A stretch of DNA of 64,000 nucleotides from Nocardioides lianchengensis (GTDB lineage: Bacteria; Actinomycetota; Actinomycetes; Propionibacteriales; Nocardioidaceae), in assembly GCF_900101465.1 (NCBI RefSeq), contig NZ_FMZM01000015.1, forward strand, positions 1 through 64,000, in the 5' to 3' direction. A program made the position numbers and the translations under genes. Below, piece by piece: positions 1 through 64,000 of this stretch (positions within the stretch are counted from its first letter, which is position 1; every line of letters starts with the position of its first letter). Under the pieces are notes generated by a model that had not been told where the DNA came from, made no database searches, and was given only the letters and a program-made list of their open reading frames with translations.

Positions 1-503
1 ACGTCGAGGATCCGCTTGCCGAGGCGGTGCAGGTCGGTGGGGTCGAAGTCCGCGGCGTACCCCACCAGCGCCACCTCGGCCCGGTCGACCACCTCAGCGT
101 CGACGTCACCCGGCAGCGCGGCGAGGGCGTCGGCGATCACGTGGGCCTGATCGAGGTTCACCGCCCCCTCACGCACCGCGGCCGCGAGCACCGGCCGGTC
201 GGCCAGCGCCAGCGCGAGCCGCAGCTCGCGCGCACAGTCCGCCCGCCGGCGTCGTACGGCGTGCGCGGTCCAGGCCCCGACGTCGCGTGCCCCGTGTTCC
301 TCGGCCACGTCGCAGGCGTCCGCGGCGACTCGCAGCCGCAGCTCACTCACCCGCGCCTCCAGCAACGCGAGCTCGCGCAGCGCCGCGGCTTTGTCGGGGG
401 TGGTCATGAAGGACGGGTTCACGTCGGCGACGGTCTTCAGCGCATGGTCGATCTCGCGGGCAGCGACCCTGATTGGGTGGCTGGGCTGATGGGGGTGGTC
501 CAT
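1..503 (-). CDS. DUF222 (13E12-type) protein, N-terminal part, cut by window edge
   Basis: This reading frame starts at an ATG and stays open to the left edge, so about 167 N-terminal residues are present and the C-terminus is missing. The protein is largely helical. It carries AALRELALLEARVSELRLRVAA early on and ends in FDPTDLHRLGKRI, which matches the end of the DUF222 domain. DUF222 proteins of actinobacteria (the 13E12 REP family of Mycobacterium) usually carry an HNH nuclease domain at the C-terminus; here that part lies outside the window, so nuclease activity is not shown. A LexA/SOS-like palindrome lies about 43 bp upstream of the ATG, which suggests DNA-damage induction. Overlapping frames on the same strand lack the codon bias of this one. 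Confidence 0.8.
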   Translation of the reverse strand, partial: MDHPHQPSHPIRVAAREIDHALKTVADVNPSFMTTPDKAAALRELALLEARVSELRLRVAADACDVAEEHGARDVGAWTAHAVRRRRADCARELRLALALADRPVLAAAVREGAVNLDQAHVIADALAALPGDVDAEVVDRAEVALVGYAADFDPTDLHRLGKRILD

Positions 504-545
504 GTGAGCCTCCGAGAGCTCCACGAGCTGACCACACCAGTATGA

Positions 546-561
546 TCGAACAGGTATTCGA
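546..561. promoter_or_regulatory. LexA/SOS-box-like operator
   Basis: TCGAACAGGTATTCGA matches the actinobacterial SOS box TCGAAC-N4-GTTCGA except for A in place of G at the start of the right half. It lies 43 bp upstream of the DUF222 start codon. In M. tuberculosis, LexA boxes precede several 13E12/DUF222 genes, so both sequence and position fit. It could also act on the rightward RTX gene, but that start is about 200 bp away. Confidence 0.65.
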
Positions 562-758
562 ACTCAAGGGGGGCGAGAGAAAATGTTCGCGTGCCGCACC
601 GGACTCGTCGAAGGCTCGGACCCGCCTGGGCGGGTCCCGTGTGAGCGGACGGTTCCCGAGGGTCGCTGTGACGACCGCATGTTCTGTCGTTCCGCCTCGC
701 CGGAGGTCGCGCTCGTCTAGCGTGGGCGCGCTCATCCTCCTCTTGGATCGGAGACCCT

Positions 759-2645
759 GTGCGGGCCCACCACCTGCGGACGATTGTCGTCCGTGGCACC
801 ACGCTCACCACGGCGCTGCTCACGGCGCTGACCGGCTCGCTGCTCGTCGTGGTGCTGACTCCCGCGCCTGCGCACGCTGTCGTCCGGACGTCGACCGGAG
901 TGGTCTGCACGATCGTGGGCACGCAGGGACGTGACGTCCTCCAGGGCACGCGCGGCCGCGACGTGATCTGCGGGCGCGGCGGTAACGACGTCATCGACGG
1001 ACGGGGTGGGAACGACCTGCTCGACGGTGGTGCCGGCAACGACCGGCTGGCCGGGGCGGGCGGCGATGACGTCCTGGTCGGCGGCACGGGCCGCGACCGG
1101 CTCGACGGCGCCACGGGCAACGACCGGGCCCTCGGTGGTCCGGGTGACGACCGAATCGAAGGCGGCTCCGGGAACGACCGCCTCGACGGCGGTGGCGGAA
1201 GCGACGATGCCACGGGCGATCGAGGTGACGACGTGGTCGACGGCGCTGCCGGGAACGACGACCTGGCGGGCGGGGCCGGCGACGACCGCCTGACGGGCGG
1301 GCCCGGCGCCGACACCGGGGCCGGCGAGACTGGCGACGACGTGATCCTGGGCAACGTTGGCGACGACGAGCTCAGCGGCGGACTCGGTCAGGACGCCGTC
1401 GACGGCGGGGCAGGCTTCAACGTGTGTGACGTCCCGAGCGAGTCCAGCGACCGGCAGGTCAGGTGCGCCACCGACACTGCAAAGCCGGTGGTGCGCGCGA
1501 TCTCCTTGTCTCGCACCACGGTCGACGTCAGCGCACAGGCCCAGACCATCCGCGTCCGGGCGCGCATCACCGACGACACCGGCGTCAAGCGGGTCGACAT
1601 CGGTGGCGGGGCCAGCCTCGCGTCGGGGACGACTCGCGACGGCATCTGGGTCGGCACGATCCAAGTCCCCCGGTTCGTCAACCCCGGACCGCGCGACCTC
1701 GGCATCGGGGTGCTCGACCGGGTCGGCCGCACCGGCAGCGCCTACCGCTCGTCGGCCTACACGATCGTCAACACCGTCTACGACCGTCAGCGTCCGGTCC
1801 TGCAGTCGCTGCAGCTCAGCGCCGCCTCGGTCGACGTGCGCGCGGCGGCGCGATCGATCACCGCCACGGTGCGTGTCACCGACGACCTGGCTGGTCCGAC
1901 CGACCTCTACGTCTGCCCCTCGCACGCCTGGCCCACGGGTACGCCGAGCTTCCGCCAGGACGGCGCGTGCACGCTGCTGAGCCAGGTGTCCGGATCGGCA
2001 CGGAACTCGGTGTGGCGTGGCACCTTCGACATCCCGCGCGGTGCGCAGGGCGGCACGTGGAACGCCGCGGTCTGGATCGGCGACGCCGCCGGCAACTTCG
2101 ACACCGACTACTGGCTCGGCCCGGATGAGCTGGCCGCTCAGGATGTCGTCGACGAGCCGCGCTACCGCGCCATCCCGGGCGGTGGGGGTGTCTTCCGGGT
2201 GGTCGGCTCGAACCCGGACACCCACGCGCCGGTGCTGACCTCGCTGAGGCTCTCGCCGTCACCCGTCGACACCTCGCGCGGTGCGGTCCAAGTCACGGCC
2301 GAGATCGCCGGCACCGACGTAGAAGGCATCACCGACGCCTTCCTGTACGTCGGCGGCACGCCGACCCAGTCCACCGGCATGCCGGGTCTCGAGGAGATCG
2401 ACATCGCGCTGGTGCAGGGCTTCATCCGTGTCGGTGGCACGGCGAAGAACGGGACGTGGCGAGCCACCTTCGTCGTACCCGGAGGCACCCCCGACGGCCG
2501 CTACCGGATCCAGGTAGGGCTTCAGGACCGGGCCCACTTCGAGTCGTGGGTCTCGCCGGACCCTGACTGGGCGGGCGAGGCTCACCTCCTCGACGACACG
2601 CTGGCATCGACCGGCGCGTACTTCGTGGTGGCCAACTCGGAGTGA
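759..2645 (+). CDS. Exported RTX (hemolysin-type) calcium-binding repeat protein with three beta-domains
   Basis: The product is 628 residues. It has an N-terminal signal peptide (about 1-40, ending in PAPAHA), then from roughly residue 55 to 225 a tandem run of GGxGNDxLxG nonapeptides, the calcium-binding parallel beta-roll of the RTX family. The rest contains three related stretches of about 110-140 residues, each opening with a Pro-Val-[VL]-x-[AS]-[IL] strand and a conserved VDVxA segment (near 232, 348 and 490), probably Ig-like or similar beta-sandwiches. The GTG start has GGAG 5 nt upstream. Most RTX proteins use type I secretion and lack a signal peptide; this one looks Sec-exported, as is usual in actinobacteria. 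No catalytic domain is visible, so a structural, adhesive or calcium-binding role is likely. Confidence 0.85.
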   Translation: MRAHHLRTIVVRGTTLTTALLTALTGSLLVVVLTPAPAHAVVRTSTGVVCTIVGTQGRDVLQGTRGRDVICGRGGNDVIDGRGGNDLLDGGAGNDRLAGAGGDDVLVGGTGRDRLDGATGNDRALGGPGDDRIEGGSGNDRLDGGGGSDDATGDRGDDVVDGAAGNDDLAGGAGDDRLTGGPGADTGAGETGDDVILGNVGDDELSGGLGQDAVDGGAGFNVCDVPSESSDRQVRCATDTAKPVVRAISLSRTTVDVSAQAQTIRVRARITDDTGVKRVDIGGGASLASGTTRDGIWVGTIQVPRFVNPGPRDLGIGVLDRVGRTGSAYRSSAYTIVNTVYDRQRPVLQSLQLSAASVDVRAAARSITATVRVTDDLAGPTDLYVCPSHAWPTGTPSFRQDGACTLLSQVSGSARNSVWRGTFDIPRGAQGGTWNAAVWIGDAAGNFDTDYWLGPDELAAQDVVDEPRYRAIPGGGGVFRVVGSNPDTHAPVLTSLRLSPSPVDTSRGAVQVTAEIAGTDVEGITDAFLYVGGTPTQSTGMPGLEEIDIALVQGFIRVGGTAKNGTWRATFVVPGGTPDGRYRIQVGLQDRAHFESWVSPDPDWAGEAHLLDDTLASTGAYFVVANSE

Positions 2646-2770
2646 GGGGCGGGTGACGTGTCACCTAGTGCTGTTGACCGTCGTCGACGCGTGAGTCGAC
2701 GAACGCCATCAGAGGCCGACGAGGCCGGAGGGGTGGAGTCGAGAGCCGTTCGGCACCGCGGCCCGCGCCG

Positions 2771-3226
2771 GTGAGCGGATGGTGGGCGCTCGGGGCCGCG
2801 ATTGGCCTACTCGTGTGGAGCTTCTTGCTCGATGCCCGGTACGACTCCACGCAACGTCTAGCTGCCTACTGGGTTGCTCGGGCCCGGAGCCTGGGACGAG
2901 GTGCTGGTCCAGTCTCGCTCGCGATCTCGGCGGGTGCTCTGGCGGGCTACGCGGCTCTGGCGAGATCGGGGCACTGGCTGGCAGGTGAGCTCGAACATCC
3001 GCTCTGGACACTCATGATCACCCTGCCGGCGATGCTGGTGTACACCCCCTTCGTCGTCGCCACGGCGCCACTTAGCGCCAAGCCCTACTGGAGTTGGAGG
3101 AACGAGCTGAGCTCGGCCGGAGCAACCCCGATCGAAGAGCGGCGCATCGCCTGGTGGGCGGGACCGCCATCCCTTGGAGGGGCGGGCGCGATCTTCCTCT
3201 CGTTGATGTCGACTTTCGCGACCTGA
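2771..3226 (+). CDS. Small membrane protein of unknown function
   Basis: This GTG-start frame encodes 151 residues with about four hydrophobic segments: near 3-20, 48-64, 79-98 and 133-148. The long loop between the last two is charged and rich in Trp and Arg. I recognise no family. Base composition is lower in GC than that of most neighbours, similar to the preceding RTX gene, and no ribosome binding site is obvious. It stands alone between the RTX gene and a convergent membrane-protein gene. It could be overcalled, but the regular hydrophobic pattern argues for a real protein. Confidence 0.5.
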   Translation: MSGWWALGAAIGLLVWSFLLDARYDSTQRLAAYWVARARSLGRGAGPVSLAISAGALAGYAALARSGHWLAGELEHPLWTLMITLPAMLVYTPFVVATAPLSAKPYWSWRNELSSAGATPIEERRIAWWAGPPSLGGAGAIFLSLMSTFAT

Positions 3227-3420
3227 TTCCGCAGGCCATCGCCACCTTGGTCGAGCTCCCTCGACAGGTGCGTGTCTCAACGCCTGTAGGAACCGTCGTC
3301 GACGGCATGCTCGGGCGTCCAACCGTTCAGTACGCCCTCAGACGTGACCGAACGCCAGCATCAGCGAGCGCTCCGGGAAATGCACCGGCAGACGAGCTCA
3401 ATCTGGGCGATGGGCCCCGG

Positions 3421-4068
3421 TCAGCACTTCTCGAGGGCGACGGGTCCGACCGCGCCCTCGCCGAGCGTCGCGTCCAGGACCTCCCGCCACGCGACCGGTC
3501 GGTCCGAGTGCGGGGCGGGGACCGTGATCGCGATCGACCCGGCTGAGGTGTCGGCGACGAGCTCGTCGCCCTCCCACCGGAGCGCCAGCAGGCTGTTGGC
3601 GTCCGCGTCGAGGCACCCGAGCTCGATGACCCGGCTCCGCAGGCCGCGGTCGTTCTGCCGGACCTGGAGGACGTAGGACTCCGACAGTCCCGTGGTCAGC
3701 ACTCGCGTCGTGAGGCTGCCGTCGGGGCTGGTGACGACGACCGCGGGGTCGTCCCAGGTCGACGCCGAGAAGACCGAGACCAGGGCGAACAGTCCGGCGC
3801 AGCCCAGGGTGGCGGCGCCGATCCCGACGAGGACGACGACCGTGAGGGCCGTCCCACGCAGGAGCAGGCCGAGGCCGACGGTGGCCGCCGCGCCGGCCGC
3901 GAGGGTCAGGGCGGTGGGGTGGTCGAGCCGCTCCGCGTGGACGTAGCCCGCGGCGGCGCTGTACCACCCGATCGCGAGGACCACGACGAGCACGCCAGCC
4001 AGGCCCAGCAGCGCGAGCCCGAGGGGCGTGCGCGAGCGCTGCTCGGTCGCCGCGAGGGTGGTCGCCAT
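3421..4068 (-). CDS. Membrane protein of unknown function, 215 aa
   Basis: The frame starts at an ATG shortly after the MmgE/PrpD gene on the same strand, with a gap of about 32 nt, so the two may be co-transcribed. The first half holds three strongly hydrophobic segments (about residues 16-38, 50-66 and 68-100). The second half is a soluble domain of about 110 residues with the pattern DGSLTTRVLTTGLSESYVLQVRQ, ending in a Cys. I recognise no family. If it is in the operon with the MmgE/PrpD gene it may be under the same IclR operator, but nothing in the sequence assigns it a catabolic role. Confidence 0.7.
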   Translation of the reverse strand: MATTLAATEQRSRTPLGLALLGLAGVLVVVLAIGWYSAAAGYVHAERLDHPTALTLAAGAAATVGLGLLLRGTALTVVVLVGIGAATLGCAGLFALVSVFSASTWDDPAVVVTSPDGSLTTRVLTTGLSESYVLQVRQNDRGLRSRVIELGCLDADANSLLALRWEGDELVADTSAGSIAITVPAPHSDRPVAWREVLDATLGEGAVGPVALEKC

Positions 4069-4100
4069 CCGCCGAGGGTACGGCGGGAGCGGCGCCAGGA

Positions 4101-5459
4101 TCAGTCGAACGGCAGTCCCGCCAGCGCGGCGACCACGTCGTCGGCCTCCGGCAGCCGTCGTACGGCGGCCAGCAGGTCGGCGCCGGGGACCGCGAGGCCG
4201 TCGAGCTTGGCCACCAGCGCGTCGTCGTCGAGCGGGAAGTGGGCGGTGTCGCCGATCGGGTCGGGCTGGGCGAGCGCGGCGCGGGAGCCGTCGGTCAGGA
4301 CCACCTCGACCTCGCAGACCCGGCGGGCCGGCAGGTGGGCGTCGAGCTCGGGGAGCAGGGCCACGTCGACGCGGGGGCTGAACGCCTCGGCCGCCGCGAA
4401 GGCGGACGTGCCGGGCTCCATCGTGGCGGGGGTGACGGCGCCGCTGACCGCGGCCATGCTGACCGCGAACGGCAGCGAGAACATCGCCGCCAGCCGGTTC
4501 GACGGCGACCGGTCGAGCAGGGGCGCGGCGAGCGAGTGGATGCCGACCCGGATCGAGGCGACGTCGTCGCCCGACCAGCCGTCGGCGAGCCGCAGGGCGA
4601 GCACCAGGTCGATCGCCGCGTGGGTGAACGAGCACGCGGCGTGCTGCTTCAGGTAGCCCTCGGCGGCGAGCCACCGCTCCCCGAGGTCGGCCACCAGGAG
4701 CTCGGGGTCCAGCGAGCCGACCAGCGCGAGCGCGGCCGCCGCCCCACCCCGGTTCGTGACCAGGTCGGCCCGGGCGAGGTGGGCGGCCGACAGGCCCGCG
4801 AGGTTGGCCTGGCCCATCCACAGGTTCCGGGTCGGGTCGCCGGCCAGCACGGTGTCCCACGGCGCGACGGTCATCAGGCCGGTCGCGGCGTCCACGGCAG
4901 CCGCGACCTGGGCGGGGGTCGCGCCGAGCAGCGTGGCCGCGGCGTACGCCGCCCCCGTGGAGCCCCAGTGCCCGTGCGGGTGCCACGCCGGGTCCCGCCG
5001 TACGGCGCGGCCGAAGCGGGCCGCGACCTCGTAGCCGCCGGCGACCGCCGCCAGGAAGCGCCGCCCGTCGACCAGTGTCGGCGACTGCTGGGCCGCGGCC
5101 ACGGCCGCGAAGACCACGTGCGCCGCCGGGTGGCCGGCGGCGTGCTTGTTGCCCTCGTCGAGCTCCTGCGAGCAGGCCGCCGCCGCACCGAGCAGGGCCG
5201 CCGTCTCGGGCGTCGTCCGCAGCGAGGTGCCCGGCAGCGGGTGCGGCCCGGGCGGCTGCGGCCAGGCGTCGAGCAGGCGCCGCAGCTCCGGGGTGCGCAG
5301 GCCGGCGGCGGTCACGCCCAGGAGGTCGGCGAGCACCACGGGCAGCCGGGACCGGACCGGGACGGGCAGGTCGTCGTACGGCGTCCAGACGCCCGCGACG
5401 AGGCCGTCGATCGCCCCGGCGGTGCGTTCCGACAAGCGGAACGCCATAGGTTCGCTCAT
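4101..5459 (-). CDS. MmgE/PrpD family protein (first copy)
   Basis: The product is 452 residues, normal for the MmgE/PrpD family, which includes 2-methylcitrate dehydratase, cis-aconitate decarboxylase and iminodisuccinate epimerase. Visible family signatures are the helical N-terminal half with ELDEGNKHAAGHPAAHVVFAA, the AGYEVAARFGRA helix, HPHGHWGSTGAAYAAA and, later, QHAACSFTHAAIDLVL followed by the smaller lid domain. The gene is divergent from the CoA-transferase operon, and the shared 91-bp intergenic region holds the 19-bp IclR-type operator. It is therefore probably part of the same pathway. A TACATT -10-like hexamer sits just upstream of the ATG. The exact reaction (dehydration, decarboxylation or epimerisation of a polycarboxylate) cannot be told from sequence. 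Confidence 0.88.
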   Translation of the reverse strand: MSEPMAFRLSERTAGAIDGLVAGVWTPYDDLPVPVRSRLPVVLADLLGVTAAGLRTPELRRLLDAWPQPPGPHPLPGTSLRTTPETAALLGAAAACSQELDEGNKHAAGHPAAHVVFAAVAAAQQSPTLVDGRRFLAAVAGGYEVAARFGRAVRRDPAWHPHGHWGSTGAAYAAATLLGATPAQVAAAVDAATGLMTVAPWDTVLAGDPTRNLWMGQANLAGLSAAHLARADLVTNRGGAAAALALVGSLDPELLVADLGERWLAAEGYLKQHAACSFTHAAIDLVLALRLADGWSGDDVASIRVGIHSLAAPLLDRSPSNRLAAMFSLPFAVSMAAVSGAVTPATMEPGTSAFAAAEAFSPRVDVALLPELDAHLPARRVCEVEVVLTDGSRAALAQPDPIGDTAHFPLDDDALVAKLDGLAVPGADLLAAVRRLPEADDVVAALAGLPFD

Positions 5460-5479
5460 GATCCCGAATGTACGCGGGG

Positions 5480-5508
5480 TTCCGAAGGACGCGCCAGAAC
5501 GCTAGGGT
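5480..5508 (+). promoter_or_regulatory. Candidate sigma-70-type promoter of the CoA-transferase operon
   Basis: TTCCGA and TAGGGT are separated by 17 bp and face the CoA-transferase gene. The -10 region includes the word AACGCTAGG, which is repeated exactly in the ABC-operon promoter region at 22008-22016. The predicted transcription start would fall just before the palindromic operator, so a bound IclR protein could block elongation or initiation. The match to consensus is modest. Confidence 0.4.
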
Positions 5509-5523
5509 GAGGGTCAGTTCGGA

Positions 5524-5542
5524 CGTTTCTCCTAGCGAAACG
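5524..5542. promoter_or_regulatory. IclR-type operator, copy 1
   Basis: CGTTTCTCCTAGCGAAACG is a 19-bp palindrome with perfect CGTTTC/GAAACG arms. The identical sequence in inverse orientation lies at 21873-21891, next to the IclR gene. It sits between the divergent MmgE/PrpD and CoA-transferase genes, 8 bp before the latter's GTG start. It is a strong candidate binding site for the IclR regulator encoded at 21058-21837. Confidence 0.75.
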
Positions 5543-5550
5543 GATTCTGT

Positions 5551-6750
5551 GTGTCTGACGCTCCAGCTCCCCTCGAGGGCCTCCGGGTCCTCGACGTCTC
5601 CACGATCCTCGCCGGCCCGCTGTGCTGCCAGATCCTCGGCGACTACGGCGCCGACGTGGTCAAGATCGAGCACCCGCGGGGCGGGGACAACATGCGTGGC
5701 CACGGCCGCAGCAAGGACGGCGTCCCGTTGTGGTGGAAGGAGATCGGCCGCAACAAGCGGACCGTCGCCCTCGACCTGAAGGCGCCCCGGGGCGGCGAGG
5801 TGTTCCGCCGGCTGGCCGCGACCGCGGACGTGGTCGTCGAGAACTTCCGCCCCGGCACCCTCGAGCGCTGGGGCATCGGCCCCGACGTGCTGATGGCCGA
5901 GAACCCCGGCCTCGTGGTCGCCCGGCTGACCGGCTTCGGCCAGACCGGCCCCTACTCCTCCCGGGCCGGCTTCGGCACCCTGGCCGAGGCGATGAGCGGG
6001 TTCGCCGCCGCCACCGGCGAGGCCGACGGCCCGCCGACCCTGCCGGCCTTCGGGCTGGCCGACAGCATCTGCGGGATCGCCGCCTCGTCCGCCGTCCTGA
6101 TGGCGCTGCGCCACCGCGACGCCACGGGCCGCGGTCAGGTGGTCGACCTGAGCATCCTGGAGCCGCTGATGACCGCCGTCGGGCCGGGTCCGACGGTCTA
6201 CCAGCAGCTCGGCGAGGTCGCCCAGCGGCACGGCAACCGCTCCACCAACAACGCCCCGCGCAACGCCTACCGGACCTCCGACGACAAGTGGGTCGCCATC
6301 TCCACGAGCGCCCAGCGGATCGCCGAGCGGGTGATGGAGCTGGTCGGTCACCCCGAGGTCATCGACGAGCCGTGGTTCGCCACCGGCGCCGGCCGGGCCG
6401 AGCACGTCGACCTGCTCGACGACCACGTCGGCAGCTGGATCGCCGCCCGCGACCGGGAGTCGGTGCTCACCGCCTTCACCGAGGCCGGCGCCGCCATCGC
6501 GCCCGTGTACGACGCCCGCGACCTCACCGAGGACCCGCACGTGCGGGAGACGCAGATGCTGGTCGAGGTCGACGACGTCGACCTCGGCCCGGTCCTGCAG
6601 CACAACGTGATGTGGCGGATGAGCGAGTCGCCGGGCCGGATCCGCTTCACCGGCCGCGACATCGGCCAGGACACCGACGAGGTGCTCAGCGAGCTCGGCT
6701 ACGCGGCCGAGGACATCACCGCTCTCAAGGACGAGGAGGTCGTGCGATGA
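5551..6750 (+). CDS. CaiB/BaiF-type (family III) CoA-transferase
   Basis: The 399-residue product has the usual length and order of a family III CoA-transferase: LxGLRVLDVSTILAGP at the N-terminus, LGDYGADVVKIE, a NKRTVALDLK strand, ENFRPGTLERWG and LTGFGQTGPY. The expected catalytic aspartate, which forms the acyl anhydride, is Asp171 in GLADSICG. Such enzymes move CoA from one carboxylate thioester to another, often from succinyl-CoA to a dicarboxylate or aromatic acid. It is the first gene of a tightly packed operon; its TGA overlaps the ATG of the cyclase-family gene. Its likely role here is to activate a carboxylate intermediate before C-C cleavage by the CitE-like lyase of the other half of the regulon. 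The substrate is unknown. Confidence 0.9.
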   Translation: MSDAPAPLEGLRVLDVSTILAGPLCCQILGDYGADVVKIEHPRGGDNMRGHGRSKDGVPLWWKEIGRNKRTVALDLKAPRGGEVFRRLAATADVVVENFRPGTLERWGIGPDVLMAENPGLVVARLTGFGQTGPYSSRAGFGTLAEAMSGFAAATGEADGPPTLPAFGLADSICGIAASSAVLMALRHRDATGRGQVVDLSILEPLMTAVGPGPTVYQQLGEVAQRHGNRSTNNAPRNAYRTSDDKWVAISTSAQRIAERVMELVGHPEVIDEPWFATGAGRAEHVDLLDDHVGSWIAARDRESVLTAFTEAGAAIAPVYDARDLTEDPHVRETQMLVEVDDVDLGPVLQHNVMWRMSESPGRIRFTGRDIGQDTDEVLSELGYAAEDITALKDEEVVR

Positions 6751-7577
6751 ACGACGCACACCCGAAGGACGCCCTGCTCGAGGTCGTGCAGCGCGGGGTC
6801 GAGTCGATCGACCTCGGCCGCCAGCTGCGCACGGGCATGCCGCAGTCGCCCAACCACCCCCAGTTCTGGCACACCCTGCCGCGCCGCCACGGTGACATGG
6901 TCCGCGCGGACGGCAGCAGCGCCGCGAACGACATGATCACGACCGGCACCCACGTCGGCACCCACATCGACGCGCTCGCCCACGTCTCCTTCCAGGGGAA
7001 GATGCACGGCGGCGTCGACGCGGTGGCGGCCGGGGTCGGTGGCAAGTACGAGGAGCTCGGCGTGCACACGATCGAGCCGATGGTGCGCCGCGGCGTGCTG
7101 CTCGACGTCGCGGGCCACCTCGGCGTCGACTGCTGCGAGGGCGGCTACGAGATCACCGTCGCCGACCTGGAGGCGACCGCCGAGCGCGCGGGCGTCACCG
7201 TCGGCGCGGGCGACGTCGTGCTGATCCGCAGCGGGTGGGGCTCGCGCTTCGCCGAGGGGGCGCCGTACGTCGGGGGGCCGTCGGGCGTGCCGGGCGTCGG
7301 CGAGGCCGGGGCGACCTGGCTGGCCGAGCGGGGCGTGCACGCGGCCGGGGCCGACACCATCGCCTTCGAGCGGCTCGCGCCCGGCGGCGGGCACGCGCTG
7401 CTGCCGGCCCACCGGGTGCTGCTCGTGGAGCACGGCATCTACATCGTCGAGGCGCTCGACCTGGAGGGTCTCGCGGCCGCGGGCTGGGGCGAGTTCACGT
7501 TCGTGCTGGTGCCGCTGAACATCTTCGGCGCGACCGGCTCGCCGGTGCGGCCGCTGGCGCTGCGGGCCGCTCGGTGA
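6747..7577 (+). CDS. Cyclase-family (PF04199) metal-dependent hydrolase
   Basis: The 276-residue product has the cyclase-family hallmark HVGTHIDALAH (around residue 70), the metal-binding HxGTHxDxPxH motif, here with Ala in place of the usual Pro. It also has DVVLIRSGWG and a late AADTIAFE strand. The family contains kynurenine formamidase and isatin hydrolase, which open amide or lactam rings and cleave N-formyl groups with divalent metals. The ATG overlaps the stop of the CoA-transferase, and the stop overlaps the GTG of the next gene, so it is translationally coupled on both sides. A kynurenine role is unlikely because no tryptophan genes are nearby; hydrolysis of a cyclic amide or related bond in the same pathway is the better reading. 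Confidence 0.88.
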   Translation: MNDAHPKDALLEVVQRGVESIDLGRQLRTGMPQSPNHPQFWHTLPRRHGDMVRADGSSAANDMITTGTHVGTHIDALAHVSFQGKMHGGVDAVAAGVGGKYEELGVHTIEPMVRRGVLLDVAGHLGVDCCEGGYEITVADLEATAERAGVTVGAGDVVLIRSGWGSRFAEGAPYVGGPSGVPGVGEAGATWLAERGVHAAGADTIAFERLAPGGGHALLPAHRVLLVEHGIYIVEALDLEGLAAAGWGEFTFVLVPLNIFGATGSPVRPLALRAAR

Positions 7578-9007
7578 GCGCCCCCACCCTGGCCCAGCAG
7601 CTGGGCGCCTTCGCCGAGCGCACGTCCTTCGCCGACCTCCCCGACGAGGTCGTCGACAGCGTCCGCAAGCGGGTCCTCGACACCCTCGGGATCGCCGTCG
7701 CGGCCGCCCCGCTCGAGACCAGCCGTGCGGCCCGTGCCTGGGCCCGCTCGCAGGGCGGCCGGCCGGTCGCGTCGGCGGTCGGCGTCCCCGAGCGGCTGCC
7801 GGCGGGCCTGGCGGCGTTCGTCAACGGGGTGCTGGCCCACTCCCTCGACTACGACGACACGCACCTCCCCTCGGTGCTGCACCCGAGCGCCACGATCGTC
7901 CCGGTCGCGCTGGCCGTGGCCGAGCGGGAGGGCGCGAGCGGCGCCGAGCTGGTGCGCGCGATCGCGCTCGGCCTGGAGACCTGCGTCCGCCTCGGCATGG
8001 CCGGGTACGACGAGGACGCCAAGAACTCCACCTTCTTCGAGCACGGCCAGCACGCCACCTCGATCTGCGGCGCGATGGGCGGTGCCGTCACCGCCGCCGT
8101 CCTGACGGGCGGTACGGCGGACGCCGTCGTCGACAGCCTCGGGGTCGCCGCCTCGATGGCCTCGGGGATCATCGAGGCCAACCGCACCGGCGGCACAGTG
8201 AAGCGGCTGCACTGCGGCTGGGCCGCGCATGCCGCGGTCTCGGCCGCCGAGCTGGTGGCCTTCGGGCTGACCGGGCCGCCGACGGTCCTGGAGGGCCGGT
8301 TCGGCTTCTACCAGGCCTGGCTGCACGGCGACTTCGACCCGGGCGCGGTCGTCGACGGGCTGGGGGAGACCTGGGCGGTGCCCGACATCTTCTTCAAGCC
8401 CTACCCGGCCAACCACTTCACCCACGCCGCGGTCGACGCGGCCGCCCGGCTGCGCGAGCAGGGCGTCACGCCCGACCGCGTCGAGCGGCTGACCCTCGGC
8501 GTACCCGCTCCCAACCTGCGCACGATCGGCGAGCCGATCGAGGTCAAGCGCACGCCCGAGACCGGCTACATGGCCCAGTTCAGCGGCCCGTACGCCGTCG
8601 CCGTGGGCCTGCTCGGCGGCGCCGGGCTCGGCGCGGGCGTCGAGGACTACACCGACGAGCTGGCCCGCGACCCCGATCGGCGGGCGCTGATGGCCAAGGT
8701 CGACGTGGTGCCCGACGAGCGGTGCACGGCGATCTTCCCGACCCAGTTCCCGGCCGTGCTGACCGCGCGGCTGACCGACGGCACCGAGCTGGTCGAGGAG
8801 GTGCTGACGACCCGCGGCGGGCCGCAGCGCCCGCTCTCGTTCGACGAGCTGAGCGCCAAGTTCCGCGCGAACGCCGGCCGCACGCTGGCCGCCGACCGGG
8901 TCGAGGGCCTCGCCCGGGCCTGCGCGGAGCTGGAGACCTGCCCCGACGTCACCGCGGTGCTCGCGCCGCTGACGACGGTGGACCCTGACGACATCAAGGA
9001 GAGGTGA
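7574..9007 (+). CDS. MmgE/PrpD family protein (second copy)
   Basis: The GTG start overlaps the preceding stop (GTGA). It gives 477 residues, near the family norm. Characteristic stretches are VRKRVLDTLGIAVAAAP, HSLDYDDTHLPSVLHPSA (the conserved acid-rich active-site region), GLETCVRLG, GTVKRLHCGWAAHAAVSAAELV and YPANHFTHAAVDAAA. It is a paralogue of the divergent gene on the other side of the operator but clearly different in sequence, so the regulon encodes two members with possibly successive or alternative substrates. Known reactions in the family are dehydration of 2-methylcitrate, decarboxylation of cis-aconitate and epimerisation of iminodisuccinate. The position between a cyclic-amide hydrolase and a hydantoinase-like enzyme does not single out one of these. 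Confidence 0.88.
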   Translation: MSAPTLAQQLGAFAERTSFADLPDEVVDSVRKRVLDTLGIAVAAAPLETSRAARAWARSQGGRPVASAVGVPERLPAGLAAFVNGVLAHSLDYDDTHLPSVLHPSATIVPVALAVAEREGASGAELVRAIALGLETCVRLGMAGYDEDAKNSTFFEHGQHATSICGAMGGAVTAAVLTGGTADAVVDSLGVAASMASGIIEANRTGGTVKRLHCGWAAHAAVSAAELVAFGLTGPPTVLEGRFGFYQAWLHGDFDPGAVVDGLGETWAVPDIFFKPYPANHFTHAAVDAAARLREQGVTPDRVERLTLGVPAPNLRTIGEPIEVKRTPETGYMAQFSGPYAVAVGLLGGAGLGAGVEDYTDELARDPDRRALMAKVDVVPDERCTAIFPTQFPAVLTARLTDGTELVEEVLTTRGGPQRPLSFDELSAKFRANAGRTLAADRVEGLARACAELETCPDVTAVLAPLTTVDPDDIKER

Positions 9008-9012
9008 GCCTC

Positions 9013-10476
9013 ATGGCTGAGCACGACCTGATCATCACCAACGCACGCGTGGTCCGGCCCGGGCACGACGAGCCCGAGCGGCTCGACGTCGGCGTCAAGG
9101 ACGGCGTCTTCACGGCGATCGGCGGCTCCCTCGACGCCGACGGCGCCGAGGTGCTCGACGCCGGCGGCAAGCTCCTCTTCCCGGGCGTCGTCGACGTCCA
9201 CCAGCACTGGGGCATCTACAACGAGCTGGGCGAGGACGCCGAGTCCGAGAGCCGGGCCTCGGCGCAGGGCGGCGTGACCTCCGGGATCACCTACATCCGC
9301 ACCGGGGCCTACTACCTCAACCGCACCGGCCCCTACCGCGAGATCTTCCCCGACATCCTCGCCGCGACCGACGGCCGCGCCTACGTCGACTACGCGTTCC
9401 ACGTCGCGCCGATCCTCGAGGAGCACATCGACGAGATCCCGATGCTCATCGAGCAGGGCGTCCCGTCGTTCAAGATCTTCATGTTCTACGGCAGCCACGG
9501 CCTGCACGGCCGCTCGGCCGACCAGGGCTCGTTCCTGATGCTGCCCGAGGACCAGTCGTACGACATCGCGCACTTCGAGTTCGTCATGCGCGGCATCCAG
9601 AAGGCCCGCGAGGACGCCCGCTTCGCCGACGACCGCGATGCCATCTCGCTGTCCCTGCACTGCGAGACGGCCGAGATCATGCGCGCCTACACCAAGCTGG
9701 TGGAGAAGGACGGCACGCTGACCGGCCTGGAGGCCTACAGCGCCTCGCGGCCGCCGCACTCCGAGGGGCTGGCGATCACCATCGCGTCGTACCTCGCCCA
9801 CGAGACCGAGCTGCCCAACATCAACCTGCTCCACCTCACGTCCCGCAAGGCGATCGAGGCGGCGATGATGATGCAGGCGACCTTCCCCCACATCGACTTC
9901 CGTCGCGAGGTCACCGTGGGCCACCTGGTCGCGGACTTCAACACCGCCAACCTCGGCGGCAAGGTCAACCCGCCGCTGCGCTCGCCGGAGGACGTCGACG
10001 CGCTGTGGGAGCACCTGCTCGCCGGCCACTTCTCCTGGGTCACCTCCGACCACGCCTGCTGCAAGGAGGAGACGAAGTTCGGCGACCCGAAGGACGACGT
10101 CTTCCTGGCCAAGTCCGGCTTCGGCGGCACCGAGTACCTGCTGCCCGGCCTGATCACCGAGGGCCGCCGTCGCGGCCTGTCGTACGGCGCCGTCGCCGAG
10201 CTCACCGCGCGCAACCCCGCCGAGCGGTTCGGCCTCACGCAGAAGGGCGACCTGGCCGTCGGCAAGGACGCCGACTTCTGCCTCGTCGACGACGACGTGA
10301 GCTACACGGTCCGCGCCGAGGACTCGCTCTCGACGCAGGAGTACACCCCCTTCGAGGGCTTCGAGCTGACCGCCCGGGTCACTGACACCTACCTCCGCGG
10401 CTCCGCCGTCCTGCGCGACGGCGCCGTCGTCGGCGACCCGCGCGGGGAGTTCGTCAAGCGCTCCGGCCGGGGCTGA
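9013..10476 (+). CDS. Dihydroorotase/hydantoinase-type amidohydrolase
   Basis: The product is 487 residues and belongs to the cyclic amidohydrolases. Metal ligands can be followed through the sequence: His63 and His65 in DVHQHW, the lysine expected to be carboxylated at Lys154 in SFKIFMFYG, His216 in LHCE, His274 in LLHLTS and Asp346 in TSDHACC. KVNPPLRS is shared with dihydroorotases and dihydropyrimidinases. Such enzymes hydrolyse the C-N bond of five- or six-membered cyclic imides and ureides. ATG 9013 is preferred over an in-frame GTG at 9004 because AAGGAGAGG lies in the right place for it. It ends the left operon; no carbamoylase is seen anywhere in the regulon, so a complete classical hydantoin route is not encoded here. 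The last 23 bp overlap the convergent TetR gene. Confidence 0.9.
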   Translation: MAEHDLIITNARVVRPGHDEPERLDVGVKDGVFTAIGGSLDADGAEVLDAGGKLLFPGVVDVHQHWGIYNELGEDAESESRASAQGGVTSGITYIRTGAYYLNRTGPYREIFPDILAATDGRAYVDYAFHVAPILEEHIDEIPMLIEQGVPSFKIFMFYGSHGLHGRSADQGSFLMLPEDQSYDIAHFEFVMRGIQKAREDARFADDRDAISLSLHCETAEIMRAYTKLVEKDGTLTGLEAYSASRPPHSEGLAITIASYLAHETELPNINLLHLTSRKAIEAAMMMQATFPHIDFRREVTVGHLVADFNTANLGGKVNPPLRSPEDVDALWEHLLAGHFSWVTSDHACCKEETKFGDPKDDVFLAKSGFGGTEYLLPGLITEGRRRGLSYGAVAELTARNPAERFGLTQKGDLAVGKDADFCLVDDDVSYTVRAEDSLSTQEYTPFEGFELTARVTDTYLRGSAVLRDGAVVGDPRGEFVKRSGRG

Positions 10477-11041
10477 ACCGCAAGGTGGCGTCGGCCACGG
10501 CCCGGAGCTCGTCCGGACCGTGGCCGAGCCGGCTGCGGTGGATGAGGCCCTGGGACAGGGTCACGTAGTGCGCGCTGAGTCCCTCGACGTCGACCTGGTC
10601 GGCGCCACCCGCGAGGTCGCGTCGCAATCGCGCCGCGACGATCTCCTGCAGCTCGCGGGTCGTCGCGTCGATGACGGGCCGCAGCTCGGGCACCCGGTCC
10701 ACCAGCGTCAGGCTGTTGAGCATCAGGCAGCCACGCCGCCCGGGCTGGCTGACGCAGTCGCAGATGATGAGTTCGAGGTAGGCCCGCAGGCTCGTGGCGA
10801 CGTCCCCGGAGCTCCCCTGCATGGCCTCGCGCACCGTCTCGGTCAACCGCCGGCAGTAGCGGACCACGGCCTGCAGGTAGAGACCGTCCTTGGACCGGTA
10901 GGCGGCGTAGATGCTGCCGTTGCCGACCGTCGAGGCGAGGGCCACGTCGGCGATGGAGGTGTCGGCGTACCCGTGGGACCAGAAGAGCTCGATGGCCGCG
11001 TCCAGCAGTGCGGGCTCGTCGAACTGTCGGGGGCGCGGCAC
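10454..11041 (-). CDS. TetR family transcriptional regulator
   Basis: The 195-residue product has a standard N-terminal TetR helix-turn-helix: ALLDAAIELFWSHGYADTSIADVA followed by GNGSIYAAYRSKDGLYLQAV. The C-terminal ligand domain is of the type with RRGCLMLNSLTLVDRVPE, common in regulators of oxidoreductases and efflux genes. The GTG start lies 101 bp from the divergent GlxA-like gene, so it may control that gene and itself. Its 3' end runs 23 bp into the amidohydrolase gene from the opposite strand. Nothing links it to the IclR regulon. Confidence 0.88.
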   Translation of the reverse strand: MPRPRQFDEPALLDAAIELFWSHGYADTSIADVALASTVGNGSIYAAYRSKDGLYLQAVVRYCRRLTETVREAMQGSSGDVATSLRAYLELIICDCVSQPGRRGCLMLNSLTLVDRVPELRPVIDATTRELQEIVAARLRRDLAGGADQVDVEGLSAHYVTLSQGLIHRSRLGHGPDELRAVADATLRFSPGRSA

Positions 11042-11141
11042 CTGCGGAGCGTATCGCCGTCATCCGAAGGCCGGGCTCCCGTCCGGTCCCGCGAGCGGAG
11101 CCCGGTGGACACCGCGCGGTTGGTGGAGCCATGATTCCACA

Positions 11142-12182
11142 ATGGAGACGTCGCGTTCCCCGCGCCGGATCGGGGTGCTGGCGTTCGACGGGGTGATGCT
11201 GCTCGACCTCAGCGGTCCGGCCGAGGTCTTCGTGGCCGCGAACCGGCAGGTCCCCGGGGCCTACGAGATCTCGGTCCTGACCGTCGGCGGCGGAGCCTTC
11301 GAGACGTCCGTGGGCGCCCGGATGGAGGCGGTCGCCGTCGCGGGCTCCGGGACCTTCGACACCGTCGTCGTGGTCGGCAGCACCAGACCCGCCCTCCGCT
11401 TCGTAACGCCCGAGTTGGTGGCCGCGACCCGGGAACTCGCCGGACGCAGCCGGCGGATGGCCGCCATCTGCACGGGCGCGTTCGTGCTGGCCGAGGCGGG
11501 CCTGCTCGACGGCCGGGCCGCCACGACGCATTGGAAGTACACCCGGGACCTGGCTGCGCGCTATCCCGGCGTCTCGGTGCGGCACGACGCGATCTACGTC
11601 CGCGACGACCGCACCTACAGCTCCGGCGGGGCGTCCGCAGGCATCGACCTGGCGCTCGCGCTGGTCGAGGAGGACCACGGCATCGAGGTCGCGCAGGCCG
11701 TCGCCCGCGACCTGCTGGTCTACCTCCAGCGCGGTGGCGGCCAGTCGCAGTTCTCGTCGTCGGCAAGCGCGAAGGTCGTGGAGTCCCACGTCGTCCGCCG
11801 GGTCACCGACCATGTGCGGGCCGAGCCACAGGTGCCCCACAGCGTCCGGTCCATGGCCGCGTTCGCGCACGTCAGCGAGAGGCAGCTGACCCGGCTGTTC
11901 CGTGACGAGCTCGGCACCACGCCGGCCTCCTACGTGGCCGACCTGCGCTTCGGCATCGCCTGCGACTGGCTGCGGGCCGGGTCGTCCGTGGCGGCGGCGG
12001 CCGCCGCCGCGGGCTTCTCCAGCGGCGAGATGATGCGCCGCGTCTTCCTGACCCGGCTGGGCCGCTCGCCCCGAGCCTTCCGTGACGAGGCACGTCGAGA
12101 CGCGGGCTCGTTCACCTCCGGTGACGCAAACCGTGGGAAACCTGTCGCACCAGGTGCAGGTGCGAGGACAGCCGCGGGATAG
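11142..12182 (+). CDS. GlxA-type regulator: DJ-1/PfpI-like domain plus AraC-type DNA-binding domain
   Basis: The product is 346 residues. Residues about 10-190 form a DJ-1/PfpI (GATase1-like) domain with MAAICTGAFVLAEAGLLDGR carrying the family cysteine and GGASAGIDLAL. Residues about 225-325 are an AraC/XylS double helix-turn-helix with SVRSMAAFAHVSERQLTRLF and LRFGIACDWLRAGSSVAAAA. This is the GlxA layout, in which the first domain has lost its enzyme role and probably senses a ligand. The ATG is chosen because homology begins right after it. GTGGA and TCCAC arms 8 bp apart lie just upstream and may be an operator. The downstream hydrolase gene, 66 bp away on the same strand, is the most likely target. 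Confidence 0.88.
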   Translation: METSRSPRRIGVLAFDGVMLLDLSGPAEVFVAANRQVPGAYEISVLTVGGGAFETSVGARMEAVAVAGSGTFDTVVVVGSTRPALRFVTPELVAATRELAGRSRRMAAICTGAFVLAEAGLLDGRAATTHWKYTRDLAARYPGVSVRHDAIYVRDDRTYSSGGASAGIDLALALVEEDHGIEVAQAVARDLLVYLQRGGGQSQFSSSASAKVVESHVVRRVTDHVRAEPQVPHSVRSMAAFAHVSERQLTRLFRDELGTTPASYVADLRFGIACDWLRAGSSVAAAAAAAGFSSGEMMRRVFLTRLGRSPRAFRDEARRDAGSFTSGDANRGKPVAPGAGARTAAG

Positions 12183-12248
12183 AGACTCGAACCGTCGCGC
12201 CCGCCGGGCGTGCGTCCGATCCTTCCTCGATCCTCCCGGGAGCCCCCC

Positions 12249-13073
12249 ATGCCCACCCTGACCACCACCGACGGCGTCGAGATCTTCTACAAGGACTGGG
12301 GGACCGGCCAGCCGGTCGTCTTCAGCCACGGCTGGCCTCTCTCGTCCGACGACTGGGACGCCCAGCTGATGTTCTTCCTCAACCAGGGCTTCCGTGTGGT
12401 CGCCCACGACCGTCGCGGCCACGGCCGCTCGGAGCAGGTGGCCACGGGCCACGACATGGACCACTACGCCGACGACCTCGCCGCGGTCGTCGAGCACCTC
12501 GACCTGCGCGACGCCGTCCACGTGGGCCACTCCACCGGTGGCGGCGAGGTCGTGCACTACCTGGCCCGCCACGGCCAGGACCGGGCCGCCAAGGCGGTGC
12601 TGATCAGCGCCGTCCCGCCGATCATGGTCCAGACCGAGAGCAACCCCGGCGGCCTGCCGAAGGACTTCTTCGACGGCATCCAGGAGCAGGTCGCCACGCG
12701 GCGGGCCGCCTTCTTCCGCGACTTCGCCGAGGGCCCGTTCTACGGCTACAACCGACCCGGCGCCGAGCCGCACGAGGGCGTCATCGCCAACTGGTGGCGC
12801 CAGGGCATGCTCGGCGGTGCTAAGGCCCACTACGACGGGGTGGTCGCGTTCTCGCAGACCGACTTCACCGAGGACCTGAAGGCCGTCACCGTGCCGACCC
12901 TGGTGCTGCACGGCGAGGACGACCAGGTCGTGCCGATCGCCGACTCCGCCGAGCTGTCGGTGAAGCTCCTCCCGAACGGCACGCTGAAGACCTACCCGGG
13001 CTTCCCGCACGGGATGCCGACGACCAACGCCGACGTCATCAACGCCGACATCCTCGACTTCATCCGGGCCTGA
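12249..13073 (+). CDS. Alpha/beta hydrolase, non-heme chloroperoxidase-like
   Basis: The 274-residue product matches cofactor-free haloperoxidases/esterases in length and motifs: FSHGWPLSSDDWDAQ for the oxyanion region, GHGRS, nucleophile Ser95 in GHSTGGGE, acid Asp224 or Asp225 in HGEDDQVVP and His254 in GFPHG. The arrangement equals the Streptomyces CPO-T triad. These enzymes hydrolyse esters and form peracids, and their physiological substrates are rarely known. It follows the GlxA-like regulator and is closed by a strong hairpin terminator immediately downstream. No signal peptide is present, so the enzyme is cytoplasmic. Confidence 0.9.
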   Translation: MPTLTTTDGVEIFYKDWGTGQPVVFSHGWPLSSDDWDAQLMFFLNQGFRVVAHDRRGHGRSEQVATGHDMDHYADDLAAVVEHLDLRDAVHVGHSTGGGEVVHYLARHGQDRAAKAVLISAVPPIMVQTESNPGGLPKDFFDGIQEQVATRRAAFFRDFAEGPFYGYNRPGAEPHEGVIANWWRQGMLGGAKAHYDGVVAFSQTDFTEDLKAVTVPTLVLHGEDDQVVPIADSAELSVKLLPNGTLKTYPGFPHGMPTTNADVINADILDFIRA

Positions 13074-13080
13074 TCGCCCG

Positions 13081-13120
13081 CCTCGGCGGTCCCCGGGCGC
13101 CGGCCGGGGGACCGCCGAGG
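13081..13120 (+). terminator. Rho-independent-type hairpin after the chloroperoxidase gene
   Basis: CCTCGGCGGTCCCC (13081-13094) pairs perfectly over 14 bp with GGGGACCGCCGAGG (13107-13120), leaving a 12-nt loop. It starts 7 bp after the stop codon. There is no U-run, as is common for actinobacterial terminators. Confidence 0.8.
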
Positions 13121-13246
13121 GTCGAACGGGTCGCGGTTTCGCCACCCCGCGGGAGGGCGCCGTACCATCGGGGGAGCACAGGGTTTCACGCGTCTTGGAG
13201 GTGGGTTCGGCGCGTCGTCCAGACGCACCCGAAAGGCCCCACCCCC

Positions 13247-14482
13247 GTGTCACCCCTCGCCTCCTACCGGCGGCTCTTCGAGCTCGCCGGGACGACGTAC
13301 GTCGTCGTCGCCTTCCTCGCCCGGCTGCCGCTCGCCATGAGCCAGCTCGGCACCCTCCTGCTCGTCTCCGACGCCACCGGCAGCTACGGCCTCGGCGGCC
13401 TGGCCGCCGGCGCGCTCGCCGTCGCGAACGCGGCCGGCGCCCCGTTCGCGGGGGCCCTGGCCGACCGGATCGGCCAGCGGCACGTCGTCCTCGTGCAGTC
13501 ACTGGCCGGCGCCGGCGCGCTGGTCGCCCTCGTTGCGCTCGTCCGCGGGGGAGCGGCCGACGCGGCCGTGGTCGCCACCGCCGCCCTCGCCGGTCTCGCC
13601 ATGCCGCAGGTCGGTCCGCTGGCGCGGGTGCGCTGGCGCCCGATCACCGCCCCGACCGGGGTCCACCAGCGGCGCCTGGTCGACGTGGCCTTCTCCTACG
13701 AGGGGGCCGCGGACGAGGCGTCCTTCGCGATCGGCCCGGCCCTCGTCGGCGTCGGCGTCGCCGTGGTCTCGCCCGGCGGCGCGCTGCTGCTGGCGGCCGC
13801 GATGCTGGCGATCTTCGGCACGGCCTTCGCGCTGCATCGCAGCGCCCGCCGGGTCCGACGCGACGGCATCCCGCTGCCGACCGGTCGGCTGCTCACCCCG
13901 GTCCTGCTGGTCCTGGTCGTCGCGCAGCTGCTCATCGGCAGCCTCTTCGGCGCCACCCAGACCGGGACGACGGTGCTGGCCACCCAGGCCGGGGTGCCGG
14001 GCGCCGCCGGGCTGGTGCACGCCGTGCTCGGGGTCGGCAGCGCCGTCGCGGGCGTCGCGACCGCGTTCCTCCCCGAGCGGATCGGCCCGGAGCGCCGGAT
14101 GCTCGGCGCCGCGGCCGCCCTGTCGGTGCTGTCGCTGCCCCTGCTGCTCGTGGACGGGCTCGCTGCCCTGGTCCCGGTCGTCCTGCTGCTCGGCTGCGCC
14201 GTGGCGCCCCTGATGATCGCCGTCTTCTCGCTGGCCGAGCGGGTGGTCGCCCCCGCCCGGGTCGCCACCGCGATGACGCTGCTGGCCAGCGCCACCGGCC
14301 TGGGGTACGCCGTCGGCTCGGGCACCGCCGGACGGCTCGCCGACGCGCACGGCCACACCGCGGCGTTCGCCGTGACCGTCACCGCGATGGTGCTGGAGCT
14401 GCTCCTGGTCCTGGCCGCGCAGCGGCGGCTGCGGACGGCGCTCGTCGAGGTGCGGGTGCCCGTCGCGGTGCGGGCGGCCTGA
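13247..14482 (+). CDS. Major facilitator superfamily transporter
   Basis: The product is 411 residues with about 12 hydrophobic helices. The loop GALADRIGQRHVVL between helices 2 and 3 is the MFS motif A equivalent (G-x-L-x-D-R-x-G-x-R). The second half repeats the fold with GTAGRLADAHG near the end. The pattern resembles the small drug or sugar efflux branch, but the substrate cannot be inferred. The GTG start follows a stretch without a clear ribosome binding site. It stands alone between the terminator of the hydrolase gene and the convergent small acidic gene. Confidence 0.85.
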   Translation: MSPLASYRRLFELAGTTYVVVAFLARLPLAMSQLGTLLLVSDATGSYGLGGLAAGALAVANAAGAPFAGALADRIGQRHVVLVQSLAGAGALVALVALVRGGAADAAVVATAALAGLAMPQVGPLARVRWRPITAPTGVHQRRLVDVAFSYEGAADEASFAIGPALVGVGVAVVSPGGALLLAAAMLAIFGTAFALHRSARRVRRDGIPLPTGRLLTPVLLVLVVAQLLIGSLFGATQTGTTVLATQAGVPGAAGLVHAVLGVGSAVAGVATAFLPERIGPERRMLGAAAALSVLSLPLLLVDGLAALVPVVLLLGCAVAPLMIAVFSLAERVVAPARVATAMTLLASATGLGYAVGSGTAGRLADAHGHTAAFAVTVTAMVLELLLVLAAQRRLRTALVEVRVPVAVRAA

Positions 14483-14495
14483 GGACGCGGCGGCC

Positions 14496-14660
14496 TCAGC
14501 CCTGCGAGATGCCGTTCTCCTCGGCCGTGCCCGCCTCGGCCCCCAGGCCGTCCTCGTCCGACTCGGCGTCGAGCCGGTCCTGCAGCGCCCCGATCTCCTC
14601 GCGCTCCGCGTCGAGGTCGGGGTCGCCCTGCGTGCTGGTCTTCCTCGGGTCGTCGCTCAT
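14496..14660 (-). CDS. Small acidic protein of unknown function, 54 aa
   Basis: The 54-residue product begins MSDDPRKTSTQGDPDLDAE and is dominated by Asp, Glu, Gly and Ala, with one likely helix (EREEIGALQDRLDAE). A longer in-frame start exists 39 nt upstream, but the MSDDP start gives the better sequence. It is divergent from the S53 protease gene; the Fur/Zur-like palindrome lies about 40 bp upstream of its ATG and could serve both directions. No family is recognised; small acidic proteins of this sort occur widely in actinobacteria. Confidence 0.5.
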   Translation of the reverse strand: MSDDPRKTSTQGDPDLDAEREEIGALQDRLDAESDEDGLGAEAGTAEENGISQG

Positions 14661-14699
14661 GCCTTCCGGGTACCCGGTCACACCCACCCCCAAATGCAA

Positions 14700-14716
14700 A
14701 TGAGAATCGTTCTCGT
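14700..14716. promoter_or_regulatory. Fur/Zur-family operator-like palindrome
   Basis: GAGAA-TCG-TTCTC (14702-14714) within ATGAGAATCGTTCTCGT closely resembles classical Fur and Zur boxes such as ATGAGAATCATTCTCAT. It is an AT-rich spot in very GC-rich surroundings. A TATAGA -10-like hexamer overlaps its right edge (14716-14721), so a bound repressor would block the promoter of the S53 protease gene 54 bp downstream. Whether the metal is iron, zinc or manganese cannot be told. Confidence 0.6.
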
Positions 14717-14769
14717 ATAGAGTCCGCGGGCCGCATCACGGTGGTGCGGCTGGACCCCGAGGACCCTTC

Positions 14770-16602
14770 GTGCCCGTCTCCCGCACGCCGCAGCGCGGCG
14801 TACCCCTGCTCGTCGCCGTGCTCGCCGCCGCGACCCTGTCCGTCCCGCTCTCGGGAGCGCCGCCCGCGTCGGCCGCGGAGCCCGCGGAGCGCCCGGCCGC
14901 CCGCACTGTGCTCGCCGGGTCGCGCCTGGACCTCGCCGCGCTCGACACCGGCCGCCGGCGGGCGGTGCCGGACCGCGAGGTGGTCCGCCTCAGCGTGCTG
15001 CTCCCCTGGCGGGGCGAGGGCGCGGCGACGCCGCGGCAGGTACGGCGGGCCGCCCGCTGGCTGCGCGCCCAGCGGCTCGCGGTCACCGCCGTACGACGCG
15101 ACCTCGGGGTCGTCGAGGTGCGGGGCCGGGTCGGCCGGGTCGAGCGCGCCCTGCGCACCCGCCTGGTCCGGGTCGAGACCGACGGCGTCGAGATCGTCGC
15201 GCCCGCCCGTGCCGTGTCGGTGCCGCGCGGGCTGCGGATCCAGGGCGTCGCCGGGCTGGTGCGCACCCCCGCGGTCCCGATGTCGATCACCGCGCCGGCC
15301 GTGACGACCGGGCCGCAGACCTCCGACGGCTGCGCGCGCTACTGGGGCGAGCGGGTCAGCGACCGCTGGCCCGCGCGGCCCGCCGTGACGACCCGCTCCA
15401 ACCGGCTCTGCGGCTACTCGCCCACCGACCTGCGCGCCCTGCACCGGGTCCCGGCGGGCATCACCGGCGAGGGTGCCCGGGTCGGCATCGTCGGGACGTA
15501 CGACGACCCCGCGGTCGCGCAGAACACCGACGACTACTTCACCGAGACCGGCGGCGCCCCCTTCCGCCCCGGGCAGTACGTCGTCCACCACACCGCCGAG
15601 GACGACACCGCCTGCGGGGACCGCGAAGGCTGGTCGGAGGAGCAGCACCTCGACGTCCAGGCCGTGCACGCGATGGCGCCGGACGCGAAGGTCGTCTACT
15701 GGGCCAGCCCGACCTGCTACTCCCACGACCTCTTCCAGACCCTGCTCGACGCCGTCGAGTCGGGTGAGGTCGACGTGATCTCGATGTCCCTCGGCTCCCG
15801 CGAGGAGCACGGCACCGACGCCGACCGGGCCCTGTTGCACCGCGCGGTCGTGCAGGCCTCGCTGCGGGGCGTGTCGGTCTTCGCGGCCGCCGGCAACGAC
15901 GGCGACTACAGCGACGAGGGCGACCACGCGGGCGAGCTCGACGTGACCTCGCCGGCGTCCAGCCCGTGGGTCACCGCGGTCGGCGGGCTGTCGATGGGGA
16001 TGCGGCGCGACGGCTCGTACGCCGCGATCGGCGGCTGGGCGTCCACGCCGTACTTCGCCCGCAACGGCGGGCTGATCCCACCCGGCTTCCACGCCGGCGG
16101 GGGCGGCGGCGCCTCCCACGTCCACGCCCGGCCGGGCTGGCAGCGGGGGCATGTCCCGGCGACCCTCACCGACGGCTCCGGCGCCGGGAGGCGGCTGCTG
16201 CCCGACGTCGCCGCGCTGGCCGACCCGCTGACCGGCTTCACGACCCGGATCCCCGGGCCGGACGGGCCGACGTACCGCGCCATCGGCGGGACCAGCCTGG
16301 CCACCCCGTCGGTCGCCACCCTGGTCGCGATGGCCAAGGCCCGCTCCGGCCGGCGGATCGGGCTGGCCACGCCGTGGCTCTACCGCCTGGCGGGTACGGC
16401 GGCGCTGCGCGACGTGACCCCGCCGAACGCCGGCCTCTGGTCGGCGACCGCGCTCGGCGGCGGACAGACCTGGCCCGAGACGGTCGTGACCGTCGACCGC
16501 CGCCCCCAGTCGCTCGTCTCGGGGCCCGGCTGGGACCCGCTCACCGGCGTCGGCCTGCCCGGCGGCGCCGCCTTCTTCGACCTGTTCGGCACCGCCCGGT
16601 GA
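14770..16602 (+). CDS. Exported S53 family (sedolisin-type) serine-carboxyl peptidase
   Basis: The 610-residue protein has a signal peptide (about 1-36, ending in ASA) and an N-terminal pro-domain (about 45-175) with the family folding pattern. The catalytic domain then runs to the C-terminus. The S53 catalytic Glu and Asp appear as Glu291 and Asp295 in EEQHLD, the nucleophile is Ser509 in GGTSLATP, and the oxyanion Asp region is AAGNDGD (about 373-379). The late GWDPLTGVGLP is the calcium-site signature. Sedolisins act at acid pH and are made as self-cleaving precursors. A Fur/Zur-like box precedes the gene. Next comes another exported protein after 32 bp, suggesting a metal-responsive secretion operon. 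Confidence 0.92.
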   Translation: MPVSRTPQRGVPLLVAVLAAATLSVPLSGAPPASAAEPAERPAARTVLAGSRLDLAALDTGRRRAVPDREVVRLSVLLPWRGEGAATPRQVRRAARWLRAQRLAVTAVRRDLGVVEVRGRVGRVERALRTRLVRVETDGVEIVAPARAVSVPRGLRIQGVAGLVRTPAVPMSITAPAVTTGPQTSDGCARYWGERVSDRWPARPAVTTRSNRLCGYSPTDLRALHRVPAGITGEGARVGIVGTYDDPAVAQNTDDYFTETGGAPFRPGQYVVHHTAEDDTACGDREGWSEEQHLDVQAVHAMAPDAKVVYWASPTCYSHDLFQTLLDAVESGEVDVISMSLGSREEHGTDADRALLHRAVVQASLRGVSVFAAAGNDGDYSDEGDHAGELDVTSPASSPWVTAVGGLSMGMRRDGSYAAIGGWASTPYFARNGGLIPPGFHAGGGGGASHVHARPGWQRGHVPATLTDGSGAGRRLLPDVAALADPLTGFTTRIPGPDGPTYRAIGGTSLATPSVATLVAMAKARSGRRIGLATPWLYRLAGTAALRDVTPPNAGLWSATALGGGQTWPETVVTVDRRPQSLVSGPGWDPLTGVGLPGGAAFFDLFGTAR

Positions 16603-16634
16603 CCGGGCCCCACCCCTCCCGAGAGAGAACGACC

Positions 16635-18887
16635 ATGACCTCCATCCGCACGGTGGCCGCGACGCTCGTCGCGCTGGCCACCACCGGGGCCGCGCTCGCC
16701 CTGCCCGCGACGCCGGCGTACGCCGCCGACCCCGTCCTGCACACCGCCGCCGGCCTGAGCGTCCGCGACATCGACGGCGGCACCCTGCAGTCCGCGACCG
16801 CCCCGGTCGGCTGGACGGCGGGCGCCGAGGTGGCCGGCGAGGTCGCGACCACCGCGACCCCAGCCGCCCTGCGCTCCGGCTACGTCATCACCACCACCGG
16901 GACCCGCACCGTCGCCGGCTCGACCGGTGCCCGCTCGACGGTCGCCGAGGCCCGGGTCGAGCTGCGCGGCCGGGTGCCGCTCACCCTGCGCGGCCTGACC
17001 GTCGGCTGCGCCCCGGGCGGGCGCTCCTTCGTCACTGTCGAGCAGCTGCTGGTCGGCGACGTCGACCGCACGGCCGCGGCCCAGGAAGCGGCGGGGACGA
17101 CGATCCCGCTGCCCGCTACCGCCGGGGCGTACGACGACGACGCGACCGTCACGCTCGAGGCGGTCACGACCGTCGGCACCGTCCGCACGACGACCGGCCT
17201 GCGGATCCGCAACGGCGACAACTACGAGGTCCGCGACCTGGCGCTCGGCCAGGTGACCTGCACCGACCTCGCGCAGCCCACCCGCGAGCCGCACCGGGTC
17301 GCGGGCGTCCAGGTCGTCGGGGCGGACGGCGTACGCCTGGTCGAGCCGGCGCCCGTGATCACCGGACCCGGCGCCGCGACCGCGACGGCGGACGAGGTGC
17401 GCGCGCTCGGTGCCCGCAGCCGGGCCACCGGCGTCAGCGCCACGACGGCCGTCGACGGGTCGGTCGACGTCGAGGTCGACGCCTTCGCCCAGCTGCCGGC
17501 CGAGGACGCCCTCGCCGAGTACCGGCCCTCCGCGCTGCGGGTCAACCACCTGCACCTGCACGTCACCCCGGCCGGCGCGTCGACGGTGACCTTCGCCGAC
17601 TCCGTCAACGCGCTCTTCGCCGACGGCCGCTGGCTGAACCACCAGGACGGCTACATCTACTCCAAGGTCGACGAGGACGGCGAGGTGCTGCTGGAGGTCC
17701 GCGTCAACGAGCGGATCGAGCACGCCGACGGCACCACCACCGTCAACGCGCTCCACTACGTCGACCACACCGGCAGCTGGCCCGAGGTGATCCTCGGCCA
17801 GGTCGTGGTCGGGGTCGACGACGGCCCGGGCACCGGCCCGGAGCCCGAGCCGCAGCCCGAGCAGCCGGTCGTCCCGGCCGGCACCTGGCACGGGTACGGC
17901 GTCCGCGCCACCGGCTCGGTCGAGCTCGGCGCCGCGCCGCTCGCGACGCTGAGGACCCCCGCCGGCGCCCTCGACACGCTCGCCGACGGCACCGGGCAGG
18001 TCGCCGCCACCGGCCTGCGGACCGCCGTCGCGACCACCGGCGCGAGCAGCACGGTCGGCCGCCTCGACCTGTTCCCCGGGACCGACGCCGCCGTACGCCT
18101 GACGGACCTGCGGACTGTCGTCACCGCCGCGGGCGCCGTCGTCAGCTCGGGCGGCGGCACCGTGCTGGGTCACCCGGTCGCGGCGGGCCGGATCACCCCC
18201 GGCACGTCGTACCGGCTGGCGGGGACGAGCACCACCGTCGTCCTCGGGGCCACGTCGACCGACGGGGCCGGCCTGCCGGTCGTGCACGGGCTGCTGCTCA
18301 CCAGCCCCGACGAGCTCGCGACCACCGTCAGCGCGGCCTCGGTGACCGTCGGCCGGATCGCCGCCGCGGCGACCTCCGTCACCGCCACCGCGGCGCGGAC
18401 GTCGTACGGCGCGGGCGCGGTGCTGCGCGTGCGGGTCGGCGGCGCCACGACCGGCACGGTCCGGGCCACCGAGAAGGGCCGGGTCCTGGCCAGCGGCACC
18501 GTCCGGGCCGGGGTGGCGACGGTCCGGCTCCCGCGCCGGCTCGGGGCCGGCACGCACCGGCTCGAGGTCGGCTTCACGCCGTCGGCCGGCGCTGCGCCGA
18601 GCCGCTCGACCGTCGTCGTGCGGGTCGCGAAGGCCCGCCCGCGGCTGGTGGTGTCGGGCTCGGGTCCCCGCCTGCGCGTGCGGGTCGCCGGCCTCCCGGT
18701 CCGCCCCGCCGGCCTGGTCCTGAGGACGAGCTCGGGCGGCCGGCCGGTCGTCACCCGGGTGGCGACCGGGACCACCCGCGTCGTCCTGCGCGGGCTCCCG
18801 CGCGGCACGCACCGGGTGCGGGTGCTGCTGCCCGCGACCGCGGACACCGCCCGGGCCGCGGCCGTCGTCCGGGTGCGGGTGCGCTGA
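16635..18887 (+). CDS. Exported beta-rich surface protein of unknown function
   Basis: The product is 750 residues with a signal peptide (about 1-32, ending PAYA) and no membrane anchor or sortase motif. Residues about 35-400 form beta-strand-rich domains with GLSVRDIDGGTLQSATAPVG and a His-rich NHLHLHV segment. A PEPEPQPEQP linker near 405 separates a second beta domain starting TWHGYGVRATGSVELG. The last 180 residues look like two Ig-like repeats rich in Arg and Val. I recognise no family with certainty; the layout resembles actinobacterial anchor-type exported proteins. It follows the S53 protease by 32 bp and ends just before a strong terminator, so the two genes probably form one operon. 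Confidence 0.75.
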   Translation: MTSIRTVAATLVALATTGAALALPATPAYAADPVLHTAAGLSVRDIDGGTLQSATAPVGWTAGAEVAGEVATTATPAALRSGYVITTTGTRTVAGSTGARSTVAEARVELRGRVPLTLRGLTVGCAPGGRSFVTVEQLLVGDVDRTAAAQEAAGTTIPLPATAGAYDDDATVTLEAVTTVGTVRTTTGLRIRNGDNYEVRDLALGQVTCTDLAQPTREPHRVAGVQVVGADGVRLVEPAPVITGPGAATATADEVRALGARSRATGVSATTAVDGSVDVEVDAFAQLPAEDALAEYRPSALRVNHLHLHVTPAGASTVTFADSVNALFADGRWLNHQDGYIYSKVDEDGEVLLEVRVNERIEHADGTTTVNALHYVDHTGSWPEVILGQVVVGVDDGPGTGPEPEPQPEQPVVPAGTWHGYGVRATGSVELGAAPLATLRTPAGALDTLADGTGQVAATGLRTAVATTGASSTVGRLDLFPGTDAAVRLTDLRTVVTAAGAVVSSGGGTVLGHPVAAGRITPGTSYRLAGTSTTVVLGATSTDGAGLPVVHGLLLTSPDELATTVSAASVTVGRIAAAATSVTATAARTSYGAGAVLRVRVGGATTGTVRATEKGRVLASGTVRAGVATVRLPRRLGAGTHRLEVGFTPSAGAAPSRSTVVVRVAKARPRLVVSGSGPRLRVRVAGLPVRPAGLVLRTSSGGRPVVTRVATGTTRVVLRGLPRGTHRVRVLLPATADTARAAAVVRVRVR

Positions 18888-18894
18888 CCGCGCA

Positions 18895-18929
18895 CCCGGG
18901 GCGCGGGGGAGGACCTCCCGCGCCCCGGG
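18895..18929 (+). terminator. Hairpin terminator after the exported-protein gene
   Basis: CCCGGGGCGCGGG (18895-18907) and CCCGCGCCCCGGG (18917-18929) form a perfect 13-bp stem with a 9-nt loop, 7 bp after the stop codon. It lacks a U-tract. It should separate the S53 operon from the following hydrolase gene. Confidence 0.8.
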
Positions 18930-19004
18930 TCGCCGCGCCGGCTGCTGACCGACCCCTGACCGGGGGCACACAGGTTCCTGACATCGGCCCGCGAGCGTGT
19001 CGGC

Positions 19005-20213
19005 ATGACACGGATGACGACCCTGATCCGCCGCAGCCTGGTGGCGGTGCTGGCCGCCGCCTCGCTCGCGGCCGCGCCGTACCCCGCCACCGGGGTGGGC
19101 GCCGACCGCGCGCCGACCTCGGTGCGGACCTTCGACTACGACCTCGGGGACCGCGCCCTGACGGTGCGGGGCTTCCACGGGTTCGACCGGAAGGGCAGGC
19201 TCACCCGGGAGCTGGCGCCCCTGGAGCTGACCGGTCGGGTCTACGCGCCCGCGGACGCCGCGGGGCGACGGCTCCCGCTCGTCGTGATCGCGCACGGGCT
19301 GTTCTGGACCTGCGCCGACGAGGCGAGCGGCGAGGTCGACGGCCAGTGGCCCTGTCGCGGCACCCGGACCGCCATCCGCAGCGACCGCGGGTACGACGCC
19401 CTCGGCCGTGACCTCGCCGCCCGCGGCATGGTCGTGGTCTCGGTGGGCGCCAACGGCGTCAACGCGGGCGAGCTGGGCGAGGTCGCCGACCGGGCCCGCG
19501 GGACGGTTGTGCTGCGCCACCTGAGGATGTGGCGCGACCTGGTCGAGCGGGGCACCGGCCCGCTCGTCGGCGCCTTCCGCTCCTCGGCGACCGGCCGGCC
19601 GGTGCGACCCGACCTGCGCGGGGCGGTCGACCTGCGGAACGTCGGCCTGCTGGGTCACTCCCGCGGCGGCCGCGGCGTGATGTGGGTCGCGGCCGCCGCG
19701 CACCGCCAGCGGCTGCCGGAGGGCGTGCGGATCCGGGCCGTCTTCGGTCTGGCCGCGGCCGGGCCGCCGTTCCTGGACCGGAACTTCCGTCGGCTGCAGG
19801 TCACCGACGTCCCGCTGATGACCTGGGCGGGCACCTGCGACGCCACCGGCCGCGACGAGTACAACCAGCTGGCCCAGCGCGCGGGCAACCGGGTCAACAT
19901 CGGCATCACCGTGCACGGCGCCAACCACAACAACCTCAACACGCGCTGGGCGGCCGGCGGCGGCCCCGGCGGCGAGGACGACGCCGGCCACCCGGAGGGC
20001 CGGCCCGGTCGCTGCACCGACGGGTTCTCCGAGGAGACCTCGCGCACCCTCGGGCCGCGCGCCGAGCGCCGGGTCCAGCGGACCTACGCCGGGGCGTTCT
20101 TCGCCCGCTATCTCCAGCGCGACCGGTCGTACGACGCGGTGCTCGCCGGTCGCCGGCACCCGGTGCGGGACCTCACCCGGGTGGACGTACGGCGCTACCG
20201 GCCCGCCCGCTGA
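19005..20213 (+). CDS. Exported alpha/beta hydrolase
   Basis: The 402-residue product has a signal peptide (about 1-31). The hydrolase fold is visible as LPLVVIAHGLFWTCADE, the nucleophile elbow GHSRGGRG (about residues 216-223) and a histidine in VHGANHNNLNTRW. The AHG segment and the two late Cys-containing loops resemble secreted PET-hydrolase/lipase-like or dienelactone-hydrolase-like enzymes, but no close assignment is possible. It is separated from the preceding operon by a terminator and ends 3 bp before the convergent CitE gene. Polymer or ester substrates outside the cell are likely. Confidence 0.82.
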   Translation: MTRMTTLIRRSLVAVLAAASLAAAPYPATGVGADRAPTSVRTFDYDLGDRALTVRGFHGFDRKGRLTRELAPLELTGRVYAPADAAGRRLPLVVIAHGLFWTCADEASGEVDGQWPCRGTRTAIRSDRGYDALGRDLAARGMVVVSVGANGVNAGELGEVADRARGTVVLRHLRMWRDLVERGTGPLVGAFRSSATGRPVRPDLRGAVDLRNVGLLGHSRGGRGVMWVAAAAHRQRLPEGVRIRAVFGLAAAGPPFLDRNFRRLQVTDVPLMTWAGTCDATGRDEYNQLAQRAGNRVNIGITVHGANHNNLNTRWAAGGGPGGEDDAGHPEGRPGRCTDGFSEETSRTLGPRAERRVQRTYAGAFFARYLQRDRSYDAVLAGRRHPVRDLTRVDVRRYRPAR

Positions 20214-20216
20214 GCG

Positions 20217-21026
20217 TCACCGCGCCCGGGACAGGGTCTCCCGCGCGCCCCGCACCACGGCGGCGTCGACGAACCGCCCGCTCGCGTCGACCGTGCCCCC
20301 GCCGTCCGCCTCGTCGAAGCGCCGGACCAGGTCGCGGGCGGCGGCCACCTCCTCGGCGGAGGGGGTGAGCGCGTCGTGGATGACCGGCACCTGCCCGGGA
20401 TGGATCGCGGTCCGCGAGCGGAAGCCGAGGTCCAGGGCGAGGCGGGTGGACTCGGCGAAGGCGTCCAGGTCCCGGAAGTCGGTGGAGGTGGGGGCGACCG
20501 GGGGCTCCAGACCGGCCGCGGCGCTGTGCACCACCACCAGGGTGCGGAGCTGGGCGACGACGGCGTCGGTGCGGGGAGTGCGCGCGACGCGGAGGTCGCC
20601 GAGGAGGTCGACCTCCCCGACGCCGAAGGCGGTCAGCCGCGGATGGGCGGCCATGGTGGGGAGGGCGACCAGCGCGGCGGCGCTCTCGACCAGCCCGACC
20701 AGGCGGAGGTCGGCCGGGGTGGTGGCGGCGACCCGGTCGAGCACCTCCGGCGTGCAGCCGGCGAGCAGCAGGCCGGCCAGTCGCGGGTGGTAGACGGCCG
20801 CCAGGTCGTCGTCGAGGGCGAGTGGCGAGATCCGGGCCCAGACCTCGGCCCCGGTCGCGGGCGACGACGGCAGCCACCGCCGTACGGCGTCGCGTGCGGC
20901 GGTCTTGCCCGCGGCCGGCACGGCGTCCTCCAGGTCCAGGACGATCGCGTCCGCCGGCCCCGCCGCGGCCTTGTCGAACAGGTCGGGACGGTCGGCGGGG
21001 ACGTAGAGGAACGAGCGGGGCAGCAC
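20217..21026 (-). CDS. HpcH/HpaI aldolase/citrate lyase family (CitE-like) protein
   Basis: The 269-residue product has the CitE layout: RSFLYVPADRPDLFDKA, DAIVLDLEDAVP with the metal and CoA region, and LVGLVESAAALVALP with the metal-binding Glu. GVGEVDLLGDL and the C-terminal FRSRTAIHPGQV follow. Relatives cleave citramalyl-CoA, malyl-CoA or beta-methylmalyl-CoA into pyruvate or glyoxylate plus an acyl-CoA. The GTG start has AAGGAG 4 nt upstream. It lies 31 bp downstream of the IclR gene on the same strand, and so probably shares its operator-controlled promoter. Together with the distant CoA-transferase it makes a plausible activation-and-cleavage end of the pathway. Confidence 0.88.
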   Translation of the reverse strand: MLPRSFLYVPADRPDLFDKAAAGPADAIVLDLEDAVPAAGKTAARDAVRRWLPSSPATGAEVWARISPLALDDDLAAVYHPRLAGLLLAGCTPEVLDRVAATTPADLRLVGLVESAAALVALPTMAAHPRLTAFGVGEVDLLGDLRVARTPRTDAVVAQLRTLVVVHSAAAGLEPPVAPTSTDFRDLDAFAESTRLALDLGFRSRTAIHPGQVPVIHDALTPSAEEVAAARDLVRRFDEADGGGTVDASGRFVDAAVVRGARETLSRAR

Positions 21027-21057
21027 GGGTCTCCTTCGGTGGGCCTCGGGGGAGGGG

Positions 21058-21837
21058 TCAGTCGTCGGCGGGCGGCCGGAGCCGGTCGGTGATCTCGCGG
21101 GCCGCCTCGACCACCAGCCGGACCTGCTCCTGCTGCTGCTCGTCCGACTCGTCGCTGTAGCGGAAGATCGGCCCGGACGCGCTGACCGAGCCGAGGACGT
21201 TGCCGGCCGCGTCGAAGAACGCCGCCGCGATGGAGGCGGCACCGGTGCTCCGCTCGTTGAGCGAGATGCCGTAGCCCTCCTCGCGGATCCGGGCCAGCCC
21301 GGCGAGGTAGGGCTCGATCTCGAAGGTCGGACGCTCCTGCGCCAGCTGGCGTACCGCCTCGTCGATGAACGGCTGCGGCAGGTGGGCCAGGATCACCCGG
21401 CTGGACGCACCGGAGTGCAGCGGGAAGCGCGGGCCGATCTCGACCACCATCTTCACCTCCTGCGGGCTCTCGAACTGGTCGAGGTAGACCCGCTGGTCGC
21501 CGACCAGGATCGAGAGCGTGGTGGTCTCGCGGGTGCGGTCGCGCAGGCGCCGCAGCACGGGGGAGGCGACCGCCCGGACGTCGAGCTGGCTCCAGGCCCG
21601 GATGGCCAGGCCGGCCGCCGCCGGGCCCAGCACGTGCCCGGCGCCGCCGGGGTCCGGCCGGATCAGCGAGCGCGAGGCGAGCGAGCGCAGGATCCGGTGC
21701 ACCACGGCCTTGCTGAGGTCCAGCTCGCGCGCGATCCGGGACACCCCGAGCGGCTCGTCGGAACGCCCGAGGAGCAGCAGCACGTCGGCCACCCGGTCGG
21801 CTGCCTCCGTACCGCCCGGCGTCTCTCGCTCGGTCAT
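21058..21837 (-). CDS. IclR family transcriptional regulator of the catabolic regulon
   Basis: The 259-residue protein is a standard IclR member. Its winged helix-turn-helix is at about residues 12-75 (ADRVADVLLLLGRSDEPLG, LDLSKAVVHRILRSLASR) and the GAF-like effector domain fills about 85-250, with YLDQFESPQEVKMVV, LHSGASSRVILA and GISLNERSTGAASIAAAFFD. The perfect palindrome 36 bp upstream of its ATG is repeated exactly in the promoter region of the CoA-transferase operon, and a weaker copy lies in the ABC promoter. It therefore most likely controls itself, the CitE gene, the importer operon and the left catabolic operon, acting on an imported or derived carboxylate. Confidence 0.92.
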   Translation of the reverse strand: MTERETPGGTEAADRVADVLLLLGRSDEPLGVSRIARELDLSKAVVHRILRSLASRSLIRPDPGGAGHVLGPAAAGLAIRAWSQLDVRAVASPVLRRLRDRTRETTTLSILVGDQRVYLDQFESPQEVKMVVEIGPRFPLHSGASSRVILAHLPQPFIDEAVRQLAQERPTFEIEPYLAGLARIREEGYGISLNERSTGAASIAAAFFDAAGNVLGSVSASGPIFRYSDESDEQQQEQVRLVVEAAREITDRLRPPADD

Positions 21838-21872
21838 GCGTGGGTCCTTTCGGGAAACATGATCGTTACCTG

Positions 21873-21891
21873 CGTTTCGCTAGGAGAAACG
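21873..21891. promoter_or_regulatory. IclR-type operator, copy 2
   Basis: CGTTTCGCTAGGAGAAACG is the exact reverse complement of the palindrome at 5524-5542. It lies in the divergent region between the IclR gene and the ABC operon and is followed directly by CTAG, repeating part of the arm. Autoregulation of the IclR/CitE transcript is the natural reading. Confidence 0.78.
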
Positions 21892-21987
21892 CTAGTGGGA
21901 GAAGGTCGAGGCGTCCAGGCCCTGGAAATGCAGGGGTGACCCGTGCCATAGTGACGGGGATCGCGTGCAGCGCGACGCAAGGCTTGG

Positions 21988-22016
21988 TTGAACGGCTCGC
22001 TGAGCGAAACGCTAGG
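21988..22016 (+). promoter_or_regulatory. ABC-operon promoter with degenerate IclR operator
   Basis: TTGAAC (21988-21993) and GCTAGG (22011-22016) are 17 bp apart and face the substrate-binding-protein gene. Between and over them, 21993-22011 matches the 19-bp operator at 14 positions, with the right arm AGCGAAACG perfect. A regulator bound here would cover the promoter core. The -10 element is weak against consensus. Confidence 0.45.
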
Positions 22017-22086
22017 TGGCCCCGATGGTGTTCCTGTCAGAGGAACGATCCGGAGGTCGTCGGGCTCGGAAGGATGGTCCTGCACC

Positions 22087-23316
22087 ATGAAGAAGCTCTC
22101 CCTCGCTGTGGTCGGTGTGCTCATCGTCCTGACCGCAGCGGCGTGCGGCGGCTACGAGCCCGCCGAGGACGAGGTCGTGATCGGCTCGGTGCACCCGCTC
22201 ACGGGCGCCCTCGCCGGTCAGGGCGAGATGATGCACGAGGGCGCCCAGCTCGCGGTCGACGACCTCAACGAGGCCGGCGGCATCGAGTCGCTGGGTGGGG
22301 ACAGCCTCGTGCTCCGCGCGGGTGACAGCAAGGGCACGGCCGACGCCGGGCAGATCGAGGCGCAGCGGCTGGTGAGCGAGGGCGCGGTCGCGCTGATCGG
22401 CACCTACCAGAGCGACGTCACCGCCAACGTGTCGGCGGTCGCCGAGCGCAACCGGGTGCCGCTGGTCATCGACGTGGCGGTCGACGACGTGATCCTCGAG
22501 CAGGGCTACGAGCACACCTTCCGCATCCAGCCCAACGCCTCCAGCATGGGCCGCGACGGCGCGATCGCCCTGGCCGAGCTCTCGAAGGCCAACGGCAAGC
22601 CGGTCCGGACGGTCTCCTACCTGCACATCGAGGGGGCCTTCGGCCAGAGCGTCCACGACGCCTTCGAGAAGGAGGCCGCCGACCAGGGCATCGACGTGGT
22701 GTCCGAGGTGACCTACCCGGCGACCAACTTCACCGACGCGACCACCCAGGTCCGCGAGGCCCTCGCCGCCGACCCGGACGTGGTCGTCGTGACCGGCTAC
22801 TACCCCGACAGCCTGCTCATCGCCCAGGCGGTCCGCTCGCTCGGCGGCGACGTCGACGCGCTCTACGGCATCGCGAACGGCGGCTTCGACGACAGCGCCT
22901 TCCCGGCCGACTCGGGGCCCGCGGGCGCCGACGTGCTGAGCGCGAACTACCACTACGCCGCCACCGACGAGCGCGCCCAGGACATCCGCGCCCGCTTCGA
23001 GCAGAAGTACGGCCGGACCATGGAGACCTCGGCGATGCTCGCCTACCAGGCCGTCGTGGTCATCGCCCAGGGCCTGGAGGAGTCCGGCTCCAAGGACCCC
23101 GAGGAGCTGCGCGACGCGATCGCCGACCTGGAGATCGACGACCCGCTGCTGGAGTTCGGCGGACCGATCGCCTTCGACGAGGCGGGCGAGAACGAGAACG
23201 CCTCCGTGACGGTCATGCAGATCCGCGACGGGAAGGTCGAGCAGGTCTTCCCCGACGAGTTCAAGACCGCCGACATCGTCTACCCCGCCGGCCGCGCCGC
23301 CGGCGCGAAGGAGTGA
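22087..23316 (+). CDS. Liv-type ABC importer, lipoprotein substrate-binding protein
   Basis: The 409-residue protein starts with a lipoprotein signal peptide whose lipobox is LTAAAC with Cys20. The mature part is a type I periplasmic binding fold: VVIGSVHPLTGALAGQGEMM, LAVDDLNEAGGI, the SEGAVALIGTYQSDVTANVS loop and later VVVVTGYYPDSLLIAQAVRSLG. This LivJ/LivK family binds branched-chain amino acids but also amides, urea and many aromatic or aliphatic acids, so the ligand cannot be assumed to be an amino acid. The ATG follows the operator-bearing promoter. It is the first gene of an operon of permeases, ATPases and catabolic enzymes. Confidence 0.92.
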   Translation: MKKLSLAVVGVLIVLTAAACGGYEPAEDEVVIGSVHPLTGALAGQGEMMHEGAQLAVDDLNEAGGIESLGGDSLVLRAGDSKGTADAGQIEAQRLVSEGAVALIGTYQSDVTANVSAVAERNRVPLVIDVAVDDVILEQGYEHTFRIQPNASSMGRDGAIALAELSKANGKPVRTVSYLHIEGAFGQSVHDAFEKEAADQGIDVVSEVTYPATNFTDATTQVREALAADPDVVVVTGYYPDSLLIAQAVRSLGGDVDALYGIANGGFDDSAFPADSGPAGADVLSANYHYAATDERAQDIRARFEQKYGRTMETSAMLAYQAVVVIAQGLEESGSKDPEELRDAIADLEIDDPLLEFGGPIAFDEAGENENASVTVMQIRDGKVEQVFPDEFKTADIVYPAGRAAGAKE

Positions 23317-23320
23317 GGAC

Positions 23321-24340
23321 ATGACGGACCCCACCAGCACGGCCACCGCGCCGGCCCCGGAGGCACCACCGGACCGGGGGACGCAGCGCCGTACCTCCGA
23401 GGTCGCGGTGCCGCTGGGCGTCATGGCGGCGGTCGTCGTCGCGCTCGTCCTCGTCTACGCCGTGGGCCAGCGCGCCACCGACCTGGTCACCCAGTCGATC
23501 GTCACCGGCCTGCTGCTCGGCGGCGTCTACGCGCTGGTCTCGGTCGGCCTGACCCTGATCTTCGGCGTCCTCGGCATCGTCAACTTCGCGCAGGGCGCGA
23601 TGCTCACGATGGCGATGTTCCTGGTCTACGAGATGACGACCTCGGGCGGACTCCCCGTCTACGTCGCGACCCTCCTGGCCGTGCCGATCATGTTCCTGTT
23701 CGGCGTGGTCGTGCAGGCCGCGCTGCTCAACAAGCTCACCCTGGCCGGCAGCCACGAGGGCCCGCTGCTGGTCACCCTCGGCCTGAGCCTGCTGATCATC
23801 AACGTGCTGCTGATGATCTTCGGCGGCCGGCCGCTGCGGGTGCCCGGCTCGGTCGACGGGTCGGTCGAGGTGTTCGGCGCGGTGGCGTCGTACGAGCGGC
23901 TGATCGCCTTCGGCGGGGCCCTGCTCGTCGCGGTCGCGCTGCTGCTCCTGCTGCGTCGTACGTCGTTCGGCATGTCGATCCGCGCGGTCTCGGCGAACGC
24001 CGAGGGCGCCTCGCTGGTGGGCGTCGACGTTCGCCGGATCTACGCGCTGACCTTCGGCATCGGCGCGGCCTGCGTCGCGGTCGCCGGCGGCCTGATGGCG
24101 CCGTTCCTCAGCCTCACCCCGACCGTCGGCGAGCAGTTCACGATCCTGGCGTTCGTGATCGTCGTGCTCGGCGGCCTCGGCAGCGTCACCGGCGCCCTGC
24201 TGGGCGGCCTGGTGATCGGCCTGGTGCAGACCGTCGGCGCCCTCTACTTCCCGGGGACCGGCTCGCTGATCCTGGTCTTCGCCGTCTTCGTCCTGGTGCT
24301 GTTCTTCCGGCCCCAGGGGATCCTGGGGGCCCCGCAGTGA
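23321..24340 (+). CDS. Liv-type ABC importer, permease subunit (LivH-like)
   Basis: The 339-residue membrane protein has the LivH pattern: LVTQSIVTGLLLGGVYALVS, TLIFGVLGIVNFAQGAML, RRTSFGMSIRAVSANAEGA (the EAA-type cytoplasmic loop that contacts the ATPases) and VLGGLGSVTGALLGGLVIG. About 8-9 helices are expected. An unusually long hydrophilic N-terminus (about 30 residues, rich in Pro, Ala and Glu) precedes the first helix. It follows the binding-protein gene by 4 bp and overlaps the next permease gene by 4 bp. Confidence 0.93.
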   Translation: MTDPTSTATAPAPEAPPDRGTQRRTSEVAVPLGVMAAVVVALVLVYAVGQRATDLVTQSIVTGLLLGGVYALVSVGLTLIFGVLGIVNFAQGAMLTMAMFLVYEMTTSGGLPVYVATLLAVPIMFLFGVVVQAALLNKLTLAGSHEGPLLVTLGLSLLIINVLLMIFGGRPLRVPGSVDGSVEVFGAVASYERLIAFGGALLVAVALLLLLRRTSFGMSIRAVSANAEGASLVGVDVRRIYALTFGIGAACVAVAGGLMAPFLSLTPTVGEQFTILAFVIVVLGGLGSVTGALLGGLVIGLVQTVGALYFPGTGSLILVFAVFVLVLFFRPQGILGAPQ

Positions 24341-25383
24341 CCACCCTGACCGAGCGACCCACCACGATCGCCGCGGACGACCCGCGGCTGAAGGACTCCA
24401 GCGCCACCCGCTCGTACGCCGTCCTCGGCGTGCTGGTCGCGGTGCTCGCCGTACTCCCGTTCCTGCTCGACGACCAGACCGAGACCGTCGCGGTCCGAAC
24501 CCTGATCTTCGCGATCATGGCCGTCGGCTGGAACCTGATGAGCGGCTACGGCGGCATGTTCAGCTTCGGCCACGCCGCCTTCTTCGGCATCGGGGCCTAC
24601 ACCGACGCCTACCTCCTCGTGCAGCACGGCGTCTCGCCGTGGATCGCGATGGTCGTCGGGGCGCTGATCTCCGCGGCGGCCGGCACCCTGATCGCCTTCC
24701 TGTGCCTGCGCTACAAGCTGGCCGGCCCCTACTTCGCGCTCGCGACGTTCGCCTTCGCCCAGGTCTTCCTGCTGGCGGTGCAGAACATCGACGCGCTCAA
24801 CCGCACCGAGGGCTTCAACGTCCCGATCCTCTCCGAGGACTCCTGGACGATGATGCAGTGGAAGGCGGGCAGCCCGCTCTACTTCTGGATCCCGCTGGGG
24901 ATCCTGGCCCTCGGGCTGCTCGGCACCATCTGGTTCGTCCACTCCCGCACCGGCCAGTACGCCCAGGCCGTGCGCGACGACGAGACGGCCGCGGCCTCGC
25001 TGGGCATCAACGTGATGCGGGTGCGCCTGGTGACCGTCGCGGCCAGCTGCGCGCTGACCTCGGTGGCCGGCTCCTTCTACACCCAGTACTACTTCTTCGT
25101 CGGCCCGGAGCAGGGCTTCGGCTCGGCGGTCTCGGTCAACGCGATCGTGCCCGCCGTGATCGGTGGCATCGGCACCATCTGGGGCCCGCTCGTGGGCGCC
25201 CTGATCGTCGGCCCGCTCTCGGAGTGGATCGCCGACGTGCTGCGCGAGCCGCCCGGGTTCCTCTCGTTCCTCGAGGGGCTCAGCGGCCTCGACGTCGCGG
25301 TGTACGCCGCCCTGCTCATCCTCATCGTGCTGTTCATGCCGAAGGGCATCTACGGCACCCTGCGCGATCGGTTCCGCTCATGA
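24337..25383 (+). CDS. Liv-type ABC importer, permease subunit (LivM-like)
   Basis: The 348-residue protein shows the LivM signatures WNLMSGYGGMFSFGHAAFFGIGAY, LRYKLAGPYFALATFAFAQ, the coupling loop GQYAQAVRDDETAAASLGI and GGIGTIWGPLVGALIVGPLSEW. About ten membrane helices are expected, and the pair with the preceding permease forms the translocation path. The start ATG lies within the stop region of the preceding gene and the stop overlaps the ATG of the first ATPase gene, so expression is coupled. Confidence 0.93.
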   Translation: MTTLTERPTTIAADDPRLKDSSATRSYAVLGVLVAVLAVLPFLLDDQTETVAVRTLIFAIMAVGWNLMSGYGGMFSFGHAAFFGIGAYTDAYLLVQHGVSPWIAMVVGALISAAAGTLIAFLCLRYKLAGPYFALATFAFAQVFLLAVQNIDALNRTEGFNVPILSEDSWTMMQWKAGSPLYFWIPLGILALGLLGTIWFVHSRTGQYAQAVRDDETAAASLGINVMRVRLVTVAASCALTSVAGSFYTQYYFFVGPEQGFGSAVSVNAIVPAVIGGIGTIWGPLVGALIVGPLSEWIADVLREPPGFLSFLEGLSGLDVAVYAALLILIVLFMPKGIYGTLRDRFRS

Positions 25384-26099
25384 CGCTCCTGCAGGTCGAC
25401 CAGCTCACCAAGTCGTTCTCCGGCCTGAGGGCCGTGAGCGACGTCGACGTGACCGTCACCGACGGCGAGTTCCTCGGGATCATCGGCCCGAACGGCGCCG
25501 GCAAGACGACGCTGTTCTCGCTGCTCGCCGGCCAGCTCCCGCCCACCAGCGGACGGGTGGTCTTCGACGGCCAGGACATCACCGGCTGGCCCGCCGACAA
25601 GGTGGCCGGCGCCGGGCTGGTGCGCACCTTCCAGCTGATGCGGCCCTTCGAGTCGATGAGCGTGCTGGAGAACGTCGCCGTGGCGGCCCACCACCGGCAC
25701 CGGTCGCGGCGCGCCGCTCGCCGCCATGCGCTCGAGGTGATCGAGCGGGTGCGGCTGGCCGAGTACGTCCACGCACCCTCGGGCAGCCTGCCCACCGCCG
25801 GCCTGAAGCGGCTGGAGCTGGCCCGGGCCCTGGCCCTGGAGCCGCGCCTGCTGCTGCTCGACGAGGTGCTGGCCGGGCTGGTGCCCGCCGAGCGTGCGCC
25901 GATCATCGAGCTGCTGCGCGAGATCCACGCCGACGGGGTCACGGTGATGTTCGTCGAGCACATCATGGCCGCCGTGATGGCGCTCTCGGAGCGCCTGCTG
26001 GTGATGGCGGAGGGCCAGGAGCTCGCCCTGGGCGACCCGCAGGAGGTCATCCGTGACCCCCGGGTCGTCGAGGCCTACCTCGGGGAGGACTACGCATGA
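25380..26099 (+). CDS. Liv-type ABC importer, ATPase (LivG-like) with divergent signature motif
   Basis: The 239-residue protein has a normal Walker A (GPNGAGKTTLFS), Q-loop (VRTFQLMRPF), Walker B (RLLLLDEVLAGL) and H-loop (VMFVEHIM). The ABC signature, LSGGQ in most ATPases and LSYGxQRRLE in LivG, reads LPTAGLKRLELARAL here, so the Ser-Gly-Gly core is not recognisable. The residue after the Walker B Glu is Val rather than Pro. Nucleotide hydrolysis may rely on the partner ATPase, which is canonical. The ATG overlaps the preceding stop and the stop overlaps the next ATG. Confidence 0.92.
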   Translation: MTLLQVDQLTKSFSGLRAVSDVDVTVTDGEFLGIIGPNGAGKTTLFSLLAGQLPPTSGRVVFDGQDITGWPADKVAGAGLVRTFQLMRPFESMSVLENVAVAAHHRHRSRRAARRHALEVIERVRLAEYVHAPSGSLPTAGLKRLELARALALEPRLLLLDEVLAGLVPAERAPIIELLREIHADGVTVMFVEHIMAAVMALSERLLVMAEGQELALGDPQEVIRDPRVVEAYLGEDYA

Positions 26100-26800
26100 T
26101 GCTCGAGCTCGACGACGTCCACGCCGGCTACCGGCGCCTGGAGATCCTGCACGGCCTCTCGCTGCACGTCGACCAGGGCGAGATCGTCTCCCTGATCGGC
26201 GCCAACGGCGCCGGCAAGACCACGACCCTGCGGGCGATCGCCGGCCTGGTCCCGACCTCGCGCGGGCACATCCGCCTCGACGGCCAGGACGTGCAGAACC
26301 GTGCGCCGCACAGGATCGTGCGGTCCGGGCTCGTGCACGTCGCCCAGGACCGGGCCCTCTTCGGCCACCTCCAGGTGGTCGAGAACCTCGAAATGGGGGC
26401 CTACACCCAGTCCCGCTCGACGGTCCGGTCGTCGCTGGAGGAGGTCTACGAGCTGTTCCCGATCCTCCAGGAGCGGCGCCTCCAGCGGGCCGACACCATG
26501 TCCGGCGGCCAGCAACAGATGCTGGCCATCGGCCGGGCTCTGATGGCGCGGCCGACCTGCCTGACCCTCGACGAGCCGTCGGTCGGCCTGGCCCCCAACC
26601 TGGTGGCCCAGGTCCTGGAGGCGATCAGCCGGATCCGCGACACCGGGGTGACCGTCCTCATCGTGGAGCAGAACGCCTCCCAGGCGCTCGCCATCTCCGA
26701 CCGGGCCTACGTCATCGAGAGCGGCTCGATCGTGCTCGAGGGCAAGGCCTCCGACCTGGCCGACGACCCGCGGGTGCGCGAGGCGTACCTCGGGGTCTGA
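26096..26800 (+). CDS. Liv-type ABC importer, ATPase (LivF-like)
   Basis: The 234-residue protein has all ABC ATPase motifs: Walker A GANGAGKTTTLRA, Q-loop region VHVAQDRALFGHL, signature MSGGQQQMLAIGRAL, Walker B CLTLDEPSVGLAP and H-loop VLIVEQNAS. It completes the five-component importer. The ATGATG start overlaps the stop of the preceding ATPase gene. Downstream the operon continues with enzymes after a short 11-bp gap, supporting a joint import-and-degradation function. Confidence 0.93.
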   Translation: MMLELDDVHAGYRRLEILHGLSLHVDQGEIVSLIGANGAGKTTTLRAIAGLVPTSRGHIRLDGQDVQNRAPHRIVRSGLVHVAQDRALFGHLQVVENLEMGAYTQSRSTVRSSLEEVYELFPILQERRLQRADTMSGGQQQMLAIGRALMARPTCLTLDEPSVGLAPNLVAQVLEAISRIRDTGVTVLIVEQNASQALAISDRAYVIESGSIVLEGKASDLADDPRVREAYLGV

Positions 26801-26811
26801 GGAGCTCGACC

Positions 26812-27111
26812 ATGGAGTTCCTCGTCCACATCGAGATCGTCTGGCCGCCCGACGAGCCCGAGGAGCGGCGCGCCGAGATCTTCGAGCGCGAGCTCGCCCA
26901 GGGGCAGCGGCTGGCGGCCGAGGGCCGGCTGCGGCGGCTCTGGCGGGTCCCCGGGCGCTGGGCCAACTGGAGCCTGTACGACGTCGCCGACGCCACCGAG
27001 CTGCACGCCTGCCTGACCTCGCTGCCGCTGCACCCCTGGATGGACATCACCGTCCATCCGCTCGCGCAGCACCCGAACGACCCGCTCACGACCCGGGAGG
27101 ACCCGTCCTGA
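26812..27111 (+). CDS. Muconolactone delta-isomerase-like protein
   Basis: The 99-residue product has the muconolactone isomerase domain: MEFLVHIEIVWPPD at the N-terminus, ERELAQGQRLAAEGRLRRLWRVPGRWANWSLYDV in the middle and LPLHPWMDITVHPLAQHP near the end. CatC of the beta-ketoadipate pathway is about the same size, but this domain also occurs in many operons without aromatic catabolism, and no other catechol-branch gene lies in the window. It sits in the ABC operon 11 bp after the second ATPase, and its stop overlaps the racemase start. A lactone or double-bond isomerisation step is possible. Confidence 0.82.
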   Translation: MEFLVHIEIVWPPDEPEERRAEIFERELAQGQRLAAEGRLRRLWRVPGRWANWSLYDVADATELHACLTSLPLHPWMDITVHPLAQHPNDPLTTREDPS

Positions 27112-27746
27112 TGCGCCTGCTCGCCATCACCCCCATCGTCGTCGACGACGCCGAGCTGGCCCGCCGCCAGGCGCGCTACGACGAGCTCGCGCCGGACGGC
27201 GTCCGCGTCGACCTCGAGCACCTCGGCGAGGGTCCGCGGGCCCTCGAGACCGCGGCCGACGTGCGGGCGAGCGAGGCCGCCCTGCTGGAGCGCTACCGCG
27301 CGGCGGACCCCGCCGGCTGGGACGGCTACCTGCCCGACTGCGTGCTCGACCCGCTCAGCGGTGCCGATCACGACCTGCCCCGGCCGGTCTTCGGCATCGG
27401 CCGGCTGGCCGCCGGGTTCGTCGCCGGGCAGGGCGCCCGACTCGGGGCGGTCGCCCGCAACGCGGCCATCGCCGCCGAGCTCGATCGCCGGCTGGCGTCG
27501 TACGACGTCGCGACGGTGGCGCCGACCGCGGTGCTGGATCTGAGTGTCGAGGACATCGCCGACGACGCGACCTGGGCCGTCGCCGCGGCGCGGGCGGTCG
27601 AGGGGCTCGACTGCGACTACGTGCTGAACGCCTGCTCGGCCGTCGAGGTGGCCGAGCAGGCGACGGCGCCGTACCTGCTGGACCCGACGGCGGCCGCGCT
27701 GGCGCTGCTGGCCCACCGCGGCGCGGTGACGGGGGTGCGGGCATGA
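27111..27746 (+). CDS. Asp/Glu/hydantoin racemase family protein
   Basis: The 211-residue product resembles the Asp/Glu/hydantoin racemase superfamily, with RLLAITPIVVDD at the start and two cysteines at the places expected for the catalytic pair: Cys77 in LPDCVLDP and Cys175 in LNACSAVEV. The family racemises amino acids or hydantoins, and related maleate isomerases use the same cysteines on dicarboxylates. Given the distant hydantoinase-like gene under the same operator, racemisation of a cyclic ureide or isomerisation of a maleate-type acid are the leading options. It is coupled by overlap with genes on both sides (TGATG and ATGA). Confidence 0.8.
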   Translation: MRLLAITPIVVDDAELARRQARYDELAPDGVRVDLEHLGEGPRALETAADVRASEAALLERYRAADPAGWDGYLPDCVLDPLSGADHDLPRPVFGIGRLAAGFVAGQGARLGAVARNAAIAAELDRRLASYDVATVAPTAVLDLSVEDIADDATWAVAAARAVEGLDCDYVLNACSAVEVAEQATAPYLLDPTAAALALLAHRGAVTGVRA

Positions 27747-29101
27747 GCGCCGTCGAGGGACCCGACCTGGTGGTGGCCGGCGCGGGCGGCGGGCTGGTGG
27801 CCGCGCTGCGCGCGGCGTCGCTCGGCCTGAGCGTGCTGGTGGTGGAGCGCAACGAGCACTTCGCCCGCGGCAACAACACCGCGATGTCGACGGCGATGGT
27901 GCCCGGGGCCGGGACCCGCTGGCAGCGCGAGGCCGGCGTCGAGGACTCGCCCGAGCAGTTCCTCGCCGACGTGCGGGCCAAGACCCACGGCGAGGCGGAC
28001 GAGCGCCTGGCGGCCGCGCTGGCCGGGGTCAGCGCCCGGTTGCTGGAGTGGCTGGCCGACGATGTCGGGCTCCCGCTGTCGCTGGTGACCGACTTCGGCT
28101 ACCCCGGCCACTCCGCCTACCGCTGCCATACCGTCCCCGGGCGGGCCGGCCAGGCGATGCTGGCCGACGTCGTGCGCGCGGTGCGCTCCTCCGACCTCGT
28201 CGACCTGATGGTCCCGGCGCGGCTCACCGGCGTGGAGGAGGGCGACGACGGCGTGCTGCACGCGGTCGTCGACACCCCCAACGGCGAGGAGCGGATCCCC
28301 ACCCGGGCGGTGCTGCTGGCGACCAACGGCTTCGGCGCCGACCGCGAGCTGGTGGCCGAGCACCTGCCCGAGATCGCGGGTGCGACCTACCACGGCAGCG
28401 AGGGCTCCACCGGGGACGCGCTGCGGATCGGCGAGCGGCTGGGCGCGGCGACGGCGTACCTCGACGCCTACCAGGGCCACGCCGCGCTCACCCCGGCGGC
28501 GACGCTGGCCGGCTGGGCCACGGTCATGCACGGCGCCGTCGTGGTCGACGTCGCCGGGCGGCGCTTCGGCGACGAGACCACCGGCTACTCCGAGTACGCC
28601 GCCGCGCTGCAGGCGGCCGAGGGCGGCCGTGGCTGGATCGTGCTCGACGAGCGGGTCCACGAGGCCTGCCTCTCCTTCACCGACTACCGCGACACCGTCG
28701 AGTCCGGGGTGACCCGGACGGCGGACGACGCCGCCGCCCTCGCGGCCGCGATCGAGGTCGACCCCGAGGTCCTCGCCGCGACCCTCGAGGCGGCCCGGGC
28801 GTCGGCCGCGGACGGGACCCCCGACGAGCACGGCCGGACCCGCTGGGAGGCCCCGCTCGAGGCGCCGTACCGCGCCGTCCCGGTCACGCCCGCGCTCTTC
28901 CACACCCAGGGCGGGCTGGTCGTCGACGAGCACGCGCGGGTGCTGCGCGCGGACGGCTCGGCGGTGCCCGGGCTCTACGCCTCGGGCGGCGCTGCCGCGG
29001 GGATCTCCGGGCACGGGGCGGCCGGCTACCTCGCCGGCAACGGGCTGCTGCCCGCCCTCGGGCTGGCGTTCCTCGCCGCCGAGCACCTGGCGGGCCACTA
29101 G
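27743..29101 (+). CDS. FAD-dependent oxidoreductase (fumarate reductase/tricarballylate dehydrogenase-type)
   Basis: The 452-residue protein begins with a Rossmann dinucleotide motif, AGAGGGLVAALRAASLG (12-28), with Glu35 as ribose ligand. It ends with VPGLYASGGAAAGISGHGAAGYLAGNGLLPALG, the FAD-binding C-terminal signature of the fumarate reductase flavoprotein family. Relatives include fumarate reductase, 3-ketosteroid dehydrogenase and the tricarballylate dehydrogenase TcuA. RWEAPLEAPYRAVPVTP is at the position of the substrate-capping segment. The ATG overlaps the racemase stop, so this is the last gene of the ABC operon. It likely oxidises or reduces a C-C bond next to carboxylates. Its last 4 bp overlap the convergent peptidase gene. 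Confidence 0.87.
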   Translation: MSAVEGPDLVVAGAGGGLVAALRAASLGLSVLVVERNEHFARGNNTAMSTAMVPGAGTRWQREAGVEDSPEQFLADVRAKTHGEADERLAAALAGVSARLLEWLADDVGLPLSLVTDFGYPGHSAYRCHTVPGRAGQAMLADVVRAVRSSDLVDLMVPARLTGVEEGDDGVLHAVVDTPNGEERIPTRAVLLATNGFGADRELVAEHLPEIAGATYHGSEGSTGDALRIGERLGAATAYLDAYQGHAALTPAATLAGWATVMHGAVVVDVAGRRFGDETTGYSEYAAALQAAEGGRGWIVLDERVHEACLSFTDYRDTVESGVTRTADDAAALAAAIEVDPEVLAATLEAARASAADGTPDEHGRTRWEAPLEAPYRAVPVTPALFHTQGGLVVDEHARVLRADGSAVPGLYASGGAAAGISGHGAAGYLAGNGLLPALGLAFLAAEHLAGH

Positions 29102-29844
29102 CCCAGGTAGCGCACCTCGAGCGGGCTCTCGGCGACCGTCGGAGCCTGCATGCCGTCGACCAGGTCCAGACCACCGCCGGCGACGTGCACCCGGAACGCG
29201 CGGGCCTCGGGGCGCGACGAGACCGCCTCGACCAGCTCGCCGTCGCGGAACAGCAGCCCGCAGCCGTCCTCGGCGGCGTAGCCGTCCGGGAGCGCGCCGC
29301 TCCCGACCAGGTCGAGGTACGACGGCCGCCGCTCCTCCTCGCCGTCGTAGTGCGGGCAGGCACTGCCCGGGACCAGCCCGAGCCCGTCCGGCAGCGCCGC
29401 GAGCGGGCCGAAGGAGTCGGTCACCGAGCCCTCGAACCAGCAGTTCATCCCGGCGCTGATCCCGGCCAGCACCACGCCGTCCGCGACCGCCTCCCGCAGG
29501 ACCTCGTCGACGCCGTGCAGCCGCCAGATCGCGAGCAGGTTGGCGGTGCTGCCGCCGCCGACGTACACGACGTCCTGCGCGAGCAGGTGCTCGCGGACCG
29601 AAAGACCCTCGAGCTCGTGGAGGTGGAAGAGGCGCAGCTGGCTAGTCTCGGCCCGCTCGGCGAACGCCTCCACGAAGCGGTCGCCGTACGACTCGGAGTC
29701 GCCGCTCGCCGTGGGCACGAAGCAGACCCGCGCCCGGCCGCCCGCGCCGCGACGTCGGGAGGCGAGGGAGAGCAGGAAGTCGTCGAGCAGTGGGTTGTCG
29801 GGCTCCATGGAGAAGCCGCCGCCCCCGAGGGCCAGGATGGTCAT
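29098..29844 (-). CDS. Peptidase E family (S51) aspartyl dipeptidase-like protein
   Basis: The 248-residue protein starts MTILALGGGGFSME and carries nucleophile Ser130 in LAGISAGMNCWF, the S51 signature (G-x-S-A-G). VGGGSTANLLAIW and GLVPGSACPHYDGE follow. Enzymes of the family cleave Asp-Xaa dipeptides or act on cyanophycin dipeptides. The gene is divergent from the glutaminase gene with only 36 bp between start codons, hinting at joint control of amino-acid scavenging. It is convergent with the ABC operon and has no sign of belonging to the IclR regulon. Confidence 0.88.
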   Translation of the reverse strand: MTILALGGGGFSMEPDNPLLDDFLLSLASRRRGAGGRARVCFVPTASGDSESYGDRFVEAFAERAETSQLRLFHLHELEGLSVREHLLAQDVVYVGGGSTANLLAIWRLHGVDEVLREAVADGVVLAGISAGMNCWFEGSVTDSFGPLAALPDGLGLVPGSACPHYDGEEERRPSYLDLVGSGALPDGYAAEDGCGLLFRDGELVEAVSSRPEARAFRVHVAGGGLDLVDGMQAPTVAESPLEVRYLG

Positions 29845-29880
29845 GACCCGATGTTGTCAGCCGGGTGTCAGGGTGGGGGC

Positions 29881-31143
29881 GTGCGCTCCCCGATCCCCGA
29901 CTACCTGACCGAGGTCCTCGACGTGTGCGGAGGCGACGGGAGCGGCGAGCTCGCGGCGTACATCCCCGAGCTCGCCCAGGCCGACCCGGACCGGTTCGCG
30001 TTGGCGCTGGCGACCGTCGACGGGGCCACCTACGCGGTCGGGGACGCGGACGTCGCCTTCTCGATCCAGTCGATCTCGAAGCCGTTCGCCTACGCCCTCG
30101 CGCTGGCCGAGCACGGCCTCGACGCGGTCCTCGAGAAGGTCGGCGTCGAGCCCTCGGGCGACGCGTTCAACGAGCTGTCGCTGGAGATCGGCACCGGACG
30201 GCCGTTCAACCCGATGATCAACGCCGGCGCGCTGACGGTGCACGCGCTGATCGACGACGAGACCGTACGGCGCGGCTTCTCCGCGTTCGCCGGCCGGGAC
30301 CTGGAGCTCGACGAGGAGGTCTTCACCTCCGAGCTCGAGACCGCCGACCGCAACCGCGCGATCGCGTTCATGCTCCGCAGCCACGGGATCGTCGAGAAGG
30401 ACGCGCAGGAGGTGGTCGAGGGCTACACGCGCCAGTGCTCGCTGCTGGTCACCGTGCGCGACCTCGCCCTGATGGCGGCCACCCTCGCCAACGGGGGCGT
30501 GCACCCGGTCAGCGGCGAGCGCGTCGTCCCCCGCGAGGTGACCCGGCAGGTGATGGCGGTGATGGCCACCTGTGGGATGTACGACGCCGCCGGCGACTGG
30601 TTCACCAGCGTCGGGATCCCGGCGAAGAGCGGGGTGGCCGGCGGCCTGATCGGCGCGCTCCCGGGCCAGGCCGGGCTGGCGACCTTCTCGCCGCGGCTCG
30701 ACAGGCACGGCAACTCGGTGCGCGGCGTCCAGGTCTTCGAGCGGCTCTCCCACGACATGGGCATGCACCTGATGGAGGTGCCGCCGCCCGCGCGCTCGCT
30801 GGTCCGCGGCCGCACCGAGCTGCCCGGCGGGAAGACCGGGCACGGATGGGCCTACGAGCTCCAGGGGTCGGTCAACTTCGTCGGCATGGAGCGGGTGCTG
30901 CGCTACCTGACCGAGGAGCCGCCGACCGAGGCGGCGGTCGTCCTCGACCTGACCCGCGTGCACGAGGTGCGCGACGTCGGCCGCCGGATGCTGCTGGAGG
31001 CCGTGCGTCGGCTCGTCCAGGACGGCCACGACGTCACGCTCGTCGATCCCGAGGACATGCTGGAGGCGTTCCCCGACGACCACGCCGACGGCGACCTCGA
31101 CGCCGGCGACGGCATCGAGGTGCCGGTGGTGCGGCACCGCTGA
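29881..31143 (+). CDS. glsA: Glutaminase A with C-terminal STAS domain
   Basis: The 420-residue protein contains a serine-dependent glutaminase domain (about 5-300): Ser64 and Lys67 in SIQSISKPF form the catalytic S-x-x-K, with EIGTGRPFNPMINAGAL, RSHGIVEKDAQEVVEGYTRQCS, CGMYDAAGDW and IPAKSGVAGG as family motifs. Residues about 330-410 form a STAS-like domain (VVLDLTRVHEVRDVGRRMLLEAVRRL). Bare glutaminases of this class are about 310 residues, so the extra domain is a fusion. STAS domains usually sense or transmit via anti-anti-sigma-type contacts. The enzyme hydrolyses glutamine to glutamate and ammonia in the cytoplasm. The GTG start is chosen because the N-terminal helix begins there. Confidence 0.92.
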   Translation: MRSPIPDYLTEVLDVCGGDGSGELAAYIPELAQADPDRFALALATVDGATYAVGDADVAFSIQSISKPFAYALALAEHGLDAVLEKVGVEPSGDAFNELSLEIGTGRPFNPMINAGALTVHALIDDETVRRGFSAFAGRDLELDEEVFTSELETADRNRAIAFMLRSHGIVEKDAQEVVEGYTRQCSLLVTVRDLALMAATLANGGVHPVSGERVVPREVTRQVMAVMATCGMYDAAGDWFTSVGIPAKSGVAGGLIGALPGQAGLATFSPRLDRHGNSVRGVQVFERLSHDMGMHLMEVPPPARSLVRGRTELPGGKTGHGWAYELQGSVNFVGMERVLRYLTEEPPTEAAVVLDLTRVHEVRDVGRRMLLEAVRRLVQDGHDVTLVDPEDMLEAFPDDHADGDLDAGDGIEVPVVRHR

Positions 31144-31146
31144 GGT

Positions 31147-31755
31147 CTACTGCTCGACCCGCAGCCCCAGGCCCTCGACGAGGACGGCGGCCTGCGACGG
31201 GTCGACGACCGCGTCCCGGAGCAGGGCGACCCGTGCGTCGACGGAGACCAGGTTGGAGCCGCGCAGGTCGGCCCGGGTGAACGACGTCTCGTGGAGGGTG
31301 GCACCGAGCAGGTCGACGTCACGCAGGGTGCCGCCGTCGAAGCGGGCGCCGGTCAGGTCGGCCTCGCGGAGGCTGACGCTCGTGAACGTGCTCTTGCGGA
31401 GGTCCGCGGCCCGCAGGCCCACGAAGTCCCAGGTGCCGCCGTCGACCTGGAGCAGCCCGAACCGGCAGCGGTCGAACTCCGAGCCGGTGAGCTTGCAGCG
31501 CCGAAAGGTCGTCGAGAACAGCGCCGAGCGGGTGAAGGTGCAGCCGGTGAAGGCGGTGTCGGTCAGCACCGCCCCGTTGAGGTCGACGTCGTGGAAGGTG
31601 CAGCCCTCGAAGACCGCGCCCCGGCTGACCGCGCCGCCGAGGTCGACGTCGCGGAAGGACACTCCGCTGAACCGCTCCCCGGTCAGGTCGCGGCCACGCC
31701 AGTCCTCCCCGTCGTACTCGCTCTCCGTCACGCCGGTCACCCTAGGGTGCGGCAC
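31147..31755 (-). CDS. Pentapeptide-repeat protein
   Basis: Up to 202 residues are encoded, nearly all as A(D/N)LxX-type pentapeptides: FSGVSFRDVDLGGAV, TFHDVDLNGAVLTDTAF, ADLRKSTFTSVSLREADLTG and so on. These repeats form a right-handed quadrilateral beta-helix. Some members (Qnr, MfpA) mimic DNA and protect gyrase, but many have no known role, and the sequence here does not show the gyrase-binding loops clearly. A GTG five codons after the annotated ATG is an alternative start. It ends 3 bp from the convergent glutaminase stop. Confidence 0.85.
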   Translation of the reverse strand: MPHPRVTGVTESEYDGEDWRGRDLTGERFSGVSFRDVDLGGAVSRGAVFEGCTFHDVDLNGAVLTDTAFTGCTFTRSALFSTTFRRCKLTGSEFDRCRFGLLQVDGGTWDFVGLRAADLRKSTFTSVSLREADLTGARFDGGTLRDVDLLGATLHETSFTRADLRGSNLVSVDARVALLRDAVVDPSQAAVLVEGLGLRVEQ

Positions 31756-31776
31756 CCCCCGGCGTGCCGCGCGGAG

Positions 31777-33966
31777 CTACCGGCCGGCCGGTGAGCGTTC
31801 CACCGTCCGAGGCCGCCGACCGGTGGCCTGCTCACCGCCGTACGACGGGCGCGGGCGGCCCAGCCCCGGCCACCAGTTCCACTGCCCCAGGAGCGTCATC
31901 GCGGCCGGCAGCAGCAGGCCGCGCACGACCGTGACGTCGAGGAGGACGGCCACGGTCATGCCGATGCCGATCTCCTTGACCGCCACCAGCTCGCCGCTGG
32001 CGAAGCCGACGAACACGATGGCGATCGCGACGGCGGCCAGGGTCACGACCGGTCCGGACGACGTGATGCCGGCCAGCACGGCCCGGTCGTTGGCGGCCCG
32101 GCTGCCGGGGGCCGGCGCGTCGCGGCCGCGAGGTGGGTGCTGCCAGGCCTCGCGGATGCGGGCGACCAGGAACACGTGGTAGTCCATCGAGAGCCCGAAC
32201 GCGAACATGAACAGCAGCAGCGGCGTCGTGATGTCGAGGGCGCCCCAGGAGCTGAAGCCGAGCAGCGAGGAGCCCCAACCCCACTGGAAGACGGCCACCG
32301 TGACGCCGAGGGTGGCGCCGAGCGAGAGCAGGTTGAGCACCAGCGTCTTCAGCGGGACGACGACCGACCCGGTCAGCGCGAGCAGCAGCAGGCCGGTGAC
32401 CAGGGCGACGAGCAGGATCGCGAACGGCAGCCGGTCGGCCATCTCCCCCCGGGCGTCGACCAGCTGCGCGGCGGGCCCGCCGACCAGGACCGGGAGCCCG
32501 AGGTCGCGCGACCGGATCTCCTCGACGACCCCCTGCGCGGCCGGCCCCGCGACGGCGCCGGCGGGCTCGACGATGAGCTGGCTCGTCCCGTCGGCGAGCG
32601 GGTCCCAGATCGTGACGTCGCGGACGTCGTCGAGCCCACGCAGGGCCCGGGCCAGCTCGCCGACGCGCGGGTCCTCGGGCGGCGGATCCGCGAGCACGGT
32701 GACGAACGCCGTGCTGGTCTCGGTGTGGTCGCGCTCGATGGTCTCCTGCGCGAGCCGCGGCTCGCTGTCGGCGGGCAGCGACCGGGTGTCGGAGCTGCCG
32801 ACCTCGAGGCTCAACAGCGGGGCGGCCAGCAGGAGCAGCAGCGCGGTCGCGCCGAGCAGGACCGGCCAGGGCCGGGCCTGGGCGAAGGCGGCCTGCCGGG
32901 CCAGCAGCGAGCGGCCCGCGGGCCGGGGCCGGCGGGTGCCCCGTCGTACGTCGGGCGCCGGGATCCGGCCGCCGGCGACCGCGACCAGGGCCGGGGTGAG
33001 GGTCAGGCCGGCGAGGGTCGCGACCGCGACCGCCACGACGCCGCCCACGGCCATGCCGGTCAGCACCGGGTCGCCCAGCACGAGCAGGCCGGCGAGCGCG
33101 GTGCCGACGGTGAGGCCGGAGACGAGCACGGTGCGCCCGGCCGTGGCGACCACCCGGCCGAGCACCTGCTCGGGGTCGCCGCGGGAGCCGGCGGCGGCGC
33201 GCTCCTCGCGGAAGCGCGCCACGACGAGGAGCCCGTAGTCGACGGAGAGGCCGAGGCCCAGCACGGTGACCACGTTGACGGCGTACTCGCTGACGGTGGT
33301 GACGGCCGCCAAGCCGGTCAGGGACAGCAGCGAGCCGGCCACGGCCGCGAGCGCGGTGGCCACCGGCAGCGAGCCGACCAGCCAGCCGCCGAGGGCGACC
33401 ACCAGCACGACCAGCAGCAGCACCAGCGCGATGCCCTCGCCCTTGGCGGCGTCGCGCATCGCTTGGTCGGCGAAGGCCTTCTCGGCGTAGAGCTCGCCGC
33501 CGACGAGCACGGTGGGGAAGGGCAGGGTGCGCAGCCGCTCGGTGACCCGGTCGGCCACGTCGAGGGCGTCGTCGTCCTCGAGCGCGGGGTCGAGCTCGAC
33601 CTCGACGACGGCGCCCTGGCCGTCGTCGGCCACCAGGTCGGCGGCGCCGCTCGTGTAGGGGTCGCGGAGCTCGGCGACGCCGGGCAGGTCGCGGAGCTCG
33701 TAGAGGATCCGGCTGGCCTCCCCGACCAGGGTCACCCCGAGCGCGTCGGCGCCGCTCAGCACGGCCACGACCGTCTCGCCCGACGGATCGACCCCGTCGA
33801 GCCGCTCCTCGACCAGGGTGGACTCGACGCCGGGCCGGTCGCCCGGCTCCTGGGCGTTCTCGAAGACCGCGCCGCCGAGGACGAGTCCGGCGACGACGAG
33901 GGCGGCCCACAGGGCCAGGACCGCCGTACGACGGCGATGGGTCCAGCGACCCAGCTGCTCCAGCAC
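31777..33966 (-). CDS. MMPL/RND-family membrane exporter
   Basis: The 729-residue protein has the MMPL layout: one N-terminal helix (RTAVLALWAALVVAGLVLGG), a large extracellular domain (about 35-165), a bundle of helices (about 175-340) containing VLGLGLSVDYGLLVVARFREE, a second helix-domain-helices unit, and MFAFGLSMDYHVFLVARIREAW in the second bundle. The paired GxSxDY segments carry the proton-relay Asp-Tyr residues of MmpL proteins. Substrates in actinobacteria range from lipids and siderophores to drugs; none can be assigned. It stands alone and is divergent from the 1571-residue exported protein. Confidence 0.92.
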   Translation of the reverse strand: MLEQLGRWTHRRRTAVLALWAALVVAGLVLGGAVFENAQEPGDRPGVESTLVEERLDGVDPSGETVVAVLSGADALGVTLVGEASRILYELRDLPGVAELRDPYTSGAADLVADDGQGAVVEVELDPALEDDDALDVADRVTERLRTLPFPTVLVGGELYAEKAFADQAMRDAAKGEGIALVLLLVVLVVALGGWLVGSLPVATALAAVAGSLLSLTGLAAVTTVSEYAVNVVTVLGLGLSVDYGLLVVARFREERAAAGSRGDPEQVLGRVVATAGRTVLVSGLTVGTALAGLLVLGDPVLTGMAVGGVVAVAVATLAGLTLTPALVAVAGGRIPAPDVRRGTRRPRPAGRSLLARQAAFAQARPWPVLLGATALLLLLAAPLLSLEVGSSDTRSLPADSEPRLAQETIERDHTETSTAFVTVLADPPPEDPRVGELARALRGLDDVRDVTIWDPLADGTSQLIVEPAGAVAGPAAQGVVEEIRSRDLGLPVLVGGPAAQLVDARGEMADRLPFAILLVALVTGLLLLALTGSVVVPLKTLVLNLLSLGATLGVTVAVFQWGWGSSLLGFSSWGALDITTPLLLFMFAFGLSMDYHVFLVARIREAWQHPPRGRDAPAPGSRAANDRAVLAGITSSGPVVTLAAVAIAIVFVGFASGELVAVKEIGIGMTVAVLLDVTVVRGLLLPAAMTLLGQWNWWPGLGRPRPSYGGEQATGRRPRTVERSPAGR

Positions 33967-34102
33967 GCCGCGACTGTAGCGGTCTGGACGGCTTTTGCAA
34001 CCAACTGGACAAAGTTATTCACATCCTGACGAAAGCGCCCTACAGTGACGCCGGTCACGCGTCCCCGGCACTCGCAGCCCGGGGCCCTTCTGGAGGTCAC
34101 TG

Positions 34103-37100
34103 GTGTCGATGAGCAGTACGTCGCAACGTCCGTCCCGCCTGCGCAGACGAGGGCCACTGGCCGTCGTCCTCGCGGGCGCGCTCGCCCTGGGTGTCGCCAC
34201 CGGGGTCACGGCCGCCTCCGCGGTCCCCGCCGGCGACGAGCCGGGGGTCACCATGCGGGCCTTCCAGCTCGGCCAGCCCATCTCGGACCTCTGCACGCTC
34301 AAGTCCGGTCAGACGCCGAACGTCGACCTGCTCAAGCCGACCATCGACTGGGACGCGCCCGACGACTTCGGCGGGCTGCAGGACAACTACCTGGTGCAGG
34401 TGCTCGCGAACCTGAGCATCGACACCGCTGGTACGTACCAGTTCCGGCTGACCAGCGACGACGGCTCCGACCTGTTCATCGGCGACCAGCTCGTCATCGA
34501 CCACGACGGCCTGCACGGCCCGACCGCCAAGGACGGCAGCGTCACCCTGACCGCCGGCGTCCACCCGCTGCGCGTCAACTACTTCGAGGGCACCAACGGC
34601 GAGCGGCTGACCCTGCAGTGGCAGAAGCCGGGCCAGACCACCTTCTCCGTGGTCCCCACCTCGGTGCTCAGCACCGAGGCCGGCGTGACCCGGGTGACCG
34701 CCCCCGGCTTCAAGCAGTGCGAGGGCCAGTCCGACTCCGCCGGCGACGGCCTCCAGCTCGACGCGGTCAACCCGGCGTACGACCTGGTCGACCTGCGCCC
34801 GGCGGGCTTCGAGCCGCAGGTCTCCGGCCTGGAGTGGGACGGCGACGACCTGCTCGTCCTCACCTGGGGCGGCAACGGCAACGACCAGGGCAACGTCTCC
34901 CTCGGCGAGCTCTGGCGCCTGAAGGGCGTGAAGACCGCCACCAGCCCGGCCGGCGTCACCCGCACCAAGATCGCCGGCGCGCTGAAGGAGCCGATGGGCG
35001 TCAAGGTCGTCGACGGCGACGTCTACGTCTCCGAGAAGCACCAGCTCAGCAAGCTGGTCGACGCCGGCGACGACGGCGTCTTCGAGACCAAGGAGACGGT
35101 CGCGACCTGGCCGTTCGACGGCAACTTCCACGAGTTCGCGTTCGGGATGCTCTACGAGGGCGGCAAGTTCCACCTGAACCTGTCGGTCTCGATCAACCTC
35201 GGCGGCGCGACCACCGTCCCGCAGGGCTCCCACGACCGCGGCACCCACATCACGGTCGACAAGGAGACCGGCGAGATCGAGTACGTCGCCGGCGGCCTGC
35301 GCACCCCGCACGGCATGGGCCGAGGGCCCGACGGCGAGATCCTGGTGACCGACAACCAGGGCGGCTGGCTGCCGGCCTCCAAGCTGGTCGAGATCAAGCC
35401 CGGCCGCTTCTTCAACCACTTCACCACCGGCCCCGGCGGCACCAAGGGCCGCTTCGACGAGGAGCCGGTGACCAAGCCGATCCTGTGGATGCCGCAGAAC
35501 GAGATCGCCAACTCCCCGAGCCAGCCGGTGCTGGTCGAGGAGGGCCCGTACGCCGGCCAGCTGCTGATCGGCGACGTCACGTACGGCGGTCTGCAGCGCG
35601 CCTACCTGGACAAGGTCGACGGCGAGTACCAGGGCGCGCTGTTCCGGATGAGCCAGGGCCTCGAGGCCGGCTCGAGCCGGGTGCTGCGCGACGAGGACGG
35701 CACGCTCTACGTCGGCGGCATCGGCGCCGGCGGCAACTGGGGCCAGACCGGCAAGCTCCGCTTCGGCCTGCAGAAGCTCGAGCTGAACGACACGGTCCCC
35801 TTCGACATGGAGTCGATGAAGGTCGTCGAGGGCGGCTTCGACGTCACGTACACCAAGCCGCTGTCCCCGGCGACGCTCGCCGGCCTGGCGAGCAAGTACC
35901 AGCTCGACCAGTGGCGCTACAAGGCCACCGCCCAGTACGGCGGCCCGAAGCTCGACGAGGAGACCCTCGAGGTCACCAGCGCCGTCGCCTCGCCGGACGG
36001 CCGCACCGTCCGGATCCAGGTCGACGGGATGAAGCCCGACCGGGTCGTGCACCTGCGCTCGCCGCGACCGTTCTCCGCCACCTCCGGCGAGACCCTGTGG
36101 AGCACCGAGGCCTGGTACACGCTCAACTCCTACCCGGGGTACGTCGAGCCGGAGCCGGAGCCCGCTCCCTTCGGGCTCTACGAGCTGGAGGACGGTGAGC
36201 TCACCGGCAGCGCCAACATCCAGAACGAGCACGCGGGCTTCAGCGGCAGCGGCTTCGTCGCGGGCATGGGCGACGTGGGCGCCGGCTCGACCGTCCAGGT
36301 CGTCGTCGACGAGGCGGGCACCTACGACCTCAAGCTCGGCTACGCCAACGGGCCCAACCCGTTCGAGGGCACCAAGAAGCTCAGCGTGTTCGTGAACGAC
36401 CAGCGCACCCAGCTCTCCCTGCCGTCCACCGGCGGCTGGAAGACCTGGGGCAGCATCACGCGTCAGATCACCCTCCCGGCCGGACCGAGCACGATCCGGC
36501 TCGAGAAGGTGACCGGCGACGACGGGCACGTGAACCTCGACTACGTCCAGGTTCTCCGACCGACCTCCACGCGGTACGAGGCGGAGTCGGCGGCCCGCTC
36601 GGGCGGTGCCAACCTCCAGAACGAGCACGCCGGCTTCAGCGGCACGGGCTACGTCGGCGGTCTCGAGACGGGGGGTGCCTCGGTGAGCTTCACCGTGGAC
36701 GCCGACGCGGCCGGGGACCACGACCTGACGCTCGGCTACGCCAACGGTCCGCACCCGGCCCCGAACCTGACCAAGAAGCTCGACCTCTCGGTCAACGGCG
36801 GCCCGGCGCGGTCGGTGTCGCTGGCCAACACCGGCGCGTGGAACGCATGGCGCGCCTCGGTCGAGAGGGTGGCCCTCCAGGAGGGCAGCAACACCGTCAC
36901 CTACACCGTGCCGGCCGCCAACGGCCAGACCGACGGTCGCGTCAACGTCGACTACGTCGACGTCGCCGAGAGCGCCCCGGTCTGCGACCCGGAGGGGGTC
37001 TCGTCCGACGACGAGTTCGAGGGCGACGCGCTCGACACCTGCCGCTGGAGCACGGTCCTCAACCCCGCCCCCGGCGGGCTCGAGGTCCGCGACGGCGAGC

Positions 37101-38818
37101 TGCGGCTCTCCGCGCAGAGCGGCGACATCACGGGCGGGATCTTCAGCGCCCGCAACGTCGTCCTGCAGCCCGCGCCGTCCGACGGCACCTGGGCGGCGAC
37201 CACCCAGCTGTCGCTCACCGGGACCAAGGAGTACCTGCAGGGCGGGCTGATCGCCCACACCAGCACGGACAACTGGGCCAAGGTCGTCGCCATGCGCACC
37301 CCGCAGAGCACCTGGGTCCTCGAGTTCGGGCGGCGCATCGACGGGCAGATGGTCTTCTCCAACAGCCCGGCGCTCCCCGGCGCTCCGAAGGACCTGCAGC
37401 TGCAGATGGTCTCGACCGGCACCACCATCCAGGCGAAGTACTCCCTCGACCAGGGAACGAGCTGGCAGTCCATGGGGGCGGGCTACCCGTCCACCGGGCT
37501 GGTCGACCCGAAGGTCGGCGTGGCGGCGTACAACGGCTCGGGCTCCCAGATCGGGCGCTTCGAGAAGTTCACGATCACCGAGCCGGTCGTCGAGCCCGAC
37601 ACCTGTGAGGCGACCACGGCCGACCCCGGCTACCGGATGCTGTACGACGGCACCGCGGCCAGCCTCGAGGACTGGAACATGGCCGGCCCCGGGTTCTTCA
37701 CCCGCGAGGCGGACTGCACGCTCAAGACCCACGGCGGTCTGGGCCTGCTCTGGCACCAGGACGCGCTGGAGGGCGACTACTCCCTCCAGCTGGACTGGAA
37801 GCTCACGGCCGACCACAACGGCGGCGTGTTCGTCGGGTTCCCGAACCCGGGCACCGACCCGTGGGTCGCGGTCAACCAGGGCTACGAGATCCAGATCGAC
37901 GCCACGGACGACGCCGACAGCACCACGGGCGCCGTCTACAACTTCCAGTCCGCGGACCTGCCGAAGCGGGACGCTGCGCTGAACCCGCAGGGTGCGTGGA
38001 ACCACTACGAGATCCGGGTGGAGGGCAAGCGGATCCGCATCTACCTCAACGAGGTGCTGGTCAACGACTTCACCAGCGCCGACCCGGCCCGGCTGGACTG
38101 GCCGTCGTACGTGGGCCTGCAGAACCACGGCAACGGCGAGAACGTCCTCTACCGCGACGTGCAGGTCAAGGAGCTGGCCGACCCGGAGAACGTCGCCCCC
38201 ACGGTGACGGTCACCCCGACGCCGGCGACGGTGGAGGTCGGTCGGACCACGAAGGTCGAGGTGGCGGTCGACTCGCCCGCCGAGGAGACGCCCACCGGCG
38301 AGGTCGTCCTGACCGTCGGCGGGACGGCGCTCCCCGCGGCCACCCTCGTCGACGGGAAGGCCAGCATCACGGTCGGGCCGTTCGACCGGACCGGACCGGT
38401 CGCGCTCTCCGCGTCGTACGACGGCGACGCCGCCCACGACCCGGGCGAGGGCAGCGGGTCGCTGACCGTCACGAAGAAGCCGGTGGTGACCCCGCCGCCC
38501 CCGCCGCCGGTCGTGAAGCCGAAGCTGGCGACGGTCGGCACCAAGGTCGACGCCGACAAGGCTCGTCGCAAGGCGGCGGTCACGCTGCGCTGCGTCCAGG
38601 GCGCCTGCCGGGGCACGGTCTCGCTCCGGCTGGCCAGCGGGAAGCAGCTCGGCACGGGCAAGGTCACCCTGAAGGCGGGGGCCCGCGGCAAGGTGCGGCT
38701 CAGCCTCACCAAGCTGGCCCGCAAGCAGCTGAAGGGCAAGGCCGCGGTCCGGGCCGTGCTCGTGGTCCGGTTTGCCGACGGCAGCACCCAGCGGCTGACC
38801 GTCCGGCTCACCCGCTGA
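34103..38818 (+). CDS. Exported 1571-aa multidomain carbohydrate protein: PA14, six-bladed propeller, two CBM35/6-like, DUF1080
   Basis: The GTG start has GGAGG 6 nt upstream. Order of parts: signal peptide (about 1-40); PA14-like lectin domain (50-200, YQFRLTSDDGSDLFIGDQLVIDH); a PQQ-sugar-dehydrogenase-like six-bladed propeller (215-560, GLRTPHGMGRGPDGEILVTDN); two related CBM35/6-like domains (690-818 and 822-955), both with NIQNEHAGFSG/NLQNEHAGFSG; a concanavalin-like domain similar to DUF1349 (965-1160); and a DUF1080/3-keto-disaccharide-hydrolase-like domain (1175-1358, NGGVFVGFPNPG). An Ig-like domain (1365-1455), a proline run and a basic C-terminal domain follow. It probably binds and modifies polysaccharide outside the cell. 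The propeller-DUF1080 pair suggests handling of sugars through 3-keto intermediates, but I infer this. Confidence 0.88.
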   Translation: MSMSSTSQRPSRLRRRGPLAVVLAGALALGVATGVTAASAVPAGDEPGVTMRAFQLGQPISDLCTLKSGQTPNVDLLKPTIDWDAPDDFGGLQDNYLVQVLANLSIDTAGTYQFRLTSDDGSDLFIGDQLVIDHDGLHGPTAKDGSVTLTAGVHPLRVNYFEGTNGERLTLQWQKPGQTTFSVVPTSVLSTEAGVTRVTAPGFKQCEGQSDSAGDGLQLDAVNPAYDLVDLRPAGFEPQVSGLEWDGDDLLVLTWGGNGNDQGNVSLGELWRLKGVKTATSPAGVTRTKIAGALKEPMGVKVVDGDVYVSEKHQLSKLVDAGDDGVFETKETVATWPFDGNFHEFAFGMLYEGGKFHLNLSVSINLGGATTVPQGSHDRGTHITVDKETGEIEYVAGGLRTPHGMGRGPDGEILVTDNQGGWLPASKLVEIKPGRFFNHFTTGPGGTKGRFDEEPVTKPILWMPQNEIANSPSQPVLVEEGPYAGQLLIGDVTYGGLQRAYLDKVDGEYQGALFRMSQGLEAGSSRVLRDEDGTLYVGGIGAGGNWGQTGKLRFGLQKLELNDTVPFDMESMKVVEGGFDVTYTKPLSPATLAGLASKYQLDQWRYKATAQYGGPKLDEETLEVTSAVASPDGRTVRIQVDGMKPDRVVHLRSPRPFSATSGETLWSTEAWYTLNSYPGYVEPEPEPAPFGLYELEDGELTGSANIQNEHAGFSGSGFVAGMGDVGAGSTVQVVVDEAGTYDLKLGYANGPNPFEGTKKLSVFVNDQRTQLSLPSTGGWKTWGSITRQITLPAGPSTIRLEKVTGDDGHVNLDYVQVLRPTSTRYEAESAARSGGANLQNEHAGFSGTGYVGGLETGGASVSFTVDADAAGDHDLTLGYANGPHPAPNLTKKLDLSVNGGPARSVSLANTGAWNAWRASVERVALQEGSNTVTYTVPAANGQTDGRVNVDYVDVAESAPVCDPEGVSSDDEFEGDALDTCRWSTVLNPAPGGLEVRDGELRLSAQSGDITGGIFSARNVVLQPAPSDGTWAATTQLSLTGTKEYLQGGLIAHTSTDNWAKVVAMRTPQSTWVLEFGRRIDGQMVFSNSPALPGAPKDLQLQMVSTGTTIQAKYSLDQGTSWQSMGAGYPSTGLVDPKVGVAAYNGSGSQIGRFEKFTITEPVVEPDTCEATTADPGYRMLYDGTAASLEDWNMAGPGFFTREADCTLKTHGGLGLLWHQDALEGDYSLQLDWKLTADHNGGVFVGFPNPGTDPWVAVNQGYEIQIDATDDADSTTGAVYNFQSADLPKRDAALNPQGAWNHYEIRVEGKRIRIYLNEVLVNDFTSADPARLDWPSYVGLQNHGNGENVLYRDVQVKELADPENVAPTVTVTPTPATVEVGRTTKVEVAVDSPAEETPTGEVVLTVGGTALPAATLVDGKASITVGPFDRTGPVALSASYDGDAAHDPGEGSGSLTVTKKPVVTPPPPPPVVKPKLATVGTKVDADKARRKAAVTLRCVQGACRGTVSLRLASGKQLGTGKVTLKAGARGKVRLSLTKLARKQLKGKAAVRAVLVVRFADGSTQRLTVRLTR

Positions 38819-38833
38819 CCGGTCGCTGAGACA

Positions 38834-38875
38834 CCGAACGGCCGCTCACCCTCTCGGGGGTGGGCGGCCGTTCGG
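38834..38875 (+). terminator. Strong hairpin terminator after the 1571-aa gene
   Basis: An 18-nt arm at 38834-38851 (CCGAACGGCCGCTCACCC) pairs with 38858-38875 (GGGTGGGCGGCCGTTCGG) with one T-G pair and a 6-nt loop. It begins 15 bp after the stop codon. Confidence 0.82.
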
Positions 38876-38926
38876 CGCGGCATGACGGCAACGCTCCGCC
38901 CGTAGCCGATCTCGGTGGCGTCCTCC

Positions 38927-38974
38927 GTTGGTTGAGCAGCGAGGCCGCGCTAGCGGGTGAGCGTGTCGAAACCC
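38927..38974. repeat. Interspersed palindromic element of Nocardioides type
   Basis: The stretch begins GTTGGTTGAGCAGCGAGGC and ends GAGCGTGTCGAAACCC, with an inner CCGC-GCTA-GCGG hairpin. The ends are imperfectly inverted (GGTTGAGCAGC against GGTTTCGACACGC). From memory, elements with GGTTGAGnAGCGAGG and GTGTCGAAACC ends are frequent between genes of Nocardioides and related genomes; only one copy is seen in this window. It lies between a terminator and the convergent TetR gene, with nothing else visible in that gap. Confidence 0.55.
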
Positions 38975-39057
38975 CCGCAGCTGCCAGGTGACGCTGATCG
39001 AGGTCGTCTCCCGGGTGCGGCGCTGCGCGACCTGCTCGACCACCGGTGGCATGGCCG

Positions 39058-39624
39058 TCAGTCCGTCCGGCGCAGGCCGCGGTCCACGAAGTCGACCAGC
39101 CAGGCGAAGCTCTCGTCGACGTCGGTGTCCAGCTGGAACCCGCCGGCCGCCTCGAGGACGGCGAAGCCGTGGGTCAGGCTGCGGAGCAGCCGGAGCGCGT
39201 GGATGGTGTCGGTCGGGTCGACCGGGTAGCCCTCCAGCACGGCCGCGAGCGAGGTCAGGACGCGCTTCCCGGCCGCGTCCATCGGGTCGTCCGGGCCCTG
39301 GGGCTCGAGGCGGACCGTGGCGGCGTACCGCCCGGGGTGCTCGAGGACGTAGTGCCGGATCGTCCGGGCCGCCGCCTCCAGGGCGTCCCGGCCGGCGCGG
39401 CCCTGCAGGGCGTCGCGGAGGTCGTCCCCCACCTCGGTGAGGGCCAGGACGGCGATCCGGCGGACCAGGTCGGCCTGGCCGGCGACGTGCTTGTAGAGCG
39501 AGGGCGGCCGGACACCGAGGCGCTCGGCGAGCAGGCCCATGGTGACGTTCGGGAGCCCGACCTCGTCGGCGAGACCGGCCGCGGCGGAGACCACGACCGC
39601 CGGGTCGAGGCCGGCCCTAGGCAC
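39058..39624 (-). CDS. TetR family regulator of the adjacent hydrolase
   Basis: The 188-residue product has a TetR DNA-binding domain, VTMGLLAERLGVRPPSLYKHVAGQADLVRRIA, and a C-terminal domain of the TetR_C_33/WHG type (RHYVLEHPGRYAATV, RLLRSLTHGFAVLEAAGGFQL). It lies downstream of and overlaps by 8 bp the alpha/beta hydrolase gene, so the two are one transcript. The array of four GCTAA/TTAGC half-sites just ahead of the hydrolase start is its most likely operator, giving a simple autoregulated two-gene unit. Confidence 0.9.
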   Translation of the reverse strand: MPRAGLDPAVVVSAAAGLADEVGLPNVTMGLLAERLGVRPPSLYKHVAGQADLVRRIAVLALTEVGDDLRDALQGRAGRDALEAAARTIRHYVLEHPGRYAATVRLEPQGPDDPMDAAGKRVLTSLAAVLEGYPVDPTDTIHALRLLRSLTHGFAVLEAAGGFQLDTDVDESFAWLVDFVDRGLRRTD

Positions 39625-40450
39625 GGGCGTGCGCCTGCAGGAAGGGAAGGACCAGCGCGACCGTCTCGTCCGGGAACTGGGTGTGCGGATAGTGCCCCGC
39701 CCCGTCGATCATCTCGAGCGTGCCCAGCCCCGCGGGCATGGCCGCGACGACGGCCTCGCCCTCGGCGCGGGGGTCGGCCCAGTCGGGGTCGAGGGTGCCC
39801 TGGACGACGAGCGCGGGGCACACGATGTTGCCCAGCTGGGCGCCGGCGTCGGTCGGCGCCGTCCGGCCCATCTGCTGCAGCGCCTTCATCCGGCCGGGCT
39901 CGGCCAGCACGGTCGCGCTGCGGCGGAGCTGGTCGTCCCAGTCGGCCGGCTTGCGGCCCGGGAACGCGCCGTCGAGGTAGCGGTGCCACCAGGTCGTGCT
40001 GCCCAGCACGGTGGTCATCAGCAGGCGGGTCATCCCGGTGCGGAACGCCTTGGACCGCAGGTCGCCCAGGCCGATCGACTGCTTGCGGGTGAATGGGCCG
40101 AGCTCGACGATCCCGGCGACCAGCTCGGGGGACAGAGCGGCCGCGACGGTCACGGCGCCTCCGGAGATCGAGTGGCCGACCAGCACGGCCGGTCCGCCGA
40201 GGTGGCGGACCAGCGCCAGCAGGTCCCCGGCGAGGTCGGTGCGGGTGTACGACGACCAGCCGACGCTGGACTCGCCGCAGCCGCGGAGGTCGACCGCCGC
40301 CACCCGGTAGCCGGCGGCGACCAGCTGCGGCACCACGAAGCGGTACGACGCCCGGTCGTCGCCCATGCCGTGGGCCATCACGACCAGCGGCCCGCTGCCC
40401 GTGACGTCGTACGCGAGGGTGCCGCCGTCGACGGCGAGGTGCTCGGTCAT
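39617..40450 (-). CDS. Alpha/beta hydrolase
   Basis: The 277-residue product has the hydrolase-fold sequence motifs VVMAHGMGDDRASYRFVV (oxyanion region), GHSISGGAVT with the nucleophile Ser, QGTLDPDWADP with the acid Asp, and GAGHYPHTQFP with the catalytic His. It resembles epoxide-hydrolase/haloperoxidase-like enzymes and lacks a signal peptide. GAGGAG lies 6 nt upstream of the ATG, and the TetR operator array directly precedes it. The substrate is unknown; the paired TetR regulator suggests induction by a small hydrophobic compound. Confidence 0.9.
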   Translation of the reverse strand: MTEHLAVDGGTLAYDVTGSGPLVVMAHGMGDDRASYRFVVPQLVAAGYRVAAVDLRGCGESSVGWSSYTRTDLAGDLLALVRHLGGPAVLVGHSISGGAVTVAAALSPELVAGIVELGPFTRKQSIGLGDLRSKAFRTGMTRLLMTTVLGSTTWWHRYLDGAFPGRKPADWDDQLRRSATVLAEPGRMKALQQMGRTAPTDAGAQLGNIVCPALVVQGTLDPDWADPRAEGEAVVAAMPAGLGTLEMIDGAGHYPHTQFPDETVALVLPFLQAHARA

Positions 40451-40465
40451 GTCGCTCTCCTCATG

Positions 40466-40500
40466 GCTAATGTTGTTAGCCCAAAGCTAACGACGTTAGC
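40466..40500. promoter_or_regulatory. TetR operator array: four half-sites at 10-bp steps
   Basis: GCTAA (40466), TTAGC (40476), GCTAA (40486) and TTAGC (40496) alternate with 5-bp spacers, each half-site starting exactly 10 bp after the previous one. This yields two identical palindromes GCTAA-N5-TTAGC with centres 20 bp apart. It lies immediately upstream of the ribosome binding site of the hydrolase/TetR transcript. Confidence 0.8.
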
Positions 40501-40579
40501 CAGTCGGTGTCAACTCCGGGACGTGACGACGCCGCCCCCCGGTGGGCGGGGAGCGGCGTCGTCGTTCTGAGGGGTGCGC

Positions 40580-43500
40580 TCAGCGCACCCGGACCGACAC
40601 CTTCCTCGCGGTCGCGCCGGTGAGGACGCGGGCCGCGGAGCCGGTGGGGTCGTAGGTGACGGCGAGCCGGTAGCTCCCCTTCCTCCGGGCGGGCAGCCGC
40701 ACGGTCACGACGCCCCGATCGGCGCGGTCGAGGGTGACCCGCAGGACCTTGCCGGCGTAGCGCAGCGTGATCCGGCCGGTCGCCCGGTCGATCGCGCTAC
40801 TGCTCACCCGGACCCGGACCTTCGGGCGGGTCCCCGGACGCACCCGCTTCGGCGTGACGCTGACTGCGACGGACGGGACCGCCTTGCGCACCACGGCCGT
40901 GGCGGCCGAGGTGGCCGTCCCGGCCAGGTAGCCGGCCTTGGTCGCGGTCACCCGCACCCGCAGCCGGTGCCCGACGTCCGCCGCCCCCAGCAGGTACGAC
41001 GCCGAGGTCGCCCCCGGGACCACGCTGCCGTCCCGCAGCCAGCGGTACGACGCCGTCGTCCCCGCCACCGACCAGGTGCCTGCGGTCGCGACCAGCCGGC
41101 CACCGGCGACGGCGCTGCCGCGCACGGTCGGCGCCGAGGTCGAGGTGATCGCGTCCGGCTCGGCGACCGGCTCCACGCCGGCCACCTCGCCGAGCAGGTC
41201 GACCGCGTCCGCGGCCTTCCCCGACCAGAGCAGGTGCTCCGCGTCGGCGATCCCGCGCTGGGCCTGGGCCCCGGCGGTGCCGGCGACGACCGCCGCCTGG
41301 GCCACGTCCCGGGCCAGCGACCCCACGACCGCCGCCTGCGGCAGCACGGCGTCGTCCCGACCGCCGAGCTCGGCGGCCAGGTCGGTCAGCAGCGGCCAGG
41401 CGCGGTCTGCGTCGCCGATCGCCCCGGCCGTCCAGACCGGCGCGTCGAGCAGCGCCTGCGCCGCGCTCGCGGCGGTCCCGGTCAGCGACGCGCGCAGCGT
41501 CGTCAGCCGGGCCCGCGGACCGTCGGTGCGCAGGCCCCACCCGTAGGCGTAGGCCGGGTCGTACGACGCGTCGCCCACGTTGACCGGGACCTGGTCGGCC
41601 GAGGCCGGCCAGGTCATCGGCAGCTGGCCGGTGAACGGCTCGTCGCCGAGCAGGACGTCGGCCACGCCGGCGCCCTCGCTGCCCGGCAGGAACGACGCCA
41701 CCACGGCGTCGGCCGAGGCCGCCGCACCGGTCAGCACCTGCGGCCGTCCGGAGACCACCACGACGGTGCACTCCATCGCGCCGCAGACGGTCTCGATCGC
41801 AGCCCGGTCGGCGTTCGACAGCGAGAGCGACTTGCCGTTGTTGCCGACGTCGCCCTGGCCCTCGGCGTACGGCGTCTCGCCGACCACGACCAGGCCCGCG
41901 TCGTACCCGGTCGTCGGCTCGGCGGCCGTCTTCGAGTAGGTGACGTCGAGGTCCGGCGCGGACTGCTGCAGGCCCTCGAGGATGGTCGTCCCGGTGGTCA
42001 TGCCCTTCCCGGAGCCGCCCTGCCAGGAGATGCTCCAGCCGCCCATCTGGTTGCCCAGGTCGTCGGCGTTGGAGCCGGCGACGTAGAGCTTGCCGGTCCT
42101 GGCGAGCGGCAGCGCGCCGGTGTTGCGGAGCAGCACCTGCGACTCGGCCGCGGCCTTCCGGGCGATCGCCCGGTGCGCCTCGCCGCCGAACGCCTCGCGC
42201 TGCGAGGCGTCGGTGAACGGCTGCTCGAAGAGCCCGAGGTCGAACTTCTCGGTCAGGATCCGGCTGACGGCGTCGTCGACCCGGGCACCGGTGATGTCGC
42301 CGGCGTCGACCCCGGCGACCACGGCGTTGATGAAGGCCCCGAAGTTGTACGGCGCCATCGCCATGTCGAGACCGGAGTTGACCGACCGCTCCACCTTGTC
42401 GGCGTAGGTGCCGCCCGGCAGCTTGTCGATGCCCTCCCAGTCGCTGATGAGGAACCCGTCGTACCCGAGCTCGTCCTTGAGCAGGTCGGTGTTGAGCACG
42501 GTGTTCTCGTGCATCCGCACCACCGGGCCGCCGTCGACCGAGACGCCGGAGTACGACGGCATGATCGTGCCCGCGCCCGCCTCGATGGCCGGCTCGTACG
42601 GCGTGACGTACAGCTCGCGGAACTGCTCGAGCGAGGTCACGTTCGTGACGCCCTGGTCGATCGGGTAGCCGTTGCCGACCTTGGTCGGGTCGTACGACGT
42701 GCCGCCGTCACCGGCCCAGTGCTTGGCCGAGGCCAGCACCTCGTCGGCGGCGGTGATGTCGGTCGGGTCGTCGCCCTGGAGGCCGACGACGGCCGACCGG
42801 GAGAACGCCCGCACGAGCGCGGGGTCCTCGCCGAGCGACTCGTAGGTGCGGCCCCAGCGCTCGTCGCGGCTGACGCACAGGCAGGGCGAGAAGGCCCAGT
42901 TGACGCCGGTGGTGCGGGTCTCCGAGGCAGTGGCCCGGGCGATCCGCTCCACCAGGGCGGGGTCGCGGGTCGCGCCCAGCCCGATGTTGTGCGGGAAGAT
43001 CGTCGCGTCCTTGACGTTGCTGTGCCCGTGCACGGCGTCCGCGCCGTACACCAGCGGCACCTGCAGGGGCGTCGAGAGGGCCTGGCGCTGGAAGCCGTCG
43101 ATCATGGCGGCCCAGGCCTCGGGCGTGTTGGCCTTCGGGGTCGACCCGCCGCCGGACAGCACCGAGCCGAGGCCCAGCGCGGCGATCTGGTCGGGGCTGG
43201 TCAGCCCGAGCCGCTCGGCCTGGGCCATCTGGCCCGCCTTCTCCTGGATGCTCATCCGGCCCAGCAGGTCGGCGACGCGCTGCGGGGTGGGCAGCGCCGC
43301 GTCGAGGTAGGGCAGGTCGTGGGCGTTGAGGACGACCCGGGTCCGGGTCTCGGGCAGGGTCACCCCCGAGGCGGTGAGCTCGATCGGTACGTCGAGCGCC
43401 TCCGACCCGCCGGCGCGGGCCTGGGTCTCGACCTGCAGAGGCTGCGTCGCTCCGGACTCGGTGCCGACCGGGAAGGTCAGCGTGCCCGAGTCCGCGGTGT

Positions 43501-45661
43501 AGTCGGTCCCCGCGACGGCCGTGCCGCCGCCCGTGGCCCAGTCGACCTCGACGGCCTCGGTGGTCGGCTCGCCCGTGGTGGTCGTCAGTGCGACGTCGAC
43601 GGTGGCGGTCTGGCCCGCGTCGACGAGGGTGACGTCCTGGGTCGGGGCGACCGACACGGTGCCGGCGGTGGCCGGCGTGCCGTAGAGCTCGACGTCGTCG
43701 AGGGCCCAGCGGACCGGCGTCGGCGTGCCGACGGCGAAGGTGACCGCGAAGCCCCAGGCGCTGGTCAGGTCCAGGGTGCCGTTCTTGGTCTCGGCGTTGC
43801 CGGGCTGGTAGGCGCTCGGGGTGAACGACGAGAACGGCAGCTCGACCAGCTTCCAGCGGCTGGTGGAGGAGCCCCAGTTGTCCTTGAACGTCGCGCGCCA
43901 CAGCTCGGAGTGCTCGCCGTCGGGGCCGCCGTCCTTGACCTCGACGGGGATGTCGGCGCCCGCCGTGGGCGAGGCCGGGTTGCTGGCCTGCGAGGCGTAC
44001 CACCAGAAGCGGATGCCGCGGAAGCTGCTCCAGTCCTGGGAGTCGACCAGGTTCTTGGAGAACCCGCCGTAGCTGCCGGTCGGGATCTCGTAGGTCCCGG
44101 ACAGCACGTCGTTGTCGACGACGGCGCCGCGCTCCTGCGGCTCCTGGCCGATGGTGACGGTCGTGTCCTCGCTGCCCTTCCAGATGAAGTAGCCGACCGG
44201 GGCGTCGGTGGAGATCTGCACCGGCGTCTCGTAGTCGTCGACCAGGACCGCCCGCTCGTAGAGCGCGAAGTCGTCGAAGCGCCACGCGCCCTGGCCGAGC
44301 CCGGTCAGGGTGACGGCGAAGCCGGTCGAGGCGTTCGGCGTGAACCGGGCGTCGGAGGCGTGGTTGCCCTTCAGGCGGAGGTCGGTGAAGAGCACCTTCA
44401 CCCGGCGCCAGCCGGTCGAGTCGTCGGTGACGTCCTGGTCGAACATCCGGCCGTCGCTCTTCAGCTCGTAGCTCAGCCGCTTGCCCGAGCCGGTGCCGAG
44501 GAACCAGAAGCTGAAGCCGTCGTACGCGCTCCAGTCCGTGGCGGGGGTGTCGTTCGTGAAGCCGAACCAGTCGCCGGCGGCCGGCGTACCGCCCACGGTG
44601 GCGACGAGCGCGTCGTTGCCGGCAGGGGACCCGGGGACGTCGCCGTCGGGGGCGGTGGTGAGGACGGGCTTCACCGCGTCCGTGATGCCCCAGGTGGTGA
44701 AGCCGGCGGGGACGCCGTCCTCGAAGTCGTGGACCACGTTCGCGCTGCCCGTCTCGGGCAGAGCGCCGGTCGGCGTGATGGTCACCGTCGTGGACGTGCG
44801 AGCACCGGGGTCGATGCCCGCGCTGGGCTCGCTGAGTGCGAGGTCGACGGTCCGCCGCGGCGCGAGTGCGCCCCGGCTGAAGGTCTCGACCTCGACCGCC
44901 TCCTCGGTGTCCCCGGGCGCGAACGTCACGACCTCGTCGACGGCCGTGTAGTCGGTGCCGGCGACGCCGGTCCCGCCGCCGGTGCGGACCCGGACGGTCT
45001 GCTCGGTCTCGGACGGGTTGGACAGGCGCACCGGGACGGTGGCGGGCTCTCCCGCCGCCACCGTCGTCGGGGCTCCGAGGCCGACCAGCGGGCGGGCGAA
45101 GGTGCCGCGCACCGCGAGGGTGTAGAGCGAGTAGCCGTAGTAGTGCAGCGTCGGGGCCTCCCAGGTGGCGGCAGCCCGCTTCTTCATGGCGATGCGCACG
45201 TACCGGGCGGTCGTGGGGGTGTCGAGGGTGATGACGTCGGCACCGCCGTCCCCGGTGGTCGTCGAGTACGCCGTGGTCCAGCTGGCCGGGTCCTCGGGGT
45301 CCTCGGTCGCGAGCTGGACGTCGTAGGCGACGGCGTACGACGCCTCCCAGGCCAGGTCGACCGAGGAGACCGTGGCCGCACGGCCCAGGTCGGAGGTCAG
45401 GTCGGCCAGGAAGACCGCGGCGCCGTCGTCCGGGCCGTTGCCGCTGGCCCAGCGGGTGGTGGGGTTGCCGTCGATGGCGTTGGCCGCCGGGAAGGTGCCG
45501 TCCCGGTCGTCCTGGGACGCGGAGGCGGTGGCCGTGCCCAGCTGGGCCAGGTCGGGATCGGCCGCGGAGGCCGGCGCGGAGGGCAGCGCTGCGACGAGCG
45601 CCGCGGTGGTGACGAGGGCGAGCGACGCCGCAGTCGCTCGCCGTCGGGTGTGGAGGTTCAT
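40580..45661 (-). CDS. Exported 1693-aa GH3 beta-glycosidase with several carbohydrate-binding modules
   Basis: After a signal peptide (about 1-34) come an F5/8-type C (CBM32-like) domain (38-185), a Calx-beta domain (190-295), two CBM11-like carbohydrate-binding domains (308-470 and 475-665) and a second Calx-beta domain (668-785). The GH3 catalytic unit runs from about 790 to 1390: RMSIQEKAGQM, VYGADAVHGHSNV, KHWAGDGGT, and LISDWEG with nucleophile Asp1074. It ends with two surface-type beta domains (1500-1693). The catalytic part resembles glucan 1,3/1,4-beta-glucosidases. It would trim beta-glucans at the cell surface or outside. It is divergent from a ROK regulator, its probable controller. 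Confidence 0.92.
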   Translation of the reverse strand: MNLHTRRRATAASLALVTTAALVAALPSAPASAADPDLAQLGTATASASQDDRDGTFPAANAIDGNPTTRWASGNGPDDGAAVFLADLTSDLGRAATVSSVDLAWEASYAVAYDVQLATEDPEDPASWTTAYSTTTGDGGADVITLDTPTTARYVRIAMKKRAAATWEAPTLHYYGYSLYTLAVRGTFARPLVGLGAPTTVAAGEPATVPVRLSNPSETEQTVRVRTGGGTGVAGTDYTAVDEVVTFAPGDTEEAVEVETFSRGALAPRRTVDLALSEPSAGIDPGARTSTTVTITPTGALPETGSANVVHDFEDGVPAGFTTWGITDAVKPVLTTAPDGDVPGSPAGNDALVATVGGTPAAGDWFGFTNDTPATDWSAYDGFSFWFLGTGSGKRLSYELKSDGRMFDQDVTDDSTGWRRVKVLFTDLRLKGNHASDARFTPNASTGFAVTLTGLGQGAWRFDDFALYERAVLVDDYETPVQISTDAPVGYFIWKGSEDTTVTIGQEPQERGAVVDNDVLSGTYEIPTGSYGGFSKNLVDSQDWSSFRGIRFWWYASQASNPASPTAGADIPVEVKDGGPDGEHSELWRATFKDNWGSSTSRWKLVELPFSSFTPSAYQPGNAETKNGTLDLTSAWGFAVTFAVGTPTPVRWALDDVELYGTPATAGTVSVAPTQDVTLVDAGQTATVDVALTTTTGEPTTEAVEVDWATGGGTAVAGTDYTADSGTLTFPVGTESGATQPLQVETQARAGGSEALDVPIELTASGVTLPETRTRVVLNAHDLPYLDAALPTPQRVADLLGRMSIQEKAGQMAQAERLGLTSPDQIAALGLGSVLSGGGSTPKANTPEAWAAMIDGFQRQALSTPLQVPLVYGADAVHGHSNVKDATIFPHNIGLGATRDPALVERIARATASETRTTGVNWAFSPCLCVSRDERWGRTYESLGEDPALVRAFSRSAVVGLQGDDPTDITAADEVLASAKHWAGDGGTSYDPTKVGNGYPIDQGVTNVTSLEQFRELYVTPYEPAIEAGAGTIMPSYSGVSVDGGPVVRMHENTVLNTDLLKDELGYDGFLISDWEGIDKLPGGTYADKVERSVNSGLDMAMAPYNFGAFINAVVAGVDAGDITGARVDDAVSRILTEKFDLGLFEQPFTDASQREAFGGEAHRAIARKAAAESQVLLRNTGALPLARTGKLYVAGSNADDLGNQMGGWSISWQGGSGKGMTTGTTILEGLQQSAPDLDVTYSKTAAEPTTGYDAGLVVVGETPYAEGQGDVGNNGKSLSLSNADRAAIETVCGAMECTVVVVSGRPQVLTGAAASADAVVASFLPGSEGAGVADVLLGDEPFTGQLPMTWPASADQVPVNVGDASYDPAYAYGWGLRTDGPRARLTTLRASLTGTAASAAQALLDAPVWTAGAIGDADRAWPLLTDLAAELGGRDDAVLPQAAVVGSLARDVAQAAVVAGTAGAQAQRGIADAEHLLWSGKAADAVDLLGEVAGVEPVAEPDAITSTSAPTVRGSAVAGGRLVATAGTWSVAGTTASYRWLRDGSVVPGATSASYLLGAADVGHRLRVRVTATKAGYLAGTATSAATAVVRKAVPSVAVSVTPKRVRPGTRPKVRVRVSSSAIDRATGRITLRYAGKVLRVTLDRADRGVVTVRLPARRKGSYRLAVTYDPTGSAARVLTGATARKVSVRVR

Positions 45662-45797
45662 GAGCAGTGATGTCTTCTTTCGCTCAACTGGCAGAGAACT
45701 GCGAACAGGTGACGAGCGTCACGCCCGGATTAGACCACCGCCGGATCAATTCGCACCACACCCCTCCGAGACCGGATGATCTGGCACATTTCTGCCT

Positions 45798-46994
45798 GTG
45801 AACGGAGAAAATAGGAGTCGCGGCGCGGGCCGGCGGCAGGTCCTGGCCGCGCTCGGTGACCACGGCCCGGCGAGCCGCGTCGACCTCGGCCGCCGTACGG
45901 GGCTCTCCTCGTCGGCCATCTCCGCGGTGAGCCAGGACCTGATCGCGGAGGGCCTGGTCCGCGAGCGGCCGGCCGCGGTCGCCGAGGGGCAGGAGCGGCG
46001 GGGTCGCGGCCGGCCGGCGTACCTGCTGAGCCTGGTCCCGCCCGCCGGGATCGTCGCCGGTGTCGACATCGGCAACACCCACGTCCGGGTGGCGGTGGCG
46101 GCCGTCGGGGCCGCGGTGCTGGCCGAGCGGGCCGCCACCCTGGGGGGCGCCGACCGACCGGAGGACACGATCCGGCGCGCGGCCGAGCTGACCCGGGAGG
46201 TGGTGACCGCGGCCGGCCGGCGTCTCGACGAGCTGCGGCTCGCGGTGGTCGGCGTGCCGGTGCCGCTCGAGGAGAGCTCGGGCCGCGTGGCGGACAACAA
46301 CATCCTGCCGCTGTGGGTGGGCCGACGACCCGGCGCCGAGCTCGGCGAGCTCCTGGGCGTGCAGGTGGTCGTCGACAACGACGCCAACCTGGGGGCGCTC
46401 GGCGAGCAGCGGCACGGCGTGGACGCCGCCTCGCCGCAGGGGTCGCTCGTCTACCTGAAGCTGGCCACCGGGATCGGAGCAGGCCTGGTGCTCGACGGCC
46501 GGCTCTTCCGCGGCGCGGGCGGCACCGCCGGCGAGATCGGGCACGTCCAGGTCGATCCCTCCGGGGTGCTGTGCCGCTGCGGCTCGCGCGGCTGCCTGGA
46601 GACCGTCGTCTCGCTGCCCCGGCTGCTGGGCAGCCTGGCGCCCGTCACGCGCGACGACCTGGACGCCGACGGGCTCGGCGACCTGGTCCGCGACGGGCAC
46701 CCCGGCGCCGTACGGGTCGTCGCCGACGCCGGACGCCGGATCGGCGAGGTGCTGGCCAGCCTGGTGACCGTGCTCAATCCGGGCGCCCTGGTGGTCGGTG
46801 GCCACGTCGGTCCGCTCAACGCCCTGCTCGCCGAGCACGTCCGGGCCGCGGTCGAGCACGGGGCGCAGCCCGCGGCCGCGGCGCGGGTCGTGGTGCGGGC
46901 GTCGGTCCTGGACGACCGGGCCGAGGTGCTGGGGGCGCTCGCCCACGCGAGCGACGTGCTGGTCGCGGAGCAGCGGGCCCGCGTCGCGCTCTGA
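45798..46994 (+). CDS. ROK family transcriptional regulator
   Basis: The 398-residue product has an N-terminal winged helix (about 10-75, RRQVLAALGDHGPASRVDLGRRTG) followed by a ROK sugar-kinase-like domain: GVDIGNTHVRVAV, LRLAVVGVPVPLEESSG, VVDNDANLGALGEQ, GTAGEIGHVQVDP and the zinc motif CRCGSRGCLETV. Such NagC/XylR-type proteins sense a sugar and repress glycosidase or transport genes. It is divergent from the GH3 gene with a 136-bp shared region. The GTG start has no clear ribosome binding site, so translation may be leaderless or the start may differ slightly. Confidence 0.9.
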   Translation: MNGENRSRGAGRRQVLAALGDHGPASRVDLGRRTGLSSSAISAVSQDLIAEGLVRERPAAVAEGQERRGRGRPAYLLSLVPPAGIVAGVDIGNTHVRVAVAAVGAAVLAERAATLGGADRPEDTIRRAAELTREVVTAAGRRLDELRLAVVGVPVPLEESSGRVADNNILPLWVGRRPGAELGELLGVQVVVDNDANLGALGEQRHGVDAASPQGSLVYLKLATGIGAGLVLDGRLFRGAGGTAGEIGHVQVDPSGVLCRCGSRGCLETVVSLPRLLGSLAPVTRDDLDADGLGDLVRDGHPGAVRVVADAGRRIGEVLASLVTVLNPGALVVGGHVGPLNALLAEHVRAAVEHGAQPAAAARVVVRASVLDDRAEVLGALAHASDVLVAEQRARVAL

Positions 46995-47025
46995 GTCTCA
47001 CGCGTCACCTCACCCGAACGGCTAG

Positions 47026-47055
47026 TTGAAGCCTGACCTGCGGGTTTGGCACCAT
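47026..47055 (+). promoter_or_regulatory. Candidate promoter giving a leaderless LuxR-type transcript
   Basis: TTGAAG (47026-47031) and CACCAT (47050-47055) are 18 bp apart. A start about 7 nt downstream would coincide with the GTG codon at 47062. No Shine-Dalgarno sequence precedes that codon, consistent with leaderless translation, which is common in actinobacteria. Confidence 0.35.
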
Positions 47056-47061
47056 CTGAGC

Positions 47062-47694
47062 GTGGACGCCGCACCGGTTCGCATCGCGATCGTCAGCCCG
47101 CAGCGGGTGGTGGTCGCCGGCCTGCGCTCGATCCTGGAGGACTGCGACCACCCCAGCGAGATCGTCCCCCTCGACTCCGACGGCCCGGATCCCGACGTCG
47201 TGCTCTACGACGTCCTGGGTCTGCTCGACGGTGACGGGACCGACCTGGAGATCGTGCTCGGGAAGACCGCCTCGGCGGTGCTCGCCGTGTCGCGCGAGCT
47301 CCGGCCGGACCTGGTGGCGCAGGCGCTGAAGCGGGGGGTCGACGGGTTCTTCCCGCTCGGCGCGGCCGAGCCCGAGATCTGCGAGGCGATCCTCTCGACC
47401 CAGACCGGGTGGCAGGACGGCGACACCGGCGAGAACCCCGTGGTCGGGTCGAGCGGCTCGGCGGCGTACGCCGAGCAGGTCGGCAGCAGCCAGGGACTCA
47501 CCTCGCGCGAGCGCGAGATCCTGGCCCTGATCGCCCAGGGCTACTCCAACATCGAGATCGCCGGTGAGATCCACCTCGGCATCAACACCATCAAGACCCA
47601 CATCCGCGGCGCCTACCGCAAGATCAACGCCAACAACCGCTCCGAGGCCGTGGCCTGGGCGATCCGGCACGGGCTGCCGTCGCAGTTCCGGTAG
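47062..47694 (+). CDS. LuxR-type response regulator with degenerate receiver domain
   Basis: The 210-residue product has a receiver-like domain (about 5-120) and a C-terminal LuxR helix-turn-helix (about 145-205: LTSREREILALIAQGYSNIEIAGEI, TIKTHIRGAYRKI). In the receiver, the first strand reads IAIVSPQRVV, so the acidic pair that binds magnesium is missing, and the conserved Lys near the end is not in place; an Asp in VVLYDVLG remains. It is probably regulated other than by normal phosphorylation. No histidine kinase is adjacent. The GTG is preferred over an upstream TTG because the fold starts there and the putative promoter leaves no leader. Confidence 0.82.
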   Translation: MDAAPVRIAIVSPQRVVVAGLRSILEDCDHPSEIVPLDSDGPDPDVVLYDVLGLLDGDGTDLEIVLGKTASAVLAVSRELRPDLVAQALKRGVDGFFPLGAAEPEICEAILSTQTGWQDGDTGENPVVGSSGSAAYAEQVGSSQGLTSREREILALIAQGYSNIEIAGEIHLGINTIKTHIRGAYRKINANNRSEAVAWAIRHGLPSQFR

Positions 47695-47711
47695 GGGGAG
47701 CGGTCCTGTCG

Positions 47712-48215
47712 GTGCCGCCCGGCACCATGCGGGCCATGACGACGTACGCCGACGAGGAGGCGCGGCTCGCGGCCTACGCCGGGCTGGCGGACCTCGCGGA
47801 ATGGTCGCCCTGGGCCACGCTGGCCGAGGCCGTCCCCGAGGCTCCCCGGCGGCCGGGCGTCTACCTCCTCCTGGAGCGGAGCACGCGGGTCGTCCGGCAC
47901 GTCGGTCACGCCGGCGAGCGGGCCGGCAGCGGGTCACCGCAGGGTCTGTACGGCCGGCTGCGCGCCACGATCGCCGGCCACGACCCGGTGACCGGCTTCG
48001 CCGAGGCCGCCCTCGATCGAGCCCTGGCCGACCCCGAGTGGGTGGGGGAGCGGCTCGCTGCCGGTCCGGCGCGGGCCCGCGTCTGGGCCGCGGCCGCCGT
48101 ACGCCGGCTCGAGCTCGACGTCTCCTGGTCGGCCTGCCCCGACCGGGAGGAGGCCCGCTGGCTGGAGTCCCGCGTGGTCGAGCTGATCCGGCCGCACGGC
48201 CTCTGGGCGCGGTGA
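47712..48215 (+). CDS. GIY-YIG-like protein, 167 aa
   Basis: The product carries PGVYLLLERSTRVVRHVGHAG followed by GLYGRLRATIAG, which fits the GIY-YIG nuclease core: a GVYLL strand, a VGHAG strand with a following Arg and a GLYGRL helix. A later conserved acid may be in the DREEARWLESRVVELI helix. Members cut DNA in repair or mobile elements, but stand-alone actinobacterial proteins of this sort are uncharacterised. In-frame ATG codons at 47727 and 47736 are alternative starts. It lies 17 bp behind the LuxR-type gene on the same strand. Confidence 0.65.
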   Translation: MPPGTMRAMTTYADEEARLAAYAGLADLAEWSPWATLAEAVPEAPRRPGVYLLLERSTRVVRHVGHAGERAGSGSPQGLYGRLRATIAGHDPVTGFAEAALDRALADPEWVGERLAAGPARARVWAAAAVRRLELDVSWSACPDREEARWLESRVVELIRPHGLWAR

Positions 48216-48263
48216 CACGGGACTGTCGGTGGCGGCGCCTAGGGTTCAGGGCGTGAAGCAGCG

Positions 48264-48530
48264 ATGAGCAAGATGGACGCCCTGCGGGCGATGCGTGAGG
48301 CGCGCTACGCCGAGATGACGGCCCGGGCGTCGGCCCCGGCCGCGTCGCGGCAGACGGCGGCCCGTCCCCCGGTCGCGCCACCGGCGGCGAAGAAGACGGC
48401 GACGCCGAAGAAGGCGGCCCCGGTCGAGTCGACCGAGACCACCGAGGCGCTCTGCGGCCACCGCAACATGAGCGGCCGCACCTGCACCCGCGAGCAGGGT
48501 CACGCGGCCAAGAGTCACCGCTACTCCTGA
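48264..48530 (+). CDS. Small basic protein with C-terminal Cys/His motif
   Basis: The 88-residue product has an amphipathic N-terminal helix (MDALRAMREARYAEMTARA), a flexible Ala/Pro/Lys linker (about 25-55) and a compact C-terminus CGHRNMSGRTCTREQGH. Two cysteines and three histidines there (with a further His near the end) could bind one zinc ion. I do not recognise a named family. The basic linker could touch nucleic acid. Its 3' end overlaps by 10 bp the convergent gene that follows pgm. Confidence 0.6.
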   Translation: MSKMDALRAMREARYAEMTARASAPAASRQTAARPPVAPPAAKKTATPKKAAPVESTETTEALCGHRNMSGRTCTREQGHAAKSHRYS

Positions 48531-48819
48531 GCGGCCTCCGGGACCCACCGCTCGGTGAACTCCTCGGGCGTCAGCTCGGCCAGCTGACGCTCGAGCTCGC
48601 TGCGGAGGATCGCGGCGTCCTCCGCGTCGCCCGCGTCGACCCGCACCAGCACCTGCCCGTCGGCGCGGCGCCGGACCACCCACTCCCCGACCGAGGGGCC
48701 GTCGAGGGCTCCGACGGTCGCGATGCTGGCGAGTGCCCATACGGCGACCTGCACCCGCCGTAGGCCGATCCGCTCGTGCGGCTCGAGGGCGAGGTCGTAG
48801 ACCTCGCCGGCCAGGGCGC

Positions 48820-48823
<4 letters not shown>
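48521..48823 (-). CDS. Small protein coupled to phosphoglucomutase, 100 aa
   Basis: The GTG start overlaps the TGA stop of the phosphoglucomutase gene (GTGA), so the two are translationally coupled. The 100-residue product starts [22 protein letters not shown] and ends in an acidic helix with [21 protein letters not shown]. No membrane segment or known domain is seen. Coupling to pgm suggests a link to sugar phosphate metabolism, but this is only contextual. Confidence 0.65.
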
Positions 48824-50463
<1,640 letters not shown>

Positions 50464-50584
50464 GGCGACATCATGCCGGGCCGGGGAAGGGGTGGCCTCG
50501 ACCGAAAGGCGACGACCGTCGATGGGCCGGCTGCCGAAGTCGGGGGGAAATGGCAGAGGCCATTGACCGACGGTCGCCGCAGTG

Positions 50585-50598
50585 TGCAATATATTGCA
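50585..50598. promoter_or_regulatory. Perfect AT-rich palindrome at the GntR start (operator and/or -10)
   Basis: TGCAATATATTGCA is a perfect 14-bp palindrome, very AT-rich against its surroundings. Its last base is the A of the GntR ATG. CAATAT (50587-50592) could be a -10 element giving a transcript starting at the ATG, so a protein bound here would block the promoter. The neighbouring GntR/FCD regulator is the natural candidate. Confidence 0.65.
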
Positions 50599-51263
50599 TG
50601 CCCATCCCGGTGAACGAATCGTCGATCGAGCGTTCACTGCTGCGCGACGACGTCTTCCACCGGCTCCGCGACGCCATCGTCGACGGGTCCTTCGAGCCGG
50701 GCGAGCAGCTCCGCGACCTCGAGCTCGCCCAGTGGCTGGGCGTCAGCCGGACGCCCGTCCGCGAGGCCCTGCTCCGTCTCGCCGAGGTGGGCCTGGTCGT
50801 CGCCCGGCCGGGTCGCTCCACGGTCGTCGGCGACCTCGACGTGGCAGGCGTCCGCGACGCCCGCGAGGTGGTCGCGGGCATGCACGCCGTCGCCGTCCGG
50901 CAGGCCGTCGGCCGGCTGAGCGAGGCCGACCTCGACGAGATGCGCGCGGCCAACGCCCGCTTCGCGGCGGCGATCCGGGCCGGCGACCTGGAGGCCGCCC
51001 ACCGGGCCGACCAGGAGCTGCACGGCGTCCCCCTCCGGGTCGCCGGCAACCGGGCGATCGCCGCGGTCCTGGAGCAGTACACCCCGGTCCTGCGGCGTGC
51101 CGAGAACCTCCGCTACGCCACCCGGGCGGGGCTGCGCTCGATCGAGGTCCACGACGCCCTCATCGAGCGCTGCGCCGCCGGCGACGCCCTGCAGGCCTCC
51201 GTCGTCACCTACGACACCTGGCACACCCTGACCGACGAACCCCGCTCCCGACCCGAAGGCTGA
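50598..51263 (+). CDS. GntR family (FCD-type) regulator of ACC deaminase
   Basis: The 221-residue product has a GntR winged helix (about 10-75: [43 protein letters not shown]) and an all-helical FCD effector domain (about 85-205) with the metal-ligand pattern DADLDEM-type Asp and the later His residues in HRADQELHG and [13 protein letters not shown] regulators respond to small carboxylates. The ACC deaminase gene begins within its stop codon region, and the palindrome at its own start codon suggests autoregulation. GTG 50610 is an alternative start. Confidence 0.9.
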
Positions 51264-51271
51264 TGCGACCC

Positions 51272-52303
51272 ATGGCTCTCTCCGACTTCCCCCGCCACTC
51301 CCTGACCTTCGGGCCCAGCCCCGTGCACCCGCTCGACCGGCTCAGCACCCACCTCACTCCCGCCGGCGGTGGCCCGCGGATCTGGGCCAAGCGCGAGGAC
51401 GTCAGCTCGGGCCTGGCCTACGGCGGCAACAAGGTGCGCAAGCTCGAGTACCTCGTCCCCGACGCGCTCGCGTCCGGCGCCGACACCCTGGTCTCGATCG
51501 GCGGCTACCAGTCCAACCACACCCGCCAGGTGGCCGCGGTCGCCGCCCATCTCGGGATGAAGGCCGTGCTCGTCCAGGAGAACTGGGTCGACTGGCCCGA
51601 CGCCGTCAACGACCGGGTCGGCAACATCCTCCTGAGCCGGATCATGGGCGCCGAGGTGCGGCTCGACCCGGCCGGGTTCGGCATCGGCTTCAAGGACTCC
51701 TGGAAGCAGGCTCTCGCCGACGTCGAGGCCCGGGGCGGGACGCCGTACGCGATCCCGGCCGGGGCGTCCGACCACCGCCTCGGCGGCCTGGGCTTCGCCA
51801 ACTGGGCCCACGAGGTCGCCCAGCAGGAGCAGGAGCTCGGCGTCTTCTTCGACACCGTCGTGGTCTGCTCGGTCACCGGCTCCACGCACGCCGGCATGAT
51901 CGCCGGGTTCGCCGACCTCGAGGCGGCCGGCGGCCGGCCGCGCCGGGTGATCGGCATCGACGCCAGCGCCAAGCTGGAGGAGACCCGCGACCAGGTGGAG
52001 CGGATCGCCCGTCGTACGGCGGAGCTGATCGGCGTCGGGCGCGAGCTGCGCGACGACGAGATCACCGTGCTCGAGGGCTGGGCCGGCGACCTGTACGGCG
52101 TCCCCGTCGACTCGACGCTCGACGCGATCCGGCTGGTCGGCAGCCTGGAGGGCGTCATCCTCGACACGGTCTACGAGGGCAAGTCGATGGCCGGCCTGAT
52201 CGACCTGGTGCGCGCCGGCGAGATCGGCTCCGGCTCGAACGTCCTCTACGCCCACCTCGGCGGGCAGCCGGCCCTCAACGCCTACAGCGCGCTGTTCCGC
52301 TGA
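51272..52303 (+). CDS. acdS: 1-aminocyclopropane-1-carboxylate (ACC) deaminase
   Basis: The 343-residue PLP enzyme starts [19 protein letters not shown] as AcdS proteins do. The Schiff-base lysine is Lys54 in GGNKVRK, followed by [10 protein letters not shown]. The residues that separate true ACC deaminases from D-cysteine desulfhydrases are present: Glu in VYEGKSMAG and Leu in [13 protein letters not shown]. It opens the cyclopropane ring of ACC, the plant ethylene precursor, to 2-oxobutanoate and ammonia, and can supply nitrogen and lower plant ethylene. An in-frame ATG at 51263 overlaps the GntR stop and is a possible start. The trait fits a soil or plant-associated lifestyle. Confidence 0.93.
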
Positions 52304-52379
52304 GCCCGAGGTCCACGCCCGGGCGGCCCGTCGGTGGGAGGATGCCCGGCATGTCGCCGCGCCCGCCGTACGAGCCGCG

Positions 52380-54011
52380 TTGAGGTACCCGCGCACGCTC
52401 GCCCTGGTCGCGACGGCGGTGCTCTACCTGCTGCTCGGGCCGGTCGTGGTGCTCGTGGTGGCGCTCGCCCTGGCCGTCCCGCGCAGTCGGCGTCGGCTGC
52501 TGCCGTGGCTGCGCCCGACCCGCCGGGTGGTCGCCGCCTGGGCCGGGGCGGTGGCGCTGGTGGTGGCGGTGCCAGTGCTGGCGCCGGACGGCTGGTTCCC
52601 CATCCCGCCCGGCGGCGGGTCGCTGCTGACCCCGTCGTACGTCGGTCGCGCGGTGAGCGAGCGCCCGATCAGCATGACCCTGCCGCAGCATCCCGGCCTG
52701 GCCCCGAACGGCCGCAGCTCGATGCACAACGACGCCTGGGCCTCCGACGCGTACGCCGGCCCCGGCCCGACCGGTGACTCGCCGGAGGTCGACACCGCCT
52801 GGTACGGCCTCGAGGAGTGCGCCACGCTCGCCTTCGACGAGCACGAGCGGCTGGTCGCGCTGTGCGGCAACCGCACGGGGCCGGTGCTGCACGTCCTCGA
52901 CCCCGACACCATGCGCCCGTTGGTCACCAAGGACCTGCCCGACCGTCGCGGCGGCTCGGGCAAGCGCCCGTGGGAGGACCTGTGCGGCGGGTCGTACTTC
53001 TACCTCGACGCCGAGGACCGCGCGGTGCTCGCGACCACCGATCGCCGGGTGCTGGTGGTGGCCACCGACGACGGCGCCGGCGACCCGGATCTGACCGTCG
53101 ACGAGAGCTACGACCTCTCCGGCGTGGTCCCCGACGATGACTGCCTGATCGCGCTGATGCCCGACTGGGAGGGGCGGATCTGGTGGGTCACCGCCGACGG
53201 CCTGGTCGGCACCATCACCGACACCGGCGCGTCCGAGGAGCCCGTCGTCCGGACGCTCGACCTCGACGAGGAGGTGGCCAACTCGCTCGCCACCGGCGAG
53301 GACGGCGGGGTGTACGTCGTGACCGTCGAGGCGCTCTACAAGCTGGTCGCCGACGACCGCAAGCAGCTGCCGGTGGTGCGGTGGCGGACGCCGTACGACC
53401 GGGGGGACGAGCAGAAGCCCGGCCAGTTGAGCCGGGGCAGCGGCACCACCCCGACCCTGCTCCCCGACGGCCTGGTCGCCATCACCGACAACGCCGACGA
53501 GCGGATGCACGTCATCTTCCTGCGCACCGACGACGGCCAGGAGGTGTGCCGCGCGGCGGTCTTCGGGAAGGACGCGAGCGCCACCGACAACTCGCTGGTC
53601 TCGGTCGGCGACGGCGGCGTCGTGGTCGAGAACAACCACGGCTACCACGGCCCGTGGAGCACCCTGCTCGGCTTCGCCACCCAGCCCGGCTTCGCCCGGG
53701 TCGACGTCGCGCGGAAGGAGTGCCGCGTCGCCTGGACCTCCGAGGCGACCGGGCCCACCTCGGTCGCCAAGGTCTCGCTGCGGACCGGGCTGGTCTACGC
53801 CTACACCAAGCGACCGAGCCGCTGGGGCGTGAGCGCGTGGTACCTCACCGCCCTCGACGCCCGCACCGGCCGCACCGCCTTCGCCGTCCGCACCGGCCTC
53901 GGGTCGATGTTCAACAACCACTACGCCGCGGTCACGCTCGCGCCCGACGGATCGGCGTACGTCGCCACGCTCGCCGGGCTGGTGCGGGTGCGCGACCGGG
54001 TCGGAGAATGA
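52380..54011 (+). CDS. Membrane-anchored beta-propeller-like protein of unknown function
   Basis: Up to 543 residues are encoded. Two hydrophobic segments lie at the N-terminus (about 7-35 and 48-68). The rest is a large extracytoplasmic domain with repeated four-strand patterns ([63 protein letters not shown]), suggesting a propeller. Cys residues in [27 protein letters not shown] and KECRVAW may form disulfides. The TTG start is uncertain and an internal GTG is possible. It precedes the DUF2200 gene by 4 bp. No catalytic motif is seen. Confidence 0.72.
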
Positions 54012-54015
54012 GCGC

Positions 54016-54357
54016 GTGCACCGGATCTTCACGACGAGCGTCGCCTCGGTCTACCCGCACTACGTGACGAAGGTGGAGCGGAAGGGCCGCACGCAGGCCG
54101 AGCTCGACGAGGTGATCGGCTGGCTCACCGGCTTCGACGAGGCCGAGCTGCGCCGGCACCTCGACGAGGGCACGACGTTCCAGGACTTCTTCGCCGCCGC
54201 CGACCTGAACCCCGGCGTCACCCTGATCACCGGATCGGTCTGCGGCGTGAAGGTCCAGGAGGTCGAGGACCCACTGATGCGGCAGATCCGCTACCTCGAC
54301 AAGCTGGTCGACGAGCTCGCCAAGGGCCGGCCGATGGTCAAGGTGCTGCGGGGCTAG
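54016..54357 (+). CDS. DUF2200 family protein
   Basis: The 113-residue product matches the DUF2200 pattern: [43 protein letters not shown], then [49 protein letters not shown]. The family is short, cytoplasmic and of unknown function. GGAG lies about 9 nt ahead of the GTG. The 4-bp gap to the preceding gene suggests co-transcription. Confidence 0.88.
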
Positions 54358-54390
54358 GGGTTCTGCTTCAGGCCCTTGTTCACCCGGCGC

Positions 54391-54416
54391 CGCGCAACTC
54401 GCGGCAGAACCGGATG
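54391..54416. repeat. Left ~26-bp repeat bordering a low-GC patch
   Basis: CGCGCAACTCGCGGCAGAAC followed by CGGATG is nearly the same as 56834-56859 (CGCGCACTCGGCGGCAGAAC, CGGACG), in the same orientation. The differences are one shifted base and one substitution. The GCACTCG(C/G)CG core also occurs at 56094 and 56892. Confidence 0.5.
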
Positions 54417-54471
54417 ACTGCGGACCGCGAACCTGTCGATGTGAGGTCGCCTGATCTGCGAGGTTTGCCTC

Positions 54472-54864
54472 GTGATGGCTACGGTGTGGGTGTCGGTGTG
54501 GCAGATGGAATGCTGTGGTGCCCCCTTCTCCGTGGGTGACCGGGTCGTCTGGACCGTGAATCGAGCGATCGACGACGGCTGGTTGTCTGCCGCTCTCGGC
54601 CCTGAGATGGCCTCCCGAATCAGTCACTCCGAGGAACACCATGACGACGTACAGGACGATCTGCCTGAGGTCTCTGGTCGGGTATTGACCATCACCCGCG
54701 CATGGGGCGTTTTCGGTCCGCAGCGTCCGGGCGACCAGGTGCACGTACCAGTCCCGGGTTCGCATCGTTTCCTCGAGGTCAGCGAGTCCGGCGGGTTCGA
54801 GAGGCACGCCTTCTCAAATCTCACCTTCAACGGCTGGATCGTGGAACTCGACCGAGACGACTGA
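54472..54864 (+). CDS. DUF6578-like protein of unknown function
   Basis: The 130-residue product begins MATVWVSVWQMECCGAPFSVGDRVVWTV and resembles actinobacterial proteins annotated DUF6578. This is a recollection of the pattern VWVxxWQMxCCGxPFxVGDxVxW rather than a check. The middle has an acidic, His-containing loop (HSEEHHDDVQDD) and the end is beta-rich. GAGG lies 8 nt before the GTG; ATG 54475 is equally possible. Base composition is lower in GC than the flanking regions. Confidence 0.65.
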   Translation: MMATVWVSVWQMECCGAPFSVGDRVVWTVNRAIDDGWLSAALGPEMASRISHSEEHHDDVQDDLPEVSGRVLTITRAWGVFGPQRPGDQVHVPVPGSHRFLEVSESGGFERHAFSNLTFNGWIVELDRDD

Positions 54865-55135
54865 CCCGCGCCATGGCCTCAGCGAGCGCGATGCGGCACA
54901 TCCGGGCGCGTTGCCACGCGACCGGTCGTCGGTCACTTGAGGAGAGACCCCCTTGGCGATGTCTCCATCACCCAAGTCCGCGAGGTCGAGGCAGTGGAGG
55001 CCCACGAACCACGCTTCGTTCGTCACCGGCGCAGAGTTCACGGTGCGCAGCGTTTCTCCACGCGCTTGGGTCCAGCCGTCGGCACGACGGATCTGAGCGG
55101 TTCCCGGCGCTCCGATGCGTCAAGACGAGTCGCGG

Positions 55136-55384
55136 TCAGGCGAGTGTCCGCCTGCTCCCCAACACGGCGGCGATAGTCAAGAACCAACCCAGCAGTCCGA
55201 CGGTGACGTAAGGCAACGCGTCGCTGACGCCGGACCAATAGGTCTCAGGCACGAACACCACAGCGCCGAAGAGGATCCCGAACGCGTCGAAGAGGCCCCA
55301 TGCTGCAAACATGGAACCGGTCAGAGCGACTGCAATCAGAGCTGACCTCAGAGTCGCCGACCGACTCGGTCTTGCTGCACGCAT
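55136..55384 (-). CDS. Small membrane protein, 82 aa
   Basis: The product has two hydrophobic helices (about 13-42 and 57-76) with a short loop carrying VPETYWSGVSD between them. AGGAGA lies 6 nt upstream of the ATG, which supports a real gene. I recognise no family. It is downstream of the signal peptidase gene on the same strand with an 83-bp gap. The 271 bp between it and the preceding gene on its other side hold nothing I can support. Confidence 0.6.
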   Translation of the reverse strand: MRAARPSRSATLRSALIAVALTGSMFAAWGLFDAFGILFGAVVFVPETYWSGVSDALPYVTVGLLGWFLTIAAVLGSRRTLA

Positions 55385-55467
55385 GATGGTCTCCTGCCGG
55401 AAGACTCTCGCTGGAGAGTGCTCCGCGGTTGTGCCCCGCGCTCGCTCATCGGCGGTGAAGGCGAGCC

Positions 55468-56040
55468 CTAATCCTCCACGACAGCACGAACGAGTTCGAT
55501 CGGCACGTAGGCCCGATCAGGGTCGCAGCCCTCGTCAGTCGCGGTACAAAGGTGGAGGGTGGAATCGGCGGACGCGTTCCGGTTGTCACCCATCACGAAG
55601 AGTCCGTCGTCCGAGACCGGCCCAGAGCTCCAAGCGCAGTTGCCGGTCATCGGCCCGGCGCAGTCGATCGCAGACATCTCGATGTAGCCCGATTCGTCCA
55701 GCGGCTCGCCGTTGACCGACAGGCGGCCAACTTCGTCGCAGCACACGATCGTGTCGCCTGGGAGGCCGATGACCCGCTTGACGAGGAGACCGTCGTCGCT
55801 GTCGGGTCCCAGCCATCCTCCCGGATCCTGGAACACGATGACGTCGCCCCGACGCGGCGCGTAGTCGTCGACCACGACTGCCTCGAAGTGCTCATCCGCC
55901 TGGATGAGGGGCTCCATTGACCGCGCAGGCATGAGGTACGACTTCGTCTCCGGTCCGCGGCCCAGTACGACGATCGCAACCACGGTGGTCAACGCGAGCA
56001 CACCACCAAGCACTGCCAAGAGACTCAGCTTTCTTCGCAC
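55468..56040 (-). CDS. Signal peptidase I
   Basis: The 190-residue product has an N-terminal membrane helix (about 6-27) and the type I signal peptidase boxes: Ser41 in ARSMEP (nucleophile), RRGDVIVF, Lys88 in LLVKRVIGLPGD (general base) and MGDNRNASADS. It would cleave exported preproteins on the outer face of the membrane. The gene starts at GTG and lies in a patch of lower GC with small unknown genes, away from the usual rplS/rnhB location of housekeeping lepB, so it is probably an additional, possibly acquired enzyme. Two cysteines after the Lys region (VCCDE) and others later are unusual. Confidence 0.9.
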   Translation of the reverse strand: MRRKLSLLAVLGGVLALTTVVAIVVLGRGPETKSYLMPARSMEPLIQADEHFEAVVVDDYAPRRGDVIVFQDPGGWLGPDSDDGLLVKRVIGLPGDTIVCCDEVGRLSVNGEPLDESGYIEMSAIDCAGPMTGNCAWSSGPVSDDGLFVMGDNRNASADSTLHLCTATDEGCDPDRAYVPIELVRAVVED

Positions 56041-56059
56041 GCCTCATCATGCAGGGAGT

Positions 56060-56102
56060 GGCGAGTGTTGCACCCGCCTCTCGGCAGAATTGCGCACTCG
56101 CC
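56060..56102. repeat. Inverted repeat related to the flanking repeats
   Basis: GGCGAGTG (56060-56067) and CACTCGCC (56095-56102) are perfect arms, extended by TTGCA and TGCG next to the loop. The loop and right arm contain CTCGGCAGAA and GCGCACTCGCCG, pieces shared with the 26-bp repeats at 54391 and 56834. It lies between the signal peptidase start and the end of the next gene and may act as a terminator for that gene. Confidence 0.45.
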
Positions 56103-56116
56103 GCATGAGTAGTCGT

Positions 56117-56824
56117 TCATTCGCGCGCCGAGGAAGGCCAGGCCGGCAGGTACGCGTCCGGATGAAGCACTGCGACGTTGTCAGCTGATGGGAACAGCCT
56201 GCCGGCGCGGGAGTCGCCCAGGACCACCTCGACGCGGCCCTGCTCGCCGCGGAACGTGATGTGTGGGCACCACATACTCCCGCGCTCCTCGTCCCACGGG
56301 AGGTAGTGCAGGTCGACCCCCGCGATGCGGCTTCCGATCAGCGCGCTCCAGCTGGCAGCACGCTCGCCGAGCGGCCAGATGGCCACGTCAGCATCTCGTC
56401 GGACACCGCTTCCAAGCATCGGGATGGGCTGCAGGCCGATGCCTTCGTGGTCCCTCGGGGGGTCCCAGGTGAGTGAGAACGTGGCACCGGACTCGGTGAT
56501 CATCTCGAACCCGTAGTCGACAGCGTCGAACCCGTCGTAGAGCCATGGTGGGTCGTCCCACTCCGATTCGGCGTCGATGGTGCGCGGTCCGCCGTCGATC
56601 AGGTCGGGGTGCAGCTCATCGCGGCGGTAGTCGAGAGTGAAGTAGCGAATCTCCCGCAGGCGCTCTCCGACCAACTTGTCGGCGTCGAGGCGTCGGGCAT
56701 CAGCCTCGGCACCCGAAGCAGCCCACGACCACGTGCGTGCATCACCCCGAGCCTCCATCACGGCATCCTTGCCGATCCCTCGCTTGGACGCTTCCGGTTT
56801 CGTCTCTGCCATGGAACAGCTCAT
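56117..56824 (-). CDS. Hypothetical protein, 235 aa
   Basis: The product starts with a charged stretch, then reads as a soluble mixed alpha/beta protein with RLREIRYFTLDYRRDEL, DYGFEMITESGATFSLTWDPP, IGSRIAGVDLHYLPWDE and GRVEVVLGDSRAGRLFPSADNVAVLHPDAYLP. The pattern of beta hairpins near the end is like that of small actinobacterial cytosolic proteins of unknown function. No signal peptide, membrane segment or catalytic motif is seen. A second in-frame ATG at 56812 is possible. Lower GC than the flanks. Confidence 0.7.
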   Translation of the reverse strand: MSCSMAETKPEASKRGIGKDAVMEARGDARTWSWAASGAEADARRLDADKLVGERLREIRYFTLDYRRDELHPDLIDGGPRTIDAESEWDDPPWLYDGFDAVDYGFEMITESGATFSLTWDPPRDHEGIGLQPIPMLGSGVRRDADVAIWPLGERAASWSALIGSRIAGVDLHYLPWDEERGSMWCPHITFRGEQGRVEVVLGDSRAGRLFPSADNVAVLHPDAYLPAWPSSARE

Positions 56825-56833
56825 CGCCTAGAC

Positions 56834-56859
56834 CGCGCACTCGGCGGCAGAACCGGACG
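56834..56859. repeat. Right ~26-bp repeat bordering a low-GC patch
   Basis: CGCGCACTCGGCGGCAGAAC followed by CGGACG is a near copy of 54391-54416 in the same orientation, about 2.44 kb away. A shorter relative, GAGCACTCGCCGCAG, lies at 56891-56905. The 201-bp gap in which it lies holds no gene I can support. Confidence 0.5.
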
Positions 56860-57025
56860 TTCGTCAGCGCGCAAGTTCTTGGAGGCGGGTCGAGCACTCG
56901 CCGCAGTCCCGCTCCCTGGTGCCCCGGAACGGATTTCGAACGATCGTGACCGCATCCTCGGGCAGGTACGTCCGCTCATCGGCATGAGCGCGCGTCCGGG
57001 GCGCGGCAGATCGGGTGAGCCGCCC

Positions 57026-57838
57026 TCAACGCGGCGTACCAGAGGCCACACGGAACACCGGCCAGCCGATCTCGGTGCGCCACGCGGCGCTGTCGTCGGT
57101 GTCCCGCGGACCGACGAGGTACCGCTCCCGCACGGGTCCCGCCACGGTCAGGGCGTTGGCGACGACCCAGGAGCCGAGCTGGCCGTAGGTCACGTCGGCG
57201 CCGTCGTGCTCGCCGTGGTGGGTGGTGACGGCGAGCTCGACGGCGGGCAGGCGGACCGGGCGGACGCGTCCGCGCTGGGGCGGCTCGGGGGAGGGTCGAT
57301 AGAGCAGGAGGCGTCCGTGTCCGTGCTCGAAGAGGCTGTTGTCGTAGAGGCCGCCGGGTGGTCCAGCGTCGGTCGGCGGGCCGAGCGCTGCATCGAGCTC
57401 GGCCATCGCTCCGGCGAACCAGGTGCCGACGTCGTCAGCGCCGACCTCGTCCTCGACGGCGGCGACGGTCACCTCGGGTTCCGCGCGCAGCTCGACCTGC
57501 AGCGGCGCCGGCTCCGGCGCCAGCAACCGCCGCAACGAGCTGACCGCCACGCGGGTGCGCGCCAGCTCCGCCTCCAGACGCACGAGGTGCTCGGCGACCA
57601 GTGCTGCTCGCTGCTCGGGGTCGGCGGCACCCAGGATCCGTCGTACGTCGACGAGGGGGACGTCGAGCTCGCGCAGCCGGTGGATCACCTGCGCCGCGGG
57701 GATCTGGTCGGGCGAGTAGTAGCGGTAGCCGCTGGACGCATCCACCAGTTCGGGCTCGAGCAGACCTCCCTCGTGGTAGCGCCGCAGCGTGCGGATGCTG
57801 AGGTGCGTCAAGCGCGAGAACTCACCGATCGCCAACAT
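57026..57838 (-). CDS. MerR family regulator with GyrI-like effector domain
   Basis: The 270-residue product has a MerR DNA-binding domain at the N-terminus (AIGEFSRLTHLSIRTLRRYHEGGLLEPELVD, SGYRYYSPDQI), a coiled-coil helix (about 75-115) and a C-terminal domain of about 150 residues that resembles GyrI-like/BmrR-type drug-binding domains. ATG 57838 is chosen because the helix-turn-helix begins at once. It is divergent from the SnoaL-like gene, with a MerR-type palindrome between them. Binding of a small organic ligand probably switches it from repressor to activator. Confidence 0.9.
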   Translation of the reverse strand: MLAIGEFSRLTHLSIRTLRRYHEGGLLEPELVDASSGYRYYSPDQIPAAQVIHRLRELDVPLVDVRRILGAADPEQRAALVAEHLVRLEAELARTRVAVSSLRRLLAPEPAPLQVELRAEPEVTVAAVEDEVGADDVGTWFAGAMAELDAALGPPTDAGPPGGLYDNSLFEHGHGRLLLYRPSPEPPQRGRVRPVRLPAVELAVTTHHGEHDGADVTYGQLGSWVVANALTVAGPVRERYLVGPRDTDDSAAWRTEIGWPVFRVASGTPR

Positions 57839-57848
57839 GGGGTGAAGT

Positions 57849-57877
57849 CTGGACTCTCCCCCGGGGGGAGACACCAG
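57849..57877. promoter_or_regulatory. MerR-type palindromic operator
   Basis: CTGG, CTCCCCC, GGGGGAG and CCAG are arranged symmetrically around 57863 in a 29-bp imperfect palindrome. The spacing fits the 19-bp spacer dyads of MerR promoters, where the protein binds between -35 and -10. It lies 11 bp upstream of the MerR start and 42 bp before the divergent SnoaL-like gene. Confidence 0.6.
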
Positions 57878-57918
57878 TCCTTGACCCTCGCGCGGCCCGA
57901 GTGCCCAGGCTCGGACAC

Positions 57919-58275
57919 ATGGACACCAACACCCACCCCAACACCCCCCAGCTGCCCACCACGATCCGCACCTACCTGGACGCCCAGGAGTCGCGCGACG
58001 CCGACGCCGCTCTGGCCGTGCTGAGCCCCGGAGCCGTCATCTCCGACGTCGGAGAGTCCTTCAGCGGCGAGGACGACCTGCGTCGTTTCGTCACCGAGGC
58101 GGGGGCGGAGTTCACCGTCACCACCGAGGTCACCGGCGTACACCGCGACGGCGAGACCTGGGTGGTCGGCCACCACCTCGAGGGCGACTTCCCGGGCGGG
58201 ACCGTGGACCTGGACTACCGGTTCGAGCTCGCCGGCGAGCGCATCGAGCGCGTCGACATCGTCGTCGCGCCGTGA
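57919..58275 (+). CDS. SnoaL-like/NTF2-fold protein
   Basis: The 118-residue product has the NTF2-like layout: a helix TIRTYLDAQESRDADAALAVLSPGAVISDVGESFSG, then EDDLRRFVTEAG and four beta strands (FTVTTEVTGVHRDG, TWVVGHHLEGDF, TVDLDYRFELAGERI, RVDIVVAP). Such proteins are small enzymes or ligand-binding folds. It is divergent from the MerR gene across a shared operator and is probably its target. The SDR gene follows after 133 bp on the same strand. Confidence 0.83.
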   Translation: MDTNTHPNTPQLPTTIRTYLDAQESRDADAALAVLSPGAVISDVGESFSGEDDLRRFVTEAGAEFTVTTEVTGVHRDGETWVVGHHLEGDFPGGTVDLDYRFELAGERIERVDIVVAP

Positions 58276-58408
58276 CCGCCGAGGAACCCGACGTCGCGCC
58301 GCAGCCACCGCCGCCGTTCGACCCGGAGCGCGCCCCCGGTGGTCGAGGTGCTTCGTCCCCGCCTGACACCCGTTCCGCACCGACATCACGCACGACGAGG
58401 AGGCACCC

Positions 58409-59194
58409 ATGACGCACGAGAATCGCGACCGCCTCGACGGCCGCCGAGCACTGGTCACCGGAGGCTCGAAGGGCGCCGGCCGGGCCGTGGTCGAGCGGCT
58501 CCGCGAGATGGGCGCCGACGTCTGGACGTCCGCCCGGACCATGCCCACCGGGTACGACCGCCCCGACCGATTCATCGAGGCGGACACATCGACAGCCGGG
58601 GGCGCGGAGACCGTCGCCGCCCGCGTCGGCGAGGACGGAGCTCTGGACATCCTGGTCCACGTGGTCGGCGGCTCCTCGACACCGCCCGGCGGGTACGCCG
58701 TGATCACCGACGAGCAGTGGCTGGTCGAGCTGAACCTGAACCTCCTCGGGGCGGTGCGGCTCGACCGAGCGCTCCTCCCCGCGATGGTCGAGTCCGGGTC
58801 GGCGGTCGTCCTGCACGTCGGATCGATCCAGCGCGAGATGCCCCTCTACGAGGCGTCGCTGCCCTACGCGTCGGCGAAGGCCGCGCTGCGGACCTACAGC
58901 AAGGGTCTCGCGAACGAGCTGGCGCCCCGCGGCGTGCGGGTGAACACCATCAGCCCGGGAGGGATCCAGACGGAGGCCTACGAGAGCTTCGTGGACACCA
59001 TCGCGAACGGTAGTGCCATGACGCGCGACGAGGCCCGGCAGAGCATCTTCGACGCCCTCGGCGGGGTTCCGTTGGGGAGGTTCGCCAGCACCGAGGAGAT
59101 CGCCGACCTGGTCGGCTTCCTGGTCTCCGATCGTGCTTCGGCCATCGTGGGTGCCGAGTACGTGATCGACGGAGGGACCGTCCCGACCGTCTGA
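58409..59194 (+). CDS. Short-chain dehydrogenase/reductase
   Basis: The 261-residue product is a classical SDR: cofactor motif TGGSKGAG (17-24), active-site Ser139, Tyr153 and Lys157 (YASAK) and the later VNTISPGGIQTE and EYVIDGGTVPTV. HVVGGSS stands in place of the usual NNAG, so the substrate-side Asn is absent. The Arg after the Rossmann strand (SARTM) suggests NADP preference. GAGGAGG precedes the ATG. It may be co-regulated with the upstream SnoaL-like gene by the MerR protein, but no promoter is seen in the 133-bp gap. Confidence 0.9.
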   Translation: MTHENRDRLDGRRALVTGGSKGAGRAVVERLREMGADVWTSARTMPTGYDRPDRFIEADTSTAGGAETVAARVGEDGALDILVHVVGGSSTPPGGYAVITDEQWLVELNLNLLGAVRLDRALLPAMVESGSAVVLHVGSIQREMPLYEASLPYASAKAALRTYSKGLANELAPRGVRVNTISPGGIQTEAYESFVDTIANGSAMTRDEARQSIFDALGGVPLGRFASTEEIADLVGFLVSDRASAIVGAEYVIDGGTVPTV

Positions 59195-59213
59195 GGGTGG
59201 CACCCTCCCCACC

Positions 59214-59417
59214 TCACTGATCAGACCCGGTCGGACCCTTCCGGGACCAGCTCAGCACGAGAGTCGACACGGCTACGACCACCGCCACGACCACCGCCAC
59301 GACCGCGGCCGCGGCGAAGGTGAGCCAGGCTGTGCGGGAGTGTCGGCGAGGCGACGCGTCCGGGGTGCCCGTGCCGTAAGTGGGGGCGGCTCGGGCGTCG
59401 CCGCTGGAGGTCCGCAC
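59214..59417 (-). CDS. Small single-helix membrane protein, 67 aa
   Basis: The GTG-start frame encodes a hydrophilic N-terminus of about 28 residues, one long hydrophobic helix rich in Ala and Val (TAWLTFAAAAVVAVVVAVVV) and a short basic tail. GGAG lies 8 nt upstream. The helix is encoded by repeated GCCACGACCACC-type units, so a low-complexity artefact is possible. No family is recognised. Confidence 0.45.
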   Translation of the reverse strand: MRTSSGDARAAPTYGTGTPDASPRRHSRTAWLTFAAAAVVAVVVAVVVAVSTLVLSWSRKGPTGSDQ

Positions 59418-59484
59418 TGCTCTGTCTCCGCTGATCGACGGACCGCATGCCCGCCCTCGTCAGCAGAGTCACGAAGACATGCGG

Positions 59485-60294
59485 TCAGAGCCCCTCGGAA
59501 GCGAAACCCTCGAGGGACCGGGCCCGTCGTCCAGTCACCTGCTCGACGGTGTCGGTGACCTCGGTGAAGCTGCCCCGACGTACCCGCTCGAAGGTCAGCA
59601 CCGTCAGCTCGCGCTCGAAGCCCTGCAGCCCCTCGACCGCCTCGTCGATCGTGGTCTCCCGGTGGACCACCTCACGCCCGACGGCGTGCGAGAGCAGCTC
59701 GGCGGTGCGGGGGAGCGAGAGCGACTCGGGGCCGGTCAGCTCCAGGACCCGGCCGACGAGGTCGTCGTCGAGCAGCGCCCGCTCGGCGACGGCGGCGATG
59801 TCGCGGGCGTCGATCCAGGCCAGCTCGGCCCCGCCGCTCGGGAACGTGAGACTGCCCGCGCGGATCTCGTCGAGGTAGAACCGCGGGTCGGAGAACACCT
59901 GCAGGAACCAGCCGGGCCGCAGGATGGTCCAGTCGTGGCCGCTGCTGCGGACCACCTCCTCCGAGCGCACCGACCAGGCGATCTCGTCCGCGTTGCGCTC
60001 CGACAGCAGGACCACGCGGGTCCCCGGCGCCAGGTCGGCCAGCAGTCGGCCGATCAGCTCGGGCGCGTCCTCACGGTCCGGGCGTACGACGTACACCGCG
60101 TCGACGTCGGTCGTCGCCGCCGGCCAGCCGGCCGGGTCGTCCCACGAGAACGCGACCGGGGTGACGCCGTCGATCGTCACCGTGGTCGGGTCGCTGCTGC
60201 CGCCCCACACCTCGACCTCCGGTCGGGCGGCCAGCAGCTCGGCCAGTGGTACGCCGGTCTTGCCGCGGACGCCGGTCACCAGCACGCGGGTCAT
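59485..60294 (-). CDS. NAD(P)-binding NmrA-like protein
   Basis: The 269-residue product begins TRVLVTGVRGKTGVPLAELL, the extended-SDR/NmrA dinucleotide motif, and continues with DAVYVVRPDRED, RVVLLSERNADEIAWSVRSEE, SGHDWTILRPGWFLQVFSD and the late ELTGPESLSLPRTAELLS. NmrA-like proteins are either redox sensors that bind NAD(P) or quinone/azo reductases; the catalytic Tyr-Lys pair of true SDRs is not evident. GGAGGAG precedes the ATG. A second protein of this family lies 570 bp away on the opposite strand. Confidence 0.88.
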   Translation of the reverse strand: MTRVLVTGVRGKTGVPLAELLAARPEVEVWGGSSDPTTVTIDGVTPVAFSWDDPAGWPAATTDVDAVYVVRPDREDAPELIGRLLADLAPGTRVVLLSERNADEIAWSVRSEEVVRSSGHDWTILRPGWFLQVFSDPRFYLDEIRAGSLTFPSGGAELAWIDARDIAAVAERALLDDDLVGRVLELTGPESLSLPRTAELLSHAVGREVVHRETTIDEAVEGLQGFERELTVLTFERVRRGSFTEVTDTVEQVTGRRARSLEGFASEGL

Positions 60295-60361
60295 GTCTCC
60301 TCCAGGGGGCTCGGGGGCGGGTCGCTCCCAGCCAAGCAGGCGGGTCCCAGCGCGGGGCCGG

Positions 60362-60458
60362 CGTCCTACTTCCCCTGATCACCGGGAAAGTAGGACGTTC
60401 CCGGCCATCGCGTTGCCCGGGAACGTCCTACTTCCCCTGATCACCGGGTAACTAGGAC
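60362..60458. repeat. Compound palindromic repeat element
   Basis: A 25-bp unit starting CGTCCTACTTCCCCTGATCA occurs at 60362-60386 and again, identically, at 60424-60448, 62 bp apart. Each copy is the left part of a hairpin closed by a GTAGGAC/CTAGGAC arm (60390-60396, 60452-60458). Between them CGTTCCCGG (60396-60404) pairs perfectly with CCGGGAACG (60417-60425). The whole forms three consecutive hairpins in the gap between the DUF1801 stop and the NmrA-like start. It looks like a REP-type or small non-coding mobile element. Confidence 0.7.
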
Positions 60459-60468
60459 TCCCCCCGGC

Positions 60469-60807
60469 TCAGCCCCGGTTCCGCGCCACGGCCGCGTGCA
60501 CGAGCGCGGTGAACGCCGCCTCGTCGAGGGCGTCACCCTCGAACAGGTCGATCGCGCGGCGGGTGCCGGCGTCCAGGCTGGCGTTGAAGAGACCGGTCGG
60601 GTCGTCGAGCGACGCGCCCTGGGCGAAGGTCAGCTTGACCTTGTCCTTGTAGGTCTCGGCGGTGCAGATCAGGCCGTCGAGGGAGAAGGTCGGGACGCCG
60701 TCGGGGTTGGACGCCTTGCGCCACTTGGCCTCCTCGACCGTGGCCGGCTCGGCCGCCAGGATCAGGGTCCGCACCTGCTCGATCGCGTCGCTGCGCCAGT
60801 CGCTCAT
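60469..60807 (-). CDS. DUF1801 family protein
   Basis: The 112-residue product has the DUF1801/YdhG pattern: DAIEQVRTLILAAEPATVEEAKWRK, PTFSLDGLICTAETYKDKVKLTFAQGASLDDPTGLFNASLDAGTRRAIDL and a C-terminal helix. The fold is small alpha/beta, cytoplasmic, function unknown. It stands alone, divergent from an NmrA-like gene with a 53-bp gap, and is followed by the compound palindromic repeat. Confidence 0.88.
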   Translation of the reverse strand: MSDWRSDAIEQVRTLILAAEPATVEEAKWRKASNPDGVPTFSLDGLICTAETYKDKVKLTFAQGASLDDPTGLFNASLDAGTRRAIDLFEGDALDEAAFTALVHAAVARNRG

Positions 60808-60860
60808 GCGGCGGACCCTACTCGCGTCGGCGGCTGGGGTGGATCCCCCAGAATGGGCGG

Positions 60861-61559
60861 ATGACGAGCAGGATCGCGATCGTCGGTGGCCACGGGAAGA
60901 CGGGGCGCGCGGTGGCGGCCGCGCTGGCCCGTCGCGACGTCGTCCCGGTGCCGCTCGGGAGGGCGGAATGGCCCGTCCTGGCCGACCACCTGGCCGTCTG
61001 CGCGGCGGCGTACGTCATCGCGCCCAACCTGCACCCCGACGAGCCGTCGTACGTCGCCGAGGCGCTCGCGGCGGTCGAGCAGGCGGACGTCGGGCGGGTG
61101 GCCTATCACTCGGTGGCGTCGCCGTACGTCCCCGCGATGCCGCACCATCTCGGCAAGGCCGTCTCCGAGGACCTGGTCCGGCGCTCGCGGCCGACCTGGA
61201 CGATCCTCCAGCCCGGCGCCTACCTGCAGAACCTCGACCTCACCGCCGACCTCGAGATCCCGTACGACGTCGACGCGGTCTTCGGGTTCGCCGACCTGGC
61301 CGAGGTGGGGGAGGCCGCCGCGGTGGTGCTGACCGAGGACGGGCACGCGGGCGCGACGTACGAGCTGGCGACGCGGGTGGCGACGCCGGCGCAGCTCGCC
61401 GCCGAGGCCGGGTACGTCGCCCGCCGCGTCGAGCCGGGTGACGTGCACCCGTGGCTGCGGGCGATGTTCGCCTACTACGACGAGCACGGCCTGCCGGTCG
61501 GCACCGGACCCCTAGGGCTGCTCCTCGGTCGAGTCGGTCGAGTCGGAGGCCCGGCCTGA
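60861..61559 (+). CDS. NAD(P)-binding NmrA-like protein (second)
   Basis: The 232-residue product begins SRIAIVGGHGKTGRAVAAALARR, a dinucleotide-binding motif of the NmrA/atypical SDR type, and continues with AAYVIAPNLHPDEPSYVAEAL, GRVAYHSVASPYVPAMPHHLGKAVSEDLVRRS and TWTILQPGAYLQNLDL. It is a shorter relative of the protein at 59485-60294. No catalytic Tyr-Lys pair is clear. Its last 48 bp overlap the convergent membrane-protein gene, an unusually long 3' overlap. Confidence 0.86.
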   Translation: MTSRIAIVGGHGKTGRAVAAALARRDVVPVPLGRAEWPVLADHLAVCAAAYVIAPNLHPDEPSYVAEALAAVEQADVGRVAYHSVASPYVPAMPHHLGKAVSEDLVRRSRPTWTILQPGAYLQNLDLTADLEIPYDVDAVFGFADLAEVGEAAAVVLTEDGHAGATYELATRVATPAQLAAEAGYVARRVEPGDVHPWLRAMFAYYDEHGLPVGTGPLGLLLGRVGRVGGPA

Positions 61560-62252
61560 TGCCTCGCCCCGCCGCTGCTCGCGCAGCTCGTCCTGCTTGC
61601 GCCGGCGCCGGATCTCGCCCCGCGCGATGACGACGGCCAGCACGATCGGCCAGACGTACTTGACCTTGTCGAGCAGCCATTCCACCCAGCCGGGCACGCT
61701 CACGTCGGGGAGGTCGGGCCAGGGGATCGACGGCAGGTCGGGCGTGGGGATCGATGGCAGGTCGGGGGTCGGGACGGACGGCAGGTTCCAGTCCGGCCAG
61801 GGGATCGAGACCGCGACGCGCGCCGCCAGCACCGCGAGCAGGATCGGCAGCACGACCTTCGCGACCCCGCCGACGGTGGCGATCAGCGCGTAGCGCGTGG
61901 GGTGCGCGCGGACCCGGTCCTCGTACGCCGCCGCCGGCGATCCCGGCTCGGGCACCAGGTCGACGCCGCCGACGCCGGCCAGCGACTTCAGGTCGCCGTC
62001 CTGGCCGGGGTCGAAGTACGTCGCCCGCCGCGGCTTCCCCATCCCGGAGAACCACACCCCGATCGAGCCGAGATCCGTGCGCTCCTCGTCGTCGGCCTTG
62101 ACCCGGATCTTGTCCTCGGTGGACTTCTGCGTGCCGACGAGCTCACCGTCGACGTACCACTCGATCCGGCGGTTCACGCTGCCGTGCACCTCGACCAGGT
62201 GCGCGTGGCCGTCGACGACCAGCTCCCAGATCTGTCGCGGGTCGTCGGCCAT
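61512..62252 (-). CDS. Membrane protein with proline-rich tandem repeat between two helices
   Basis: The 246-residue product has a soluble N-terminal domain (about 1-100; ELVVDGHAHLVEVHG, RIEWYVDGELVG) and a first membrane helix (about 121-145). It then has an extracytoplasmic segment (about 148-190) made of LPS(V/I)PTPD and LPSIPWPD repeats, a second helix (about 197-211) and a basic/acidic cytoplasmic tail. The soluble domain resembles small beta-domains that carry a VDG-E-VG hairpin. I recognise no family. The start ATG fits the protein; the 3' end overlaps the convergent NmrA-like gene by 48 bp. Confidence 0.78.
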   Translation of the reverse strand: MADDPRQIWELVVDGHAHLVEVHGSVNRRIEWYVDGELVGTQKSTEDKIRVKADDEERTDLGSIGVWFSGMGKPRRATYFDPGQDGDLKSLAGVGGVDLVPEPGSPAAAYEDRVRAHPTRYALIATVGGVAKVVLPILLAVLAARVAVSIPWPDWNLPSVPTPDLPSIPTPDLPSIPWPDLPDVSVPGWVEWLLDKVKYVWPIVLAVVIARGEIRRRRKQDELREQRRGEASGRASDSTDSTEEQP

Positions 62253-62352
62253 GATCCCGACGCTAGGACCCGGACCGGGCCGCGCACATCGTTCGCGCGT
62301 CGCGCCGAACCCCGACTTTGGTCAGGGGTGCCCAGGCCCACCTGTCCACAGC

Positions 62353-63285
62353 TCAGGGGTAGCGGATCCCGGTGACGTCCTGGCTCAGCTCCCAGAGCCG
62401 GCGCTGGGCGACCTCGTCGTACGAGCGCCGGCTGCTGGTGACGACCTGCGGGACGCCGGCCATCTCGCCGAGCCCGGCGGGACCGCAGTACGTCGCACCC
62501 GGCAGGTCGGCCGTCGCGGCCATCAAGGTCGGCCAGGCGCCCGCGGCCGCGGACTGCGAGACGGCCCGGATGGCGGCGTCCAGGATCGAGGCCCGACCGC
62601 CGCGGGCCCGGCCGTACTGACCGTTCGCCGCCAGGTGCGTGCCGGCGAAGCCGGGGTGCGCGGCCAGCGCGCGGACCGGCAGCGACGCGTGCCGCAGGCG
62701 CCGGTCGAGCTCGTAGGTGAAGAGCAGGTTGGCCAGCTTGGTCTGCCCGTACGCCGGCCACTTCGAGTAGCGGCCCTCGACCCGCGGGTCGCCCAGTGGG
62801 GCGGAGCGCGCGTAGCGGTGGAACTGCGAGGACACCGTCACCACCGTCCCGGCGCCGCTCGCCAGCAGCTGCGGCAGCAGCAGCCCGGTGAGCAGGAACG
62901 GGCCGAAGTGGTTGGTCGCCAGCTGCAGCTCCAGGCCGTCCTCGGTCCGGGAGTACGGCGTCCCCATCACGCCCGCGTTGTTGACGAGCACGTCGATCGG
63001 GCCCAGCGCGCTCGCGGCGTCCGCGGCCCGTCGTACCGACTCCAGGGAGGCGAGGTCGACCTGCAGCCGCTCCAGCGCGGCGTCCGGCACCTCGGCCCGG
63101 ATCGCGGCGTCGGTCTCCTCGACCTTGCTCGGGGTCCGACCGCTGAGCACCACGCGGGCGCCGCGGCGGGCCAGCTCCAGCGCGGTGTGGTGGCCGAGGC
63201 CGCCGACGCTGGTGCCGGTCACCACGACGGTGCGGCCGGTCTGGTCGGGGACGTCGGCCAGCGACCAGGCGGCATCGGACGTCAC
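62353..63285 (-). CDS. Short-chain dehydrogenase/reductase (retinol-dehydrogenase-like)
   Basis: The 310-residue product has TGTSVGGLG (23-31) as cofactor motif, DLASLESVR, NNAG (102-105), the Ser pair in TVSSQFHRYA and Tyr179/Lys183 in YGQTKLAN, followed by HPGFAGTHLAANG. This order fits the protochlorophyllide-reductase/retinol-dehydrogenase-like branch, common in actinobacteria. The GTG start overlaps the TGA of the upstream maleylpyruvate-isomerase-family gene (GTGA), so both are on one transcript and translationally coupled. The SGRT at the end of the second strand suggests NADP use. The substrate is unknown. Confidence 0.9.
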   Translation of the reverse strand: MTSDAAWSLADVPDQTGRTVVVTGTSVGGLGHHTALELARRGARVVLSGRTPSKVEETDAAIRAEVPDAALERLQVDLASLESVRRAADAASALGPIDVLVNNAGVMGTPYSRTEDGLELQLATNHFGPFLLTGLLLPQLLASGAGTVVTVSSQFHRYARSAPLGDPRVEGRYSKWPAYGQTKLANLLFTYELDRRLRHASLPVRALAAHPGFAGTHLAANGQYGRARGGRASILDAAIRAVSQSAAAGAWPTLMAATADLPGATYCGPAGLGEMAGVPQVVTSSRRSYDEVAQRRLWELSQDVTGIRYP

Positions 63286-64000
63286 GGCATCGTCGCCAGC
63301 GCGTCGACGACCCGCTGACCCAGCTCGGCGTCGCCCTCGATCTCGACCGGCGCCGCTCGCCGGCCGCCCGCCAGGCAGATGAAGCTCTCCCGGTCCATCC
63401 GCAGCGTCGCGTCCGCGCCGTGCCGTACGACGGGCAGCGGCTCCCCGCGGCCGGTCCGCGTGACCGTCCAGGCGACCGGCTCGTGGCCCTCGATCTCCAG
63501 CACCACGACCGTCTCCGGCGCCGCGCCGACCTTCTTCACCAGCACGTAGCCGAGGCCCTCGGCGAGGTAGTCGGCCGTGTGCCGCGCGGCCGCCGAGTCG
63601 AGCCCGCCGGGCCGGCCGACCGCGCGCCGTACGTCCTGCTCGTGCATCCACACGTCGAGCGGCCGGTTGCGCAGCAGCGTCTCCCAGGTCCACGGCACGC
63701 CGCCGAAGATGACCGGCGGCCGGCCGAGCGGGTCGGTCGGCGGGTCGGCGCGCAGGGCGGCGTACCGCGCGTCGGCGGCGGTCCGGATCTCCGCGACGAT
63801 CTCCGCCCCGGACCGGTCGCGCCGGTTGACCACCCCGATCTCGGTGTAGAGACCCATCAGCCCCGTGACGTGCGGCGGCTCGCCGACGTCGGCGGTCTCC
63901 TCGGGGGCGCCGGCCAGCCGGCTCTCGAGGTGGGCGGTGTGAGACGCGACCGCCCGGACGTCCCAGCCGGGCAGGTCGGTCGGCCGCGACCAATCCTCCT
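63282..64000 (-). CDS. Maleylpyruvate isomerase-family (mycothiol-dependent/DinB-like) protein, cut by window edge
   Basis: The frame is open to the right edge, so the N-terminus is missing; about 238 residues are present. The first visible residues, EDWSRPTDLPGWDVRAVASHTAHLES, are the hallmark of the TIGR03083 maleylpyruvate-isomerase-like family, in which His residues of the four-helix bundle bind a metal. Later parts include VWMHEQDVRRAVGRPGG with another metal His and a C-terminal sterol-carrier-like domain (about 160-235 of the visible part; TVTRTGRGEPLPVVRHGADATLRM). Mycothiol is the expected cofactor in actinobacteria. It is coupled by overlap to the downstream SDR gene. Internal ATG 63857 is not the real start because homology continues upstream. 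Confidence 0.87.
   Translation of the reverse strand, partial: EDWSRPTDLPGWDVRAVASHTAHLESRLAGAPEETADVGEPPHVTGLMGLYTEIGVVNRRDRSGAEIVAEIRTAADARYAALRADPPTDPLGRPPVIFGGVPWTWETLLRNRPLDVWMHEQDVRRAVGRPGGLDSAAARHTADYLAEGLGYVLVKKVGAAPETVVVLEIEGHEPVAWTVTRTGRGEPLPVVRHGADATLRMDRESFICLAGGRRAAPVEIEGDAELGQRVVDALATMP

Follow-up and report, generated by a model that had tools for sequence, protein, structure and literature searches.

The window, i.e. the whole stretch of 64,000 nucleotides that was analysed, contains a real and conserved pair of operators in front of an alpha/beta hydrolase gene and a TetR-family regulator gene. It is a good small regulatory unit and a fairly ordinary gene switch with a neat geometric rule. 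The array very probably serves to control a hydrolase-TetR operon that regulates itself; TetR dimers would bind the two palindromes and repress the operon until a ligand releases them. Comparison with related loci supports the pair as predicted operators, their spacing, their register with the putative promoter and their link to the local TetR, while we infer repression and ligand release at the array.

The half-sites GCTAA (40466), TTAGC (40476), GCTAA (40486) and TTAGC (40496), which had been reported in a preliminary description, are all exact, and positions 40466-40500 read GCTAA-N5-TTAGC-N5-GCTAA-N5-TTAGC. With up to 3 mismatches allowed, this 35-bp pattern had a single match in the window and none in 100 dinucleotide shuffles. 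The 15-bp palindrome GCTAAN5TTAGC occurs in just these two copies in the whole genome (5,293,897 bp), where the reversed-pattern control gave no match. A chance origin of the array was ruled out by the shuffles and by the genome-wide uniqueness of the palindrome. The description of the two operators as identical holds for their half-sites; their inner N5 are different (TGTTG and CGACG on the plus strand). Similarly, the exact 10-bp steps are found in the window, but between the two sites of relatives the spacing is 20 or 21 bp and once 19 bp. The features of the region are listed in Table 1.

Table 1. Features of the operator array and the hydrolase-TetR operon
Feature	Position in window	Strand	Remarks and basis
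Predicted distal operator GCTAACGTCGTTAGC	40486..40500	-	Within the -35/-10 spacer, overlaps the -10; sequence and homolog conservation
Predicted proximal operator GCTAACAACATTAGC	40466..40480	-	Covers the expected transcription start; sequence and homolog conservation
Inner TTAGC-N5-GCTAA, opposite polarity	40476..40490	.	Read as -10 and start region, not as operator
Predicted -35 TTGACA	40508..40513	-	Sequence; position conserved in homologs
Predicted -10 TAGCTT	40484..40489	-	18 bp after the -35; TAnnnT in register in homologs
Expected transcription start (A)	40476..40477	-	About 7-8 nt after the -10; inferred from promoter position
Shine-Dalgarno GAGGAG of the hydrolase gene	40457..40462	-	Sequence
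Alpha/beta hydrolase, 277 aa	39617..40450	-	First gene of the operon; ORF; Abhydrolase_6, E 4.1e-25
TetR-family regulator, 188 aa, TetR_N + TetR_C_33	39058..39624	-	ORF, Pfam, model pLDDT 93.6
Lys45 codon, recognition helix	39490..39492	-	Alignments; tally over 170 loci

The TetR gene is located downstream of the hydrolase gene and their reading frames overlap by 8 bp. The hydrolase start codon lies 15 bp downstream of the end of the array, which was therefore taken as the 5' control region for both genes and not for the TetR gene alone. Both domains of the regulator scored above the curated cut-offs, TetR_N (PF00440) with 27.4 bits (cut-off 24) and TetR_C_33 (PF13305) with 94.8 bits (cut-off 26.8). 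Its structure model has the all-helical TetR fold (pLDDT 93.6), and the best PDB match, 1zk8, a regulator from Bacillus cereus, is its closest solved relative (E 5.6e-27, TM 0.87, 34% identity). The operon is flanked by two multi-domain carbohydrate enzymes of very large size, a PA14/CBM35/3-keto-disaccharide hydrolase protein of 1571 aa on one side (34103-38818) and a GH3/CBM11 protein of 1693 aa on the other (40580-45661). A strong GC-rich inverted repeat (ACGACGCCGC ... GCGGCGTCGT, approximately 40527-40562) lies in the gap that separates the hydrolase promoter from the end of the GH3 gene. It may be a terminator; the consensus scan listed no terminators.

Sequence comparison indicated that the palindromes are conserved at the hydrolase-TetR operon, near the gene of the predicted dimer itself. 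Among 294 genomes of the family, 112 have TetR relatives, with a best match of at least 58% identity in 19 of these. The 112 genomes contain 126 TetR matches, and 90 of these 126 loci were read. A genome scan added 80 named loci (the best 80 of at least 153 relatives), which makes 170 loci read in all. An independent search with the four-half-site pattern (up to 3 mismatches) detected it in 16 of the 294 family genomes, while the reversed pattern matched in one (G168). In 14 of the 16 the pattern lies beside the orthologous TetR; near the pattern in G119 and G201, no TetR or hydrolase homolog was present. Two sites were found in 18 of the 19 orthologs, and the remaining one (G190) has one clear site and one with 3 mismatches.

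The hydrolase gene lies upstream on the same strand at 105 loci, and both sites, with no more than 2 mismatches per site, are present at 91 of them (90 by the standard scan, plus L078, whose sites are further upstream). The spacing in these 91 pairs is 20 bp in 72 cases, 21 bp in 18 and 19 bp in one, with no other value, and no site with up to 2 mismatches occurred in 32,850 upstream control positions. Fourteen loci are without a full pair. Contig ends truncate L077 and L152, and in seven others the second site, 20-21 bp away, has 3 mismatches. A clear second site is absent from L024, L025, L119 and L121 despite an intact upstream region. In L090 no site was found.

Several of these loci have peculiarities of their own. 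In L119 and L121, both from Microbacterium, the GCTAA-type sites are offset by 6 bp and overlap, instead of being two turns apart; in the TetR tree these loci are on a long branch. In L024 and L025 the hydrolase ATG seems to be located close to or right at the predicted start of transcription (GGCTATG), so that some single-site relatives may have leaderless transcripts. Locus L057 is on a contig (WNZI01000001.1) with the title Vibrio cholerae strain 35D; its hydrolase-TetR operon is the actinobacterial one and clusters with Rathayibacter in the tree, and this assembly is probably mislabelled or contaminated.

When the loci were aligned on the distal site, the consensus was roughly TTGACA-n6-GCTAAYGNCRTTAGC-TTTTA-GCTAAYNNNRTTAGCC. 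TAGCTT, which is made up of the right arm of the distal operator and the first spacer bases, usually follows TTGACA at a distance of 17 bp. At 86 of 90 unique loci, a TTGACA-like -35 was in register with a TAnnnT -10, versus 0 of 990 upstream control positions; L016 and L083, which have the same operator region, were counted once. Of these 86 putative promoters, 82 are in the main register and 4 have both elements shifted together. Joint shifts of 5-6 bp relative to the operators were seen in L009, L010, L012 and L013, where the -10 is still between the two sites. The consensus scan of the window called no promoter, because TAGCTT matches TATAAT at 3 of 6 positions and the scan requires 4.

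A trace of the pair is also found in a sister clade of TetRs (about 41-52% identity), which has no hydrolase and mostly carries CCTAAN5TTAGG near its own start. Among 42 sister loci with a CCTAA-N5-TTAGG site, 34 have a second, weaker site (matching at 6 or more of 10 positions) exactly 21 bp away, 24 at +21 and 10 at -21 without overlap, while partners at other offsets were found at 0.27 loci on average and at 3 at most. With ties allowed, the best partner was at +21 or -21 in 35 of the 42 loci. When the flanks were shuffled 200 times, this number averaged 2.5 and never exceeded 7, and among three control motifs one reached 10. Part of the downstream partner may be a Shine-Dalgarno sequence. 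Such mimicry was rejected as the sole source of the partners, since CCTAA, the left half, shows the +21 peak by itself as well and since the partner is upstream of the main site in 10 sister loci. Judged from these partners, the two-turn pair looks older than the split between the two clades.

At 10.5 bp per turn, 20 bp corresponds to 1.9 turns and 21 bp to 2.0 turns, hence sites 20-21 bp apart would lie on the same face of the helix. Two in-phase dimers are the most natural reading of this spacing, and the spacing rule together with the phase-keeping weak partners of the sister clade makes it reasonably likely that the two dimers bind cooperatively. It is a possible, though doubtful, alternative that the two operators are independent, each dimer binding singly so that repression is deepened at the spacer and at the start, with the spacing set by promoter geometry. 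Since the distal site has bases in common with the -10 and the proximal one lies over the expected start, the position of the promoter could fix both, and the available text on QdoR of Bacillus subtilis reports stronger repression with two operators (PMC8481877). However, only spacings of 19-21 bp were found among the 91 pairs, and the start site alone would not fix the right arm of the proximal operator, which is strongly conserved. Moreover, the weak partners of the sister clade, located exactly 21 bp to one or the other side, would be of little use without the help of the strong site. Cooperative binding of two dimers, one of the possibilities raised in the preliminary description, remains our preferred reading, and the spacing could be partly set by the promoter.

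The assignment of the operators to the outer polarity is based on the gaps between half-sites. The gap from GCTAA to TTAGC is 5 in all 100 close exact cases of the homolog loci; 15 cases with a gap of 11-12 come from a spacer TTTTA which, joined to GCTAA, creates an overlapping TTAGC. The gap from TTAGC to GCTAA, by contrast, is 4, 5 or 6 and follows the site spacing of 19, 20 or 21 bp, and single-site homologs have the outer polarity only; hence there are two operators, both of outer polarity. The palindromes could not be told apart by dyad symmetry beyond the half-sites. A third palindrome of opposite polarity had been put forward as a site for which TetR might compete, and its half-sites are indeed also 10 bp apart, both in the window and at the 20-bp loci. 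This competition is very unlikely in view of its variable gap, of the outer polarity of homologs with one site, and of the -10 element, which accounts for its middle. The predicted -10 element and the expected start region coincide with this inner palindrome, which is thus explained without a third operator.

The recognition helix of the regulator provides a further link to the sites. Residue 45 (SLY-K-HV) is at the end of this helix, which spans residues 40-43 in the structure model. In the GCTAA clade, 105 of 106 proteins have Lys at this position; the remaining one, L128, has Arg and likewise a perfect GCTAA pair. CCTAA-type sites go with Ala, Ser or Thr. In a tally of the best site over the 170 loci, 93 with Lys have G..C ends and 42 with Ala, Ser or Thr have C..G ends, and the two groups do not cross. 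Of the remaining loci, 5 have sites with mixed ends and 30 are without a site by the best-site criterion. In L162 the second site is G..C-ended although residue 45 is Ser. Because a single split in the tree separates the Lys and Ala/Ser/Thr groups, the association is a single event, and on the alignments residue 45 tracks the outer base of the predicted operator across one evolutionary split only.

In the genome of the window, each operator type (GCTAA and CCTAA) is found at one locus, beside its own TetR, and from such counts the regulator looks local in its action. The proposal that these are operators of the TetR at 39058-39624 was borne out to the extent that the pair follows the TetR/hydrolase operon in relatives and the outer base follows the recognition-helix residue. 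TetR-family regulators can act at a distance and binding of the local TetR is predicted, so that another regulator for these sites, with the local TetR binding elsewhere, is conceivable, but this is hardly credible given that the sites track the local TetR from genome to genome, that exact sites number 19 at the locus versus 3 elsewhere in 18 ortholog genomes (that of the window excluded), and that the outer base tracks residue 45 of the local protein.

Two TetR subclasses are described in the available text of PMC4150764 and PMC6449355, with one dimer on 15-17 bp or with a longer operator that takes up two dimers. The repeats bound by QacR dimers overlap and are contacted from opposite sides (PMC4150764, PMC6449355), CprB dimers, of the cooperative subclass, occupy opposite sides of a 22-bp site without contact (PMC4150764), and MAB_4384 is described with a single 27-bp palindrome (PMC5895659). 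The array is similar to QacR and CprB in having two TetR-family dimers per operator region, predicted here and cooperative there, except that their dimers are on opposite faces whereas the 15-bp palindromes of the array are two separate sites, in phase and with a spacing of 20-21 bp. Overlapping sites bound from opposite faces were thus not found here, the sites being separate and about two turns apart, hence on the same face. QdoR/LmrA of B. subtilis is also a TetR-family system with two operators in one promoter, its ligand and enzyme being different from those here, and for the qdoR promoter itself one operator only is described (PMC8481877, available text). A tandem arrangement of this kind, two separate operators in one promoter, was recognized by sequence only, at 91 of the 105 loci. 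Tn10 TetR, among the nearest solved structures to the local TetR, controls an efflux pump in place of a hydrolase, and the local protein has the TetR_C_33 ligand domain. The operator pair of Tn10 TetR, tetO1/tetO2, is spaced much tighter than that of the array. According to the available text, Tn10 TetR binds a 15-bp palindrome per dimer (PMC4150764), as is predicted for the array. In the open-access literature there was no description of the hydrolase-TetR operon, of its tandem-operator system or of the Lys45 code; subscription journals may differ.

According to the proposed mechanism, dimers of the TetR encoded at 39058-39624 would bind the two 15-bp palindromes GCTAAYNNNRTTAGC, whose centres are two helical turns apart. 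The distal operator would sit between the -35 (TTGACA) and the -10 (TAGCTT), contributing part of the -10, and the proximal operator would cover the expected start site. When the ligand is absent, the two dimers, located on one face and probably assisting one another, would deny RNA polymerase access to the start site and the -35/-10 spacer. The ligand, likely the hydrolase substrate or a relative of it, would release TetR, and hydrolase and repressor would then be produced until the ligand is gone.

Taken together, there is about an even chance that an Actinomycetota subfamily of TetR_C_33 regulators has a binding mode apart from both described subclasses. Two dimers would be neighbours on one face of the helix at a distance of exactly two turns, with cooperativity strong enough for one operator to decay if the phase is kept. 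An operator arm would double as the -10, and Lys versus Ala, Ser or Thr at position 45 would set the outer base. The array is a testable switch common to many actinobacteria, with a predicted operator and promoter, a two-turn spacing rule and a one-residue specificity code, and the operator could act as a reporter for finding the hydrolase substrate and the inducer.
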